From: Pseudomonadota bacterium
Lineage (GTDB): Bacteria > Pseudomonadota > Gammaproteobacteria > JAKAQQ01
Assembly: GCA_021798115.1 (NCBI GenBank)
Contig: JAJZYM010000003.1
Coordinates: forward strand, 1 to 64,000
Length of the DNA stretch: 64,000 bases
Direction of reading: 5' to 3'
Part shown: positions 1 to 64,000 of the stretch, piece by piece
How the letters are laid out: each line of letters begins with the position of its first letter
How positions within the stretch are numbered: the first letter of the stretch is position 1
Position numbers and translations under genes: made by a program
The notes under the pieces: model-generated
What the model saw: the letters and a program-made list of their open reading frames with translations, nothing else
The model's database searches: none
Told to the model about the DNA's origin: nothing

Positions 1-119
1 CTCTGGGGTCGACGTCCGGGGGGACGTCGGGAGGAGGCTCGGTGGGGGTGGGGATGCTTCTCGGGCTTCTGGTCCTGGTGGGGTTCAGGAGGCGGAAGCT
101 GGGAGGGAGGTGCGGCTAG
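1..119 (+). CDS. C-terminal fragment of an exported protein with GlyGly-CTERM-like sorting tail (5' truncated by window edge)
   Basis: Reading frame from nt 3 translates to LGSTSGGTSGGGSVGVGMLLGLLVLVGFRRRKLGGRCG* (stop TAG 117-119): Ser/Gly-rich GG motif, hydrophobic helix, Arg cluster. Not in ORF track because no start lies in the window. Confidence 0.65.
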   Translation, partial: LGSTSGGTSGGGSVGVGMLLGLLVLVGFRRRKLGGRCG

Positions 120-336
120 ACGGAGGGGCGTGTGACGCGTTCCCTGCTTTTGTGCCAGAGCCCTCGGACATGAACGGGCCTGGTTCGAAGCGGGGGATGC
201 ACCCTTGAAGCCGTGGCGGGATGTTCGGGCGAGTGTCGCGGATGGTTTCGTGTCGGCGTTGGGCTTGCGCCCGTCGCGTTGGAGGGAAAGCGCCCGGAAA
301 TCCAGGCGGGATCGGTGTCCGGTCCCTGTGGCATGA

Positions 337-365
337 TTGCCCGGGAGACGGTCCTGGTCTAGAAT
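337..365 (+). promoter_or_regulatory. candidate sigma70-type promoter TTGCCC-N17-TAGAAT upstream of the Yip1-like gene
   Basis: TTGCCC at 337-342, 17-nt spacer, TAGAAT at 360-365. Confidence 0.4.
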
Positions 366-419
366 TGTTGAGCTCGGTTCGACACAAGAACTCTATTCAT
401 CTCATGCCCTTGAGGGCTC

Positions 420-1199
420 GTGTCGAGAATGGCTTCTTGCGAGAACTGGAATGGTTCCCTTAAGTCGCTCGTCCCATCCTGCCTGGAGTCTTTGTTTGTG
501 AACGATCCGTTGCCTTCCTCACTTCCCGCGAGTCCGACGAGCCTACGCGCGCTCCTCGATCTCTTCGTCGACCCTGCCCCCGCCCTTGCCCGTGCCGACC
601 GCGTTCCCCGAAGCGGCTGGGTTCCGTATCTCGTTCTCGCGGTCTTTCAGGTATTCGTCGCGGCTCTTTACTTCGGGCGGGTCGACACGAGCTGGCTCAT
701 CGCCCGCATCCTTTCGCACGTACCTCGGGCTGCGCGCTCGGCGGCTGCTGCGCACCTGAGCGTCGGTCTCCTCGAGGGGTCGACGATCGCCGGTGTGGTC
801 CTCGGAACGGGTGTGGCGCTCGTGATTTCCGCCGCGTACTACTACATCATGCTCATCCTCTCCAAACGCGAGACCACGTTTTTCCGGATGCTTTCCCTCG
901 CCGCGTGGACGTCGCTTCCGGCCGTCCTCGGGTCGGTGGCGGCCCTCGCGATCGTTCTCGTGTCAGGACCCCATATCGGGCTCTCGGCTCTCGAGCCGAC
1001 GGCGGTGGCCTATCTCTTTCACATCCATCCCGGAAACCGCTTCTACGATGCGGCCTCGAGCTTCTCCCTCCTCATGCCTTGGACGTGGGGGCTTGCAACC
1101 CTTGCCTTCGTGCGCCTGTACGGATACCGGCCCGAACGGGCATTGGCGCTTGTCCTCATCCCCTACGTCATCTATTACGCCGTCATCGTTCTTCTGTGA
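420..1199 (+). CDS. Yip1-family-like multi-spanning membrane protein (start may be downstream, e.g. near 498)
   Basis: 259-aa ORF with several hydrophobic segments; overall layout of YIP1 domain proteins. Confidence 0.6.
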   Translation: MSRMASCENWNGSLKSLVPSCLESLFVNDPLPSSLPASPTSLRALLDLFVDPAPALARADRVPRSGWVPYLVLAVFQVFVAALYFGRVDTSWLIARILSHVPRAARSAAAAHLSVGLLEGSTIAGVVLGTGVALVISAAYYYIMLILSKRETTFFRMLSLAAWTSLPAVLGSVAALAIVLVSGPHIGLSALEPTAVAYLFHIHPGNRFYDAASSFSLLMPWTWGLATLAFVRLYGYRPERALALVLIPYVIYYAVIVLL

Positions 1200-1234
1200 C
1201 GTTTTGTAACTGACAGCCATTACGGCACAACATC

Positions 1235-1258
1235 GGTGTATTATTTAACTAATACACC
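1235..1258. promoter_or_regulatory. operator-like inverted repeat GGTGTATTA-TTTAAC-TAATACACC
   Basis: Perfect 9-bp arms in an AT-rich island 28 nt upstream of the efflux adaptor start codon. Confidence 0.5.
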
Positions 1259-1285
1259 TGATCGTTCGTTGTTGATGGGGGAGTC

Positions 1286-2506
1286 GTGACACTAAGCAAA
1301 TCGCGACGCTGGTTGATTCTGAGTCTCGTCGTTCTGGTGGTGGTGGGCGTTCCTCTGGTTCTGTCTCTGGACGGCCGGGGGGTGATGGATGTGAACGTGA
1401 CGACGGTACGTCCGCGTGTGGTGCACGCCACGGTTCTCGCCTCGGGCATGCTCGAGTACCGCCACCAGGTCGAGCTTCAGCCGCAGGTGATCGGTGAGGT
1501 TGTCTCGATCCCGGTCCACGAAGGCGAGCGTGTCCGCCGCGGACAGGTGGTTCTGAGACTCGATCCGCGTACGTACCTGGCCCAGGTACGCCGCTACGAG
1601 GCTCAGGTGCGTATGCAGCGATTGAGCATCCGCGAGGCCCGCCTGAGCCTCGCCAATCTCGAGCGGACCTGGCGCCGGGATCGGATGATCTACCGGCGGG
1701 GGCTTCTTGCCGCCGAGGCCTACGACCAGGCGCGCAACGCCTACGACGAGGCGCGGCTCACGCTCGCTTCTCAGGAGCAGGCGCTCCACGTGGCCGAGGC
1801 CGAACTCGAGGCGGCGCGCGAAGAGCTCGCGCTCACCGTGGTCCGCTCGCCGATCGGCGGTGTCGTGGCGCTGCTCAACGTCAAGCGCGGCGAGACGGTG
1901 ATCAGCGGCACGACGAACATCGTGGGCTCGGAACTCATGACCATTGGCGATCCCCAAGCGGTGCTCGCCCGCGTCATGGTCGACGAGGCCGACATCGCCC
2001 GGGTCCGCGACGGAGAACGAGCCCGCGTCGTAGCCGTGGCTTATCCCGAATCCCCCTTCGTCGGGCGGGTGGTTTTCGTCGCCACGTCCGCCACTCCGAT
2101 CCCGGGGCAGACAGGAAACGGTTTTGAGGTGAAAATCCTTCTCGCGCACACGGCGGGCTTCCGGCTCGATCCGGGGCTCGACTGCCGGGCCTCGATCGAT
2201 GTGGCGAGCTCGGGGCCCCGGCTGAGCGTGCCCGTCGCCGCCGTTCTCTACGGGCGTGTCCACCACGCCGTGCGGAGCATCGACGCGGTCGGCAAGCCCT
2301 ACGTCTACCTCGATGTGCACGGTCGTGCCCGGCGTGTTGCGGTCCGTCTCGGCATCGCGAACGACACCTGGCAATCCATCCTCGGTGGACTCCGGGCGGG
2401 GGAGAGGGTCGTGAGCGGGCCGTACAAGGCGCTCCATGCGCTCTATCCGGGGGTGCCCCTCCGCGTCGTGCGGGCGCTGACTGAACTCCCGGCGCGTGAT
2501 CGCTGA
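1286..2506 (+). CDS. HlyD/MacA-type periplasmic adaptor subunit of an efflux ABC system
   Basis: N-terminal TM, biotinyl-lipoyl-like hairpin halves (VRSPIGGVV), RND/MFP fold sequence; GTG start; followed by MacB-like genes. Confidence 0.85.
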   Translation: MTLSKSRRWLILSLVVLVVVGVPLVLSLDGRGVMDVNVTTVRPRVVHATVLASGMLEYRHQVELQPQVIGEVVSIPVHEGERVRRGQVVLRLDPRTYLAQVRRYEAQVRMQRLSIREARLSLANLERTWRRDRMIYRRGLLAAEAYDQARNAYDEARLTLASQEQALHVAEAELEAAREELALTVVRSPIGGVVALLNVKRGETVISGTTNIVGSELMTIGDPQAVLARVMVDEADIARVRDGERARVVAVAYPESPFVGRVVFVATSATPIPGQTGNGFEVKILLAHTAGFRLDPGLDCRASIDVASSGPRLSVPVAAVLYGRVHHAVRSIDAVGKPYVYLDVHGRARRVAVRLGIANDTWQSILGGLRAGERVVSGPYKALHALYPGVPLRVVRALTELPARDR

Positions 2507-2515
2507 GAGGAGAGC

Positions 2516-3241
2516 GTGGACGACTCTGCTCCTCCCATCGTCCTTCTCGAAGAGGTCGGCAAGGTCTACGTTCAGGGGGGCACCCCCTGGCCGGTTTTGC
2601 AGGGCGTGAACTTTCGCATCGACGTCCACGAGTACGTCGCGATCGTCGGGGCCTCGGGCTCGGGCAAGAGCACCCTCTTGAGCATCCTCGGCTGCCTGGC
2701 CCGTCCGTCCTCGGGCCGCTACACGTTGGCCGGACGGGACGTTCAAGGCCTCGGCGAGGACGAGCTCGCGCGTCTGCGCAACGAGGTTCTCGGCTTCGTC
2801 TTCCAGAGTTTCAATCTTCTGCCGCGGGCGAGCGCTCTCGAGAACGTCATGCAGCCCCTCGTTTACCGTCGTGTGCCCCTGGCCGAGAGGCGGCGGCGGG
2901 CGAGCGTCCTCCTCGAGCGGCTCGGCCTCGGCGAGCGGCTCCACCACCGGCCCAACCAGCTTTCGGGGGGGCAGTGCCAGCGCGTGGCCATCGCCCGCGC
3001 GCTCGTCGGCCGGCCGCGTCTTCTCCTCGCCGATGAGCCGACGGGCAATCTCGATTCGCAGGCGAGCGCCGACGTGCTGGCCCTCTTCGACGAACTTCAC
3101 GCCGAGGGGCAGACCATCGTCCTCGTCACCCACGATCCGGGGATCGCCGCGCGTCTCCCGCGTCAAATCCGCCTGCACGACGGTCGCGTGATCGCCGACG
3201 AGCGGGCCCCCGACGAACGGACGGTGGTCTCCCTTGCTTGA
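2516..3241 (+). CDS. MacB/LolD-type ABC transporter ATP-binding protein
   Basis: Walker [10 protein letters not shown], signature [15 protein letters not shown], Walker [13 protein letters not shown]. Confidence 0.9.
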
Positions 3242-4445
3242 GGCTTTCCGTGCCGCGTTCCGGACGCTCCGCGAGCATCTCCTCCGGAGTCTCCTCACGA
3301 CGCTCGGGATCATCATCGGCGTGATGGCGGTCGTCGCCGTGGTCTCGCTCATCCAGGGGCTCTCGCAGACCGTCCTCGCCCAGTTCCGCGGTCTCGGGGC
3401 CAACGGGCTCTTCGTCTATCCGCACGTGACCGAGCACGAATACCTCGAGGGGGAGAAGCCGGTCGTCACGCGCCGCGATCTCCTCACGATCGAACACCGC
3501 ATCCCGCATCTCCGTTCGATCACGCCGGAGCTCAGGCTCGGCGACGTGAGCGCCCACGAAGGCACGTTCACGACCCTCGTCCCCCTCACCGGGACGACCC
3601 CGTCCTACGCCCGGACGCAGGGGGTCACGCCCGTCGTCGGCCGTTTTCTCGTTCCGAGCGACATCGTGACACGCCGCCGGGTCGTCGTGATCGGCACGTC
3701 CCTCGTGCGCAATCTCCATCTCGGGCGCAATCCCCTGGGGCGTTATCTCACGATGGACGGCGAGGCCTTCAAGATCGTGGGGGTGCTCGCGCGACGCGGG
3801 ACACTCTTTGGACAGAACTTGGACAACCTGGCCCTCGTTCCGTACACCGTCGCGGCCGCGATCGCCGGAGACCGCGCGCGTAACGATCTCGTGATCGCCC
3901 TCAATGTGGCCCGCCCGACGGAGCTTGCCGGGACGGCGGCCCGCATCCGGGTCTTGCTTCGGCGCAACCACCACCTGCACCCGGGGCAGCACGACAACTT
4001 CCGCGTCGTCGACGCCGCCCAGATCGCGCGCAAGGTGAACGGTCTTCTCAACACCTTCACCTACATCCTGGGCGGGATCGTGGCCATCTCGCTTCTCGTG
4101 GGGGGGGTCGGCATCATGAACATCATGCTGGTGTCGGTGACCGAACGGACGCGCGAGATCGGCATCCTGAAGAGCCTCGGGGCCACGCGTCAAGACATCC
4201 TGCTCCAGTTCCTGATCGAGGCGATCGTGGTCTCCCTCCTCGGAGGCATCGTCGGCGTCGTGCTCGGCGTTCTCCTCGGCGAAGCCTCCCGCGGCCTCAT
4301 TCCGGGGTTCGACCGGGCCTACGTTCCGCTCTGGTCGGTGGCCCTCGCGCTCGGGTTTTCCACCGCCGTGGGGCTCCTCTTCGGCATCGCGCCGGCCGCC
4401 AAGGCCGCCCGTCTCGATCCGCTCGAGGCTCTCCGCTACGAATGA
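3234..4445 (+). CDS. MacB-type ABC transporter permease (FtsX fold)
   Basis: MacB_PCD region plus C-terminal FtsX TM block (GGVGIMNIMLVSVTERTREIGILKSLGA). Confidence 0.9.
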   Translation: MLEAFRAAFRTLREHLLRSLLTTLGIIIGVMAVVAVVSLIQGLSQTVLAQFRGLGANGLFVYPHVTEHEYLEGEKPVVTRRDLLTIEHRIPHLRSITPELRLGDVSAHEGTFTTLVPLTGTTPSYARTQGVTPVVGRFLVPSDIVTRRRVVVIGTSLVRNLHLGRNPLGRYLTMDGEAFKIVGVLARRGTLFGQNLDNLALVPYTVAAAIAGDRARNDLVIALNVARPTELAGTAARIRVLLRRNHHLHPGQHDNFRVVDAAQIARKVNGLLNTFTYILGGIVAISLLVGGVGIMNIMLVSVTERTREIGILKSLGATRQDILLQFLIEAIVVSLLGGIVGVVLGVLLGEASRGLIPGFDRAYVPLWSVALALGFSTAVGLLFGIAPAAKAARLDPLEALRYE

Positions 4446-5443
4446 CGGGCCGACCGTTCGTCACGGGGGAGGCATCAGGGAGGCACAGTCGGGGAGGGCG
4501 TCCGCGAACCTCCTCCCTCGCCCGATGCCCGACAATGGAAGGCCGAGTCCCTGCGGAGCCCTCCGTGCCGAAGACCTCCCGACCGCGATCGTCGTTCCCC
4601 GCCCGGGGTGGGGCCCCCAGACGGAGCGGAACTCCCGGACGGGGACCGCGCCGCATCGTCTGTCTCACCGAAGAGACGACCGAGACCCTCTACCTTCTCG
4701 GGGAAGAGGAACGCATCGTCGGGATTTCGGGCTACACCGTGCGTCCCCCGGAGGCGCGGCGAACGAAACCCCGCGTGAGCGCCTTCACCCACGCCAATCT
4801 TCCGAAGATCCTCGCTCTTCACCCGGATCTCGTTCTCGCCTTCTCCGACATCCAGGCGGAGGTCGTGGCCGATCTCACGCGCGCGGGGCTCGAGGTCCAC
4901 GTCTTCAACCAGCGCGATCTTGCGGGCATTCTCGTGATGATCCGCACCCTGGGGGCGCTCGTGGGCGCCCGTCGACGGGCGGAGTCCCTCGCCGCCGCCC
5001 TGGCCGGTCGCGTGCGTGCGGCCGAGCGCCGCGCCCGCTCTCTCCGCCGTCGTCCGCGGGTTTATTTTGAGGAGTGGGACGAGCCCATGATCAGCGGCAT
5101 CGGTTGGGTCTCGGAACTCATCACGGCGGCGGGGGGCGAGGATTGCTTCGCCGACCGCGCCCGCGGCGTCACCGCCCGCGAGCGGTTCGTGACCACCGAG
5201 GAGATTCGGGCCCGCGATCCCGAGCTCATCCTCGCCTCCTGGTGCGGGAAGAAGTTCCGCCCCGAGCAACTCGCCGCCCGGGCGGGCTTCGCCGACCTCA
5301 CGGCGGTGCGTCGCCGGGCCCTCTACGAGATCCCCTCGAGCCTCATCCTGCAGCCGGGTCCGGCGGCGCTCACCGACGGGCTTGACCTCGTCGAGACGCT
5401 CATCCGCCGTGCGGCGGCGGGGGCGACGTCAGGCGAAGCGTGA
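4442..5443 (+). CDS. BtuF/FepB-like cobalamin or siderophore-binding protein lacking an obvious signal peptide (start uncertain)
   Basis: RRIVCLTEETTETLYLLGEEERIVGISGYTVRP and LALHPDLVLAFSD typical of periplasmic binding protein family (COG0614-type); starts in ATGA overlap with permease. Confidence 0.75.
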   Translation: MTGRPFVTGEASGRHSRGGRPRTSSLARCPTMEGRVPAEPSVPKTSRPRSSFPARGGAPRRSGTPGRGPRRIVCLTEETTETLYLLGEEERIVGISGYTVRPPEARRTKPRVSAFTHANLPKILALHPDLVLAFSDIQAEVVADLTRAGLEVHVFNQRDLAGILVMIRTLGALVGARRRAESLAAALAGRVRAAERRARSLRRRPRVYFEEWDEPMISGIGWVSELITAAGGEDCFADRARGVTARERFVTTEEIRARDPELILASWCGKKFRPEQLAARAGFADLTAVRRRALYEIPSSLILQPGPAALTDGLDLVETLIRRAAAGATSGEA

Positions 5444-6338
5444 TCTCCCGGTAACGCTGGGCGAGCGCGTCCAGGAGGGGAGCGGGGAGCGGCGGCGGGG
5501 GGGGGCGCTTGTCCCAGCCGGTGCTCTCGAGATAGTCGCGCACCGGCTGTTTGTCGTAGGACGGTGGGGTTGTCCCGGGCACGAGGAGGGCGGCGTCCCA
5601 GTAGCGCGAGGAATCGGGGGTCAGGATCTCGTCGATGAGGACGATCTCGCCCCGTTCGTCCAATCCGAATTCGAACTTGGTGTCGGCGAGCACGATGCCG
5701 CGTGCGGCGGCGTGTCGGGCCGCGTGCGCAAAGAGACGGAGCGAGAGCGCACGGATCCGTGCGGCCGCTTCCGGCCCGCCGGCGAGCTCGGTGTATTCGC
5801 GCTCGTCCACCGCCCGGTCGTGTTCCCCCGCCGGGGCCTTCCAGGACGGTGTGAAGAGAGGCTCGGAGAACGCCTCGCCGAGGGTGAGCCCAGGCGGAAG
5901 GCTTTGCCCCCCCACCCGACCCGTCCGCCGGTATTCCGCCCAGGCCGAGCCGGCCAGACGGGCGCGGACCACCGCCTCGAGGGGAAGGGGGCGCAGGCTT
6001 CGGACGACGAGGCTCCGGGTGAGGAGCCACGTGGGAGCGTCCTTGCCAAGGATGGTTTCGGGCGGGGTGTCGAGAAGATGGTTGGCCGCAAGCGGACGGG
6101 TGTTCACGAACCAGAAGCGGGAGAGCCTCGTGAGCACGCGGCCCTTGCCGGGAACGGGTTCGGGGAAGACCACATCGAAGGCGGAGAGACGGTCGCTTGC
6201 GACCATGAGGAGCGTTCCGCGATCGATGCGGTAGAGATGGCGGACTTTGCCCCGAGCGACGGGTTCAAGCCGCTCGAGGGCCGGCCAGGCCGGGGGCGAG
6301 AGCCGGGCGTCGTCCCCCGCGGGGGGGGACGACTTCAC
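5400..6338 (-). CDS. purC: phosphoribosylaminoimidazole-succinocarboxamide synthase
   Basis: GKVRHLYRIDRGTLLMVASDRLSAFDVVFPEPVPGKGRVLTRLSRFWF; SAICAR synthase motifs. Confidence 0.93.
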   Translation of the reverse strand: MKSSPPAGDDARLSPPAWPALERLEPVARGKVRHLYRIDRGTLLMVASDRLSAFDVVFPEPVPGKGRVLTRLSRFWFVNTRPLAANHLLDTPPETILGKDAPTWLLTRSLVVRSLRPLPLEAVVRARLAGSAWAEYRRTGRVGGQSLPPGLTLGEAFSEPLFTPSWKAPAGEHDRAVDEREYTELAGGPEAAARIRALSLRLFAHAARHAAARGIVLADTKFEFGLDERGEIVLIDEILTPDSSRYWDAALLVPGTTPPSYDKQPVRDYLESTGWDKRPPPPPLPAPLLDALAQRYREITLRLTSPPPPHGG

Positions 6339-8308
6339 CGCCGAGCGCGCCGGCGCCGGCGGGCGGCGAGGAGAGCCCCGGCGGCGAGGAGGAGGAGGGC
6401 CGGAAGGCCGAGGCCGCCGCTCGATCCGGTCGAGAGCGCTTCGAAAGCGAGCACATCGCTCGTCGAGAGTCCGTTGCCGTCCGTCACCGTGATCGTGATC
6501 TGGGCGCTCCCAATGGCGTTCTTGACCGGCGTCACGGTGAGGGTGCGGCTCGTCCCGCTTCCGCCGATCACGATGCCGCTCTGCGCCACCACGCTCGGGT
6601 TGTCACTCGAGGCGGTGACCGTGAGGGGGGGCGTGCCGTTGACGGTGAAGGTGAGGGGCCCGTAGATGCTGTTTTCGGAGGCTCCGATCGGGCTGATCAA
6701 GCCCGAGATCGTGGGTGGGTTGGCGACGCTGACGGCGACGGACACCGATCCCGTGGCCCCTTCGCTGGTCGTGCCCTCGAGGGTGACCGTCGCACTGCCC
6801 GTTTCGTTGGGGGCCGGGGTCAAAAGAATCTCGCGTTGGCTCCCCACCCCGGCGAATCCGAGGCTTCCGCTCGGGAAGAGGGTCGTGTTGTCGCTCGTCA
6901 CCTGGTAGGTGGTCCCGCAGGGGGCGTTCGTGCTGAAGGCGACCGTGCTCGGAGCGGTATTGACGCTGGCCGAAGAGGCGATGGTGATCGAGGCCGGGGC
7001 TGTGAGGGTGAGCGTCGTCGGTTCGGCACAGACGCGGACGACCCCGGGGAGCGAAACGGGATCCGTGGGCTCGCCCGGGCCGCTCGCGGCGGAGGCGAGG
7101 AACGTGAAGCGGTCGATTCCGATGTAGCCCGAGGCGGGGGTGTAGGAGAAATCGCCCGAAGAGGTGACGGACGCCGTCCCGTGGTTCGGCGCCTGGAGAA
7201 GGGAAAAACTCAGGCTCCGCCCGAGGCTGTCCTGGGCGGCGAGTGTTCCCGAGATCCCCGTGCCCTCCGTGGTTGCGAGGCTCTGGTTGGTGACGGTGAT
7301 GTCGCCTGCGCCCATGGGTTCGCCCGCGGCTTCGAGGGTGGTGGACGTCAGAACCTGGCTGCCCGAGGAGCTCAGGCTCGGGGCGGGGAGCACGGCCAGC
7401 GAGCCATCGGTCGGGAGAAGGGTGTCGAGATCAGTCCCGTCGGGGGTCAAGGCGAGGAGGCTCGGTTCCGCCGGCAGCGCGGCGGTGGCCGTTTCCGTTC
7501 CGCTGGCGGCGTCGTAGGCGGCCACGAGGTCGCTGTACCCGGAGGCGATGTAGACCGTCGAGCCGTCGGGGCTGACGGCCAGCCCCTCGGGGTACTTGGG
7601 TGCCGTCCACTGCGTCAGAAGAGCCCCCGTGTCGGTGTCGAGAACGGCGATCTGGTTCGTGGTGGGCTCGGAAACATAGAGGCGGGACCCCGAGGGATCG
7701 AGGGCGAGATCGAGCGGGACGTCGTTTCCAAGACTGATGAGACCGAAGCCGCCCGTCGTCGGATCGTAGATCCCGACCGCCGTGGCGTTCGGGAGGGCGA
7801 AGTACAGCGTGTGACCGTTGGGCGAGAGGGCGAGATCGGTGGCCGTGCCGTAGCCGCCGAGGTTGATCGTCTGGCTGATCGTCGCGCTCCCGGGATCCAC
7901 CTCGTAGATCGTGGTTCCGGCCGTGGAGACGAAGAGTGTCGTTCCCGTCGGGTTCACCACCATGGATTCGACCGCGTTGTTGAGTTTGGTCGTGATGAGA
8001 GGAATCGGGGTTCCGAGCGATCCGTTCGCGGGGTCGTAGGCGACGACCTCGAGTGTGGTCTCTGAGGAACTCGTGACGGTGAATCCGACGTAGACCGTGC
8101 CGGCGGCGCTTGCCACCGCCACGGCGGTGGGGGGGCCGGGCAAGGAGACGCTCCCCGCGAGCGCGCCGGTGGCGGCGTCGACGATGAGGAGCGACGAGCC
8201 CGACGTGTCGGGCAGGTAGAGATCGGGTTGTGCGTGTGCCGTCGCCCCGAGAGCGAGAAGCGCGAGCGCGGCGAGGGACGAGCAGACGAGGGAGCGGGAC
8301 CAGGTCAT
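6335..8308 (-). CDS. secreted beta-propeller (YVTN/surface-repeat type) plus Ig/cadherin-like domain protein with GlyGly-CTERM tail
   Basis: Start MTWSRSLVCSSLAALALLALGATAHAQ (signal peptide) at 8308; YVTN-like repeats; C-terminus SSGGLGLPALLLLAAGALLAARRRRRARR*. Confidence 0.8.
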   Translation of the reverse strand: MTWSRSLVCSSLAALALLALGATAHAQPDLYLPDTSGSSLLIVDAATGALAGSVSLPGPPTAVAVASAAGTVYVGFTVTSSSETTLEVVAYDPANGSLGTPIPLITTKLNNAVESMVVNPTGTTLFVSTAGTTIYEVDPGSATISQTINLGGYGTATDLALSPNGHTLYFALPNATAVGIYDPTTGGFGLISLGNDVPLDLALDPSGSRLYVSEPTTNQIAVLDTDTGALLTQWTAPKYPEGLAVSPDGSTVYIASGYSDLVAAYDAASGTETATAALPAEPSLLALTPDGTDLDTLLPTDGSLAVLPAPSLSSSGSQVLTSTTLEAAGEPMGAGDITVTNQSLATTEGTGISGTLAAQDSLGRSLSFSLLQAPNHGTASVTSSGDFSYTPASGYIGIDRFTFLASAASGPGEPTDPVSLPGVVRVCAEPTTLTLTAPASITIASSASVNTAPSTVAFSTNAPCGTTYQVTSDNTTLFPSGSLGFAGVGSQREILLTPAPNETGSATVTLEGTTSEGATGSVSVAVSVANPPTISGLISPIGASENSIYGPLTFTVNGTPPLTVTASSDNPSVVAQSGIVIGGSGTSRTLTVTPVKNAIGSAQITITVTDGNGLSTSDVLAFEALSTGSSGGLGLPALLLLAAGALLAARRRRRARR

Positions 8309-8377
8309 CGAGGAGTGCACCCGGGGGGCGACGGGGCCGATTGCGATAGTATAGCGGCGGGGTGACGGGGCGCCGCC

Positions 8378-9208
8378 GTGTGCGTCCCGCCCGATCGGCC
8401 CGCGCCCGTGCTCTGGTTTCTTATCGTCCTCGTTCTTCTCCTGAGCGACCACGACCGCAGTGCGGGTGTGGTCGCCCTGGTTTATCTTCTCGTTCGCCTC
8501 GTCCGGGGGGTCCGCGCGTTCCGCCGGGGCCGTGGCCTCGGCGACGAGGCCTTCTGGAACGACGCCTTTCGGCTTCTCGGCCGCTACTCCCGGACGTCGG
8601 GCGCGGAGGCGGGAGGGGCCGCCGACGCCCTCGTCTCGCTGTTGGCGGCCTACGGGATTCCTTCGTCCGAGATCGATCGGTCATTGCACGCCTGGCGCGA
8701 GGGGCGTGAGGCCTCGGCCGCGGAGGTTGCGGGTGCAAGCGAGCGGCTGCGGCGCGCCGCTCCGCGCCACGGTCTCGGGGCGCGTCTCTTTGCCGAACTC
8801 GCGCTCCGCCAGCACGCGCGCGCGCGCGGTTCCGCCCCCGTGGACGCGGAACTCGAGGCCCTTCTCGGGGCGCTCGGGCTCCACCCGCTCGAGCTCCAGA
8901 CGATCCACGCCCGCATCCTTCTCGAGGAAGAGTGGCGGCGGATGGCGGAGGGCTTCGGGCGTCCCGGCGGCACCCCGCCGCCCCCGCGTGCGCCTTCCGC
9001 CGAGGCCTACGCCACCCTGGGTGTCCGGCCGGAGGCGAGCGACGAGGAGGTCACGCTCGCCTACCGCCGGCTCCTCCGCCGCCATCACCCCGACAAGCTG
9101 GCTGCCTCCGGGGCGAGCGAGCTCGCCCTCCGCATGGCCAACGAACGCACCCAGAAGATCCGTGCCGCCTACGAAGAGATCCGCGCCGCCCGGAGCCGGG
9201 CGGTCTGA
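8378..9208 (+). CDS. DjlA-like membrane-anchored J-domain protein
   Basis: N-terminal TM, TerB-like middle, C-terminal J domain with HHPDK. Confidence 0.75.
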   Translation: MCVPPDRPAPVLWFLIVLVLLLSDHDRSAGVVALVYLLVRLVRGVRAFRRGRGLGDEAFWNDAFRLLGRYSRTSGAEAGGAADALVSLLAAYGIPSSEIDRSLHAWREGREASAAEVAGASERLRRAAPRHGLGARLFAELALRQHARARGSAPVDAELEALLGALGLHPLELQTIHARILLEEEWRRMAEGFGRPGGTPPPPRAPSAEAYATLGVRPEASDEEVTLAYRRLLRRHHPDKLAASGASELALRMANERTQKIRAAYEEIRAARSRAV

Positions 9209-9249
9209 ACGCGTGCTAGAGTGAAACCAGGCCCTCCCTCACGACCTCC

Positions 9250-9948
9250 GTGCTCCGTCCTGCGCTCCTCGCCCCCTCGCTGATCTCCGCCGACTTCTCG
9301 CGTCTCGGCGCCGCGATCGACACCGTCCTCGCCGCCGGGGCGGACATGATCCATTACGACGTGATGGACCACCACTACGTGCCCAATCTCACGATCGGAC
9401 CGCTCGTCCTGGCCTCGCTCCGGCGGGCGGGCTGCACGGCGGAATTCGACGTCCATCTCATGGTCGAACCCGTCGACGAACTTGTCGAGGAATTCGCCCA
9501 CGCCGGAGCCCGGACGCTCATCGTGCACCCCGCGGCCACCCGCCATCTCGACCGCACGCTCGCCCGTATCCGCGCGCTCGGCTGCCGGGCGGGCGTGGCC
9601 CTCAACCCCGCCGACGGACTCGAGATTCTGCGCTACGAACGGAGCGCGCTCGACGTCGTCCTCGTGATGACGGTCAACCCTGGTTTTTCCGGCCAGAAGT
9701 TTCTCCCCCACGTGCTGCCCAAGATCCGCGAACTCCGCCGCTGGATCGACGAGGGCTCGACCCCCCTCCGCCTCGAGGTCGACGGCGGGATCGACGCCGC
9801 AACGATCGTCGAGGCCCGCCGCGCGGGGGCCGAGGCCTTCGTGGCTGGCTCCTCCGTTTTCGGGGCCGCGGACCCGGCCACGGCCCTCGCGGTCCTCCGC
9901 CGGGCGATCGCCCGGGCGGACGAGGAGACTCTGGCAGGCGAGGGCTGA
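9250..9948 (+). CDS. rpe: ribulose-phosphate 3-epimerase
   Basis: LAPSLISADFSRLG, DVMDHHYVPNLTIGP, VMTVNPGFSGQKF, EVDGGID. Confidence 0.95.
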   Translation: MLRPALLAPSLISADFSRLGAAIDTVLAAGADMIHYDVMDHHYVPNLTIGPLVLASLRRAGCTAEFDVHLMVEPVDELVEEFAHAGARTLIVHPAATRHLDRTLARIRALGCRAGVALNPADGLEILRYERSALDVVLVMTVNPGFSGQKFLPHVLPKIRELRRWIDEGSTPLRLEVDGGIDAATIVEARRAGAEAFVAGSSVFGAADPATALAVLRRAIARADEETLAGEG

Positions 9949-10001
9949 ACCTGCGATAATGACCCGCCGGCCGTGGGTCGGGGGTTTCGTTGGATCACCA
10001 C

Positions 10002-10021
10002 GCGGTCGGCATGCCGACCGC
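10002..10021. promoter_or_regulatory. perfect 20-bp palindrome GCGGTCGGCATGCCGACCGC in the speD leader
   Basis: Direct reading; lies immediately 5' of the speD Shine-Dalgarno (GGAGG) and ATG at 10042. Confidence 0.5.
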
Positions 10022-10041
10022 CCGTCGTGGGAGGGTCGGAT

Positions 10042-10890
10042 ATGCCTCTTCCGTACCTCAGCCGCAACTTGAAGCTCCAGGGGTTCAACAACCTCACCAA
10101 GACACTGAGCTTCAATCTCTACGACATCTGCTACGCGCAAAACGAACAGCAGCAGCGCGAGTATCTGCATTACATCAACGGGGCCTACAACGCCGAACGC
10201 CTGACGGCCATCCTCAACGACGTGGCCTCGATCATCGGCGCCCACGTCCTGAGCGTCTCGCGCCAGGATTACGATCCGCAGGGGGCGTCCGTCACCTTGC
10301 TGATCGCCGAGGAAGCCCTCGTGCACGGAGCCGAACTCGCCAACGGAGAGTCTTCCGAAATCGAGGGCCCGGGTCCGCTCCCGACGAGCGTGGCCGCCCA
10401 CCTTCAGACGAGCCACATCACGGTCCACACCTATCCCGAGGCCCACCCGGACAACGGCTTGAGCACGTTCCGCGCCGACATCGATGTTTCGACCTGCGGG
10501 CGCATCTCCCCGCTTCGTGCGCTCAACTACCTCCTCCACGCGTTCGAATCGGACATCGTCACCCTCGACTACCGGATCCGCGGGTTCACGCGCGATGTGC
10601 GCGGGCAGAAGCTTTTCCGCGACCACAACATCAATTCGATCCAGAATTTCCTTTCGCGTGACACCCGCGAACGCTATCAGATGATCGACGTCAACATCTA
10701 TCAGGAGAACATCTTCCACACGAAGATGATTCTCAAGGATCTCGATCTCGGCAACTACCTTTTCGGGATCGACACCAACACCTTGGGCGAGGACGAAAAA
10801 AAGCGTTTGCGGGAACAGATCCGCGTCGAGATGTACGAGATTTTCTACGGGCGCAACACGCGCCGCGGGCATCTCTCCGAAATCCGCTGA
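10042..10890 (+). CDS. speD: S-adenosylmethionine decarboxylase proenzyme (E. coli type)
   Basis: [32 protein letters not shown]; processing-site region [18 protein letters not shown]. Confidence 0.93.
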
Positions 10891-10901
10891 GCCCCGTCTT
10901 C

Positions 10902-11516
10902 TCAGAGGCGGGCGGCGAGCGTCGTCATCACCCGCGCGGCCATCCCCATGAGCGTTCCGAGCGGTGCGGGCAACGCGCGCGCCCCCGCCGCGTGGGCGCG
11001 ATGGGCGTGGCCCTCTTCCTCCGCGCGCATGCGCTCGAGGAGCGTGCGGGTCGCCACGTCCTCCGGCGGAAGCCGTCGGAGGTGATCCTCGAGGTGGCGG
11101 ACGACCCGCCGTTCGGTCTCTTCGAGGTAGCCGAGGCTCGTCCGATCGCCGAGGAGAGCGAAGAACGCGCCGCTCAACCAGCCCCCCGCGTACCAGACGG
11201 GGCCAAGAAGGCTCGGCCGTGCGCCCAAGGCCGCGAGGCGGCTTCGGCAACCGAGGAGATGCGCCTCCTCTTCCGCTCCGCTTTCGTGCAGCCCCGCCGC
11301 GAGTTCCGGGCGGCGGGCGAAGAACGCCTGTCCCCGGTAGAGCGCCTGGGCCGCCACTTCGCCGGCGTCGTCGATGCGGACGAGGCGCGCGACGCGGGCT
11401 TTCGCCGCCGTATCGAGACCGCACTCGGCGGGCGGGACGACGGGAGGGCGGGCGAAGATCGTGGCGAGCGCGTGGTCGAGCTCATGCCGAAGGCGGTCGT
11501 GAAACGTGGACGGCAC
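10902..11516 (-). CDS. coq7: Coq7-type 2-nonaprenyl/octaprenyl-3-methyl-6-methoxy-1,4-benzoquinol hydroxylase
   Basis: Ferritin-like di-iron motifs RIDDAGEVAAQALYRGQ, EEEAHL, EEEGH; GTG start at 11516. Confidence 0.85.
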   Translation of the reverse strand: MPSTFHDRLRHELDHALATIFARPPVVPPAECGLDTAAKARVARLVRIDDAGEVAAQALYRGQAFFARRPELAAGLHESGAEEEAHLLGCRSRLAALGARPSLLGPVWYAGGWLSGAFFALLGDRTSLGYLEETERRVVRHLEDHLRRLPPEDVATRTLLERMRAEEEGHAHRAHAAGARALPAPLGTLMGMAARVMTTLAARL

Positions 11517-11583
11517 GGTGACGCGGAGACAAGCCAAGACCGCCCCATGATACGTCCGCCGCCGCGGATGGCACAATAGCCCC

Positions 11584-12591
11584 ATGAGGAGCGAACACCG
11601 CACCGAGGTCATCGTGTTCGACCGCGCCGGGGAGGCCGACGTCCTCCGCCTCACGGAGGTCGATCTTCCTCCGCCCGGGCCGGGCGAGGTCGTCCTGCGC
11701 CACACGGCGATCGGCGTCAATTTCGTGGACATTTACCACCGGCGTGGCCTCTACCCCGTGCCGCTCCCTTCCGGTCTCGGGCTCGAGGCCGTGGGCGTGA
11801 TCGAGGCGGTCGGCCCGGAGGTCCAAGGCTTGGTCCCGGGCGCACGGGTCGCCTACGCGCAGGCTCCTCCCGGTGCGTACGCCACGCGGCGTCTCATCCC
11901 GGCCGAGGCCCTGGTGGCCGTCCCCGACGGGATCGAGGACGAGACCCTGGCGGCGGTGTTCCTGAAGGGGCTCACGGCCCTTGCGCTCCTTCGTCGCACA
12001 CGGCCGCTCGCGCCGGGGGAGCCGGCCCTCTTCCACGCGGCGGCGGGGGGTGTCGGACACCTGGCCGGGCAGATCGCGCGGGCCTCGGGACTCAGCCTCA
12101 TCGGCGCCGCGCGCGGCGCCGAGAAATGCGCCTTCGCCCGCGCACACGGGTACGAGGTCAGCATCGACACCTCCCGCGAGGATCTCGTGTCCACTGTCCG
12201 CCGCCTCACCGGCGGGGCAGGGGTTCCGGTCGTTTACGATTCGGTCGGGGCGGCGACGTGGCAGGCGTCGCTCGAGTGTCTGCGTCCTTTCGGCATGCTG
12301 GTGAGTTTCGGGAACGCCTCGGGCCCGCCTCCGCCGCTCGACCTGCACGAGCTCGCCCGCCGCGGCTCGCTCTACGTGACCCGGCCGACGCTCGCGACCT
12401 ACTGGGCGGATGCGGAGACGCGGCGGGCGCTCGTGGGGGAGCTCTTCGCGCTTCTTCGCTCCGGGGCCCTCACACCGGTCGTCGGGGGACGCTACCCGCT
12501 CCGCGAGGCCGCCCGCGCGCAGCGCGATCTCGAGTCGCGTCGGACGCACGGTTCTCTTCTCTTGCTGCCGACGCGAGGTGCGTCGCCGTGA
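11584..12591 (+). CDS. qor: quinone oxidoreductase (zinc-less MDR family)
   Basis: GVNFVDIYHRRGLYPVPLPSGLGLEAVGVIEAVGP; AAAGGVGHLAGQIAR. Confidence 0.88.
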   Translation: MRSEHRTEVIVFDRAGEADVLRLTEVDLPPPGPGEVVLRHTAIGVNFVDIYHRRGLYPVPLPSGLGLEAVGVIEAVGPEVQGLVPGARVAYAQAPPGAYATRRLIPAEALVAVPDGIEDETLAAVFLKGLTALALLRRTRPLAPGEPALFHAAAGGVGHLAGQIARASGLSLIGAARGAEKCAFARAHGYEVSIDTSREDLVSTVRRLTGGAGVPVVYDSVGAATWQASLECLRPFGMLVSFGNASGPPPPLDLHELARRGSLYVTRPTLATYWADAETRRALVGELFALLRSGALTPVVGGRYPLREAARAQRDLESRRTHGSLLLLPTRGASP

Positions 12592-13922
12592 ACGACACTT
12601 CGGCTCCCTCCCTGTATGTCCGCCTGCGTTTTCTCCTCCGGCGCCTGTGGTGGGGGGGCGAGACGGCCGGGCGATGGATCGCCGCCTTTGTGCGTGAGCT
12701 TCACGAGACGCAGCTCAATCTCCGTGCCATGAGCCTCGTCTACACCTCGATTTTCACCGTCTTTCCGCTGCTGGCCGTCGCTCTCTCGCTCCTCAAGGAT
12801 TTCGGACTCCGTCGGACGCTCACCCCGTTCCTCCTGCGTCTCTTCGCCCCCATGGGCTCGCGCGGGGTCGAGGTCACCAACCGGATCCTGCGCATCGTCC
12901 GCCACATCCACGCGGGCCTCTTGGGGTCCCTCGGTCTCGTCGTCCTCACCTACCTCACGGTTTCCCTCCTCGTGAAACTCGAGGGGGCGATGAACGCCGT
13001 CTGGCGCGTCAGGAACCCACGCCGCTTCTTCAGCCGTCTCGGCGATTATCTGAGCATCCTCATCGTGGGCCCGGTCCTCGTCCTGGCCGCGGCCAGCATC
13101 ACCGTCTCGGTTTTCAACCACTCGATCCTGCACCGCCTCCTGAGCGTCGAACCCCTGGGGGCGCTCTACCTGGCCGCGGCGCACGTGCTCCCGTATTTCC
13201 TCATCGTGGCGGCGTTCACGTTTCTCTACGCCTTCATGCCGAACACGCGGGTGCGTCTACGGGCGGCGTTTCTCGGGGCCTTGGCCGCCGGCGTTCTCTG
13301 GGAGTCCGCCGGTTGGTTCTTTGCGAGTTTCGTCGCCTCGAGTTCGAGTTATGCCCTCATCTACTCGAGTTTCGCCGTTCTCTTCCTCTTCATGGTCTGG
13401 TTGTACTTCGGCTGGTTCGTGATCCTCGTCGGCGCCGTGATCAGTTTTCTCGTCCAGCACCCCTCGGCGCTCCGCAGCGAGGCGCTCCGCCGCGTCGTCG
13501 GCCATTACGAGACAGAGCGCCTTCTTCTCGACATCCTCTATCTGGTCGCCGCCGCCTACGAGCGGGCGGGCCCGCTCTGGAACGTCGAGCGGCTCGCGCG
13601 GCGCCTCGGGCTTCCGCAGGACATGATCGAGGAGTTTGTCGGCACTCTCGAGGCCCGCGGGCTTCTCCTCACGACGGGGGATGATCCCCCCGCCTACGTG
13701 CCGGGGCGGACCCTCGGCACGATGCGGCTCGCCGAAGTCCTGGCCCAGATCCGCGGGTCGGCGCCGTCGGTGCGGGGGCCCGCGGTCTACCGTCCCGACG
13801 TCGAGGTGCCCGTCGACCGTCTGCTGGAAGAACTCGAGAAGGCGCGCTCCGAGGCGCTGGCCGATCGTACCGTGGCCGATCTCCTCGCCGAGGACGCTGT
13901 CAGTCGTTCGGTGCCGACGTGA
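12588..13922 (+). CDS. YihY/BrkB (UPF0761) family inner-membrane protein
   Basis: GTG start overlapping qor stop; LRAMSLVYTSIFTVFPLLAVALSLLKDFG and conserved membrane core. Confidence 0.85.
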   Translation: MNDTSAPSLYVRLRFLLRRLWWGGETAGRWIAAFVRELHETQLNLRAMSLVYTSIFTVFPLLAVALSLLKDFGLRRTLTPFLLRLFAPMGSRGVEVTNRILRIVRHIHAGLLGSLGLVVLTYLTVSLLVKLEGAMNAVWRVRNPRRFFSRLGDYLSILIVGPVLVLAAASITVSVFNHSILHRLLSVEPLGALYLAAAHVLPYFLIVAAFTFLYAFMPNTRVRLRAAFLGALAAGVLWESAGWFFASFVASSSSYALIYSSFAVLFLFMVWLYFGWFVILVGAVISFLVQHPSALRSEALRRVVGHYETERLLLDILYLVAAAYERAGPLWNVERLARRLGLPQDMIEEFVGTLEARGLLLTTGDDPPAYVPGRTLGTMRLAEVLAQIRGSAPSVRGPAVYRPDVEVPVDRLLEELEKARSEALADRTVADLLAEDAVSRSVPT

Positions 13923-14778
13923 CCTCCGGCTCGCCCGCATTCCAGCGGGCGACGAGGAGATGGGTTCCGGGGAGCGAGCGGGCCACGATCTCGCCCGCGG
14001 CGGAGACGGCGATGAGACCGAGAATGCCCGGTTGCGTCTCGCGAAAGAGATCGGCGGCGTCGCGAACGGCCGCGGCGAGATCCCGCCCCTCGGCGTAGCG
14101 AAGAGCCAGGCGGTGGGCGAGGACGAGACGGACGACCGACTCGCCGTCGCCGGTGGCGGAGACGGCGACACGCCGGTCGGCGTAGGTTCCGCATCCGATG
14201 AGGGGGGTGTCGCCGACGCGCCCCGCAAGTTTGCCGGTGAGTCCGCCGGTGGAGGTGGCGGCCGCGAGGCGGCCTGTGCTGTCGAGCGCCACGGCTCCGA
14301 CCGTGCCCCGGTGATGGCGATTCAGGGCCGCGCGTTGTGTCTCGACGATGAGACTCTTGGGATCGCAGCGCTCGAGCCCGCGCTCTTCGGCGAACCTTTC
14401 GGCCCCGCGGCCGACGAGGAGGACCGCGCGGCCGTCGTTGAGCACTGCGCGCGCGAGAAGCACGGGGTGCACGATGCCTTGCACGCCGGCGACGGCACCG
14501 GCGTTCCCACTCGCACCGTCCATGACAGCGGCGTCCGTTTCGACCTCGCCCGCGGCGTTGAGCACCGAGCCTCGACCCGCGTTGAACACGGGGTCGTCCT
14601 CGAGGACGGTGACGGCGCGCACGACGGCGTCGAGAGCCGTTCCGTTCGCGGCGAGAACCGCCCGGGCGGCCTCGGCCGCACGGGCCAGACCGGCGCGCCG
14701 GGGCTCTTCGAATTCCTTTTCGTAAGGGCCGACGCCGCCGTGGATGAGGAGGGTGGGACCGGGACGGAAAGCGGGCAT
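13900..14778 (-). CDS. isoaspartyl peptidase / plant-type L-asparaginase (Ntn hydrolase)
   Basis: LLIHGGVG, NAGRGSVLNAAGEVETDAAVMDG, GTVGAVALDSTGRLAAATSTGGLTGK, GDTPLIGCGTYAD. Confidence 0.9.
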   Translation of the reverse strand: MPAFRPGPTLLIHGGVGPYEKEFEEPRRAGLARAAEAARAVLAANGTALDAVVRAVTVLEDDPVFNAGRGSVLNAAGEVETDAAVMDGASGNAGAVAGVQGIVHPVLLARAVLNDGRAVLLVGRGAERFAEERGLERCDPKSLIVETQRAALNRHHRGTVGAVALDSTGRLAAATSTGGLTGKLAGRVGDTPLIGCGTYADRRVAVSATGDGESVVRLVLAHRLALRYAEGRDLAAAVRDAADLFRETQPGILGLIAVSAAGEIVARSLPGTHLLVARWNAGEPEVTSAPND

Positions 14779-14851
14779 GAGAGGATCTGTGTGCGTCTGA
14801 ACCGCGGGATGCACAGGATAGCCGGAGGCGGGGCTCCGGGGGCGGGGAGGA

Positions 14852-15715
14852 TCAGACCGCAGGGGCTGTCCCGGCGTCGAGGCGTCCGGCGAGATAACGC
14901 AACCCCTCGAGGGGGGGAGCGTGGGCGAAGAAACTGAGCGCGATGTGGCGGCCCGTCCCCTCCGAGGCGACCCGGTGGAACCAGCCGGCGGGGACGAAGA
15001 GGAGATCCCCGGACTCGAGGACGATCTCCCGTCCGCGCGGGCGGATCTTGGCGAAGAGCGGGAAGCGGGCGGGGTCCGCGGTCTCGGGATCGAGACGGGA
15101 AAGATGGGGCATGCGTTCGCCGGGAGCGTAGACGATGCGCCCGTGGGGTTCGATCGTGACGATCTCCCCGCGGGTGTAGAGAGAGCGCGCCACCGTCGGC
15201 GGAAAGAGCAGGAAGCGCTTGCGTCCCTCGACGACGGCGTAGAGGTTGTCCTCGAAATCGTGGTGGAGGGGGGTGACGATCGGCACGGGGCTCCGGCCCA
15301 TCCAGGCGACGACGCAGCGAAGGCGCACGTCCTGGAAATAAGGGGGGATCGTGAAGTCGCCGAGCAACTGGAGAAGGGGGGGATCGAGGATGTGGTCGTG
15401 CTGAAGATTGAGGTAGTGTGCGTCGCTTCCCGCCGGGTTGGCGAGGACCCCGCGCACGAAGTCGCGGAAGGGCATCGTGATGTAGTTCGTCGTCTCGAGA
15501 TCGAGCTGTCCTTCCTGTGTTCGCCGCTCGAGCACCCGGACCTCGTGGTTGCCCGCCTTCTGGAGGAGATAGTCATTGCTCCAGCGCGCCGTCTTCCATT
15601 CGAGCCGGGCCCAGTCGCCGAAGCGGATCACCACCGGTTCACGCGCCACGTAGTGACGAAGAAACGTCGCGACGGACGGTGGCGTCTCGTAACGCGGGAG
15701 AGCGGGCGTGTTCAT
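14852..15715 (-). CDS. cupin_8/JmjC-like Fe(II)/2-oxoglutarate oxygenase family protein
   Basis: HHDFEDNLYAVVEGRKRFLLFPP ... LLFVPAGWFHRV (HxD...H motif). Confidence 0.8.
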   Translation of the reverse strand: MNTPALPRYETPPSVATFLRHYVAREPVVIRFGDWARLEWKTARWSNDYLLQKAGNHEVRVLERRTQEGQLDLETTNYITMPFRDFVRGVLANPAGSDAHYLNLQHDHILDPPLLQLLGDFTIPPYFQDVRLRCVVAWMGRSPVPIVTPLHHDFEDNLYAVVEGRKRFLLFPPTVARSLYTRGEIVTIEPHGRIVYAPGERMPHLSRLDPETADPARFPLFAKIRPRGREIVLESGDLLFVPAGWFHRVASEGTGRHIALSFFAHAPPLEGLRYLAGRLDAGTAPAV

Positions 15716-15827
15716 GCCGCCCGGTGCGGCTTGCCGATGTGGACCGGGTGGGGATCCCAGGCTTCCCCACCCGCCTCGACGGTCGTTCTCAGGGGGGTTG
15801 CGCCGGCCGTTCGGGACACGGAGGCGT

Positions 15828-17201
15828 TCAGGCCGATTCTGCGGCTTCGTCGACGGCCGGGGTTGCCACCCGCTCGAGATCCCCGAGCGAGCGTCCCCGC
15901 ATTTCGGGGATCGCCCAGGCCGTGAGGAGCACGCCCAGGAGAGAGACGAAGGCGAGAAGACCCAGCGTGAGCGAGAGACCGAGACGCTCGAGGAGGAGGG
16001 GCAGGAGGAAGACGCCGAGGGCCGCTCCGAGTTTGCCCGTCGCGGCCGAGATGCCGTGCCCGCGACCACGCACGTTCGTGGGGAAGACCTCCGTCGGCAG
16101 GAGGAAGGTCGTCGTGTTGGGGCCGAACTCGATGAAGAAATAGCTCAGCATGTAGACGGGCAGGAAAAGAAAGAGCTCCTCGACCATGGCGGGGTCGAGC
16201 ATGATGGCCGCGTAGGCGAGAGCCATCACGGCGAAGCCGACCATCTGGATGCGCTTGCGCCCGAGGCGGTCCATCTGCCAGGCGGCGATGAAGTAGCCCG
16301 GCAGGGCGGCGACGCCGAAGATCAGTGTGGCGACCAGGGTGGTGGCGATGAGCGACGCGTGGGGCAGCAGGTGGTGGAGGATGAGCTGTTGCGAGACGCC
16401 GTTACCGTAGAACGCCACGTCGACCAGAAACCAGCTGCCGGCGGTTCCGAGAAGGGTCTTCAGGTAACCGCTGCGGAAAAGACCCTGGGGTTCGAAGGTC
16501 CGGTCCTGCGTCGTCGGGCGGCCGGTGAGGGCGTGGACGACACTCTGCGCCTCCTCGGTGCGTCCCTGCGAAACCAGGAAGCGGGGCGGTTCGCTGATGC
16601 GCCGGCGGAGATAAAAGACGGTTGCGGCCGGGAGGGCACCGAAGCCGAGCATGAGCCGCCAGATGAGGTCGTACGGCAGATGGGTGGCGAGGAGCCCGGC
16701 GGCGAAGAGCGGGCCTATGAGAAGCCCGATCCCCTGCATGGCGAAGACCATGGTCACGAGAAAGCCGCGCCGTTCGCGGCTCGAGAACTCCGCCATGATG
16801 ACGGCGCTGGTCGGGTAATCGCCGCCGACGCCCAGGCCGACGATGATCCGGCCCAGCATGAGGACCGCAAAGCCGGGGGCGAAGGCCGAGACGAGGGCCC
16901 CGACGACGAGAAGGATGACTTCGAGTCCGTAGATCGATTTGCGCCCGAAGCGGTCCATGAGCCGCCCGAAGAGCAGGGCCCCCACGACCGAGGCGGCGAT
17001 GGACGTGGCGTTGAGGATGGAGAGATCGAGTGTCGTGAGATGCCAGAGGGGGCTCAGGATGACGGTGACCGTGCCGATGATGAAGAGATCGTAGGCGTCG
17101 GTAAAAAAGCCCATGCCCGACGTGAAGACCGCACGCCAGTGAAAGTCGCGCAGCGAGGATTCCTCGAAGACTTCGAGGGAGGTGCGTTTGTCGTGACTCA
17201 T
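15828..17201 (-). CDS. MFS transporter, phosphate/sugar-symporter-like
   Basis: GMGFFTDAYDLFIIG, GRLMDRFGRKSIYG, GGDYPTSAVIMAEF; 12-TM layout. Confidence 0.87.
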   Translation of the reverse strand: MSHDKRTSLEVFEESSLRDFHWRAVFTSGMGFFTDAYDLFIIGTVTVILSPLWHLTTLDLSILNATSIAASVVGALLFGRLMDRFGRKSIYGLEVILLVVGALVSAFAPGFAVLMLGRIIVGLGVGGDYPTSAVIMAEFSSRERRGFLVTMVFAMQGIGLLIGPLFAAGLLATHLPYDLIWRLMLGFGALPAATVFYLRRRISEPPRFLVSQGRTEEAQSVVHALTGRPTTQDRTFEPQGLFRSGYLKTLLGTAGSWFLVDVAFYGNGVSQQLILHHLLPHASLIATTLVATLIFGVAALPGYFIAAWQMDRLGRKRIQMVGFAVMALAYAAIMLDPAMVEELFLFLPVYMLSYFFIEFGPNTTTFLLPTEVFPTNVRGRGHGISAATGKLGAALGVFLLPLLLERLGLSLTLGLLAFVSLLGVLLTAWAIPEMRGRSLGDLERVATPAVDEAAESA

Positions 17202-17240
17202 CGATCCCGTTCCACCAGAGTAACGGCCGTCATTATCCCC

Positions 17241-18485
17241 TCATTCCTGTGACCGTTCTGTGACAGAAGATGAGGCCCCGGACGATCGGTCCCAAAAGAG
17301 ATCAAGGATTTCAGACGGGTGGAAGATTTTTCCAGCGTGTTTCTCACGATGGAGACGGGCGCCGAGCGTGAGGGCGCAGCCGATGTTGCACGTGATGATG
17401 CCGGCTCCCTCCGGTGGCGGGGGCGTGAAGACCCGATCGAGAAGGGCGGCCGAGGACTCGGGGTGGAGGAGGCCGTGCGTGCCCGCCGCTCCACAGCAGC
17501 CGGCGCCCTGACCCCAGGGTCTGGCCTCGAGCCCGAGACGGGCGAGCACGCGGTGGACCGGTGCGGTGCCGCCGGCGAGGCTCCGCTGGGTGCAGGGGGT
17601 GTGGACGAGGAGGGGCATCGTGACGCGCGTCTGGGGAAGACGGGCGGGGAGGATGCGGTCGAGGAAAGACGAGGCCTCGACGATTTCGGGCGGAGCGGAG
17701 GCCGTGCCGTCGCCGTCCTCGAGCGCGCTTCGGAGTGAGGCGAGGCAACCCGTGTCGAGCACGAGGACCGTCCGTGCCCCGGCCAAAGCTTGCCGGTTGA
17801 GGGCGGAGAGCCGCTCCGCCTCTTCCTCTTCCCCCATGTGGCGGGCGAGCGCTCCGCAGCAGGTCTGCCGCGGCGGAACCACGGCCCGGATCCCGAGGTC
17901 CGCGAGCACGCGGAGGGTGGCGCGGAGGGGCTCGGGGCGGAGGAGACGGGCGTAGCATCCGAGGAAGAGCGCGACCTCGCTCTCATGGGCGGGACGGAGC
18001 GCCACCCCGGCGGCGGGTCGCCAGGGGCGGGGAGGGGGATGTGGGACGAGGTCGATGAGAGGACGCAGGGACGAGGGAAGGATCCGGCGGAGGGGCCGCG
18101 CGCCGAAAGCGGCGGCGGGCCGGAGAGTCCGCGCGAGGAGCGTGAGAGCCCACGGCCGCCCGGCCACGAAACGGAGCCCCCGGTGGAGCCGGGGAGCACG
18201 GCGTCCCTGCCCGCGCTCCAGGGCACGGATCCGGTCGAGGAGCGCGCCGTACGGCACCTCGGCCGGGCAGACCGCTTCGCAGAGTCGGCAGCCGAGGCAA
18301 CGGTCGAGATGTCCCCAGAAGGCCTCGTCCGCCTCGAGAAGCCCGCGCGCGTAACCGTCCATGAGAGCGAGACGCCCGCGCGGGGATTCGGCCTCGTCGA
18401 CCGCCACCGCATAGGTGGGGCAGTGCGGAAGACAGACCGCGCAACGGACGCAGCGTCGGCTGGCGGAAAGATCGGCCTCGGGCAT
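17241..18485 (-). CDS. GlcF/heterodisulfide reductase-like iron-sulfur protein
   Basis: Two 4Fe-4S motifs CVRCAVCLPHCP and CLGCRLCEAVCP plus two CCG modules. Confidence 0.85.
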   Translation of the reverse strand: MPEADLSASRRCVRCAVCLPHCPTYAVAVDEAESPRGRLALMDGYARGLLEADEAFWGHLDRCLGCRLCEAVCPAEVPYGALLDRIRALERGQGRRAPRLHRGLRFVAGRPWALTLLARTLRPAAAFGARPLRRILPSSLRPLIDLVPHPPPRPWRPAAGVALRPAHESEVALFLGCYARLLRPEPLRATLRVLADLGIRAVVPPRQTCCGALARHMGEEEEAERLSALNRQALAGARTVLVLDTGCLASLRSALEDGDGTASAPPEIVEASSFLDRILPARLPQTRVTMPLLVHTPCTQRSLAGGTAPVHRVLARLGLEARPWGQGAGCCGAAGTHGLLHPESSAALLDRVFTPPPPEGAGIITCNIGCALTLGARLHREKHAGKIFHPSEILDLFWDRSSGASSSVTERSQE

Positions 18486-18601
18486 CGGGCGGGAAGAGCG
18501 GGGGGCTCGGCTACAATACACGCTCTCGGCCCACGCGGTGCACGGGCGTGGCGTCGGGGCGTGGGCTGCGCCCTCTCTCCTCTATCCCGTCCGGAGATTC
18601 C

Positions 18602-19345
18602 ATGAGCGGGGGACAATTCGAGCTCGAAGTCGTCGGCTCCCGACGGCGGACGCCGCGGGTGGTCGAGATCGACCTCCGCGTCCCGGAGGGGCGCCCGTTT
18701 TCTTATGTCCCCGGGCAGTTCGTCACGCTCCATCTCCCCGACGGGCCGGACGAACTCCGCCGCAGCTACAGCATCGCCGTCCCGCCGCGGGAAGACAGGA
18801 CGATCGCGCTTGCGGTGGGCGAAGTCCCAAGTGGGCGGGCCACACGGATTCTCTTCGGGGTGCGCCCCGGCGACCGCCTGCGGGCGAGCGGCCCGTTCGG
18901 TCGTTTCATTCTCCGCGAAGACGAAACACTGCCCCGGCTTTATCTCGTCGGTACCGGAACCGGGATCGCGCCTTACCGCACGATGCTCCCGGGGATCGAG
19001 CGCTTTCTCGCCCACGACCCCGGGCGGCGGCACGTGAGCGTGCTTCTCGGGGTGCGCAGCCCCGAGGAACGGCTCTACGGCGATGAGTTCCGCGCCTTCG
19101 CCGCCGCCCATCCCGGCTTTACCTTCCTCTCCTGCCAGAGCCGCTCTCTGTCCGATCCGCCGGAGCCGGACGAGAGGCGCGGCTACGTGCAGAAGGTTCT
19201 TGCGGAGCTCGCTCCCGACCCGGCCGAGTCGGTCGTCTACCTGTGCGGCAACCCGGGGATGATCGACGAGGCGACCGAACTCCTGAAGAGCCGCGGCTTT
19301 CCGCTCGTCAACATCCGCCGCGAGAAGTACGTCTCCTCCAACTGA
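18602..19345 (+). CDS. fpr: ferredoxin--NADP+ reductase
   Basis: RSYSIAVPP, YLVGTGTGIAPYRTML, LCGNPGMIDE. Confidence 0.88.
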   Translation: MSGGQFELEVVGSRRRTPRVVEIDLRVPEGRPFSYVPGQFVTLHLPDGPDELRRSYSIAVPPREDRTIALAVGEVPSGRATRILFGVRPGDRLRASGPFGRFILREDETLPRLYLVGTGTGIAPYRTMLPGIERFLAHDPGRRHVSVLLGVRSPEERLYGDEFRAFAAAHPGFTFLSCQSRSLSDPPEPDERRGYVQKVLAELAPDPAESVVYLCGNPGMIDEATELLKSRGFPLVNIRREKYVSSN

Positions 19346-19366
19346 CTCCGGCGGAGGGGCGGTCCT

Positions 19367-21034
19367 TCAGTCGAAGCGACGGAACTTCGTCCGCCGCGGC
19401 GTCTCCTCTCCGCCCGCGCGGAGATGCCGTTCGCGGTAGGTGCTGTAGTTTCCCTCGTCAAACACGACGCCTCCTTCTCCGTCGAAGACGAGAAGATGCG
19501 TGGCGATACGGTCGAGAAACCAGCGGTCGTGCGAGACGACGAAGGCGCTTCCGGGGAAGACGAGAAGCGCCTCCTCGAGGGCGCGGAGGGTCTCGACGTC
19601 GAGATCGTTGGTCGGCTCGTCGAGGAGGAGGAGATTGCCGCCGGCGCGCAGCACGCGCGCGAGATGCACGCGGTTGCGTTCGCCGCCCGCGAGCTGGCCC
19701 ACCGGTTTCTGCTGATCGGAGCCACGAAAATTGAACCGCGCGACATAGCTTCGCGCCGGGGTCTCGTAGGCGCCCACCGTGAGGACGTCCGATCCTTCGG
19801 CGATGACGTCGAAGACCGTGGCGCGGGGGTCGGCGAAGATCCGCTCCTGCGGAACGTGGGCGAGGACGACGGTCTCGCCGAGGCGCACCGTGCCTGTGTC
19901 CGGCCGTTCCTCACCGCTGATGATCTTGAGAAGAGTGCTCTTGCCGCTCCCGTTCGGCCCGATGATGCCGACGATCGCCCCCGCGGGCACGTGGAAGGAG
20001 AGATTCGTGAAGAGCGGGCGGTCGGCGTAGCTCTTGCCGACCTCGGTGAAATCGACGACGAGATCGCCCAGGCGGGGCCCGGGGGGGATGTAGATCTCGC
20101 GGGTTTCGTGGCGCTTCTGGAATTCGCGGCTCGCAAGTTCCTCGTAGCGCTGGAGGCGGGCCTTGTTCTGGGCCTGCCGCCCGCGGGCGCCCTGGCGGAC
20201 CCAGGCGAGTTCCTCCTCGAGTGCGCGGCGGTGGGCAGCCTCGCTGCGCTCTTCGCGCCTGAGCCGCTCCTCCTTGTTCTCGAGCCAGGCGCTGTAGTTG
20301 CCGGAGAAGGGAAGGGCCTTGCCGCGGTCGATCTCGAGGATCCAGCTCACGACGTTGTCGAGAAAGTAGCGATCGTGCGTGACGAGGATCACCGTCCCGC
20401 GGTAGTCCTGGAGGTAGCGCTCGAGCCAGGCGACCGTGTCAGCGTCGAGATGGTTCGTGGGCTCGTCGAGGAGCAACACGTCGGGGCTGGAGAGGAGCAG
20501 ACGGCAGAGCGCGACCCGTCTCCGCTCGCCGCCCGAGAGCGTGGCGAGCGGGGCCTCCCAGGGCGGGAGACGAAGAGCGTCGGCGGCGACCTCGAGCCGG
20601 TGCTCGAGGTCCCAGCCCTGGTGAGCCTCGATGTGTTCCTGGACACGGGCCTGCTCCTCGAGGAGACGCGCGATCGTCTCCTCGTCGGCGGCCGTCGCAA
20701 AGGCTTCACCGATTTCCTGGTAGCGGGTGAGGAGTGCGCGGATCTCGGCGACCCCCTGCTCGACGTAGCCGCGCACGTCCCCCGTGTGCCCCACGAGGGG
20801 TTCCTGGGGGAGGTAACCCACGCTCAGATCCTCGCTGCGGCGGTGCACTTCACCCTCGATCTCGTGATCCTCGCCGGCGAGGATGCGCAGAAGTGTCGAT
20901 TTGCCCGCTCCGTTGAGACCCACCACGCCGATCTTGGCCCCCTCGAAGAACGAGAGGGAGACGTGATCGAGGAGCGTGCGGCCCGGAGGGACGACCTTGC
21001 GGAGGTCGTGGAGGGTGAGGACGGTGGCGGGCAT
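19367..21034 (-). CDS. ettA: ABC-F family ATPase, EttA-like translational throttle
   Basis: Two ABC modules (GLNGAGKST, GPNGSGKST; two LSGGERRR/LAGGERNR-type signatures), EttA-like arm. Confidence 0.88.
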   Translation of the reverse strand: MPATVLTLHDLRKVVPPGRTLLDHVSLSFFEGAKIGVVGLNGAGKSTLLRILAGEDHEIEGEVHRRSEDLSVGYLPQEPLVGHTGDVRGYVEQGVAEIRALLTRYQEIGEAFATAADEETIARLLEEQARVQEHIEAHQGWDLEHRLEVAADALRLPPWEAPLATLSGGERRRVALCRLLLSSPDVLLLDEPTNHLDADTVAWLERYLQDYRGTVILVTHDRYFLDNVVSWILEIDRGKALPFSGNYSAWLENKEERLRREERSEAAHRRALEEELAWVRQGARGRQAQNKARLQRYEELASREFQKRHETREIYIPPGPRLGDLVVDFTEVGKSYADRPLFTNLSFHVPAGAIVGIIGPNGSGKSTLLKIISGEERPDTGTVRLGETVVLAHVPQERIFADPRATVFDVIAEGSDVLTVGAYETPARSYVARFNFRGSDQQKPVGQLAGGERNRVHLARVLRAGGNLLLLDEPTNDLDVETLRALEEALLVFPGSAFVVSHDRWFLDRIATHLLVFDGEGGVVFDEGNYSTYRERHLRAGGEETPRRTKFRRFD

Positions 21035-21948
21035 CAGGAAACTCCGTGGGGTGAGGAAGAGAGGGAGGTGCGGCGCCGGACTTTGTCTTCGAGCACACGG
21101 ATCATGGCGTCCGCGAGATCGAGGCCCGTCGTCGCTTCGATCCCTTCGAGGCCCGGGACGGCGTTGACCTCGAGGACGAGGGGACCCTGCGACGTCCGGA
21201 GGAGGTCGACCCCCGCCACGTCGAGGCCCAGGAGCTTGGCGGCGGCCTCGGCCGTCGTCCGTTCCTCCGGGCTCAGGCGCACCCGCCGGCCCTCTGCGCC
21301 CCTGTGAAGATTGGCGCGGAACTCGCCGGGGCGGGCCACGCGCATCATGGCCGCCGCCACCCGCCCGCCGATGACGAGACAACGAAGATCGCGTCCGCGC
21401 GCCTCGGCGATGAAGCGCTGCACGAGGAAATGCGCCCGGAGGTTGCGGAAGGCCTCGACGACGCTCTCGGCGGCTTGACGGGTCTCGGAGAGCACGACGC
21501 CCAGACCCTGTGAACCCTCGAGGAGCTTGATCACCACCGGGGCGCCGCCGACGAGATCCAGAAGATCGTCGGTGTCGTCCGGGAGATGGGCCATGCCGGT
21601 TGCGGGGACAGGGAGACCCGCGTGGCTCAGGCGCTGGAGCACGAGCAGTTTGTCGCGGGCGCGCAGGAGGGCGTCGCTGTCGTTGAGGCAGGCGACACCG
21701 GTGGTCTCGAACTGGCGCATCACGGCCGCCCCGTAGAAGGTGATCGAGACCCCGACGCGGGCGATGACCCCATCGACCGGGCCGAGCGGGCGCCCGCGAT
21801 AGTGGATTTCGCTGGCCGGAGAGCCGATCCGCATGTAGCAACGGAGGGGGTCGAGGACACGGACACGGTGGCCGCGCGTGCGCGCCGCCTCGACGAGACG
21901 GCGGGTCGAGTAGAGGCTCGGATCACGGGAGAGGAGAACGAAACGCAC
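21034..21948 (-). CDS. RimK-like ATP-grasp ligase
   Basis: [59 protein letters not shown]; stop overlaps ettA start by 1 nt. Confidence 0.85.
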
Positions 21949-22009
21949 GGGCGGCCGGGGCGGGACGGCGGCTGCTAGAATACCCGCGAGCGTCCGCCGG
22001 AGCAAACCG

Positions 22010-23281
22010 TTGCCCACCGCCCGTGCCCGTTACGACGGCTCCCCGTCCCTCGCGTCTTTCGACCCCGAACTCGCCGCCGCCCTCGAGGGCGAGAGACGAC
22101 GGCAGGAAGAGGTGCTCGAGTTCATCGCGTCGGAGAACTACGCCAGCCCGAACGTCCTCGCCGCCCAGGGTTCGGTGCTCACGAACAAGTACGCCGAAGG
22201 GTACCCCGGCCGCCGCTACTACGGCGGGTGCCATTACGTGGACATCGCCGAGCGGCTCGCCATCGAGCGCGCCCGCAAACTCTTCGCCGCCGACTACGCC
22301 AACGTCCAGCCGCACTCGGGCTCGCAGGCCAACGCCGCCGTCTACCTGGCACTCGCCCCTCCCGGCTCCACGCTGCTCGGCATGAGTCTTGCCGCCGGCG
22401 GTCACCTGACCCACGGGTCGGCGGTGAATTTCTCCGGCAAGCTCTACAACGCCGTCGCCTACGGCGTGCGCCCCGCGGACGGACTCGTGGACTATGACGA
22501 GGTCCGCGATCTCGCCCGGCGCCACCGTCCGCGCCTTCTCGTCGCGGGTTTTTCGGCCTATTCCCGCACGCTGGACTGGGCGGTGTTCCGTGCGATCGCC
22601 GACGAGGTGGGGGCGCATCTCGTCGTCGACATGGCCCACGTCGCCGGGCTCGTCGCCGCCGGTCTCTACCCCAACCCCGTCCCGCACGCCGACGTCGTGA
22701 CCACCACCACCCACAAGACGCTCCGCGGCCCGCGTGGGGGGATGATTCTCGCCCGCGCCAACCCCGAGATCGAGAAAAAGCTTTCCTCCCTCGTTTTTCC
22801 AGGCACGCAGGGCGGCCCCCTCATGCATGTCATCGCCGCCAAGGCCGTCGCCTTCAAGGAAGCGCTCGACCCCTCCTTCACCGAGTACCAGAAGGCGGTT
22901 GTCGACAACGCCCGCGCGATGGCGGCGCGTCTCGCCGAACGGGGCTACGACATCGTCTCGGGCGGCACCGACAACCATCTCTTCCTGGTCGATCTCCGCG
23001 CGCGGCCCTACACCGGCAAGGAGGCCGAGGCACGTCTCGAGAGCGCCCGCATCACCGTGAACAAGAACGCCGTGCCCGGCGATCCCCGCCCGCCCACGCA
23101 GACGAGCGGGTTGCGTTTCGGGACGCCGGCGGTGACCACCCGCGGGCTCGATCGCGTGGATCTCCGCCGGGTGGCCGATGCGGTCGCCGACCTTCTCGAC
23201 GCTCCGGACGCGGAGGACGTGCGCGTGCGCGCCGAAGCCGAGGTCGCCGGCCTCTGCCGGGATCATCCCGTCTACACCTGA
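22010..23281 (+). CDS. glyA: serine hydroxymethyltransferase
   Basis: [46 protein letters not shown] start. Confidence 0.96.
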
Positions 23282-23287
23282 GACCCC

Positions 23288-23788
23288 ATGCGCTGCCCCT
23301 ACTGCGGCGGAGACGAGACCCGGGTCATCGAAACCCGCGAGCCGCCGGAGCGGGGCATCGTGCGCCGGCGCCGCTCCTGTGAGCGCTGCGGGGAGCGTTT
23401 CACGACCTGCGAGCGCGTCGAGGCCCGCGCGCTCAAGGTCGTCAAGCGCAACGGTCGCCGGGAATCTTTTGCGGAAGAGAAACTCCGCGCCGGGATCGAG
23501 CGCGCGCTTGAGAAACGACCGGTGCCGGCGGAAGACGTCGAGTCCCTCGTCGGTCGTCTCCTCGGCCGCGTGGCGCGTTACGCCGAGCGCGAACTGCCGA
23601 CGCCCCTCCTCGGCGAGTGGGTGATGGCGGAGCTGCGCGATCTCGACGAAGTGGCCTACGTCCGCTTTGCTTCCGTCTACCACGAATTTCAGGATCTCGA
23701 CGCGTTCCGGCGCGAGATCGAACTGCTCAAGGGACACCGGGCGGCGCGCCGCGCCCGCGCCTCGCGCCGCCGTCCCGCCCCCCGGTGA
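23288..23788 (+). CDS. nrdR: transcriptional repressor NrdR
   Basis: MRCPYCGGDETRVIETRE, zinc ribbon plus ATP-cone. Confidence 0.95.
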   Translation: MRCPYCGGDETRVIETREPPERGIVRRRRSCERCGERFTTCERVEARALKVVKRNGRRESFAEEKLRAGIERALEKRPVPAEDVESLVGRLLGRVARYAERELPTPLLGEWVMAELRDLDEVAYVRFASVYHEFQDLDAFRREIELLKGHRAARRARASRRRPAPR

Positions 23789-24906
23789 CGGGCGCCGCTC
23801 AGGACCGAGTCTGGATGACCCGCGCGCTCGGGCTCGCGGCCCGTGGGCGCACGAGTGTCGATCCCAATCCGGCCGTCGGCTGTGTTCTCGTCCGCGACGG
23901 CGAGCTCGTGGGCGAAGGTTGGCACGAGCGGGCGGGGGGGCCGCACGCCGAGGTGCGCGCGCTCGAGAGCGCGGGCGAACGGGCGCGGGGTGCGACCGCC
24001 TACGTCACGCTCGAGCCGTGTGCGCACCACGGCCGCACGCCACCCTGCGTCGGGGCGCTTCTCGCCGCCGGGGTCCGCCGCGTCGTCGCCGCCGTCGAGG
24101 ATCCCGATCCGCGGGTGCGCGGCCGGGGTCTTGCAGCCCTCGCGCACGCGGGCGTCGCGACCACGAGTGGCGTGCTCGAGAACGCCGCCCGGGTGCTCAA
24201 CCGCGGCTTCTTCGCGCGTCATCTCCGCCGTCGCCCCTGGGTCGTCCTCAAGATGGCGTTGAGCCTGGACGGGGGGTTTGCCGCCCGGGCGGGGGAAGCG
24301 ACCGCCGTGAGCGGTGAGGAGGCACGGCGCGACGTTCAAAAACTGCGGGCGGCCGCCTCCGCCGTCCTCACGGGGGCCGGAACGGTGCTCAGCGACGATC
24401 CGCGGCTCAACGTCCGTCTTCCGGGCGACCCGCCGCCGCGCCAGCCCCTGCGTCTGGTCTGGGACCGCGAGGGAAGGACCGATCCCAAGGCGCGGATCTA
24501 CCGCGAGCCCGGTTCCTCCGCAATCGTCACGAGTGCGCGTCACGCCGCCCGCTACGCCGCGGCGGGCGTGGAACCGCTCGTGCTCGATCCCGACGAGGGC
24601 GGCGCCGAGCCCTGGCGGCGTTTGCTCGAACGTCTTGCGGAACGGGAGATCAACGTCCTTCTGGTCGAGTGCGGGCCGCGTCTTGCGGCCTCTTGCCTTG
24701 CGGGCGGGGAGCCCGACGAGATCGTCGTCTACCAGGCGTGCCGGTTCTTCGGCGGCGGCCACTACGGCCTTGGGGCCACCGCCACACCGCTTGAGGGAGA
24801 GCGCTTCCTCTGGATCGACGTCCGCCCGCTCGGCGAGGATCTGCGGCTGAGAGCGGTGCGCCGGGAGCACGCCTCGTGGTTGCCGGCTCTCCGGCAGGAG
24901 TGTTGA
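23785..24906 (+). CDS. ribD: bifunctional diaminohydroxyphosphoribosylaminopyrimidine deaminase/5-amino-6-(5-phosphoribosylamino)uracil reductase
   Basis: HAEVRAL...TLEPCAHHGRTPPC deaminase motif plus RibD_C; GTG start overlaps nrdR stop. Confidence 0.93.
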   Translation: MTGAAQDRVWMTRALGLAARGRTSVDPNPAVGCVLVRDGELVGEGWHERAGGPHAEVRALESAGERARGATAYVTLEPCAHHGRTPPCVGALLAAGVRRVVAAVEDPDPRVRGRGLAALAHAGVATTSGVLENAARVLNRGFFARHLRRRPWVVLKMALSLDGGFAARAGEATAVSGEEARRDVQKLRAAASAVLTGAGTVLSDDPRLNVRLPGDPPPRQPLRLVWDREGRTDPKARIYREPGSSAIVTSARHAARYAAAGVEPLVLDPDEGGAEPWRRLLERLAEREINVLLVECGPRLAASCLAGGEPDEIVVYQACRFFGGGHYGLGATATPLEGERFLWIDVRPLGEDLRLRAVRREHASWLPALRQEC

Positions 24907-25541
24907 TGTTCACGGGGCTCGTCGTCGCCAGCGTCCCGGTTCTGGCCGTCGAGGACCTCCGTTCCGGCGGGCGGAGTCTCGTCCTCGGCTGGCCGGAGAG
25001 GCGCGAGCGACCCGCGCTCGGGGCGAGTGTGGCGGTCGACGGCGTGTGTCTCACCGTCCGAGCGCTCCGCGCGCGACGCGTCGTCTTCGATCTCTCGCCC
25101 GAGACGCTTGCGCGAACGACGCTCGGAAGTCTCGAGCCCGGGGGGCGTGTGCACATCGAGCCCTCGCTCACGTTGAGCTCGCCACTGGGCGGTCATTTCC
25201 TCACGGGGCACGTCGATGCCGTGGGATGCGTGCACACGCTGACACCGCTCGGGGAGGGGTTCCTCCGGCTTGAGATCGTGGTCCCCCGATCCCTTCTTCC
25301 CCTGATTGCCGTCAAGGGCTCTCTCGCCGTCGATGGTGTCAGCCTCACCGTCAACAGCAAGCGCGGGACGCGTGTGTCGTTTGCGATCGTCCCGCACACC
25401 CGTGCGGTGACGCGGCTCGGGGATTACCGGTCGGGCACCCCTGTCAATCTCGAAGTGGATCTCATCGCCCGTTACGTTCAGGCGGCGCTCGCCGCCCGCC
25501 GCGGATCGGCCAGGGGCGCACGGCGCCGTTCGCGACGGTGA
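24906..25541 (+). CDS. ribE: riboflavin synthase alpha subunit
   Basis: MFTGLVVASV, GASVAVDGVCLTV, GHVDAVG, duplicated lumazine-binding domain. Confidence 0.93.
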   Translation: MFTGLVVASVPVLAVEDLRSGGRSLVLGWPERRERPALGASVAVDGVCLTVRALRARRVVFDLSPETLARTTLGSLEPGGRVHIEPSLTLSSPLGGHFLTGHVDAVGCVHTLTPLGEGFLRLEIVVPRSLLPLIAVKGSLAVDGVSLTVNSKRGTRVSFAIVPHTRAVTRLGDYRSGTPVNLEVDLIARYVQAALAARRGSARGARRRSRR

Positions 25542-27036
25542 GGGTCACGAGCCGGCTGGCGCCTGTCTCGGCGATGAGAAGCACCCCGGGGCGGAGCCAG
25601 GCCATGCCCTCGGGCATGTCGAGGCCGGTGGCGATCGTGCGCACGTTGCGGGTGCGGAGGTCGATGCGGCGGATCGCCCCGTTGAAGGTGTCGGCCACGT
25701 AGAGATCCTCCCCCGCCGAGGCGAGTCCTTGGGGATGCTGGAAGAGCGCCTGCGCGAGCGGGCCGTCGCGGTCCCCCCAGCTGAAGAGCCCCTGGCCGGC
25801 CACCGTCCGCACCTGGCCCTTCCGAGGAAGGAGCTCCTGGATGGAGGAGCTTTCGGGAGAGGCCACGAAAATTCCCCCGCCCGGAGCCGGTGCCAGTGCT
25901 GTCGGTTGCGCGAATTGCGCCCGGTGGCGGGGTCCCGCGCGCAGTCCTTCGTCGCCGTCTCCCGCCCAGAGATCGATCTCGTCGGTCTTGAGGTCGAGGC
26001 GGAAGACCTGGTGCGATCCGGCCATGGCGATCCAGAGCGCGTCGCCCCTCCGGAGGAGACCCCAGGGGGCGTTGAGTGCGATCGCGTGTGCCGGCCCGTG
26101 TGCGCGGCGCGCGTAACCGAGCGTTCCGGTGCCGGCCAGGGTGCGCACGCGTAACGTCTTCAGAGAGACGGTCCGGATGAGGTTGTTTCCGGTGTCTGCC
26201 ACGTAGAGACGCCTACGACCAAAGGCGACGCCCTCGGGATGAGCGAAGCTGGCCACACGGGGGGCTCCGTTGCGTGCCCCGGCGTGTCCACTCCCGATGA
26301 CCGCCCGCAGTCGGCCCCGCGGGCTCAAGAGCAGGATCCGGTTGGCGGTGGTGTCGGCGACCGCCACGAGGCCGTCGCCGGCGGCGACGGCCCCCGGCCA
26401 GCGGAGGAGGCCGCGCGGGACGCGGGGCGGGATGATGCGGATCGGTCGGGGAGTGAGCCGGTGGGTGGCGAGCGCTTGTGCGCGCAGGTGGTCGACCGCC
26501 TGCGCGAGCGAGGCGTACGGAGTCTCACCCAGCCAGGCGGCGCGCGGATGCCCGTCTGCGCCCAAGAGCACGTACGTCGGCCAGGCGTTCACGCCGTAGG
26601 CGTTCCAGAGCCGCAGCCCCCGATCGAGCATGACCGGGGCCCGAACGTCGTGAGCCGCGAGGAACACCTTGAGTGCGGGCAGCGTGCCAGAGTCGGTGAA
26701 CTTGGGACTATCGATCTCGACGACGGTGAGGGCGTGCGGATGCGCCGCCTCGAGCCGGGCGAGGACGGGCAGCATCTGTACGCAATTGATGCATCCGGGT
26801 GTGAAGAAGTCGAGGAGCACGATCCGTCCCCGGAGATCGGCCAGGGTGAGAGGGTGGGCGACTTCGAGCCACGGATCCCCTTGGGGGAAGGGCACGGGGG
26901 GGATCGGGGCCGCCGCCTGGCCGCGCGCGCACGAAGCGGTGAACAAAAGGAGGACCGCGAGGGCGAGCGGGCCGATCCTTGGGCCCGCCCGCCCGGGGTG
27001 TCGCTGAGCGACGCTGATCGAGGTCGGATGCGGCAC
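25462..27036 (-). CDS. exported (lipo)protein with thioredoxin-like domain and NHL repeats (NHLRC2-like)
   Basis: GTG start; lipobox-like LLFTASC; DFFTPGCINCVQMLPVL thioredoxin motif; C-terminal NHL repeats. Confidence 0.82.
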   Translation of the reverse strand: MPHPTSISVAQRHPGRAGPRIGPLALAVLLLFTASCARGQAAAPIPPVPFPQGDPWLEVAHPLTLADLRGRIVLLDFFTPGCINCVQMLPVLARLEAAHPHALTVVEIDSPKFTDSGTLPALKVFLAAHDVRAPVMLDRGLRLWNAYGVNAWPTYVLLGADGHPRAAWLGETPYASLAQAVDHLRAQALATHRLTPRPIRIIPPRVPRGLLRWPGAVAAGDGLVAVADTTANRILLLSPRGRLRAVIGSGHAGARNGAPRVASFAHPEGVAFGRRRLYVADTGNNLIRTVSLKTLRVRTLAGTGTLGYARRAHGPAHAIALNAPWGLLRRGDALWIAMAGSHQVFRLDLKTDEIDLWAGDGDEGLRAGPRHRAQFAQPTALAPAPGGGIFVASPESSSIQELLPRKGQVRTVAGQGLFSWGDRDGPLAQALFQHPQGLASAGEDLYVADTFNGAIRRIDLRTRNVRTIATGLDMPEGMAWLRPGVLLIAETGASRLVTLTVANGAVRPWPIRGGRRAPPERNGR

Positions 27037-27118
27037 GAGCAGTCCTCGAGGCGTTACCGTTGTTTGTGCCCTTGATTACGTGTGCCGATCGAGGTCGGAT
27101 GCGGCACGGGCAATCCTC
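27014..27118. repeat. imperfect direct repeat (copies 27014-27047 and 27085-27118, 71-bp offset)
   Basis: 21-nt identical core GATCGAGGTCGGATGCGGCAC at 27016-27036 and 27087-27107 with near-identical flanks. Confidence 0.85.
27054..27107 (-). other. possible leader ORF VPHPTSIGTRNQGHKQR* sharing start region with downstream gene
   Basis: Second copy of SD + GTGCCGCATCCGACCTCGATC; in-frame TAA at 27056-27054. Confidence 0.35.
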
Positions 27119-30100
27119 TGGTAGTGGTGCAGCAGGGTGAGGAAACGGGCGTCTTCGAAGTGGAACGCCGTCCGCTCCGCGACGGTGGGCCGGTGATCCG
27201 AACTCTCGACGGCCCCGAGGAGCGCCCCGAAGACGCCGTTGAAGCGGGCCGGATTCGCGGCCATCCAGGAGGTGAGGCGGGCGAGGAGCTCTTGCGCCTC
27301 GTGCCGGCCGGCACGGTGGTGGGCGAGTTTCTCGAGGTGCAGACGGAGCGCCCGGGCCGCGAGCACCGTTGCGGTGTCGGTGCTGAGGGCCTCTGCGATG
27401 CGCCGGGCGAAGGCGTACTGAACGTCGAGATCCCGGGTCGTCACCTGAATGCGGGGATCTTCACGCACGACGAGCGGGGCCTCGAGGCGGTGTCCGCCGG
27501 CGATGAGGACGACCGTATAGCGACCGGGAGGCACGAAGGGTCCCTGGGGGGCGACCGGTGTCCGGCCGATGTCTCCGGGTCCGCCCCAACCGTACATCAG
27601 GGCGCGGGGGCGCGCGATGTGAAGATGCCAGACGAAACGGTTGAGCCCCGCCCGATCCGTGAGACGGTTGACCGGAGCACGGAAAAAGTTCGGGAACGCG
27701 GGTTGCGCCAGAGGGTGCGGACGCTCCCGTGTGGCGGAGGAGAATGCCCTGAGGATGTGACCGTGGGGACCCAGGATCTCGAGCCGGATCGGACCGCGGA
27801 GCGGGTGGTCCAGGAAGTAATAAATCAGGGCGCCGTTTTGCGGATTGGGGGCCTGGGGGACTTCCGGCGGGAAGGGCTCGGCTCGGAACATCGTCCGCCG
27901 GATGTGGGTGGCGACCGCCGGGCGGAAAAGCCAGACCCGACGGCGGGCGATCGCCCGCTTCGCCTGCAGAAGCGGGACGATGTCGTGGAACATCCAGATC
28001 CCGCGGCCGTGAGTGCCCACGACGAGGTCGTCGCCGTGGAGGGCGAGATCGTGAATGGCCGTGGTCGGAAGATTGTCCCCGAAACGCTGCCAGACCCGGC
28101 CGTCGTCGAACGAGACATAGAGCCCGAGTTCGGTTCCGGCGAAGAGCAACCCGCGCCGGTCGGGATCTTCACGCACGACGTGCACGTAGGCGTGGGACGG
28201 AAGCCCGCGCGCCCGAAGGCGCCAGCTCCGTCCGCCGTCGTGGGTCACATAGATGTAGGGCCGATCGTCGTTGAGGCGGTGGAGATCAACGGCCAGGTAG
28301 GCGGAACGGGCGTCGAAGGGCGAGGCCGTGATGCGGTCGATCCGGCTCCATGGGCGCAGGCCCCGGGGAGTGACGTTCGTCCAGTGTCGACCCCCGTCGG
28401 TCGTGTGCCAGACGAATCCGTTGGTGGTCCCCACCCAGAGATCCCCCGGCGCCCGGGGCGAGACGGCGATTGTGTAGATCGCCCCGTAGCCGAGGGCGGT
28501 GGCGTTGGCGATCGTGGGGGGTGTCTTCCACGAAGTCGGCCCGTGGATACGCCGGCCGGTGAGATCGGGGCTGATCGCCGTCCAACGGCGGCCGCCGTCG
28601 GACGAGCGCAGCACCTTCTGTGCGCCGACATAGAGCGCGTAGGGCGCCCGCGGGGAGACCGCGAGGGGAACGATCCAGGAATAACGGTACGGGGCCAAGG
28701 GCAGCGGCTGGCCGAAGGTGTTGAGGGGCCAGGGCGAGATGTTTTCGGACAGGCCCGTTCGGCTGTCGTAGCGGCTCACGCTTCCACCGATGTCGGTGCC
28801 GAAGACGATATGGGGGTCGGTCGGGTCAGGGATGGCATAGCCTGCTTCCCCGCCCGCCGTCGCCGTCCAGGAGCGGAGCGTGAGGATCCCCTCGTTGCTC
28901 CGGCTCACGAGATTGAGGCTTCCCGAGTCCTGCTGGGTGGCGTAAATATGGAAGGGGTAGCGGTTGTCGGTTGCCAGCCGATAGATCTGGGCCGTGGGCT
29001 GGTTGAGCCAGGGGGTCCACGTCCGTCCGCCGTCGACGCTGATCGCGACGCCCTGATCGACCCCGAGGATCATGCGCTTCGGGTGGGTGGGCGAAATCCA
29101 CATCGTGTGGAAGTCGTCGCCGCTCGGGGACCCTTTGATGCAGACGAAGTTTTCGCCGCCGTCGAGTGAGCGGTAGAAGGCCGTGTTGGGCACATAGACG
29201 ACGTCGGGGTTCTTGGGATCGACAAAAATTTCGCCGAAATACCAGCCGCGTCGCCAGAGGTTGCGGTCGGCGTTGACGAGCGTCCAGGTATGGCCGCCGT
29301 CGAGCGAACGGTAGATGCCGCCTCCCGGGTGGGCGCTCACCACGGCGTAAAGGAGCCCGTGCGGCGCGACCGCGAGGCCGATACGCCCGGCGCGTGCGAG
29401 CGGGAGGCCGCGGGTCTTGAGCCGCCGCCAGCTCCGCCCGCCATCGCTCGAGCGGTAGACGGCCGAGTTGTGCCCCTCGAGAGGGGGATACTGTGTCCAG
29501 GGCGGGCGCACCGCACTCCAGCTCGTGGCGTAGAGCACGCGTGGGTTGTCGGGGTCGGTGACGAGGTCGGCCACGCCGGTCCGATCGTTGAGCCGGAGCA
29601 CGTGATGCCAGTGCCGCCCGCCGTCGAGGGTCATGTAGATGCCGCGTTCGGGGTTGGGCCCGAAGCTGTGACCGAGCGCCGCAACGAGAACGTGGTTGGG
29701 ATTGTGCGGCGAGACGATGATGTCGGAGATCTGCCGGGTTTTCGTGAGGCCCACGGCGTGCCACGTCCGGCCGCCGTTCGTCGAGCGGAACACCCCGCCC
29801 CCGAGCGAGACATCCGAGCGCATGTCCGCCTCTCCCGTCCCGACGTAGATGATCTTCGGGTTCGACGGTGCGACGGCGATCGCGCCGATCGAGGCGACGG
29901 GGCCGTGCTGGAAGAGGGGTGTCCAGGTGACCCCCCCGTCCTCGCTGCGGAAGACGCCGCCGTCGACCGATCCGAAGTAATAGAGGTTCGGGTGGCCGGC
30001 GACGCCGGTGACGGCGAGCACCCGGCCGCCGCGGTAGGGCCCGAGAAAGCGTGCGCGCAAGGCGTGAAAGAGGGCGGGTGGCATCGGGTGGGGCGCGGCG

Positions 30101-30168
30101 AGCACTGGGGCCGTCGCAAGGAGGAGAAACGCGAGACCGGCGAGAGCGGGGCGAAGGGCGTGGCGCAT
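27076..30168 (-). CDS. large exported BNR/VPS10-like beta-propeller protein (sialidase-like fold, probable glycosyl-hydrolase-related or protein-binding)
   Basis: Signal peptide MRHALRPALAGLAFLLLATAPVLAA; many SxDGGxTW Asp-box repeats. Confidence 0.85.
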   Translation of the reverse strand: MRHALRPALAGLAFLLLATAPVLAAPHPMPPALFHALRARFLGPYRGGRVLAVTGVAGHPNLYYFGSVDGGVFRSEDGGVTWTPLFQHGPVASIGAIAVAPSNPKIIYVGTGEADMRSDVSLGGGVFRSTNGGRTWHAVGLTKTRQISDIIVSPHNPNHVLVAALGHSFGPNPERGIYMTLDGGRHWHHVLRLNDRTGVADLVTDPDNPRVLYATSWSAVRPPWTQYPPLEGHNSAVYRSSDGGRSWRRLKTRGLPLARAGRIGLAVAPHGLLYAVVSAHPGGGIYRSLDGGHTWTLVNADRNLWRRGWYFGEIFVDPKNPDVVYVPNTAFYRSLDGGENFVCIKGSPSGDDFHTMWISPTHPKRMILGVDQGVAISVDGGRTWTPWLNQPTAQIYRLATDNRYPFHIYATQQDSGSLNLVSRSNEGILTLRSWTATAGGEAGYAIPDPTDPHIVFGTDIGGSVSRYDSRTGLSENISPWPLNTFGQPLPLAPYRYSWIVPLAVSPRAPYALYVGAQKVLRSSDGGRRWTAISPDLTGRRIHGPTSWKTPPTIANATALGYGAIYTIAVSPRAPGDLWVGTTNGFVWHTTDGGRHWTNVTPRGLRPWSRIDRITASPFDARSAYLAVDLHRLNDDRPYIYVTHDGGRSWRLRARGLPSHAYVHVVREDPDRRGLLFAGTELGLYVSFDDGRVWQRFGDNLPTTAIHDLALHGDDLVVGTHGRGIWMFHDIVPLLQAKRAIARRRVWLFRPAVATHIRRTMFRAEPFPPEVPQAPNPQNGALIYYFLDHPLRGPIRLEILGPHGHILRAFSSATRERPHPLAQPAFPNFFRAPVNRLTDRAGLNRFVWHLHIARPRALMYGWGGPGDIGRTPVAPQGPFVPPGRYTVVLIAGGHRLEAPLVVREDPRIQVTTRDLDVQYAFARRIAEALSTDTATVLAARALRLHLEKLAHHRAGRHEAQELLARLTSWMAANPARFNGVFGALLGAVESSDHRPTVAERTAFHFEDARFLTLLHHYQRIARAASDLDRHT

Positions 30169-30230
30169 GGCGTCGTCCGGGGAGGGGGTCTTTGGTATTG
30201 TAGGACGAACCCCGTGGCGGGTGACAGGCC

Positions 30231-31055
30231 TTGAACGACCCGGAGAAACTGAGGATTGCACGTTACCCTGCGAACGAGCGGGGACGCGATTTCGTCGTGG
30301 GCGATCTCCACGGGTGCCGTGCCCTCCTCGACCGCCTCTTGGAGGAGGTGGCTTTTGATCCCGAGCGCGACCGGCTTTTCAGCGTCGGCGATCTCATCGA
30401 CCGTGGGCCGGAATCCATGCGTTGTCTGGATCTTCTGGACGAGCCCTGGTGTCATGCGGTGTTGGGCAACCACGAGGTGATGTTGATCGATTTCTTCGCC
30501 CGCGCGCTGGCGCTCGGCGGACGCGTCGTCTGGGAAGAAGAACACGATTTCCTGCGTAACGGTGGCGGCTGGGTGCGGCGCGAACTGGTCGAGGGCGGCA
30601 CCCGCGTGGGCCCGCGTCTCATGGAGGTCTTGACCCAGCTCGAGACCCTTCCGCACCTCATCGTTGTCGGCACGGCCGCCGAACGCTTCCACGTGGTGCA
30701 CGCCGAGCTCGTCCGGCCGGCGGGAGCCTCCTCTCTCGTCTATCGTGACAAGGACATCGACCGCGACTTCGCGCATCTTCACGCGTCGGAGAGGGAGCGG
30801 CTCAAGGAGGTGGTGTCCTGGTCGCGTCGTCTCATGGGGCGGGGGGGGGACGGCTCTGCTCCCGAGACGGTCGAGGGCCTCTCGCCCACCTACTGCGGGC
30901 ACACGCCGGGGTTTTCTCCGCGCCGCCTGGCGTCCCACATCTGCATCGACACGGGGGCGTATCTGCCCTATCTCTTCGCCGAGGAGCGTGGACACGGCTG
31001 GGGACTCACCCTGGTCGAACCGCAAACCGGGGTTTTCACCCGCGCCGAGCCCTGA
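30231..31055 (+). CDS. metallophosphoesterase / Ser-Thr protein phosphatase family (PrpA/ApaH-like)
   Basis: VVGDLHGC, VGDLIDRGP, LGNHEVM motifs; TTG start. Confidence 0.87.
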   Translation: MNDPEKLRIARYPANERGRDFVVGDLHGCRALLDRLLEEVAFDPERDRLFSVGDLIDRGPESMRCLDLLDEPWCHAVLGNHEVMLIDFFARALALGGRVVWEEEHDFLRNGGGWVRRELVEGGTRVGPRLMEVLTQLETLPHLIVVGTAAERFHVVHAELVRPAGASSLVYRDKDIDRDFAHLHASERERLKEVVSWSRRLMGRGGDGSAPETVEGLSPTYCGHTPGFSPRRLASHICIDTGAYLPYLFAEERGHGWGLTLVEPQTGVFTRAEP

Positions 31056-31088
31056 GCTCCGTCGTATGGCGCGCGCACGGGGTGTGCG

Positions 31089-31610
31089 ATGTCCCCTGCG
31101 CTGTGGGACAATCCCGCGATCGTCGTCCCGATATCGGAGCCGCCCGTGAACGCATCCGTACGCGTCCTTTTGAGACAAGAGCAGGATTATCGTTTTGTGG
31201 TCGATTGGCGGGAGGGGCGGGCGGCTTTCGTCGCGGACGAAGAGCCGCCTCTCGGCGGCGGCGATGGCCCGAGTCCTCTCCAACTTCTCCTGAGTGCGGT
31301 CGCGAGCTGTCTCTCGTCGAGCCTTGTTTTTGCGCTCCGTAAGCACCACGAGGACGGCGGGACGATTCGCGCCGAAGCCGTCGGGCGGACGGGACGAAAC
31401 GCACGCGGGCGCCTGCGGGTCGAAGCGATCGAGGTCCGTCTGAGTCTGGGTGCTCCGGCCACCGAGGTCCGGAGCCTCGGGCGGATCGTGCAAGAGTTCG
31501 AGGATTTCTGCACCGTCGGCCAAAGTGTGGCGCGCGGCATTCCGCTCACGGTGCGCCTCGAGGACGGGAACGGAGCCGAGATTCCCGGTCTCGTCGCACC
31601 CCCGGATTGA
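31089..31610 (+). CDS. OsmC family protein
   Basis: PLQLLLSAVASCLSSSL...FCTVGQSV, OsmC cysteine motifs. Confidence 0.82.
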   Translation: MSPALWDNPAIVVPISEPPVNASVRVLLRQEQDYRFVVDWREGRAAFVADEEPPLGGGDGPSPLQLLLSAVASCLSSSLVFALRKHHEDGGTIRAEAVGRTGRNARGRLRVEAIEVRLSLGAPATEVRSLGRIVQEFEDFCTVGQSVARGIPLTVRLEDGNGAEIPGLVAPPD

Positions 31611-31658
31611 GAGCCGGCGGAGGTTGGCGCACTTCCTGTGGGCGGGGGTCTCTGAGGG

Positions 31659-32936
31659 TCAGAGCGCCTGGAGTGCGCCGTAGACGCCGAGCGCCACCGT
31701 GAGAACGATGAGTGAGAGAACGAGAACGGCGTAGCCGCCACGCAGGCGGTGCGCGGGGGGCAGCGCACGACGGGCCAAAAGATAAAGGAACCCGAGGACG
31801 ATCGGGAGGAGGAGGGCGTTCATGACTTCGATCGCGATCGAGAGCGTGACGAGATTCACGCCGCTCGTGACGAGGAGGGCCCCCGCCACGAGGGCCAGGG
31901 CGTAGACGAGGTAGAACCAAGGGGCTTCGTGCAGGCGGTGGTTGAGGGACCGGCGGTAGCCGCTGACTTCCCCGAGGCCCCAGGCCGCGGTGAGCGAGAC
32001 GACGATGCCGGCCACGAGGCTGGCGCCGACGATGCCGACGGCGAAGACGGCCCGACCGACCGGCCCGCCGAGAAAGGACGTGAGCGTCCGGCTGATCTCG
32101 GGAACATCGTTGAGCGAGGCGTGCGGATTGCTGCGGCCGATCGTTGCGGCGACGGCCACGATCATGGCGATCATGATCGCTTGGGTGAGAAAGGCTCCGA
32201 GCAGGGTGTCGGCGCGCGCCTCGCCGATGTGGTGGCGCTTGAGTTTTTTGTCGACGACGGACGCCTGCTGGTAGAAGACCATCCAGGGCATGATCACCGC
32301 CCCGATGTTCGCGGCGACCAGATAAAGATAGGAGGTGTGTCCGATGGGGAAGGTGCCGAGCCCGCGCAGGAGGGAGGGGATGTGGGGGTGCGCGCGGTAC
32401 GCCACGTAGAAGAGGGCCACTTCGAACAGCCCGACGATGATGGCGACGATTTCGACCGAACGGTACGATCCGCTGATGACCACGAAGAGAAGAAAGAGCA
32501 CCGTCGCCCACACGCTCAGATCGAGCGGAATCCCGTAAATCTGCCCGGCGCCGGCCATGCCGATCATTTCGGTCACGAGGGCGCCCACGCACGAGACCAG
32601 AAGGGTCGTGACCGAGATCCACGCCCAGAGGGGTCCGAAGGTCTCGCGGATGAGCTCGCCGTGCCCGCGTCCCGTGTAAAGTCCCAGCCGAACGGTGAGC
32701 TCCTGCACCATGTAGAGGATGGGGATGAGAAAGAGCTGAAGAGCAATGAGGGTGTAGCCCCATTCGGCTCCGCTCTGCGCTGCGGTCACCAGGCTTCCGG
32801 CATCCGTGTCGGCCAGCATGACGATGAGGCCCGGCCCCATGACGAGGAGGAAAAGCCCGAGACGGCCGCGCAACCCCCTTCGGACTCTTTCGCCCTCCGC
32901 CTCCTCGGTCACGACAGGCTGCGGCTGGGCATGCAT
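31659..32936 (-). CDS. NRAMP-family divalent metal ion transporter, atypical TM1/TM6 motifs
   Basis: GPGLIVMLADTDAGSLVTAAQSGAEWGY (TM1), NIGAVIMPWMVFYQQASVVDKK (TM6). Confidence 0.85.
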   Translation of the reverse strand: MHAQPQPVVTEEAEGERVRRGLRGRLGLFLLVMGPGLIVMLADTDAGSLVTAAQSGAEWGYTLIALQLFLIPILYMVQELTVRLGLYTGRGHGELIRETFGPLWAWISVTTLLVSCVGALVTEMIGMAGAGQIYGIPLDLSVWATVLFLLFVVISGSYRSVEIVAIIVGLFEVALFYVAYRAHPHIPSLLRGLGTFPIGHTSYLYLVAANIGAVIMPWMVFYQQASVVDKKLKRHHIGEARADTLLGAFLTQAIMIAMIVAVAATIGRSNPHASLNDVPEISRTLTSFLGGPVGRAVFAVGIVGASLVAGIVVSLTAAWGLGEVSGYRRSLNHRLHEAPWFYLVYALALVAGALLVTSGVNLVTLSIAIEVMNALLLPIVLGFLYLLARRALPPAHRLRGGYAVLVLSLIVLTVALGVYGALQAL

Positions 32937-32968
32937 GGGGACGGACTCGTGGGCGAAGGAGCCTGCCG

Positions 32969-32992
32969 ATTATACAGGACCATAATAGTCCT
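32969..32992 (-). promoter_or_regulatory. candidate promoter/operator for the NRAMP-family gene: TATAAT (32974-32969) abutting dyad AGGAC-CATAATA-GTCCT (32976-32992)
   Basis: Direct reading; dyad sits where the -10/-35 spacer would be. Confidence 0.5.
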
Positions 32993-35015
32993 ATTTAGAG
33001 GGCGTCGGACGGGGCCCTTCACCGGAAGACGGTCGCGGTTGCAATTGGGCGAGCCAGGTGAGGAACCCCGCTGTATCTTGTGCGCCCACCAGGCGCGCCG
33101 TGGGACGTGCGGCGAGCGTCCCGTGACGGAAGGCGAAATAAAGGAACGTGGGCGGACCAAGAACGTGGTAGCGCGCCAGGAGTTGCCCGCTTGCGCGGTC
33201 GTCGCGTGTGACGTCCGCACGCACGAAGAGGAAGGGATGAAGCGCAGCGACGACACGTCGGCGGTGGAAGACGGTGCGGTCCATGATGACGCAGGAGACA
33301 CACCAACGGGCGTCGTAGTCCACGAGGACGGGCCGTCCCTCGCGGCGCGCCAGGGCAAAGTCGCGGTCGAGCGCGTGTGGGCTCCGGGCGATCAGGGTCT
33401 TCGGTGGGACCCCGTGTGTCGTTGGCAGTGGCACGGACGACCCCGCAACGAAGCGCAGGGGAGTCACGAGATGTCTCGTCCCGCCGAGGGCTCCGAGCAC
33501 TTCGCCCACGGCGAGGAGGAGGAGCACCACGGCAAACCCCCGGCGGAAGCGGTGGCCGGAGGGCTCGTTGGGCACGCTCGCGCCCGGGTTCACGAACACG
33601 GCCATGAGTGCAAAGAGCAGGCCCAGGAGGAGGGCGACGACCGGCGTCGGGAGCACGCGGGCGGCGAACCAGAGAGCGAGTCCGTAGAGGACAAATCCCA
33701 GGAAGCGCTCGACGGCCGTGAGCCAGGCTCCGCCGCGCGGCCAGAAGGAACTGGCGAGAAGAGCGGCGGTGAGGAGCGGGATCCCGAGACCGAGGCCGAG
33801 CACGAAAAGAAGAAGCGCCCCGCGGATCGCTTCCCCTTGGTAGACGGCGAGGGTGAGTCCCGCGGCGACGGCGGGCGTCAGGCAGGGGCTCGCGAGAAGA
33901 GCCGATCCGACCCCGAGCAGAAGAGGGGCGAGGAGCGGGCTGGTGTTGCGGCTGCCGAGTCGGGAGATCCTGTCGCGAAGGCGCAGCGGGAGCTCGAGGC
34001 GGAGATCGGCGAGCATGGCCGTGCCGTAGAGGGCAAAAAGAGCGGCGAAGACCCCGATGACCCACGGGGTCTCGAAGAAGGGAATGAGGCTCTGCCCCGC
34101 CGCCGCGGCGAGAAGACCCAGGAGGCCGTATGTGATCGCCACCCCGAGGACGTACGCCACAGAGGCCCGAAACCGCCCGAGCCGCGTTCCTCCTCCTGCC
34201 CGCCCCAGGGTGCCGAGGAGGATCGGAACCATGGGGGCCCCGCAGGGGGTGAAGGCGAGGAGAATGCCGGCCAGGAAAAACAGGAGGATCTCGCCTCCGA
34301 GACTTCCGCCCTGCGTTCGGGGGGACGCGCGCCGGGACGCCGGTTCCGGGACACGAAGATTCCGGGCCGCCGAGACGGCGGTCCGGGCTTGTCCCGCTCG
34401 GGCTTGGGTCGCTGCGGGGAGGGGCAGGGACAGAGCCGGGTGGAGTCCGTGGGGCGACGGCAATGTGAGGGTGCGTTCCTGCGGCGGGTAGCAGAGCCCG
34501 CGTTCCGCGCAGCCCTGGTAGTGCACACGCAAGACCACGGGTTGTCCTCCACTCCCCAGGGTCCGGATCGTGAGGACGAGATGTCGGTAGTAGACGGGAA
34601 CGGGTCCCTGGGGCTCGTTCCTGAGGAGGCCCGGAGGCAGCCGGAAACGAAGGTGCACCCCCGGCGGGGCCGACACTTCGACACGCGTCTTGTTGCGGTA
34701 GAGATAGTAGCCCTTGGCGATGCGCCAGCGAAGAACGATGCGGTGATCCGAGAGACGCCGGGCGTGCAGACGGTAGGCGCGGGCGGCGGGAAGGAAGCGG
34801 GGCGAGGCGCTCTTCGAGGCGAGAAGATGGCTCAGGATCGAGGCGCGGGACGCAGGGGCGAGCGTCAGGAGAAGGCCCAGGAGGAGGAAAAGGTGCCAGG
34901 ACCAGGGGCCGTGCGAGGAGGCTTCCCTCTCACGGCTTGCCCGTTCCGTTGCACGGAGGGCGGTCTTGGGCATCGTGTCGGCGACGATCGGCGGGGAGTG
35001 GGAGCGGCGGACCAT
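32991..35015 (-). CDS. dsbD: thiol:disulfide interchange protein DsbD
   Basis: N-terminal DsbDalpha-like domain, 8-TM CcdA-like core (TPCGAPMVPILLGTLG), C-terminal thioredoxin DYDARWCVSCVIMDR. Confidence 0.9.
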   Translation of the reverse strand: MVRRSHSPPIVADTMPKTALRATERASREREASSHGPWSWHLFLLLGLLLTLAPASRASILSHLLASKSASPRFLPAARAYRLHARRLSDHRIVLRWRIAKGYYLYRNKTRVEVSAPPGVHLRFRLPPGLLRNEPQGPVPVYYRHLVLTIRTLGSGGQPVVLRVHYQGCAERGLCYPPQERTLTLPSPHGLHPALSLPLPAATQARAGQARTAVSAARNLRVPEPASRRASPRTQGGSLGGEILLFFLAGILLAFTPCGAPMVPILLGTLGRAGGGTRLGRFRASVAYVLGVAITYGLLGLLAAAAGQSLIPFFETPWVIGVFAALFALYGTAMLADLRLELPLRLRDRISRLGSRNTSPLLAPLLLGVGSALLASPCLTPAVAAGLTLAVYQGEAIRGALLLFVLGLGLGIPLLTAALLASSFWPRGGAWLTAVERFLGFVLYGLALWFAARVLPTPVVALLLGLLFALMAVFVNPGASVPNEPSGHRFRRGFAVVLLLLAVGEVLGALGGTRHLVTPLRFVAGSSVPLPTTHGVPPKTLIARSPHALDRDFALARREGRPVLVDYDARWCVSCVIMDRTVFHRRRVVAALHPFLFVRADVTRDDRASGQLLARYHVLGPPTFLYFAFRHGTLAARPTARLVGAQDTAGFLTWLAQLQPRPSSGEGPRPTPSK

Positions 35016-35096
35016 GATGTCAGGGCGAGATCGAGAGTAGGAGGTCCGCGCCCCCAGGCGAAGGATCCGGGTGGAACGACCCGACGAGCCTTGTGC

Positions 35097-35148
35097 AAAG
35101 CGCGGAAAGCGCGGAAAGAGACCTAGGCGGACTAGGCGTATATATAAT
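35097..35148 (+). promoter_or_regulatory. two consecutive 9-bp tandem duplications followed by TATAAT
   Basis: AAAGCGCGG x2 (35097-35114), CTAGGCGGA/CTAGGCGTA (35123-35140), TATAAT 35143-35148. Confidence 0.5.
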
Positions 35149-35234
35149 AAGATCAAAGCGGGCCACGGTACGGAACCTTCAGGTTATCAAGGAGAAACCC
35201 CATCACAAAGAGTACGAAACCTCACGCGAAAGAG

Positions 35235-38200
35235 ATGCGCGCACAGACCACGCGCAGGCATCCTTCGCTGCTCTGGGTCCGTCTCCTCGGAGGGGGATTC
35301 CTGGCGGGTGTGATCCTCGCGGGGTTTTTCTCCTGGCACGACAGCCGGATGCGCGCCAGAACCGAAATCCTTGCCAACCTGCGCCATGAAGCGAAGATGC
35401 TCGCGGGGCTCCTCGCCGATGAGGAACGCCAGCTTCGTGTGCTCACGGCCATGGCCCGGCGTGGCGACGGGAGGCTTCTCCGACTCTATCTCGCGTCGGA
35501 GTCCCGGCGCATTCCGGCTTTCGTGCTCTACGATGCGCGTGGACGCCGTCGTGCGGCCTGGGGGCAGGTTCCCCCCGTCGTCCCTGCCCGTCTTGCCGCG
35601 GCCCGCGTCCGGCGCTCGCCCCGTTTCCGCGACGATTGGCTCCTGCCCCTCGGCCACGGTCCCCACTCGGTCGTCCTCTTGATCCGCCGCGACCGCGAAC
35701 TCGGCTGGGCCGCCCTTGTTGTGAAGCGGGGATTGCTCCACCGTCTCCTTTTTACGCCCATCCCGCTCACTGGAAACCGCCTCTCGCTGCATGCGGGCGC
35801 TCGCGTTCTCGCGCGGCGCGTTGTGAGCGGGGTGGTCTTCCCCGCTCCTCCAGGTCTGGCCACTTTCCTTGACTCGGGTCCGCTTTCCCTGAGTGTTCCC
35901 TTGGTGCCGCGCGGCACGAATCTCGTGCTGACGTCCCGTGTTTCCGCCGCCGCGCTGGCGGCGCTCTGGTGGCGCCGCAACTTCGTGGCCGCGATCCTCG
36001 TCGTGGTGCTCCTCGTGGCCCTCGTTGTCGTGGAACGGGCTCTGTCCGCATCGCTCACCAGCGAGATGGCTCTTCAGGAAGAGAGAGAAAAAACCACGGA
36101 GCGACAGTTGTCCGCGCTCAAGGAGCGCCTGGATCTCGAGCAGCATCTCAAGGACATCAAGGAGGTGTACCGCCTGCTCAACGACGCGGTGGCCCGTCAT
36201 TTGCCCGAGCAGGTGCTCTTTCGCCGGGCCACCGAAATTCTGGCAAGTGTCCCGGTGGGCCGGGGGTTCTGGTTCGCCGTCTACAACTGGGAAGGACTCG
36301 AGGAGGCGGCGGACGTGACGACCGCTTCCGGCTGGTCACTGTTCATGGGGCCGGAGATGGACCACCGGCGTCTCGTCACGCTCTACGGCTCCCCGCCCAC
36401 CCGGCTGGAGAAGAGCTCCGAGAAGCCCGCCGTGGGGACGCTCGATCCGCTCCAGCAGCTTCTCGAGAGCGGCGAGGATGTCTTCCTGCCGGACGCCGCC
36501 GAACGGACCGATCTCGACCCGCGCTGGCACGCCTTGGTCGAGACCCGGAACGCTTCCGGTCTTTGTCTCGCGCCCATCTTGCGTGATCCTCTCCTCGTCG
36601 GGCAGTTCGGCCTTTTGTGCTCTCGGGAAGACGAGGAGGACGAGAGCCGAGAGATCGTCCGGGGATTCGCCCTCGAGGTGGCGCGGATCCTCTCTTACGG
36701 GCTCACGGATCTTGCGGCCCGCCAGGCTCTCGAATACGCGGGATTCCACGATCTCCTCACCGGGCTGCCGAACCGACAGCTCTTCTACGACCGCATGCAG
36801 CAGCTCCTGCGTGGCCTTGAACGCGACGGCACCCCCTTTGGTGTGGCGATTCTGGATCTCGACGGTTTCAAGGAGGTCAACGACACTTACGGCCATTTGA
36901 TCGGGGACCGTGTGCTCGCCACCTTGGCGGGCCGCATGCGTGAGTTCCTGCGTGCGGCCGACACCGTGGCCCGCTTGGGAGGGGACGAGTTTGCGCTTCT
37001 CTTGCCGCGCCTCTCGTCCGAGACGGCCGAGGCGTTTCTGGACCGTCTTCGCTCGAGTCTCGTTCGTCCCTTCGATCTCGCCGTGGGGACGCTCGATGTG
37101 ACCCCCTCGCTCGGGTTGGCGCTGGCCCCGCGCGACGGGAACGACCGGGATCGTCTCCTGCGCGCAGCCGATTCCGCTCTTTACCGCGCGAAGAAATCGG
37201 GCCGCGGCGTGTGGTTGGTTTACGACGAGAATCGCGACGCTCAGGTGCTGCGACCGTTGCGGGCGCTTCCGCTGGCCGTCGAGAGCGCTCCTGCGACGGT
37301 TCGTCTCGAACCGGAGATCGACGCGGCTCGGGGCGTGATGAGCGGCCTCATCCTCCAGCGCTATGACGCGACAGGGGTCCGCCCGCTTCCGGCCCTTGCG
37401 GCGGGCCTGAACGACGAGGCCCATCAAGAGATCCTCGCTCTCCTCTCCGCCGTTCGTCCTCTCCATGCGTTTCCCGCTCCGCGCCCGGGTCTCACCCTGA
37501 GCGTTCCGTTCCCCGTGGGTTCACTCGCCCGTGACGAGGCGACCCACGAGATCCTCGCGGCCCTCGCCCCCTTTCAGGCCCAGGGATGGCGAACGCTTGT
37601 CGTCTTGATGGCCGACGATCCCGAGATGACGCCCTCCGTCCGCCTCGGCGTTCGTCATCTCCGCCGTTTGGGCGTGACCGTCGGTTGGCAGTTCGATCCC
37701 GATTGCCGCTACCGTCCGGACGAACTCGCGCGTTTCGAAATTGACCGCATGACGCTCGCACCGGAACTCGTGAGTGAGCTGCCGCGTCGGCTCTGGCCTT
37801 CGGCCATCGTCTCCTCGCTCCTGGCCGCAGCCGACCTCCTTGATATACATGTTTCGGCCCGCGGGGTCGGACGGCCTGAAGCGGTGGAGATCTTGACACT
37901 TTTGGGATGCCGCTATCTCGCCGGACCCTGGGTGGGCGCGGCCCTCAAACCCGAGAATGCCCTGGAGGGCCTGTCCTCATTGATGCACGAGCGCTGGGAT
38001 GGCCGATCGCCGCTTCCACAGGGGACGGGGGGATTTGGCGATCTGCCGCTCCTCCTCTTCCGGAGCACGCACGAACCCTGGCTCGACCGGAGTTACGTGC
38101 GCCTCTACCTGCGCCGCCGGGGAAGGCCTCCTCCGTCTTCCGAATGCTCCCTCGGGGGCTGGCTCGTCCGACGCCGAGCGACGGTGACGTCCGCCGCGGT

Positions 38201-38396
38201 GCGTCGCACCCTCGATCGACTGGCGCACGTGCACGATGCCTTCCACACGGCTCTCCGGACCCACATCGAGGAGGAGGGGGGCGAACTTCGCCGTTACGAT
38301 CCCGCCGTGTTCCTCGCGCTTTGGCCAGAGTTCGAAGCGGCCGTGGCCGCTGTCCGCACCGATCTCACGACGTCCTCCTCGGCGGGTCTGGCCTGA
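35235..38396 (+). CDS. membrane GGDEF protein with degenerate EAL-like region and C-terminal CZB-like domain
   Basis: N-terminal TM sensor, GAF-like middle, ARLGGDEFALLL active GGDEF motif, degenerate EAL-like segment, then CSLGGWL...LAHVHDAFHTAL. Confidence 0.85.
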   Translation: MRAQTTRRHPSLLWVRLLGGGFLAGVILAGFFSWHDSRMRARTEILANLRHEAKMLAGLLADEERQLRVLTAMARRGDGRLLRLYLASESRRIPAFVLYDARGRRRAAWGQVPPVVPARLAAARVRRSPRFRDDWLLPLGHGPHSVVLLIRRDRELGWAALVVKRGLLHRLLFTPIPLTGNRLSLHAGARVLARRVVSGVVFPAPPGLATFLDSGPLSLSVPLVPRGTNLVLTSRVSAAALAALWWRRNFVAAILVVVLLVALVVVERALSASLTSEMALQEEREKTTERQLSALKERLDLEQHLKDIKEVYRLLNDAVARHLPEQVLFRRATEILASVPVGRGFWFAVYNWEGLEEAADVTTASGWSLFMGPEMDHRRLVTLYGSPPTRLEKSSEKPAVGTLDPLQQLLESGEDVFLPDAAERTDLDPRWHALVETRNASGLCLAPILRDPLLVGQFGLLCSREDEEDESREIVRGFALEVARILSYGLTDLAARQALEYAGFHDLLTGLPNRQLFYDRMQQLLRGLERDGTPFGVAILDLDGFKEVNDTYGHLIGDRVLATLAGRMREFLRAADTVARLGGDEFALLLPRLSSETAEAFLDRLRSSLVRPFDLAVGTLDVTPSLGLALAPRDGNDRDRLLRAADSALYRAKKSGRGVWLVYDENRDAQVLRPLRALPLAVESAPATVRLEPEIDAARGVMSGLILQRYDATGVRPLPALAAGLNDEAHQEILALLSAVRPLHAFPAPRPGLTLSVPFPVGSLARDEATHEILAALAPFQAQGWRTLVVLMADDPEMTPSVRLGVRHLRRLGVTVGWQFDPDCRYRPDELARFEIDRMTLAPELVSELPRRLWPSAIVSSLLAAADLLDIHVSARGVGRPEAVEILTLLGCRYLAGPWVGAALKPENALEGLSSLMHERWDGRSPLPQGTGGFGDLPLLLFRSTHEPWLDRSYVRLYLRRRGRPPPSSECSLGGWLVRRRATVTSAAVRRTLDRLAHVHDAFHTALRTHIEEEGGELRRYDPAVFLALWPEFEAAVAAVRTDLTTSSSAGLA

Positions 38397-38406
38397 GCTT
38401 CTTCGC

Positions 38407-38415
38407 GGCTACAAT
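38407..38415 (+). promoter_or_regulatory. GGCTACAAT -10-like element upstream of tyrS
   Basis: Same nonamer found upstream of fpr and acpP. Confidence 0.4.
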
Positions 38416-38468
38416 GGCGCCGGACCGCAGAGTCAGCGGTTCTCAACAATGATTCCGGTGGAGGTCCG

Positions 38469-39788
38469 ATGGTGTCTTCTTCCGATGCGGAGCGCGGCGT
38501 CTTTGCACAGCTCGAGACCCGCGGCCTCGTCGCCCAGGTCACGGACCGCGAGGCCGTGGGCATGCTTCTCGAGCGCCCGCCCGTGGCGTTCTACGTGGGG
38601 TTCGACCCGACCGCCGACAGCCTCCACCTCGGTCATCTTCTCCCCCTCGTCACGATGCGGCGCCTGCGCCGGGCCGGCCACCGTCCCATCGCCGTGATCG
38701 GGGGGGCGACGGGGCTCATCGGGGACCCGAGCGGCCGGAGTCAGGAGCGGGTGCTCCACGACGCCGCGACCGTGCGCGCCTGGAGTGAGGCTCTGCGTGC
38801 CCAGATCGGGCGGCTTCTCGCGGTGGACGACGCCCGCGAGCCCCCCCTTCTCCTCGACAACGCCGAGTGGATCGTCCCGCTCTCGGCCGTCGACTTTCTG
38901 CGCGACGTCGGCAAGCATTTCCCGCTTGGCGCCATGCTCGCCAAGGAGACGATCCGCACGCGGCTCGAGGATCCCGACGCGGGGCTCTCCTACACTGAGT
39001 TCAGCTACCTCCTCCTCCAGTCCTACGACTTTTATCACCTCGCGGTTTGTCACGGCTGCCGACTTCAGATCGGAGGCAGCGACCAGTGGGGGAACATGAC
39101 CGCGGGGATCGACTTCATCCGCCGCCGCGGCGGGCCGACCTGCCAGGCCCTGACGCTGCCGCTCCTCGCCGACGCCTCGGGACGGAAGTTCGGCAAGAGT
39201 GAGGGCGGGGCGGTGTGGCTCGATCCGGGGCGGACCTCACCCTACGCGTTCCACCAGTCTCTGCTCAATGTCGGCGACGCCGAGGTCGGGCGTCTTCTGA
39301 GGACCCTGACTTTTCTCACGGAGGAAGAGATCACCGCACTCGAGGCCGATCCCCACCCCGAGGCCCGCCGTGCCCAGGAGCGGCTGGCGGACGAGCTCAC
39401 CGCCTTCGTGCACGGTGAGGGGGCGCTCGGGCAGGTCGGCCGTGTCCGTGCGGCCCTCTTCGGGGGGGCGGATCCCGGTACGCTCGGGCCGGAGGACTGG
39501 GCGCTTCTTGGCCGCTCGGTGCCGACCCTTCACCGCCCGCGATCGGAACGCGCGAGCCTCCTTGTGGCCCTCCTCGTCGAGGCCGGGCTTGCCTCCTCGC
39601 GGGCGCGGGCCCGGGAGGACATCGCCTCGGGTGCCGTGATGGCGAACGGTCGGCCGCTCGCCGATGCCCGCGCCACCGCCGAGGTGGTCCCCCTCGCACA
39701 GGAGCGTTATCTCCTTCTTCGCCGCGGGAAGAAAACCCACGCCCTTCTCGTCTTCGACGACCGTGCGGTCGAGCCTCCCTCGAGCTAG
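38469..39788 (+). CDS. tyrS: tyrosyl-tRNA synthetase
   Basis: YVGFDPTADSLHLGHLLPL, KFGKSEGGAVWLD, C-terminal S4 domain. Confidence 0.95.
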   Translation: MVSSSDAERGVFAQLETRGLVAQVTDREAVGMLLERPPVAFYVGFDPTADSLHLGHLLPLVTMRRLRRAGHRPIAVIGGATGLIGDPSGRSQERVLHDAATVRAWSEALRAQIGRLLAVDDAREPPLLLDNAEWIVPLSAVDFLRDVGKHFPLGAMLAKETIRTRLEDPDAGLSYTEFSYLLLQSYDFYHLAVCHGCRLQIGGSDQWGNMTAGIDFIRRRGGPTCQALTLPLLADASGRKFGKSEGGAVWLDPGRTSPYAFHQSLLNVGDAEVGRLLRTLTFLTEEEITALEADPHPEARRAQERLADELTAFVHGEGALGQVGRVRAALFGGADPGTLGPEDWALLGRSVPTLHRPRSERASLLVALLVEAGLASSRARAREDIASGAVMANGRPLADARATAEVVPLAQERYLLLRRGKKTHALLVFDDRAVEPPSS

Positions 39789-39797
39789 TTTTCGCCC

Positions 39798-40655
39798 TCA
39801 GCCGACCCGGTGGCAGCGGAGCGAGAAGTCGACCGCGCGCACGTGTTTCGTGAGTCCCCCGATCGAGACGACATCGACCCCCGTCTCGGCCACCGCAACG
39901 AGGCGACTCTCGTCCATGCCGCCCGAGGCCTCGAGACGAGCGCGGCCCGCGGCGCGTTCGACCGCCTGTCGGAGGTCCTCGAGGGAGAAGTCGTCGAGGA
40001 GGATCCAGTGCACTCCGCCGGCGAGAGCCGCCTCGAGCTCGCCGAGATCCTCGACCTCGACGACGACGGGGACGTCCCGGCGGTCGCCGACGCGGGCCAG
40101 TGCCGCCGCGATCCCGCCCAAGGCGGCGAGGTGGTTTTCCTTGAACATGATGGCGTCGTAAAGTCCGCGGCGGTGGTTTTCACCGCCCCCGACGCGGGTC
40201 GCGTACTTCTGGGCGACGCGCAGTCCCGGAAGGGTCTTCCGTGTGTCGAGTACGCGCGCCTTCGTGTGGGCAACGAGACGGACGGCGCGCCGCGTCGCCG
40301 TCGCCGTTCCCGAGAGGAGTTGAAGGAAGTTGATCGCCGTCCGCTCGCCCGCGAGGATCGCGCGGGCCGGACCCACGATTCGGGCGACGATCCCCGCTTC
40401 GGCTTCGTCCCCTTCACGCCCGAGCCAGTCGACACGCACGCGGGCATCGAGGAGCCGGAAGCAGGCGTCGAACCACGGGCGGCCCGCCAAAACGGCGGGT
40501 TCGCGCAGACGGAGTTCGCCCTCGAGGGGGAGCGATTCGTCGATCAGGGCGCCCGTGAGGTCCCCGGGTCCGATGTCCTCGGCGAGCGCGCGGGCGACGT
40601 CCTCGAGAACGGCCGTGAGCGGAGGGGGCTCGATCATCGCGTGCAGGCGGCTCAT
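39798..40655 (-). CDS. nadC: nicotinate-nucleotide diphosphorylase (carboxylating)
   Basis: EDIGPGDLTGALI, DTRKTLPGLRVAQKYATRVGGGENHRRGLYD. Confidence 0.95.
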   Translation of the reverse strand: MSRLHAMIEPPPLTAVLEDVARALAEDIGPGDLTGALIDESLPLEGELRLREPAVLAGRPWFDACFRLLDARVRVDWLGREGDEAEAGIVARIVGPARAILAGERTAINFLQLLSGTATATRRAVRLVAHTKARVLDTRKTLPGLRVAQKYATRVGGGENHRRGLYDAIMFKENHLAALGGIAAALARVGDRRDVPVVVEVEDLGELEAALAGGVHWILLDDFSLEDLRQAVERAAGRARLEASGGMDESRLVAVAETGVDVVSIGGLTKHVRAVDFSLRCHRVG

Positions 40656-40659
40656 GGGG

Positions 40660-41349
40660 TCATGGTGATGACGTGCACACGACGCTCACCGCAGCCCGGA
40701 CCGTCAGGCGCACGTGCTTCGTCGCTGCCGTCGGAGGCGGGAAACCCATCCTGCGGACGGCAAAACCCCGCATGGCCAGGGGGTGGGGCGGGAACGGGAA
40801 CCGCCCGAAGCGGCTGAGGAAGACCCGGTCGATCGAGGCTCTGGGATCGCCGAGAAGACGGCAGTCACGGACCGCCGTCCGGCGGACGGCGCGGAGCACA
40901 CGGGTCTCGAGTGTCCGCTCGATCCGCGCGCGGTCCTGGGGGTTCAGGACGGGAACTTTCTCGAATGAGACGAGGTAGGCGCTGTGGGCCAGGCGCCCGA
41001 CGAGCGGCGCGAGGGCGCGGGTGCTTGGGCCGCGGAGATCGAAGCGCGCCTGAGTGACGTAGTCGAGCACCCGCGGCGGCTTTCCAATGGGGGCGTAAAG
41101 TTCTCCGTGGAACGTCGTCTCGCCGCGCATGCGGAAGACGAGATGGGCGCGCTCCGCAGCCTTCTCGGCGTGGGCGAGGAAGAGGTCGGCGGAATCGACA
41201 GAGGCGGCGAGGGTCGGCCGCTTGACGACGAGACGGAACCGGGCGAGGGCAACGCGGGCCGGGGGACTGGCCCGTCGGACGAGCGTGAAGCGCACGAGCG
41301 TCTGCGTGAGGGGGGGAGGAAAAGGCGCGTGGGAGAGCATGATGGTCAT
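40660..41349 (-). CDS. hypothetical protein
   Basis: About 230-aa ORF with start MTIMLSHAPFPPP; no family recognised. Confidence 0.5.
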   Translation of the reverse strand: MTIMLSHAPFPPPLTQTLVRFTLVRRASPPARVALARFRLVVKRPTLAASVDSADLFLAHAEKAAERAHLVFRMRGETTFHGELYAPIGKPPRVLDYVTQARFDLRGPSTRALAPLVGRLAHSAYLVSFEKVPVLNPQDRARIERTLETRVLRAVRRTAVRDCRLLGDPRASIDRVFLSRFGRFPFPPHPLAMRGFAVRRMGFPPPTAATKHVRLTVRAAVSVVCTSSP

Positions 41350-41477
41350 CCTTGGGATGGTTGATCCTCGAAGTATAGGGGACTCCGCACAGGTGGGCGC
41401 CCGTTTGCTTGACCCCGCGGTCTTTGATCCCGTACGATGATGGGCGTGTCTTCTGCTGCGGTTCCGGAGTGCCCCCC

Positions 41478-42062
41478 ATGAGTTTTGAATTGCCGCCCCT
41501 TCCCTACGTCCTCGATGCCCTCGAGCCCCACATTTCCCGAGAGACACTGGAATACCACTACGGGAAGCATCACCGCACGTACGTCGACAACCTCAACAAG
41601 CTCGTCGAAGGGACGCCCATGGCGCGAAGCAGCCTTCTCGAGGTGGTGCGGAGCGCGAGCGGACCGGTGTTCAACAACGCCGCCCAGGCGTGGAACCACA
41701 CGTTCTACTTCGAGAGCCTGGGCCCCAAAGGCGGGGGGGATCCGAGCGGTGAGCTGGCCAAGGCGCTGACAGCGGCGTTCGGTTCGATCGATGCGTTCCG
41801 CGAGAAGTTTTCGGGCAAAGCCGTCTCTCTCTTCGGATCGGGTTGGGCCTGGCTCGTCCGCCGTCGCGACGGGAGCCTTGACATCGTCCAGACCTCGAAC
41901 GCCGAGACCCCCGTGCGGACGGACGAGACACTGCCGCTTCTCACCTGCGACGTTTGGGAGCACGCTTACTACATCGACTACCGGAACGCCCGGGCCAAGT
42001 ACGTGGCGTCCTTCTGGAACACCGTCGACTGGAAAGCGGTGGCCAAGCGGCTTGCCGGCTGA
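41478..42062 (+). CDS. sodB: Fe/Mn superoxide dismutase (SodB-like)
   Basis: MSFELPPLPYVLDALEPHISRETLEYHYGKHHRTYVDNLN; DVWEHAYYIDYRNARAKYV. Confidence 0.95.
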   Translation: MSFELPPLPYVLDALEPHISRETLEYHYGKHHRTYVDNLNKLVEGTPMARSSLLEVVRSASGPVFNNAAQAWNHTFYFESLGPKGGGDPSGELAKALTAAFGSIDAFREKFSGKAVSLFGSGWAWLVRRRDGSLDIVQTSNAETPVRTDETLPLLTCDVWEHAYYIDYRNARAKYVASFWNTVDWKAVAKRLAG

Positions 42063-42249
42063 AAGTCGACCGAACGTCCCGATCCGCCGGGATTCGCCCT
42101 GCGTCGGTGTCTGCCGTATCGGTACGGACGGGCTATGTTTGGGCTGTCTACGCACCCTTGCCGAGATTGCCGCCTGGGGACGGATGACGCTGTCCGAACG
42201 CTGTGTGGTCTACGAAAGGTTGGGAGAACGACGGCGGATGCGGGAGTGA
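42052..42249 (+). CDS. DUF1289 small Cys-rich protein (TTG start, overlaps sodB)
   Basis: SPCVGVCRIGTDGLCLGCLRTLAEIAAWGRMTLSERCVVYERL: DUF1289 Cys pattern. Confidence 0.75.
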   Translation: MPAESRPNVPIRRDSPCVGVCRIGTDGLCLGCLRTLAEIAAWGRMTLSERCVVYERLGERRRMRE

Positions 42250-42428
42250 AAGACGGCGGGCGGCAAACGCGTGCCGGACGGGACAAACGGGTTCGATCTC
42301 TCCGATCCGGCCATGGAAGGAGCCCCCTGCATCAAGGGGTTATTCCATCCCCACCGACTGTTTGTGGCCTGCGGGCCGGTCCATCTTTGTCCATTCCGGG
42401 CCGGCAGACATCGTGGATTGTTCGGGCG

Positions 42429-43345
42429 TTACCTCAAGTTCTTGAGCATGGACTCGAGATCTGGGGGCAAAGGACTTCTCGCCGCAATGGTTCCCTCGCC
42501 CTTGGGGTGTGGGAGTTCGAGGGAGGCGGCGTGCAGAAAGAGACGCTTGAGTCCCGCGTGTGCAAACGCCCGATTGTCTTTCGGCGAACCGTAGCGGCGG
42601 TCTCCGAGGACGGGGTGCCCCTGTTCCGCCGTGTGGCGGCGGATCTGATGCATGCGTCCGGTCTCGAGACGCAACTCAAGGAGGGTGGCCTCTGAGAAGC
42701 GGCCAAGGACGCGGACATGCGTGCGTGCGTTTCGCATCCGTGGCTCGTGGTCCTCTCCGGGCCTCTTGCTGAGGGGGCTGTCGAGGAGGGTCAGATCCTC
42801 GGGCCAGCGGCCGAGACACAAGGCGAGGTACGTCTTGACCACCCGACCGGTGAGGAAGCTCTCCTGAAGCTGGCGAAGCGCGAGGCGGTTCTTCCCGAGA
42901 AGAAGGCAGCCGCTCGTCTCCCGGTCGAGCCGGTGGGCGGGCGCGATGAGCGGGGCTTCGGGACGGAGGGCGTGGACGAGGTCGATGACGCCGAGGCCGA
43001 TCCCGCTTCCGCCATGGACGGCAAGACCTGCGGGCTTGTCGAGGACGAGGCCGTCCTCATCCTCGCAAAGGATGCGCTCCTCGAGCCAGCTCGCATCGAG
43101 CCTGGGTGGCGGACGCGGGGGGTGTCCGAAGAAGGGGGGAAGCCGGACCCGGTCGCCCGTGTGGACGCGCTCCGAGGGCGCGATCCGCCGTCCGTTCAGG
43201 CGGACCTGACCGGTGCGGAGGAGGCGGTAGATTTCGCTCCGGGGCCGAGCCCGGTCGAGTTTCATGAGGAGATTGTCGATCCTCTGGCCGTCCTCGTCCG
43301 CCGCGACGGGGTATTCCGTGCGCTTCGCGCTCCCGGAAGGATCGT

Positions 43346-43349
<4 letters not shown>
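42429..43349 (-). CDS. rluC: RluC/D-family 23S rRNA pseudouridine synthase
   Basis: S4 domain plus APAHRLDRETSGCLLLGK and LETGRMHQIRRH; GTG start at 43349. Confidence 0.9.
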
Positions 43350-44623
<1,274 letters not shown>

Positions 44624-44624
44624 C

Positions 44625-45434
44625 TCAGGGAATGCCCGCAGCGGTGAGGGGGAGGACGCCCGAACTCACGAAGTCGTGCACGCCCGAGCGGGGGTTCCCG
44701 GGAAGCGTGTTGATGAAGCCCGCGAGGGCTGCGGGTGCGCCGGGAAGGGCCTTGAGCGCTGCCGTGAGGCGGTAGGTGCCGCGCTCGTGGAGCAGGAGGT
44801 GGGCGTCGATGCTCAGGGTGCGCGGACGGAGGCTTTGGATGTGGATCATGCTGCTCGTCCGGCCTCCGTCTCGCGTGGCCACGAAGACGAGCGTCCCGAG
44901 AGGGAGGGCCGGGGGCCCGCCGAAGCGGGCGTGAACAAGTCGGGCGTTTCCGACGATCGGTCCGAGATGTCCGGGCCCGAGATCGAGATCGAGACGGCGG
45001 AAGACGATCTCCCCGTGCGGGGTGCCGAAGAGAGCGATCGTGGGGACGAACGCCCGAAGGGTGGCGAGGCGAAGGCGGCCGCGGAGTCCACGCACCCGGA
45101 GAGGGTTCGCCAGAACGACGCTCAGCGCGAGCCGCGTGCTCCGGCTCCGCCAGGAAAGCCGCACCCGAGGGGTGAGGCGGACGAGATCGCCGATTCCGCT
45201 GAGACCACGGGCCACGCTCCAGCGAAGCCGTCCGCTGATGCGACCGAGAAGGCGGCACCGCTGGGCGTGTCCCGACCAGACGGTCCCGCGGATGCCGCGG
45301 CAGACAAGGGTGCCCGGCGGAGGCGAGACGAGCGCGTAGGCGAAGCGGGCGGGGAAGGTCGCGATCGCGGCCGCGAGGAACGCCAGGGCGAAGACGATCC
45401 CGAGAAGAAGAGAACGGCGGATCGGGAGACGCAC
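44625..45434 (-). CDS. gspN: type II secretion system protein N
   Basis: Single-TM protein at the end of gsp operon; PARFAYALVSPPPGTLVCRGIRGTVWSGHAQR. Confidence 0.8.
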   Translation of the reverse strand: MRLPIRRSLLLGIVFALAFLAAAIATFPARFAYALVSPPPGTLVCRGIRGTVWSGHAQRCRLLGRISGRLRWSVARGLSGIGDLVRLTPRVRLSWRSRSTRLALSVVLANPLRVRGLRGRLRLATLRAFVPTIALFGTPHGEIVFRRLDLDLGPGHLGPIVGNARLVHARFGGPPALPLGTLVFVATRDGGRTSSMIHIQSLRPRTLSIDAHLLLHERGTYRLTAALKALPGAPAALAGFINTLPGNPRSGVHDFVSSGVLPLTAAGIP

Positions 45435-45439
45435 GGCGA

Positions 45440-45970
45440 TCAGGAGCTGGGCTGGCGCCGCAAGGTCACGCTGGCCGAGACGAGTCCCGAGGCGTGCGGT
45501 TGGCGGCGGAGGGTGAGGGAGCGGACGCGGGCCCCGCTGGCGAGAGCGAAGGCGTGCAGCCAGCCGACGAGGTCCGGGAAGGCGATCGACGAGAAGACGA
45601 TCTTGACGGTTCCCGATCCTCCGGCCTCGATCTTGGTGGCGCTCAAGCCCCGGGCGGCGAGACTTTGCTGGGCGAGGAGCGTGAGCGGCTCGTCCGTCGT
45701 TGGGTGCACATCCTCACGGCGCAGAACCACGACGCGTTGCGCCACACCGTTCATCCACGCGAGCAGGTGGCGGTCGTGGGCGACGGCGCGGCGGTCCGTA
45801 CTCCGGGCGGAGAGGAGAGGCATCACGGCGAGGCGCGCGACGAGAAAGAGAGCGAGGACGATCCCGCCCACGGTGACCGCGAGACGTTCGCGCGGAGCGA
45901 GTGCCCGGTAGCGTCTCCGAAGCTCGTCGAGGAATTCCATCTCATCCCCCCTGGCTCTGGAGGATGACAC
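45440..45970 (-). CDS. gspM: type II secretion system protein M
   Basis: FLDELRRRYRALAPRERLAVTVGGIVLALFL; position between gspL and gspN. Confidence 0.85.
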   Translation of the reverse strand: MSSSRARGDEMEFLDELRRRYRALAPRERLAVTVGGIVLALFLVARLAVMPLLSARSTDRRAVAHDRHLLAWMNGVAQRVVVLRREDVHPTTDEPLTLLAQQSLAARGLSATKIEAGGSGTVKIVFSSIAFPDLVGWLHAFALASGARVRSLTLRRQPHASGLVSASVTLRRQPSS

Positions 45971-47138
45971 GGGCGTGCGTCATGCCGCCCGCCGTTGTGA
46001 GCCCCGCGGTTTTGGCCCGGATCCCGGCCCTCTGATCGAGCGTGTGCAGGAAGCGGACGAGGTCCTGGCCGGAGGGGTCTTCCACCGTGAGCACCAGTCG
46101 TCCGCTGCGGTAGTCGGCGGTGTCGAAGCGCAGCCGCGAGGGCCGGGCGGCCGCGGCGTCCGCAAGGAGCCGGGCCCAATCCCCGGCCGCTGCCCGGCGC
46201 TCGAGGTGGCTCAGCCCACGGGACATCTGGACGCGGATGTCGACGATGTGACGGTCTTCGGGGAAGGTGCGGTGGAAGAGAGCGACGATGCGCCGCTCGA
46301 GAACGCTTCGCTCGTGACCGTAGTGGAGGACGTCAAGGCCGAGATGAATCCAGAGGACGAGAAGCCAGGCAGCGGCCAACACCACGCTCGTCCGCCACGT
46401 CCTCCACTGCTCCCCCGCGCGCGAGCGTTGGGCGGCAAATCCCGCGAGGAGATCGAGACGCGGCGGGCTCGTGTCGGCCTCGGCGAGCCAGTCCCCGGAA
46501 CGCGGCTCCCAGAGGTTGTCGGGGATCTCTTTCAGGCGGGGAACGCCGTAGGAGGCGACGGATTCGGGGAAACGCCCGTGTTCCCGCGCCTCGCTCCCAA
46601 GCCGCTCGAGGTAGAGCGGAAGGAGATCGGGATGGAACGCTCCGCCGAGCGCGTGCCCGTGACGGACGAGAATGCGCTCGGGTCCGTCCTGGGCGAGGGT
46701 CCAGCTTCCCGGCCGCCACGGGAGGAGGAGCGCGTCGGGCACGAGGGCCTCGACCGCAATCCCGCACTCCTCGAGAAGGGTGTGCCAGCGCGCGAGGTGC
46801 TCGCGATTCGCGACGGCCGCCGTGAGGCGCCCGTCGTCCTCTGCCCCCTCGGCGAGGTGAAAGGCCAGGGTCTCGACGTCCTCGAGGAGCTGCTCCTCGA
46901 GGACGTAGGGAAGAGCCTGAAGCCTCTGGCGCCGTCCGCGGACGGGAAGCGTCACGGGGAGAAGGGCCACGGTTTCGGAGGGAGCGGCGACGATGGCCCT
47001 GTGCGTTCCGAGACGGGCCGCCACATCCCGTAACGGCAGGGCTACGGGCGGCGAGGGGTTCGCGCCGCCGCTTCGCCAGAGGAGCACCGTCTCGTCGGCT
47101 GTCGCGGCGTTGCCGATTTTGAGGAAAGTGCGTTCCAC
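45942..47138 (-). CDS. gspL: type II secretion system protein L
   Basis: Actin-like cytoplasmic domain (RQRLQALPYVLEEQLLEDVETLAFHL) plus TM and periplasmic region. Confidence 0.9.
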   Translation of the reverse strand: MERTFLKIGNAATADETVLLWRSGGANPSPPVALPLRDVAARLGTHRAIVAAPSETVALLPVTLPVRGRRQRLQALPYVLEEQLLEDVETLAFHLAEGAEDDGRLTAAVANREHLARWHTLLEECGIAVEALVPDALLLPWRPGSWTLAQDGPERILVRHGHALGGAFHPDLLPLYLERLGSEAREHGRFPESVASYGVPRLKEIPDNLWEPRSGDWLAEADTSPPRLDLLAGFAAQRSRAGEQWRTWRTSVVLAAAWLLVLWIHLGLDVLHYGHERSVLERRIVALFHRTFPEDRHIVDIRVQMSRGLSHLERRAAAGDWARLLADAAAARPSRLRFDTADYRSGRLVLTVEDPSGQDLVRFLHTLDQRAGIRAKTAGLTTAGGMTHARVILQSQGG

Positions 47139-47169
47139 AGCCCCTCCGCCCCCCGAGGATTTCCGGATT

Positions 47170-48087
47170 TCAGTCGCTCACGAAACGCCGCGAGAGAACC
47201 CGTGTCCACCCCTCGGGCGAGCGGTAGAGGAGGGAGCGAAGGCGCACGTGAGCACCCGCAAAGTGTACCCGCAAGTCAAGGCGGAAGTAGTTGCTGGTGA
47301 CGCCGAGCGGGACCGTGGTCTGGACGCCAAGCAGGCTCGCGAAAAGGGACGTCGAATTGAATCCCCCTTTCCGTTGGGCGAGCTCGATGTTTCCCAGATT
47401 CGTCTCCGGGATGTTGGGGGCGAGGGCGGCGAGGACAGGGCCGGGGGCGGTGTTGACGTTGAGGGGCACGCCGCTCGGAAGGGCCGAGACGTACGGGCGG
47501 AGCTCGAGATAGGCGGCCCGCGTGACACCGGCGACGAGGAGGAGCTCGCTCACGCTGGTCATGGGTTCCTGGGCCGCGCGGTAGGGTGGGTCGCGTGATT
47601 CGTAGAGTGAGGCCTGGGCGTCGCTGGCCGGTCCGGGCGAGGCCATCCAGTCGGCGACGTTGGTGGCGAGGTCCGCCGGAAGACCGAGTTCGGAGAGAAG
47701 CCGCATGAAGACCACGACCTCCGTCGGGTCGATCGCCCCCTCGGGCGTGATGAGGTTGTTGAGGTTGAACCGCCCTTCGAGGTCGACGACGCGTCCGGCG
47801 ATGCGTCCGTGCGGGAGCGGGAGCGGCGGGAGTCCTTCGGCCCACGCCTGGGTGAGGGTCACCGGTCCCTGGGCCGGCATGGCCTCGAGGAGCTTGCGGA
47901 CGAAGGTCGTGCCCGAAATCGCGTAGAGGACGGCTTGCTGGGAGCTGAGGAGATGGCGCGTGGCCTCGTAGGCGACGGCCCGTCGCCACTCCATGCGTGC
48001 CGCGACCGAAGCGGCGATGGCCACCACGACGAGCGCGAGGATGAGGGCGACGCCCCGCGGATCGCGACGGCGGGCCGGCGGACTCAC
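47170..48087 (-). CDS. gspK: type II secretion minor pseudopilin K
   Basis: RGVALILALVVVAIAASVAARMEWRRA, YRAAQEPMTSVSELLLVAGV, LNVNTAP. Confidence 0.92.
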   Translation of the reverse strand: MSPPARRRDPRGVALILALVVVAIAASVAARMEWRRAVAYEATRHLLSSQQAVLYAISGTTFVRKLLEAMPAQGPVTLTQAWAEGLPPLPLPHGRIAGRVVDLEGRFNLNNLITPEGAIDPTEVVVFMRLLSELGLPADLATNVADWMASPGPASDAQASLYESRDPPYRAAQEPMTSVSELLLVAGVTRAAYLELRPYVSALPSGVPLNVNTAPGPVLAALAPNIPETNLGNIELAQRKGGFNSTSLFASLLGVQTTVPLGVTSNYFRLDLRVHFAGAHVRLRSLLYRSPEGWTRVLSRRFVSD

Positions 48088-48722
48088 GGGAGATCCACGA
48101 TGAGGCGCAAGCGTCCCATCCCGCGGACGCGGAAACTCAGGCGGACGGCGCGCGGTCGGCGGTTCAGGAAGAGGAGGGGGTTCGCGGCGAGCGGTGGCCA
48201 GTTGTGGTGCCAGTGGCCGTCGACATCGAGCAGCCGCACGTGGAAATCGCGAACGTGGCGGAGAAGAGTCGTCGTGTGCGGCCTCATCGGTCGGGCCCGG
48301 TCCAGGACCGGCCAGCGGTACAGGAGGAGGCGGTGGTCACGCACCCCGAGACCCAGACGTGTGAGCCCGGATTGATCGCGGTAAAAGATCGCCTGGCCCG
48401 TCGCGGTGGTGAAGACGAGCCGCGGGCGTGAGCCGACCGTGGCGCGGAAGGCGGGGCGCAGCACGCCCTGGGCGTTACGGATCGGGCGCGCGCTCGCCTC
48501 GGAGAGGAGACGGGAGAGCTCGACGAGCGTGAGGGAGACACGACCGACGCTCTTTTCGACGCCGTGCGTTCGTTTCGCCTGGTGAAGAATCGTTCCGAGA
48601 ATGCCGTAGGCCATGACGGCGAGGATTGCGAGAACGGCGGTCGCGACCAGGATCTCGATGAGCGTGAAGCCCGAACGGCGGGACGCATGCCGCGGGCGGA
48701 GCGGGGCAGACGGCGGTCTCAC
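48084..48722 (-). CDS. gspJ: type II secretion minor pseudopilin J
   Basis: RRSGFTLIEILVATAVLAILAVMAYGIL prepilin motif. Confidence 0.92.
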   Translation of the reverse strand: MRPPSAPLRPRHASRRSGFTLIEILVATAVLAILAVMAYGILGTILHQAKRTHGVEKSVGRVSLTLVELSRLLSEASARPIRNAQGVLRPAFRATVGSRPRLVFTTATGQAIFYRDQSGLTRLGLGVRDHRLLLYRWPVLDRARPMRPHTTTLLRHVRDFHVRLLDVDGHWHHNWPPLAANPLLFLNRRPRAVRLSFRVRGMGRLRLIVDLP

Positions 48723-49276
48723 GGCGGCGGGAAGGGCGCCCCCGGCGGGCCGCCGCCCGGCGCGCCCGGCCCAAGGACCGGCATGGGCAGACCCACGGGA
48801 AGCGTGCCCGGCGTGCCCGGTGCGCCCGGTGTCGGGAGGGCTCCCTGAGGTGCGTTTTCGGCCTCGATTGCAGCCGCCGAAGGGGGGGCGTAGAGTGCAA
48901 TCAGGGTGGCGAGCGTGTCGTGCGGACTCTGGGCGGGTGCGACCTCGACACGGATCTTGTAGAGCCCGGGCAGAACGCTCGTGCGTGCGTGCATGCGCCA
49001 GCGCCAGCGTTGCGGGCCCATTGTGGTGCTGCCGCTCGTCCAGCCGAGCACCGGTGGCTTGGGCGAGAGGCGGGCCTCCTCGATGCGGTTCCAGGCCACC
49101 CAGTCGGCGAGCGTGCGTGCGCGGAGCTCCCCGGCGACGCGGACGCTCTCGCTTGCAACGCCGAGGAGCGCGAGGAGCGCGATGGCGACGACCGCAAGCG
49201 CGATGAGGACCTCGATCAGGGTGAATCCCCGGCGACGGTCTCCCCCGCGGCCGGGTCGAACGGCCGTCTCAAGCAC
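48719..49276 (-). CDS. gspI: type II secretion minor pseudopilin I with Pro/Gly-rich C-terminal tail
   Basis: RRRGFTLIEVLIALAVVAIALLALLGVASES; GTG start at 49276; tail TPGAPGTPGTLPVGLPMPVLGPGAPGGGPPGAPFPPP*. Confidence 0.9.
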   Translation of the reverse strand: MLETAVRPGRGGDRRRGFTLIEVLIALAVVAIALLALLGVASESVRVAGELRARTLADWVAWNRIEEARLSPKPPVLGWTSGSTTMGPQRWRWRMHARTSVLPGLYKIRVEVAPAQSPHDTLATLIALYAPPSAAAIEAENAPQGALPTPGAPGTPGTLPVGLPMPVLGPGAPGGGPPGAPFPPP

Positions 49277-49895
49277 CTTGATGTTGGGCCAGAAGATGCG
49301 GGGGAAGGAGTTCGACGCGTCCGTTCGGTTTGCCCTCGAGCCCGTAGGCGTGCTTGAGTGAGCGTCCTCGGACGCGGATGACGATCGTGAAACCCGGCAG
49401 GATCGCGCGCGTGTCGAGAAGCACGATCTGGGGGCTGTGCCGCGCGGCCTGGGCGGAAGCCCGCTTGCGCCGGTGGCTGTGGTCTCGCCCGTTGCGGTCG
49501 AGCGCGCGGATCCCTTCCGGGGGGCGCGCGGCGTGCCGCAGCCGCGCGAGATCGACACGCGTGCCGAGCAGACGCAGGCGCAGACGGAGATCGTGGGAAA
49601 GCCGACGGGCGCGATAAACCGATCGTTGGGGGAAGCGTTCCCAGACGCCGTCGTGACGCTGGTAGAAGACATAGCCGTCCCGGCTCACACGCAGCCCGTA
49701 GCGGTTTCCGGTCAGCACCGCCTGCTGGGAGGCGAGTTCGATCAGGCCCGCGAGACGGCGGGCGGCCTGCTCGCTTCGCGGTGCCCGCCCGATTGCGCTC
49801 AGCGAAACGACGGCAATCGCGGTCAGGATCCCGATCACGAGGAGCACGACGAGGATCTCGACCAGGGTGAACCCCCGTGGCGGGGACGGCCTCAC
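49269..49895 (-). CDS. gspH: type II secretion minor pseudopilin H
   Basis: PPRGFTLVEILVVLLVIGILTAIAVVSLS; GTG start at 49895. Confidence 0.9.
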   Translation of the reverse strand: MRPSPPRGFTLVEILVVLLVIGILTAIAVVSLSAIGRAPRSEQAARRLAGLIELASQQAVLTGNRYGLRVSRDGYVFYQRHDGVWERFPQRSVYRARRLSHDLRLRLRLLGTRVDLARLRHAARPPEGIRALDRNGRDHSHRRKRASAQAARHSPQIVLLDTRAILPGFTIVIRVRGRSLKHAYGLEGKPNGRVELLPPHLLAQHQGA

Positions 49896-50347
49896 GACCC
49901 GCCGCCTCCGTGGGCGTCGAGGGTCCAGTTGCCGATCACGTGATGGTGGCCGGGGGGGCCGTTGGTCCAGACGTTGAACGAGAGACCCCCGTGGATTCCG
50001 GGATGGATGTATTTGTAGGGGTGGCCCCAAGGATCGATCGGCAGGTGATTGAGATAACGGTGCCAGTGATGGGGGATCGGCGGAACATCGGGTTTGCGGA
50101 CGAGAGCCTCGAGTCCCTGATTCGTCGACGGGTAGCGGTAGTTGTCGAGTTTGTACATCTCGAGGGCGGCGTCGATGGAGCGGATGTCCGCTTCCGCCTT
50201 CGTGATGCGGGCCTCTTCCGGTTTGTTGATGACGTTCGGCACGATGATTGAGGCGAGGATGGCCAGGATGACGACAACGACCATCACCTCGATGAGGGTA
50301 AAGCCCCGCGATCGGGGCGGGCGAAGAAGCGAACGGGACCGGGTCAT
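49892..50347 (-). CDS. gspG: type II secretion major pseudopilin G
   Basis: RSRGFTLIEVMVVVVILAILASIIVPNVINKPEEARITKAEADIRSIDAALEMYKLDNYRYPST. Confidence 0.95.
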   Translation of the reverse strand: MTRSRSLLRPPRSRGFTLIEVMVVVVILAILASIIVPNVINKPEEARITKAEADIRSIDAALEMYKLDNYRYPSTNQGLEALVRKPDVPPIPHHWHRYLNHLPIDPWGHPYKYIHPGIHGGLSFNVWTNGPPGHHHVIGNWTLDAHGGGGS

Positions 50348-50569
50348 GGGTTCTCCGGGCGAAAGACTCTGGGTCGTGGAGCGTCGATCCGCGGGGCGGG
50401 GTGAGATTCGCTGCGGATAGGGGCTCACCTCGGCTAAGCTTACACCACACTCCGGGGCGGGGCAGAAGCTTGGCATCGCCTCAAATCTTGGACCGCCCGG
50501 CGTCCTCCGGGTTCGCCGGGCCGCCCGGGGGAGGGGTCGTGAGAGTTGTCCGTGACGTGGAGTTCTTCG

Positions 50570-51274
50570 ATGAATGACGAGACCGCAGGAGCGCCGCAAG
50601 CGCACCGCTGGCATGCGTTCGGCTGGTTTCCGCAGGGCGGGGGGAATATCCTTCAGAGGCTTTGGCAGGCCAATCCGTTCTGGCTGATCCCGCTGATCGC
50701 CCTGGCGATTCAGATCGCGGGTCCGCGGCTCTGGATGCAGCTGCGTTACGACCGTCTCGCCATCAGCGCCGGACAGTGGTGGAGAATCGTGACCGGCAAT
50801 TTCGTCCACGCCGGATGGGTTCACCTGGGGCTTGATTTCTCGGGGTATTTCCTCCTTTGGTATCTCTTCGCCCGCACCCTCGGCGGCCGACGCTGGTGGT
50901 GGGCGACCCTCTGGGGGAGCCTTGCCGTCGGCGGGGGGCTCTATCTTTTTAGCCCCGCCGTGCGCTGGTACGTGGGGATCTCGGGTGTGCTTCATACCTA
51001 CTGGGGTGCGGGGGCCCTTCTCGCAGTCGAGCGCCGCGAGTTCCTCGGCCGTTGGCTTCTCGCGTTTCTCATCCTGAACGTGGCCTACGAGGTCATCTGG
51101 GGGCCCTTGCCGACATCGGCCGCCATTCTCAAGACCCCGATCCTGACCGTCGCGCACCTTTACGGAACCATCGCCGGTCTTGTCCTGGGTGCGGTCTGGA
51201 TCGTGATCGACCGGCGGCGATCCCGCACGGCGGCGGCGCGGCGCACGGACGGTGGGGAGCCCGCTAATCTATAG
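50570..51274 (+). CDS. rhombosortase (rhomboid-family intramembrane serine protease for GlyGly-CTERM proteins)
   Basis: WWRIVTGNFVHAGWVHLGLDFSGY, catalytic Ser motif GISGVLH, catalytic His in AHLYGTIAGLV; multi-TM. Confidence 0.85.
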   Translation: MNDETAGAPQAHRWHAFGWFPQGGGNILQRLWQANPFWLIPLIALAIQIAGPRLWMQLRYDRLAISAGQWWRIVTGNFVHAGWVHLGLDFSGYFLLWYLFARTLGGRRWWWATLWGSLAVGGGLYLFSPAVRWYVGISGVLHTYWGAGALLAVERREFLGRWLLAFLILNVAYEVIWGPLPTSAAILKTPILTVAHLYGTIAGLVLGAVWIVIDRRRSRTAAARRTDGGEPANL

Positions 51275-51376
51275 CGGTGGTCCAAGCCCGATTCCCGCGT
51301 CCCGGCGGGACGGGCGCAGCGTTGATCAACCTCCGGAGTCGGGCGCAGGCGGGCGGATGACAAACAAGGCAACCCC

Positions 51377-52330
51377 ATGAACATGGCCATGGTTTTCCCC
51401 GGTCAGGGCTCGCAGAGCGCGGGCATGCTTGCCGATCTCGTGGACGAGCCGGTCGTCCGTTCGGTTTTCTCCCTCGTCTCGGACGTCCTGGGCGAGGATC
51501 TCCTCACGCTCCTCCGCTCGGGTTCGGACGCCGATCTTGGGCGCACGACGGTGACGCAGCCGCTCATGCTGGCCGCCGATGTGGCCCTCTACCGGCTGTG
51601 GCTCGAAGGCGGCGGTGAAAAGCCGGTGGCCCTTGCGGGTCACAGCCTCGGCGAATACGCAGCCCTGGTTGCCGCCGGGGTCTTCTCGCTCGCGGACGCC
51701 GCTCGTCTGGTTGCCCGCCGCGCCCGCCTCATGCAGTACGCGGTTCCCGAAGGTCGGGGGGCGATGGCCGCGGTCCTCGGCCTCGACGAGGGCCGCGTCG
51801 TGGATGTTTGCCAACGCCTCGCCGGTCCCGGCCGGGTCCTGGAAGCCGTCAATTTCAACGCCCCCGCGCAGGTGGTCGTGGCCGGAGACGCCGAGGCCGT
51901 GCGCGAGGCGGAAGCGCATTTTCGCGAGGCGGGGGCGAAGAAGGTTATCCTCCTGCCGGTCAGTGTGCCCGCCCACTCGAGCCTGATGGCGTCGGCCGCC
52001 CAGCGCTACCGGGTGGATCTGATCGCACAAGAGTGGATGCCGACGCGCATTCCCGTTGTGCACAACGTCGACGCCCGCGTCCACCCCGACGCGTTTGATT
52101 ACCCCGAGCTTCTCACCCGCCAGTTGGCGAGTCCGGTGCGCTGGACCGAGAGCGTTCGTCGTCTGGCGGACGACTTTGGCGTGGATGTGGTGCTCGAGTG
52201 TGGTCCCGGCAAGGTTCTCGCCGGGCTCGTGCGGCGGATTCTTCCCGAGACGCCCGTCTTCACGCTCGGAGAGGCGTCGGGTCGCGAAGCCGCTCGGGCC
52301 CATCTGAGCGGCCGGGGAGGACGTTCATGA
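51377..52330 (+). CDS. fabD: malonyl-CoA--ACP transacylase
   Basis: MVFPGQGSQSAGM, GHSLGEYAAL. Confidence 0.95.
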   Translation: MNMAMVFPGQGSQSAGMLADLVDEPVVRSVFSLVSDVLGEDLLTLLRSGSDADLGRTTVTQPLMLAADVALYRLWLEGGGEKPVALAGHSLGEYAALVAAGVFSLADAARLVARRARLMQYAVPEGRGAMAAVLGLDEGRVVDVCQRLAGPGRVLEAVNFNAPAQVVVAGDAEAVREAEAHFREAGAKKVILLPVSVPAHSSLMASAAQRYRVDLIAQEWMPTRIPVVHNVDARVHPDAFDYPELLTRQLASPVRWTESVRRLADDFGVDVVLECGPGKVLAGLVRRILPETPVFTLGEASGREAARAHLSGRGGRS

Positions 52331-53070
52331 GCGACCCGCAGAGGCTGGCCTTGGTGACGGGGGCGTCGCGCGGTATCGGCGCCGCCGTGGCATCACGTCT
52401 CGCCCGCGCGGGAGCGCGGGTCGTGGGGACCGCCACCACGAGCGCGGGGGCCGAATCGATCAACGCACTCGCCGGGGCGCAGGGTCTCGCCCTCGAGGGG
52501 CAGGTTCTCGACGTCCGCGACGCCGAAGCCGTGGATCGCCTCTGTGCGGCGATCGAGGACCGCTACGGAGCCGTCGGGATTCTCGTGAACAACGCCGCCA
52601 TCACCCGCGACGGGCTCCTTCTGCGCATGGATCCGGACGACTGGGACGAGGTGCTCGAGACTGATCTCACGGGGGTTTACCGCTTGACGCGTCGCTGCCT
52701 GCGCGGGATGGTGCGCGCGCGCTGGGGCCGCATCATCACGCTCACCTCGGTCGTCGCGTTTTCCGGCAACCCCGGCCAGGCCAATTACGCGGCCGCCAAG
52801 GCCGGTCTGGTCGGCTTCACGCGCGCGCTCGCCCTCGAGGTCGGCTCGCGGCAGATCACCGTCAACGCCGTGGCGCCCGGGTTCATCGAGACCGACATGA
52901 CGCGCAGCCTCGACGAGCGCCAGCGCGAGGCTCTTTTGGGACGGGTGCCGCTCGGCCGCTTCGGGCGGGCAGAGGAAGTGGCGGCTCTCGTGGCGTATCT
53001 CGCCGGTGACGAGTCCGGATACGTGACCGCTCAGACCTTCCACATCAACGGGGGGATGTTCCCTTCCTGA
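52327..53070 (+). CDS. fabG: 3-oxoacyl-ACP reductase
   Basis: [47 protein letters not shown]. Confidence 0.95.
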
Positions 53071-53209
53071 ATGGGACCGGAGCGTTCGGGGAACGCGATC
53101 CGGCGGGGAACGGAGGCGATGTGCGCCGAGCGGTCCGAAACGGTTCTTGTTGCCGGTACGCCACGTTTGGTGTGGGAGTTTCCCGCGTCCCTCTCGCCCC
53201 TGCGTCTTT

Positions 53210-53218
53210 GGCTACAAT
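53210..53218 (+). promoter_or_regulatory. GGCTACAAT -10-like element upstream of acpP
   Basis: TACAAT 53213-53218, about 60 nt before acpP ATG. Confidence 0.45.
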
Positions 53219-53278
53219 AGGCGCCCGTGGCCCGGCTCGGGGCCACGACAATCCACCTATCGAGAGGACAGATCCCTC

Positions 53279-53527
53279 ATGAGCAACGCAGACATCGACA
53301 AGCGCGTCAAGAAAATCATCGCCGAACAGCTGGGCGTGAAGGAGGAACAGATCACCCCCCAGGCCTCGTTCGTTGACGATCTTGGGGCGGATTCCCTGGA
53401 CATCGTCGAACTGGTGATGGCTCTCGAAGAAGAGTTCGAGTGCGAGATCCCCGACGAGGAGGCCGAAAAGATCACCACGGTCAAACAGGCGATCGACTAC
53501 ATTGAGAGCCACGCGAAGAAAGAATGA
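53279..53527 (+). CDS. acpP: acyl carrier protein
   Basis: [30 protein letters not shown]. Confidence 0.97.
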
Positions 53528-53626
53528 AGGCGGGGAGCACGACCTCCACCCGACCGTGAGCCAATCTCGGGAAACCACGACACTGCGCGATCGTCCGCGC
53601 CGGTCTCCACACGGGGGGTCGGCGCG

Positions 53627-54871
53627 GTGAGTGATCGCCCTCGCGTGGTCGTGACCGGCCTCGGCGTGGTTTCGCCGGTCGGGTGCAGCGTCGAAGAGGC
53701 CTGGCGCAACACGGTCGAAGGACGGAGCGGGATCACACCCATCCGTCACTTTGACGCCACGAATTACCCGACGCGCATCGCCGGTACCGTCCAGGGATTC
53801 GACCCTGGTGATCTCCTGCCCGAACGCGAACGCCGGAGGATGGACCCCTTCATCCAGTACGGTGTGGTGGCCGGAACACAGGCCTACCGGGACGCAGGCT
53901 TCGAGGACGGGGCGCTCGGTGAACGGGGGGCGGTCATCGTGGGGTCCGGGATCGGCGGGATCGGTACGATCGAGAAAAACCGCGACCTTCTCGTCGCCCA
54001 CCAGGGCCCGAAGAAGATTTCTCCGTTCTTCATTCCCGGCTCGATCATTAACATGATCGCCGGCCATCTGTCGATCACGCATGGTCTTTACGGCGCCAAT
54101 CTCGGCGTCGTCACCGCGTGCACCACCGGAACCCATGCCCTGGGCCTCGGCTACTGGGCGATTCAGCGCGGCGAGGCTGATGTCGTGCTGGCCGGCGGGG
54201 CGGAAATGGGCGCCAGCGAACTTGGGCTCGCGGGTTTCTGTGCCGCCCGTGCGCTTTCGACACGCAACGACGAGCCGACCCGCGCCAGCCGTCCCTGGGA
54301 CCGTGACCGCGACGGTTTCGTTCTGGCCGACGGGGCGGCGGTCCTCGTCCTCGAGGGCCTCGAGCACGCGCGGCGGCGCGGTGCCCGCATCTACGCTGAG
54401 CTCATCGGCTTTGGCATGAGCGCCGACGCCCACCATATCACCGCTCCCCCCGAGGACGGGGACGGTGCGCGGCGCTGCATGCTGCGCGCTCTCGCCGACG
54501 CCGGCCTGCCCCCCGAGCGGGTCGATTACATCAACGCCCACGGAACGTCAACCCCTCTTGGCGATCGGGCCGAAACCGTGGCCATCAAGAGAGCGTTCGG
54601 CGACCACGTCCGCCGTCTGGCCGTGAGTTCGACGAAATCCGTCACGGGCCACATGCTCGGGGCCGCCGGTGCGATCGAGGCCGTCTTCAGCGTTCTGGCC
54701 CTCCGTGATCAAGTCATTCCGCCGACCATCAATCTCGACGAGCCCGATCCGGACTGCGATCTCGATTACGTCCCGAAGACGGCCCGGTCCCAGAATCTCG
54801 AGATCGTGCTCTCGAATTCCTTCGGCTTTGGGGGGACCAACGGGACCTTGGTCTTCCGTCGCTACCGTTGA
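53627..54871 (+). CDS. fabF: beta-ketoacyl-ACP synthase II
   Basis: VVTGLGVVSPVG, VTACTTGTHALG, NAHGTSTPLGD, KSVTGHMLGAAGA. Confidence 0.95.
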   Translation: MSDRPRVVVTGLGVVSPVGCSVEEAWRNTVEGRSGITPIRHFDATNYPTRIAGTVQGFDPGDLLPERERRRMDPFIQYGVVAGTQAYRDAGFEDGALGERGAVIVGSGIGGIGTIEKNRDLLVAHQGPKKISPFFIPGSIINMIAGHLSITHGLYGANLGVVTACTTGTHALGLGYWAIQRGEADVVLAGGAEMGASELGLAGFCAARALSTRNDEPTRASRPWDRDRDGFVLADGAAVLVLEGLEHARRRGARIYAELIGFGMSADAHHITAPPEDGDGARRCMLRALADAGLPPERVDYINAHGTSTPLGDRAETVAIKRAFGDHVRRLAVSSTKSVTGHMLGAAGAIEAVFSVLALRDQVIPPTINLDEPDPDCDLDYVPKTARSQNLEIVLSNSFGFGGTNGTLVFRRYR

Positions 54872-55962
54872 ATCCCCGACAACGACGACGCGCGCGCCCC
54901 CCCTCCGGTGCGCGGCCAGCCGGCCCTGTGCGGACCCGGTGGACGAGACGCTCTCTTCTCCTTGCCCTCGTCGCCCTCGTCGTGGGTCTCGCGGCCGTCG
55001 GGACCGTCCTCGTCCTGTCGTTTCGTCCCCTTCCGATCCGCCGTCCCGTCGTCGTCCTCGTGCGCTCCGGCGAACCCTTCGATCTTCTGGCCCGCCGCCT
55101 CGAAGCGCGGGGGATCGTCCGTTCTTGGCGGCTCCTCGACTTCGTCGCGCGTCTCGGTGGAACCGCCAAGCGTGTGCGCGAGGGACAGTACCGTTTGCGC
55201 CCCGGCATGAACGATTGGGCGTTGCTCGCGCGGCTCACGAGCACGCATGTCGTCCTGCATCGCTTCACCATCGTCCCCGGGGAGAGCTACCGCACTCTGG
55301 CGCGGGCGCTCGCCTCCGATCCCAACCTGAGCGGCCGGGCGATTCTCCAGCACCCGCACCGTCTCGTGCGTCTTCTGGGCAGCCGTGCACCCTCACCGGA
55401 AGGCCTCTTTCTTCCCGAGACCTATGATTTTCCGTACCGCACGAGTGTCATCTCGCTGCTCGAGCGCGCCCACCGGCGCATGCACACGCTTCTCGAGAAG
55501 CTCTGGCGCGGCCGCAACGGAGGCCTTCCGCTCGCGACCCCGTACCAGGCCTTGATCCTGGCCTCGATCGTCGAGAAGGAATCCTCCTACCGGCCGGAAC
55601 GGCCGCGGATCGCCGAAGTGTTCCTCCGGCGGCTGCGGCTCGGCATGCCGCTCGAGAGCGACCCGACGGTGATTTACGCCCTGGGCGCCCGCTACCACTA
55701 CCCTCTCACGGCTTCCGAGCTGTCCGATCCGAGCCCGTGGAATACCTACCTTCACCGCGGCCTGCCCCCCACCCCGATCTCGGATCCGAGCCCAAACGCC
55801 CTCGAGGCGGTTCTCCATCCGGCTCCGGGGCGGGATCTCTACTTCGTCGCGACCGGCGACGGACGGCACGTCTTTGCCAAGACTCTGGCCGGCCAGGACC
55901 GTAACATTCGACGCTACGAGCCGGCCGCGGTGGCTCCGCCCGGGGGGGGGGAAGTCCGATGA
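54868..55962 (+). CDS. mltG: endolytic murein transglycosylase MltG (YceG)
   Basis: LASIVEKESSYRPERPRIAEVFLRRLRLGMPLESDPTVIYALG; TTG start. Confidence 0.92.
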   Translation: MNPRQRRRARPPSGARPAGPVRTRWTRRSLLLALVALVVGLAAVGTVLVLSFRPLPIRRPVVVLVRSGEPFDLLARRLEARGIVRSWRLLDFVARLGGTAKRVREGQYRLRPGMNDWALLARLTSTHVVLHRFTIVPGESYRTLARALASDPNLSGRAILQHPHRLVRLLGSRAPSPEGLFLPETYDFPYRTSVISLLERAHRRMHTLLEKLWRGRNGGLPLATPYQALILASIVEKESSYRPERPRIAEVFLRRLRLGMPLESDPTVIYALGARYHYPLTASELSDPSPWNTYLHRGLPPTPISDPSPNALEAVLHPAPGRDLYFVATGDGRHVFAKTLAGQDRNIRRYEPAAVAPPGGGEVR

Positions 55963-56618
55963 ACGGCTGCTTGATCACTCTCGAGGGCGGGGAGGGGACG
56001 GGCAAATCCTCGCATCTCGAGACGGTGCGCCGTCTCGTCCTGGCCACGGGACACGACGTCATCGTCACCCACGAACCGGGAGGCACGACCGTCGCCGAAC
56101 AGCTGCGTCGCATCATTCTCGAGCCGGGGAGCGAGCCGATCCTCCCGCTCAGTGAAGTTCTCCTCGTTTTTGCCGCCCGCCAGCAACATCTTCAGCACAC
56201 GCTCCGGCCCGCCCTCGAGGCGGGTCTTTGGGTGCTCTGCGACCGCTTCATCGATTCGACCTACGCCTACCAGGGCGGGGGGCGCGGCCTCTCACGGACG
56301 ATCATCGAGACCCTCGAGGGCTGGACGCTCGACGGCTTGCGTCCGGATCTCACGGTCCTCTTCGACGCGCCGGTCGAGGTGGCGCTTCGCCGCGTTGAGC
56401 ACCGGGGAGGGATTCTCGACCGCATCGAGCGGGAGGACGTGGCCTGGCACGAACGCGTGCGCCGGACGTTCCTCCAGCGGGCCCAGGCCGAACCCGAGCG
56501 CTTCCTCGTGATCGACGCGGCGGTCGACAACGACGCGCTCGAAGCCTCTCTCGAGGCGCTTCTTCCCCCCCGGCTCGCCGCTCTCGTGCGCGAAGAGAGC
56601 GGTCGCCCCTCACCGTGA
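55959..56618 (+). CDS. tmk: thymidylate kinase
   Basis: LEGGEGTGKSSH, DRFIDSTYAYQGGGRG. Confidence 0.95.
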   Translation: MNGCLITLEGGEGTGKSSHLETVRRLVLATGHDVIVTHEPGGTTVAEQLRRIILEPGSEPILPLSEVLLVFAARQQHLQHTLRPALEAGLWVLCDRFIDSTYAYQGGGRGLSRTIIETLEGWTLDGLRPDLTVLFDAPVEVALRRVEHRGGILDRIEREDVAWHERVRRTFLQRAQAEPERFLVIDAAVDNDALEASLEALLPPRLAALVREESGRPSP

Positions 56619-57643
56619 ACGAAGAGCCCGCCCCGCCCTGGTGGGCGGAGACCTGGGAACGGCTCGAGACGCGCTGGATCCGCGCCCGCAGGACCGGAAC
56701 CGTTCTCGTGGAGGCCTCGGAGGGACTCGGCGGTGACGAGCTCACACGTCGGTTGTGCGTGGCGCTTCTCTGCCTCGATGGAGCACCGGAATCGCCGTGC
56801 GGATGCTGCCACGCCTGCCACCTCGCGGGGGCGGGGACGCATCCCGATCTCCACGGTCCCACCGAGGCGGGAGAGCGCTACGGAATCGACGAGCTCCGCG
56901 CATGGCTGGCGGATCTGGCCTGCCGCCCCGTGGTCTCATCGAGGACGGTTCTCTGGCTGCCCGCTCCGGACCGCCTGGGTCTCGCGGCGGCAAGCGCACT
57001 CCTCAAAACGCTCGAGGAACCGCCCGAAGACGCTGTCGTCGTTCTGAGCGCGCGTAACGCCCGCACCCTTCCGCCGACGATCGTGAGCCGTGCCGAGCGG
57101 CACCGTCTCCCGTACCCCGAGCGCGCTTCGGCGCTCGCTTGGCTCGAGCGGGCGCGCCCCTCCGATGAGGCGCACGAAGTCTGGCTGAATCTGGCCGAGG
57201 GGGCGCCGTTTCTGGCTCTCCGCTACGGCGCGCTCGTCGGCACGCGGCTCGAACTCCTGGCCGCCACCGTGGCCCGGTTTTTCGGTCCTCCCGCGGAGGC
57301 TCTGCGCGCGGCGCAGGCGCTTCAGACCGGCGCCTGGTCGGCGGGGGGCAAAGAGTCGCCGACGTTTCCGGGATCCGAGGCGGCGCGCGTCGTTGCCCGC
57401 TGGGTCCGTTCCGCCCTCGCCGCGCGTCACGGAGTGGAGTCCCTCGCGGTGCCGGCGCCGCTCGCCGCCCCGCTGCAAGCGTTGCCGACCCGCCGTCTGG
57501 TCGATCTCCACGATCGGGCGAGACTTCTCGCGCGTCTTTCGGGCACAGGCGCCAACGAGCTCCTCGCCTGGGAGGCCCTGGCGCTGTCGTGCGCGGGCGC
57601 GCCTCGCTCGACGCCGGCGGGGAATCGCTTCCGCGCCGCTTGA
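56615..57643 (+). CDS. holB: DNA polymerase III delta' subunit
   Basis: CGCCHACHLAGAGTHPDLHGP, LLKTLEEPPEDAVVVL; position after tmk. Confidence 0.9.
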   Translation: MNEEPAPPWWAETWERLETRWIRARRTGTVLVEASEGLGGDELTRRLCVALLCLDGAPESPCGCCHACHLAGAGTHPDLHGPTEAGERYGIDELRAWLADLACRPVVSSRTVLWLPAPDRLGLAAASALLKTLEEPPEDAVVVLSARNARTLPPTIVSRAERHRLPYPERASALAWLERARPSDEAHEVWLNLAEGAPFLALRYGALVGTRLELLAATVARFFGPPAEALRAAQALQTGAWSAGGKESPTFPGSEAARVVARWVRSALAARHGVESLAVPAPLAAPLQALPTRRLVDLHDRARLLARLSGTGANELLAWEALALSCAGAPRSTPAGNRFRAA

Positions 57644-57759
57644 TCGTGGCGGGCGGCGGAACGCTTCCGAGCCGCCCGGTTCCGGGAGGATGACGGTATC
57701 GCCGTTCCGCGCTAGAATCACTCTAGAACACCCCCGCTCCGGGGGCGAGCCCCGGGAGA

Positions 57760-58134
57760 TTGCCCAAAGTGTCCGCGGCGCCCCGCATCATCCCGTTCGC
57801 TCCTGCGAGCGTCATGCCGGATCTTTATCAGTCCTATATGCCTTTCGTGCAGGGGGGAGGCATCTTTGTCCCGACCGACGAGTCGTTTGTCCTCGGAGAG
57901 AAGTGCCTTCTGATTCTCAAGATTCCCGATCGCGACGAAATCTCGATCGTGAGTCAGGTTGTCTGGGTGACGATTCCGGGCAAGGCGCAGGCGCGCGGCA
58001 GCCTCCGCGGGAGCCGCTGGCCCCGCGGTGTCGGCCTGCGTTTCACCGGCAAGGAAGGGCTTCAGGCCAAGGTCATGATCGACAAGACGCTCGGGCGCCA
58101 TCTCGCCGCGAGCACACCGACGTTCACCTTCTAG
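57760..58134 (+). CDS. PilZ domain protein
   Basis: GGGIFVPTDESFVLGEKCLLILKIPD...RGVGLRFTG; location after holB. Confidence 0.85.
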   Translation: MPKVSAAPRIIPFAPASVMPDLYQSYMPFVQGGGIFVPTDESFVLGEKCLLILKIPDRDEISIVSQVVWVTIPGKAQARGSLRGSRWPRGVGLRFTGKEGLQAKVMIDKTLGRHLAASTPTFTF

Positions 58135-58269
58135 CATCTTTCCGAACGACCCGTCGGACGGAGCCGTCGAACGGGGATCCCGGCACGGAAGAGGCTGGAC
58201 TCTCACGGTATCATAGAGCTGTTTGCGGGCTTGCCCGCCCCCTGTGTGTGTTCCTGCGGAGACCCGACC

Positions 58270-59295
58270 GTGACCCCGGCGACCGACCTCAATCAACTGG
58301 CCCTCCAGCTCACACGTCCGGGACACGGGATCCTGGCGGCCGACGAGAGCACCGGAACCATCGAAAAACGTTTTTCCTCCTGCGGCATTTCCTGCACGGA
58401 GGAAACGCGTCGCGACTACCGCACGCTGCTTTTCACCGCCCCCCGCTTCGCCGACGTCATCGCCGGGGTCATCCTCTACGAAGAGACCCTGTTTCAGAAA
58501 ACCGCCGAAGGAGAGCCCCTGGTCCGTCTGCTCGAACGCGCGGGCGTCGTCCCCGGCATCAAAGTCGACAAGGGCGCCAAGCCTTTGGCCGGCCATCCCG
58601 GCGAGACGGTGACCGAAGGTCTCGACGGCCTGCGCGAGCGTCTGGCGCGCTACCGTGAGGCGGGTGCGCGTTTCACCAAGTGGCGGGCGGTCGTCGCCAT
58701 CGGTCCGGGCCTCCCGACCTCCGGGGCCGTCGAGGCGAACGCCGAGGCTTTGGCTCGCTACGCGGCCCTCGCCCAGGAACAAGGGTTCGTGCCGATCGTG
58801 GAACCCGAGGTCCTCATGGATGGCGATCATGATATCGAGCGCTGCGCCGCGGTGAGCGAGACCACACTTCGGGCCGTCTTTGCGGCGCTCGCCCGTCACC
58901 GTGTCCGGTTCGAGGCGATGATTCTCAAGCCCAACATGGTCGTCGACGGCACGAAGCAGCCTCGTCGTTCGCCACCGGAGACCGTGGCCGCGCACACGCT
59001 GGCCGTGCTCCGGAGGACCGTCCCGGCGGCCGTTCCGGCGGTTGCGTTTCTCTCGGGCGGACAGAGCCCGGAGGAGGCCACGCGCCATCTCGACGCGATG
59101 AACCGCCGGGGGCCGCATCCGTGGCGTCTCACCTTCTCGTTCGCCCGGGCGCTCCAGGATGACGCGATGCGGGCCTGGGCGGGACGTGCCGAGAACGTCG
59201 CCCGCGCCCAGGACGCTTTCGCCCGTCGTGCGGCGGGCAATGCCCTGGCGACCCTGGGTCGTTACGAAACCCCGGGTACGGTTTCGGCGGCGTGA
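58270..59295 (+). CDS. class I fructose-bisphosphate aldolase
   Basis: GILAADESTGTIEKRF, FTKWRAVVAIG, MILKPNMVV, FLSGGQSPEEA; GTG start. Confidence 0.93.
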   Translation: MTPATDLNQLALQLTRPGHGILAADESTGTIEKRFSSCGISCTEETRRDYRTLLFTAPRFADVIAGVILYEETLFQKTAEGEPLVRLLERAGVVPGIKVDKGAKPLAGHPGETVTEGLDGLRERLARYREAGARFTKWRAVVAIGPGLPTSGAVEANAEALARYAALAQEQGFVPIVEPEVLMDGDHDIERCAAVSETTLRAVFAALARHRVRFEAMILKPNMVVDGTKQPRRSPPETVAAHTLAVLRRTVPAAVPAVAFLSGGQSPEEATRHLDAMNRRGPHPWRLTFSFARALQDDAMRAWAGRAENVARAQDAFARRAAGNALATLGRYETPGTVSAA

Positions 59296-60149
59296 CAAAG
59301 ATCCCGCGTGCCGGTGGGCCCCCCGCCGGGCCCGTGAACGACGAGGCGGCGGTCCGTCTGGTCGGGGCGAGCCTCCGGCGTGGCGGGCGTGAGATCCTGC
59401 GGGATCTCGACCTCGTCGTGCCCCGCGGACGCATCACCGCCGTGATGGGTCCGAGCGGTACGGGCAAGACCTCGCTTCTGAGCCTCGTCAGTGGCGAGCT
59501 CGCGCCCTCGAAAGGACAGGTCTTCGTCGAGGGACAGGATATCAACACGCTTGACCGCCGACGTCTTTACGCGCTTCGCCGCCGCATGGGGATGCTCTTC
59601 CAGGAGGGGGCGCTCTTCACGGACCTCAGCGTGTTCGACAACGTGGCCTTTCCGCTGCGCGAGCACACGCGGCTTCCGGAGGCGCTCGTGCGCGTGATCG
59701 TGCTCCTCAAACTCGAAGCCGTGGGTCTTCGTGGCGCCGCCGATCTTTACCCCTCCGAACTCTCGGGAGGGATGTCCCGACGCGCCGCCCTCGCCCGGGC
59801 GGTGGTCATGGATCCGGCGGTCGTGCTCTACGACGAGCCGCTCACGGGACTCGACCCGATCTCGATGGGGGTCATTCTCCGTCTGATCCGCGATCTCAAC
59901 CGCACGCTCGGACTCACGAGTGTCGTGGTCTCCCACGACGTGCAGGAGATGCTCTCGCTGGCCGACCATTTTTACGTCCTCGCCGACGGCCGCCTCATCG
60001 CCCAAGGCGATCGCGAATCCCTTCGCGCCCAGGCGGCCGCTTCGCCCTGGGTCCGCCAGTTCCTCGAGGGAGAGGCCGACGGTCCGGTGCCGTTTCACTA
60101 CCCCGCCCGTCCCCTGTGGGACGACCTCCTCGGAGGAGAAGCGGCATGA
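59292..60149 (+). CDS. mlaF: phospholipid ABC transporter ATP-binding protein MlaF
   Basis: GPSGTGKTSLL, LSGGMSRRAALARAV; followed by mlaE. Confidence 0.92.
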   Translation: MTKIPRAGGPPAGPVNDEAAVRLVGASLRRGGREILRDLDLVVPRGRITAVMGPSGTGKTSLLSLVSGELAPSKGQVFVEGQDINTLDRRRLYALRRRMGMLFQEGALFTDLSVFDNVAFPLREHTRLPEALVRVIVLLKLEAVGLRGAADLYPSELSGGMSRRAALARAVVMDPAVVLYDEPLTGLDPISMGVILRLIRDLNRTLGLTSVVVSHDVQEMLSLADHFYVLADGRLIAQGDRESLRAQAAASPWVRQFLEGEADGPVPFHYPARPLWDDLLGGEAA

Positions 60150-60922
60150 AATCGACCCTCTCCGAGATCGGCTCGTCCCCGTTCCAGGCCGTGGCGACGC
60201 TCGGGGCCGTCGGTCTTTTCCTGGTCCGCATCCTGGGCGCGATTCCCCGCGCGCTCGCCCGCCCGCGCGCGCTCATCGAACAAATCTTCGTCGTGGGCGC
60301 TGTCTCTACGAACCTGATCCTCGTCGGGGGTCTTTTTGTGGGTTTGGTGATGGGGCTCCAGTTCTACACCGCGCTGGCGCGCTTCGGGGCGACCAGTGCG
60401 CTCGGCGGCCTCGTGGCCCTCTCGCTTCTGCGCGAGTTGAGCCCGGTGGTGACCGCGCTTCTCTACGCCGGACGGGCGGGGACGTCGCTCGCCTCCGAAC
60501 TCGGCCTCATGCGGGCGACCGAACAGTTCAAGGCGATGGAAGTGATGGCGGTCGATCCGGTCGAACGGGTGGTCGCGCCCCGTTTCCTCGCCGGGGTCCT
60601 CTCCGTACCGCTCTTGACCGCGCTTTTCTCGGCGGTCGGCATCCTCGGGGGTTATCTGGTCGGTGTCCGCCTGATGGGGCTCGACCCGGGCGTGTTCTGG
60701 AGCAACCTCCGCGCGAGCGTCCGTTTCCGCCAGGACTTCCTGAACGGGGAGTTCAAGGCCCTCGTGTTCGGGATCCTGTGCACACTGGTGGCCCTTTACG
60801 AGGGCTACCATTCCGATCCGACCGCCGAGGGACTCGGGCGCGCCACCACGCGGAGTGTGGTCATCGCCTCGCTCGCCGTCCTCTCGTGCGACTATCTCAT
60901 GACCGCGTTTCTTTATCGCTGA
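60146..60922 (+). CDS. mlaE: phospholipid ABC transporter permease MlaE
   Basis: RELSPVVTALLYAGRAGTSLASELGLMRATEQFKAMEVMAVDP. Confidence 0.93.
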   Translation: MKSTLSEIGSSPFQAVATLGAVGLFLVRILGAIPRALARPRALIEQIFVVGAVSTNLILVGGLFVGLVMGLQFYTALARFGATSALGGLVALSLLRELSPVVTALLYAGRAGTSLASELGLMRATEQFKAMEVMAVDPVERVVAPRFLAGVLSVPLLTALFSAVGILGGYLVGVRLMGLDPGVFWSNLRASVRFRQDFLNGEFKALVFGILCTLVALYEGYHSDPTAEGLGRATTRSVVIASLAVLSCDYLMTAFLYR

Positions 60923-60949
60923 GCCGACGTCGGCTCCGGAGTCCTCCCG

Positions 60950-61423
60950 ATGCGACCCAACCGCACGCTCGAGTTTACGACCGGCATCTTTCTCCTCCTC
61001 GGGATCGCCGCGCTCTTCTATCTGGCCACAGAGGCCACCAACTACAAGAGCGCCGGCGGGGCGGGAACCTACACGGTTCGCGCCTGTTTCGGCAACGTCG
61101 GGGGTCTTCACGCAGGCGCACCGGTGCGCATCGGTGGGGTGACGGTGGGCCGGGTGACCGCGATCGACTACAGTTTCAGGCGCTACGAGGCGTGCACGCA
61201 CCTGGCGATCTCGAAACGCGACGACCGTATTCCCAGCGATTCCACGGCGTCGATCCTGACCCAGGGCGTGTTGGGCGAGCAGTACGTCGGGTTGAGCCCC
61301 GGCGGAGCGCCCACCTATCTCCACCAGGGCAGCACGATCCATTTCACCCAGTCGGCGGTCATTCTCGAGAAACTGATCGGGAAATTCCTCGCCAACCAGC
61401 CCACCAAGAAAGGAGGATCCTGA
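60950..61423 (+). CDS. mlaD: outer membrane lipid asymmetry protein MlaD
   Basis: MCE domain: RACFGNVGGLHAGAPVRIGGVTVGRV. Confidence 0.92.
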   Translation: MRPNRTLEFTTGIFLLLGIAALFYLATEATNYKSAGGAGTYTVRACFGNVGGLHAGAPVRIGGVTVGRVTAIDYSFRRYEACTHLAISKRDDRIPSDSTASILTQGVLGEQYVGLSPGGAPTYLHQGSTIHFTQSAVILEKLIGKFLANQPTKKGGS

Positions 61424-61424
61424 C

Positions 61425-62105
61425 ATGCGTCGTGCTCTCGCCCGCGTCGGCCTCCCGCTGGCGTTTTCCGTCGTCACGGTCGTGTCGCTCGCTCGTGCCG
61501 CGCCGCCTCAGCCGACCTCTCCGAGCGCTCTCGTCCGCCGCCAGTCGCAGAGCGTTCTCGCTGTCCTCGACCGGGCGTACCGCACCCACGCGCTCCGCGG
61601 ACCGGGGTTTGATCGCACCGTGCTCGCGCTCGAGCGGATCGTGCTTCCCTATTTCGACATTCCGCTCACCGGGGATTACGTGCTCGGGCGCTACGCGCGT
61701 TCGTCGACCCCCGCCGCGCGCGCGCGGTTCGATCACGTCTTCATGGTTTATCTCGTGAACCAGCTGGCCGACGCGTTGCGCGATTACCACGGCGGGCACG
61801 TGGTGGTGATTCCCTACCGCGGTCGGCGGACCGCGCACTACGCACTCGTGCGCACGCACGTCTACCAACCCTCGGGCAAGGAGGTGGCCGTCAACTACTC
61901 GATGGTACGCACCCCCGAAGGCTGGAAGCTCTTCGACGTGAGCGTCGAGGGCGTGTCGTACGTGATGAGCTACCGGCAGCAGTTTGCCCCGATCCTGGCC
62001 TCCGGTGGCATTCCCGCGCTGGTGACGCAGCTCGAGGCCAAGCTCCGCAAGGAACACGCCGTTCCGGTCGTGTTGCCCCACGCCGCTCCCGGGGGCGGGC
62101 GGTGA
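61425..62105 (+). CDS. mlaC: phospholipid-binding protein MlaC
   Basis: Signal peptide; ERIVLPYFDIPLTGDYVLGRYARSS; operon context. Confidence 0.9.
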   Translation: MRRALARVGLPLAFSVVTVVSLARAAPPQPTSPSALVRRQSQSVLAVLDRAYRTHALRGPGFDRTVLALERIVLPYFDIPLTGDYVLGRYARSSTPAARARFDHVFMVYLVNQLADALRDYHGGHVVVIPYRGRRTAHYALVRTHVYQPSGKEVAVNYSMVRTPEGWKLFDVSVEGVSYVMSYRQQFAPILASGGIPALVTQLEAKLRKEHAVPVVLPHAAPGGGR

Positions 62106-62431
62106 GAGCGGAATCGGCGGCGGTCTTCCGGCGGCGTGAGGACGGCGTCGATACCCTCGCCGGCACGCTCGACAGCGCTTCGGCCCCCGCGGTGTTCAAG
62201 GCGGGGCGCAAGCTCTGGGCGTCCCGCCCGCACCCCTCGGACCTCCGCCTCGATCTCTCGGGGCTCGAGCGTGTCGACTCGGCCGCCTTGGCCACCCTGG
62301 TCGCCTGGAAAGGGTGGGCACGCGGGCGTGGTCTCCGTCTCGTTTACCTGGGCGCCCCTCCGGCGCTCGCGGCCCTCGCCCGTCTCTCGGGGATCGGCGA
62401 TCTTCTCGGGGAGGCTCCCGGGCCAGGCTGA
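62102..62431 (+). CDS. mlaB: STAS-domain protein MlaB
   Basis: LDLSGLERVDSAALATLVAWKGWARGRGLRLVYLGAP; operon context. Confidence 0.82.
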   Translation: MRAESAAVFRRREDGVDTLAGTLDSASAPAVFKAGRKLWASRPHPSDLRLDLSGLERVDSAALATLVAWKGWARGRGLRLVYLGAPPALAALARLSGIGDLLGEAPGPG

Positions 62432-62656
62432 GAGCGGGCGCGGCAGGCTCCCTCTCGAGTCTCAGGACCCAGGTTGGAACCTTCTCGGGCTCGTGTGCCC
62501 GACGTCGTCTTGCCGCCGAGTCCTTGGGGTTCTGGAGTGTGCAGGCGCTTCGCTCGAGCGCTTGGGCCGGCGCCGCAGACCGCGGGAGGGGCGGGAGCTT
62601 CCGGGACGACCGTGTCCCGGCCGCGGTCTTCCTGTCCTCCGGCGGTTTCCTGCGGC

Positions 62657-63082
62657 TCAGCCGCGGGTGTAGACGGCGGCGAGGAGAAGTCCCGCCATCA
62701 GGAGATAACTCAGCCACGTGCTCAGGGTGCCCACGAAACGGCCGGGGCTGGCCCCGCCGCTGTGCGAGAGACCGAAGGCGTGGGCGAGCCGCCCGAGGAA
62801 GAGGAGCGCCCCGGCAATTTCCACGGCGAGGACCGGGCTTCCCGCGAGAGCGTCGAGCGTGAGGAGGATCAGACCGAGCGGGATGTATTCCGTGGCGTTG
62901 CCGTGGGCACGGATGGCGCGGTGGAGGTCCTCGTGTCCTCCGCTCCCGAGGCCGACACCGTGCCGCCGGCGAAGCCAGACCACACGAAGCGCGAGGACCA
63001 GCGTCAGAAGGGCCAGAACGGCCGCGTAGAAACCGGTGATCACGAGCGCGGGCATGAGCGGAAAGAAACTGAATTGATTCAT
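62657..63082 (-). CDS. MAPEG family membrane protein
   Basis: LRVVWLRRRHGVGLGSGGHEDLHRAIRAHGNATEYIPLGLILL. Confidence 0.87.
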   Translation of the reverse strand: MNQFSFFPLMPALVITGFYAAVLALLTLVLALRVVWLRRRHGVGLGSGGHEDLHRAIRAHGNATEYIPLGLILLTLDALAGSPVLAVEIAGALLFLGRLAHAFGLSHSGGASPGRFVGTLSTWLSYLLMAGLLLAAVYTRG

Positions 63083-63567
63083 GGAGCTGAGGACTCGGTG
63101 ACGGGGGGCTCGGTGAGTTCCCCCCGGACGATCGTCACGAGGAGACTGCAGGGCAGGCGGTCGATGATCAGTGTCGAGGTGGGCGTGTGCCACCACTTGG
63201 CCAGGCCTTTGCGCCGGTGGTAGCCGAGAATCACGAGGTCGGCGCCGAAGTTTTCGGCCGCACGGACGATCTCCTCGGGGGGGAGCCCCCGAACGAGATG
63301 GCCTTCGGTCTCGAGACCCCGGTCTTTGAGATAGTGGACTCCCTCCTCGAGAACCGTCTGGACACGCTTGAGCTCCGTCGAGACGAGGCTTCCCCCGCCC
63401 ATGCCTTCGACACCCTCGAGCGTCGGTGGGATGTCGACGACGGCCAGGAGATAGGTCCGGGCACCGCTCAGGGCGGCGATCTCGGCGCCTTCACGAAGCG
63501 CGAGGGCGCTTTCGGCGGTTCCGTCGTACGCCAGAAGGATCTTGCGGTAGCGGGCCATCCGGGACAC
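63079..63567 (-). CDS. universal stress protein (UspA family)
   Basis: YRKILLAYDGTAESALALREGAEIA, ADLVILGYHRRKG. Confidence 0.88.
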   Translation of the reverse strand: MSRMARYRKILLAYDGTAESALALREGAEIAALSGARTYLLAVVDIPPTLEGVEGMGGGSLVSTELKRVQTVLEEGVHYLKDRGLETEGHLVRGLPPEEIVRAAENFGADLVILGYHRRKGLAKWWHTPTSTLIIDRLPCSLLVTIVRGELTEPPVTESSAP

Positions 63568-63587
63568 GACACGAGGAGGGCGCGTTC

Positions 63588-63593
63588 ATTATA
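63588..63593 (-). promoter_or_regulatory. TATAAT -10-like element upstream of uspA-family gene
   Basis: Perfect TATAAT on minus strand, 21 nt before ORF start. Confidence 0.35.
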
Positions 63594-63706
63594 GGGGGTG
63601 GGCGGCCCCTTTCCGTCGACGGTGAAAGGAACAATCCCGTTTCCCTGGATTCGGGCGGGCGCCGGTGGTCTATACTTGATCCCGCGAATACAGCCCGGGT
63701 AACTTT

Positions 63707-64000
63707 GTGTCTTTGGAAGGCACCGCGACCACGTCGCACGCGGGATGGGCGCCGGGTGAGCTCGAGGGTCAAGAGACCTGCCCCCTGTGCGGCGGCGGGC
63801 GGCGCGCGCCGCTTCACACCGAACTCGAGGACCGTCTCTACGGTGTCGCGGGGCGCTGGACGCTCTGGTCCTGTGCGTCCTGCACGGCGGCGTGGCTCGG
63901 CCCCCGCCCCACGCGGGAGAGCATCGGCCGCGCCTACGTCCGTTATCAGACGCACGAGCGCTCCGCGCGGCCGGCCGGCCTTGTTCGTCACGGACCGTTT
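63707..64000 (+). CDS. N-terminus of a zinc-ribbon-containing class I SAM-dependent methyltransferase-like protein (3' truncated)
   Basis: GTG start; VSLEGTATTSHAGWAPGELEGQETCPLCGGGRRAPLHTELEDRLYGVAGRWTLWSCASCTAAWLGPRPTRESIGRAYVRYQTHE; open to window end. Confidence 0.55.
   Translation, partial: MSLEGTATTSHAGWAPGELEGQETCPLCGGGRRAPLHTELEDRLYGVAGRWTLWSCASCTAAWLGPRPTRESIGRAYVRYQTHERSARPAGLVRHGPF

Follow-up and report, generated by a model that had tools for sequence, protein, structure and literature searches.

In Vibrio cholerae the rhombosortase RssP cuts VesB before its export by the type II secretion system (T2SS): the cut falls after the second glycine, a glycerophosphoethanolamine-containing group is added, and the T2SS then exports the protein to the surface (PMC6219818, PMC11389362). 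Three motifs define the rhombosortase subfamily, WRxxS/T, SGxLH and AHxxGxxxG, and Haft and Varghese did not find a T2SS subclass tied to it (PMC3237569). Here we describe a rhombosortase gene carried, next to T2SS genes, by a 64,000-nucleotide stretch of gammaproteobacterial DNA (the window).

The gene (50570-51274, forward strand; ATG at 50570, stop at 51274) encodes 234 residues, to which an alternative TTG start at 50546 would add eight. Its product matches the rhombosortase model TIGR03902 at 124.6 bits (curated cut-off 84) and the Pfam Rhomboid family (PF01694) at 55.8 bits. The motifs WWRIVT (50777), HAGWVHLGLD (50807), GISGVLH (50975) and AHLYGTIAG (51152) are present, WRIVT in loop L1 and AHLYGTIAG in TM6 matching the subfamily patterns WRxxS/T and AHxxGxxxG, respectively. 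SGVLH spans residues 138-142, Ser138 and His196 are the predicted catalytic dyad, and His85 and Asp89 occupy the HxxxN position. A rhomboid of the ordinary GlpG type that the model had mis-scored would likewise match PF01694 and align with the GlpG structures as this ORF does, but that reading has next to no chance of being right, refuted as it is by two features: the hallmark His142 of SGVLH replaces GlpG Tyr205, a position at which neither Tyr nor Phe is found here, and the score lies 40 bits over a cut-off that is not exceeded in any of 14 control genomes containing ordinary rhomboids. An earlier note on this DNA had called the ORF a rhombosortase from its hallmarks, and the TIGR03902 search set beforehand as a test of that call returned a match over the cut-off and not a plain rhomboid; with all the published motifs there, the identification is confirmed at the level of sequence. 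The organism appears to lack GlpG, because a whole-genome Pfam search revealed no second rhomboid, in an assembly (97% complete, 38 contigs) from which a rhomboid gene may have been missed.

The divergent gspG neighbour

Head-to-head with the rhombosortase gene, on the reverse strand, lies a run of T2SS genes each recognised by NCBIfam and/or Pfam models. The major pseudopilin gene gspG (49892-50347; TIGR01710, 145.4 bits) is followed by the minor pseudopilin genes gspH (49269-49895; N_methyl domain, with TIGR01708 at 79.7 bits, 0.3 bit under the cut-off of 80), gspI (48719-49285; TIGR01707, PF02501) and gspJ (48084-48722; TIGR01711, PF11612), and then by gspK (47170-48087; NF037980, 250.8 bits), gspL (45942-47138; TIGR01709, 207.1 bits), gspM (45440-45970; PF04612, 96.3 bits) and gspN (44625-45434; PF01203, 62.7 bits). 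Model searches place gspD and gspE together on a separate contig, so that the T2SS genes of this genome, gspG-N plus gspD and gspE, are split over two places. On its other side the rhombosortase gene is directly followed by fabD (51377-52330, forward strand; TIGR00128), a neighbour conserved by synteny in the clade, within the order fabD-fabG-acp-fabF-mltG-tmk, in which fabD was assigned by model and the rest from translations and conserved order. Elsewhere in this genome (G000), several T2SS/T4P-type ATPase matches near secretin-like matches (contig C36, 97512-112039) are probably type IV pilus genes, separate from the T2SS studied here, and a 1061-residue ORF of the window with Sortilin-Vps10/BNR repeats (27076-30261, reverse strand) is possibly a large exported protein.

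The intergenic region, put by the earlier note at about 220 bp, measures 222 bp between the divergent start codons (50348-50569) and is presumed to hold both promoters. It is approximately 90% identical, with uninterrupted conserved blocks, to that of the sister species, the only one comparable, and a consensus scan found in it no sigma-70-like promoter and no terminator. A putative co-regulation of rhombosortase and gspG through this common spacer is plausible.

Searching contigs with the protein recovered a single relative (the sister species YF3.bin4), and the survey was therefore run with the family model. In the organism's own family the rhombosortase is present in eight of nine genomes (the ninth is 65% complete), and gspN-G divergent from rhombosortase-fabD is the order common to all eight. 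The wider survey gathered 120 rhombosortase loci from a 369-genome class sample and relatives, 121 with the window, in which gsp and fab genes were annotated by profiles from the own family and a few relatives. Divergent gspG was found at 47 of these loci, directly adjacent at 46 and 2.5 kb away at one, and still at 39 of the 113 outside the own family; by family group the layout appears in 25 of 65 (24 by strict adjacency), the chance expectation for such a neighbour being about one per thousand genes. Two loci, both from a single family, have an adjacent gspG that is oriented differently, and at 72 gspG is absent within the fetched flank. Genomes with a rhombosortase carry gspG in 119 of 126 cases, against 123 of the 243 others (odds ratio 16.6, p 2e-19, kinship ignored).

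Given direct divergence at 46 of 121 loci and in 24 of 65 family groups, the head-to-head layout is not a local accident. It could nevertheless be an old one, kept by descent, in which case rhombosortase and gspG would not be co-regulated and their neighbourhood would be uninformative on function. To this reading, with which the lack of a recognisable promoter pair, the 72 loci without a nearby gspG and the likewise retained fabD operon, which has no evident functional link, are all consistent, we give appreciable but clearly less than even weight, as against it the layout recurs across families, needing about 22 changes on a rhombosortase tree of which many forks are unresolved, and rhombosortase and gspG co-occur far above expectation. 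The most likely reason for the adjacency of the two genes is a cargo common to the protease and the secretion machine. The connection that the earlier note had drawn between rhombosortase, GlyGly-CTERM proteins and type II secretion is thus backed by conserved synteny, which the survey proposed there has revealed, and by gspG co-occurrence. The partnership, formerly argued from co-occurrence and from experiments in V. cholerae, gains a direct genomic link in some 24 family-level groups. No published description of the divergent layout was found in the part of the literature available to us, beyond which a report may exist.

Candidate substrates and their probable processing

At least four tails in this genome exceed the cut-off of the GlyGly-CTERM model TIGR03501, one in the window (30-95) and the others on contigs C1, C33 and C8. 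That of the window belongs to a candidate substrate cut by the contig edge, of which the C-terminal 38 residues, SGGTSGGGSVGVGMLLGLLVLVGFRRRKLGGRCG, are encoded at 3-119 on the forward strand (21.0 bits, cut-off 15.5). TIGR03501 is a short model that gives weak E-values (0.002 to 0.006 per genome); what makes the tails convincing is their basic end and their place at the C-terminus. They were read out at true C-termini, a further example being SSGALGPLSLVVLGVVLVLRRRGRRSSV. Weak matches inside proteins L006 and L008 were rejected as they are not C-terminal. Ig/cadherin-like domains occur in the C1 and C8 proteins and a beta-propeller in that from C33, and contig-end fragments on C5 and C23 bear GSGAMG(L/P)WALVLL..RRRR tails that score below the cut-off. 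The window (contig C34) itself starts inside a gene, the last 38 codons of which are nearly identical to those of the C1 and C8 genes. Several GlyGly-CTERM genes are located at contig ends; the assembly was probably interrupted by repeats of this gene family, which makes the substrate count a lower bound. All seven related genomes searched have TIGR03501 matches, over the cut-off in six. The GlyGly-CTERM proteins elsewhere in the genome, on which the earlier note had made its reading depend, are accordingly present.

We consider it very probable that an active inner-membrane rhombosortase trims GlyGly-CTERM tails before T2SS export, and that Asp89 leaves the protease active. The enzyme is predicted to be located in the inner membrane, where exported precursors would be anchored by the hydrophobic helix that lies in their tails between the Gly/Ser motif and the basic end. 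Ser138 and His196 would cleave near the GlyGly motif, and the trimmed protein, possibly conjugated to lipid by analogy with V. cholerae VesB, would then pass to the T2SS, for which gspG-N provide pseudopilus and platform genes, and so to the cell surface, in this putative order. Asp89 in place of the oxyanion-side Asn would be a long-kept substitution of the lineage that retains protease activity.

Aspartate at the HxxxN position

Residue 89 is encoded by GAT at 50834. Profile alignment to GlpG structures and the HxxxxHxxxN/D pattern equate the two motif histidines with GlpG His145 and His150, and Asp89 with Asn154, a residue that contributes to the oxyanion hole (PMC3690538) and has been described as dispensable for catalysis (PMC2989971); no paper on GlpG N154D was found in the literature available to us. 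The Asn of HxxxN, replaced here by Asp89, is common in rhombosortases but not listed as defining: the 121 sequences have Asn in 106 cases, Asp in 14 and Gly in one, while all of them share the catalytic Ser, the His of TM6 and the motif His. Every one of the eight own-family (f1) enzymes has Asp, as do three from two other families (f41, f148). These eleven group as a single clade (SH-aLRT 96) when the tree is calculated without the Asp/Asn column, and gspG and fabD are neighbours of the gene in every case. The suggestion that Asp in HLGLDFSG marks a divergent group is borne out by this clade, and alignment and tree indicate that HxxxD is a genuine replacement of HxxxN and an old one.

The remaining three Asp cases are scattered on the tree. 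Two of them (G153, locus L199; G348, L205), and the Gly case (G265, L206), come from genomes in which gspG was not found and, unlike the main Asp clade, are possibly decaying or repurposed copies. The f41 member of the Asp clade (L077, 9733-10401, reverse strand) has SGALN instead of SGxLH, the hallmark His being changed to Asn. Residues near the catalytic Ser vary with Asp89 in the clade (Ile137, Thr143, Tyr144 and Trp145), but their functional coupling to it is not separable from shared descent, because the clade is single, and Thr143 also occurs together with Asn, in the sister family, and is missing from the scattered Asp cases.

Because Asn takes part in the GlpG oxyanion hole at this position, Asp89 could lower activity. 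The Asp clade might indeed consist of weakened proteases, or ones of altered specificity, in which loss of the hydrogen-bond donor that Asn154 supplies in GlpG would leave an enzyme that mainly cleaves slowly or binds GlyGly-CTERM helices in the manner of a chaperone. Asp is rare elsewhere, which fits this reading, but the clade has retained Ser, both His and the motifs around them over long branches, and substrates with canonical tails persist in related genomes, which makes such a loss unlikely. That Asp has been kept for so long while the dyad stayed intact argues for a functional enzyme. Far less probable still is an enzyme class of altered chemistry, in which for instance the carboxylate would aid attack of the phosphatidylethanolamine amine on the acyl-enzyme and the rhombosortase itself would join the trimmed protein to lipid; were this true, it would act as a true sortase. 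The Asp clade offers natural variants of the rhomboid oxyanion residue, in an organism where the rhombosortase is the only rhomboid detected.

Relation to described rhombosortases and rhomboids

The enzyme resembles V. cholerae RssP (PMC6219818, PMC11389362) in its subfamily, Ser/His dyad, GlyGly-CTERM substrates and T2SS link, and differs from it in having Asp for the usual HxxxN Asn and in the position of its gene, which diverges from gspG and precedes fabD. V. cholerae has in addition a GlpG-type rhomboid that can cut the same substrate at another site, whereas none was found in this genome. Shewanella oneidensis SO_2504 (PMC3237569) has the same WRxxS/T, SGxLH and AHxxGxxxG motifs, but reads GLSGMLHGL where our sequence has GISGVLHTYW, and the HxxxD motif is a further difference. 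With GlpG of E. coli and H. influenzae, for which structures are solved, the fold family and the positions of Ser201, His254 and His150 are shared, while Tyr205 and Asn154 of GlpG correspond to His142 and Asp89. The rhombosortase locus is a variant of a known system; noteworthy are the divergent pairing with gspG, which recurs, and the Asp clade.
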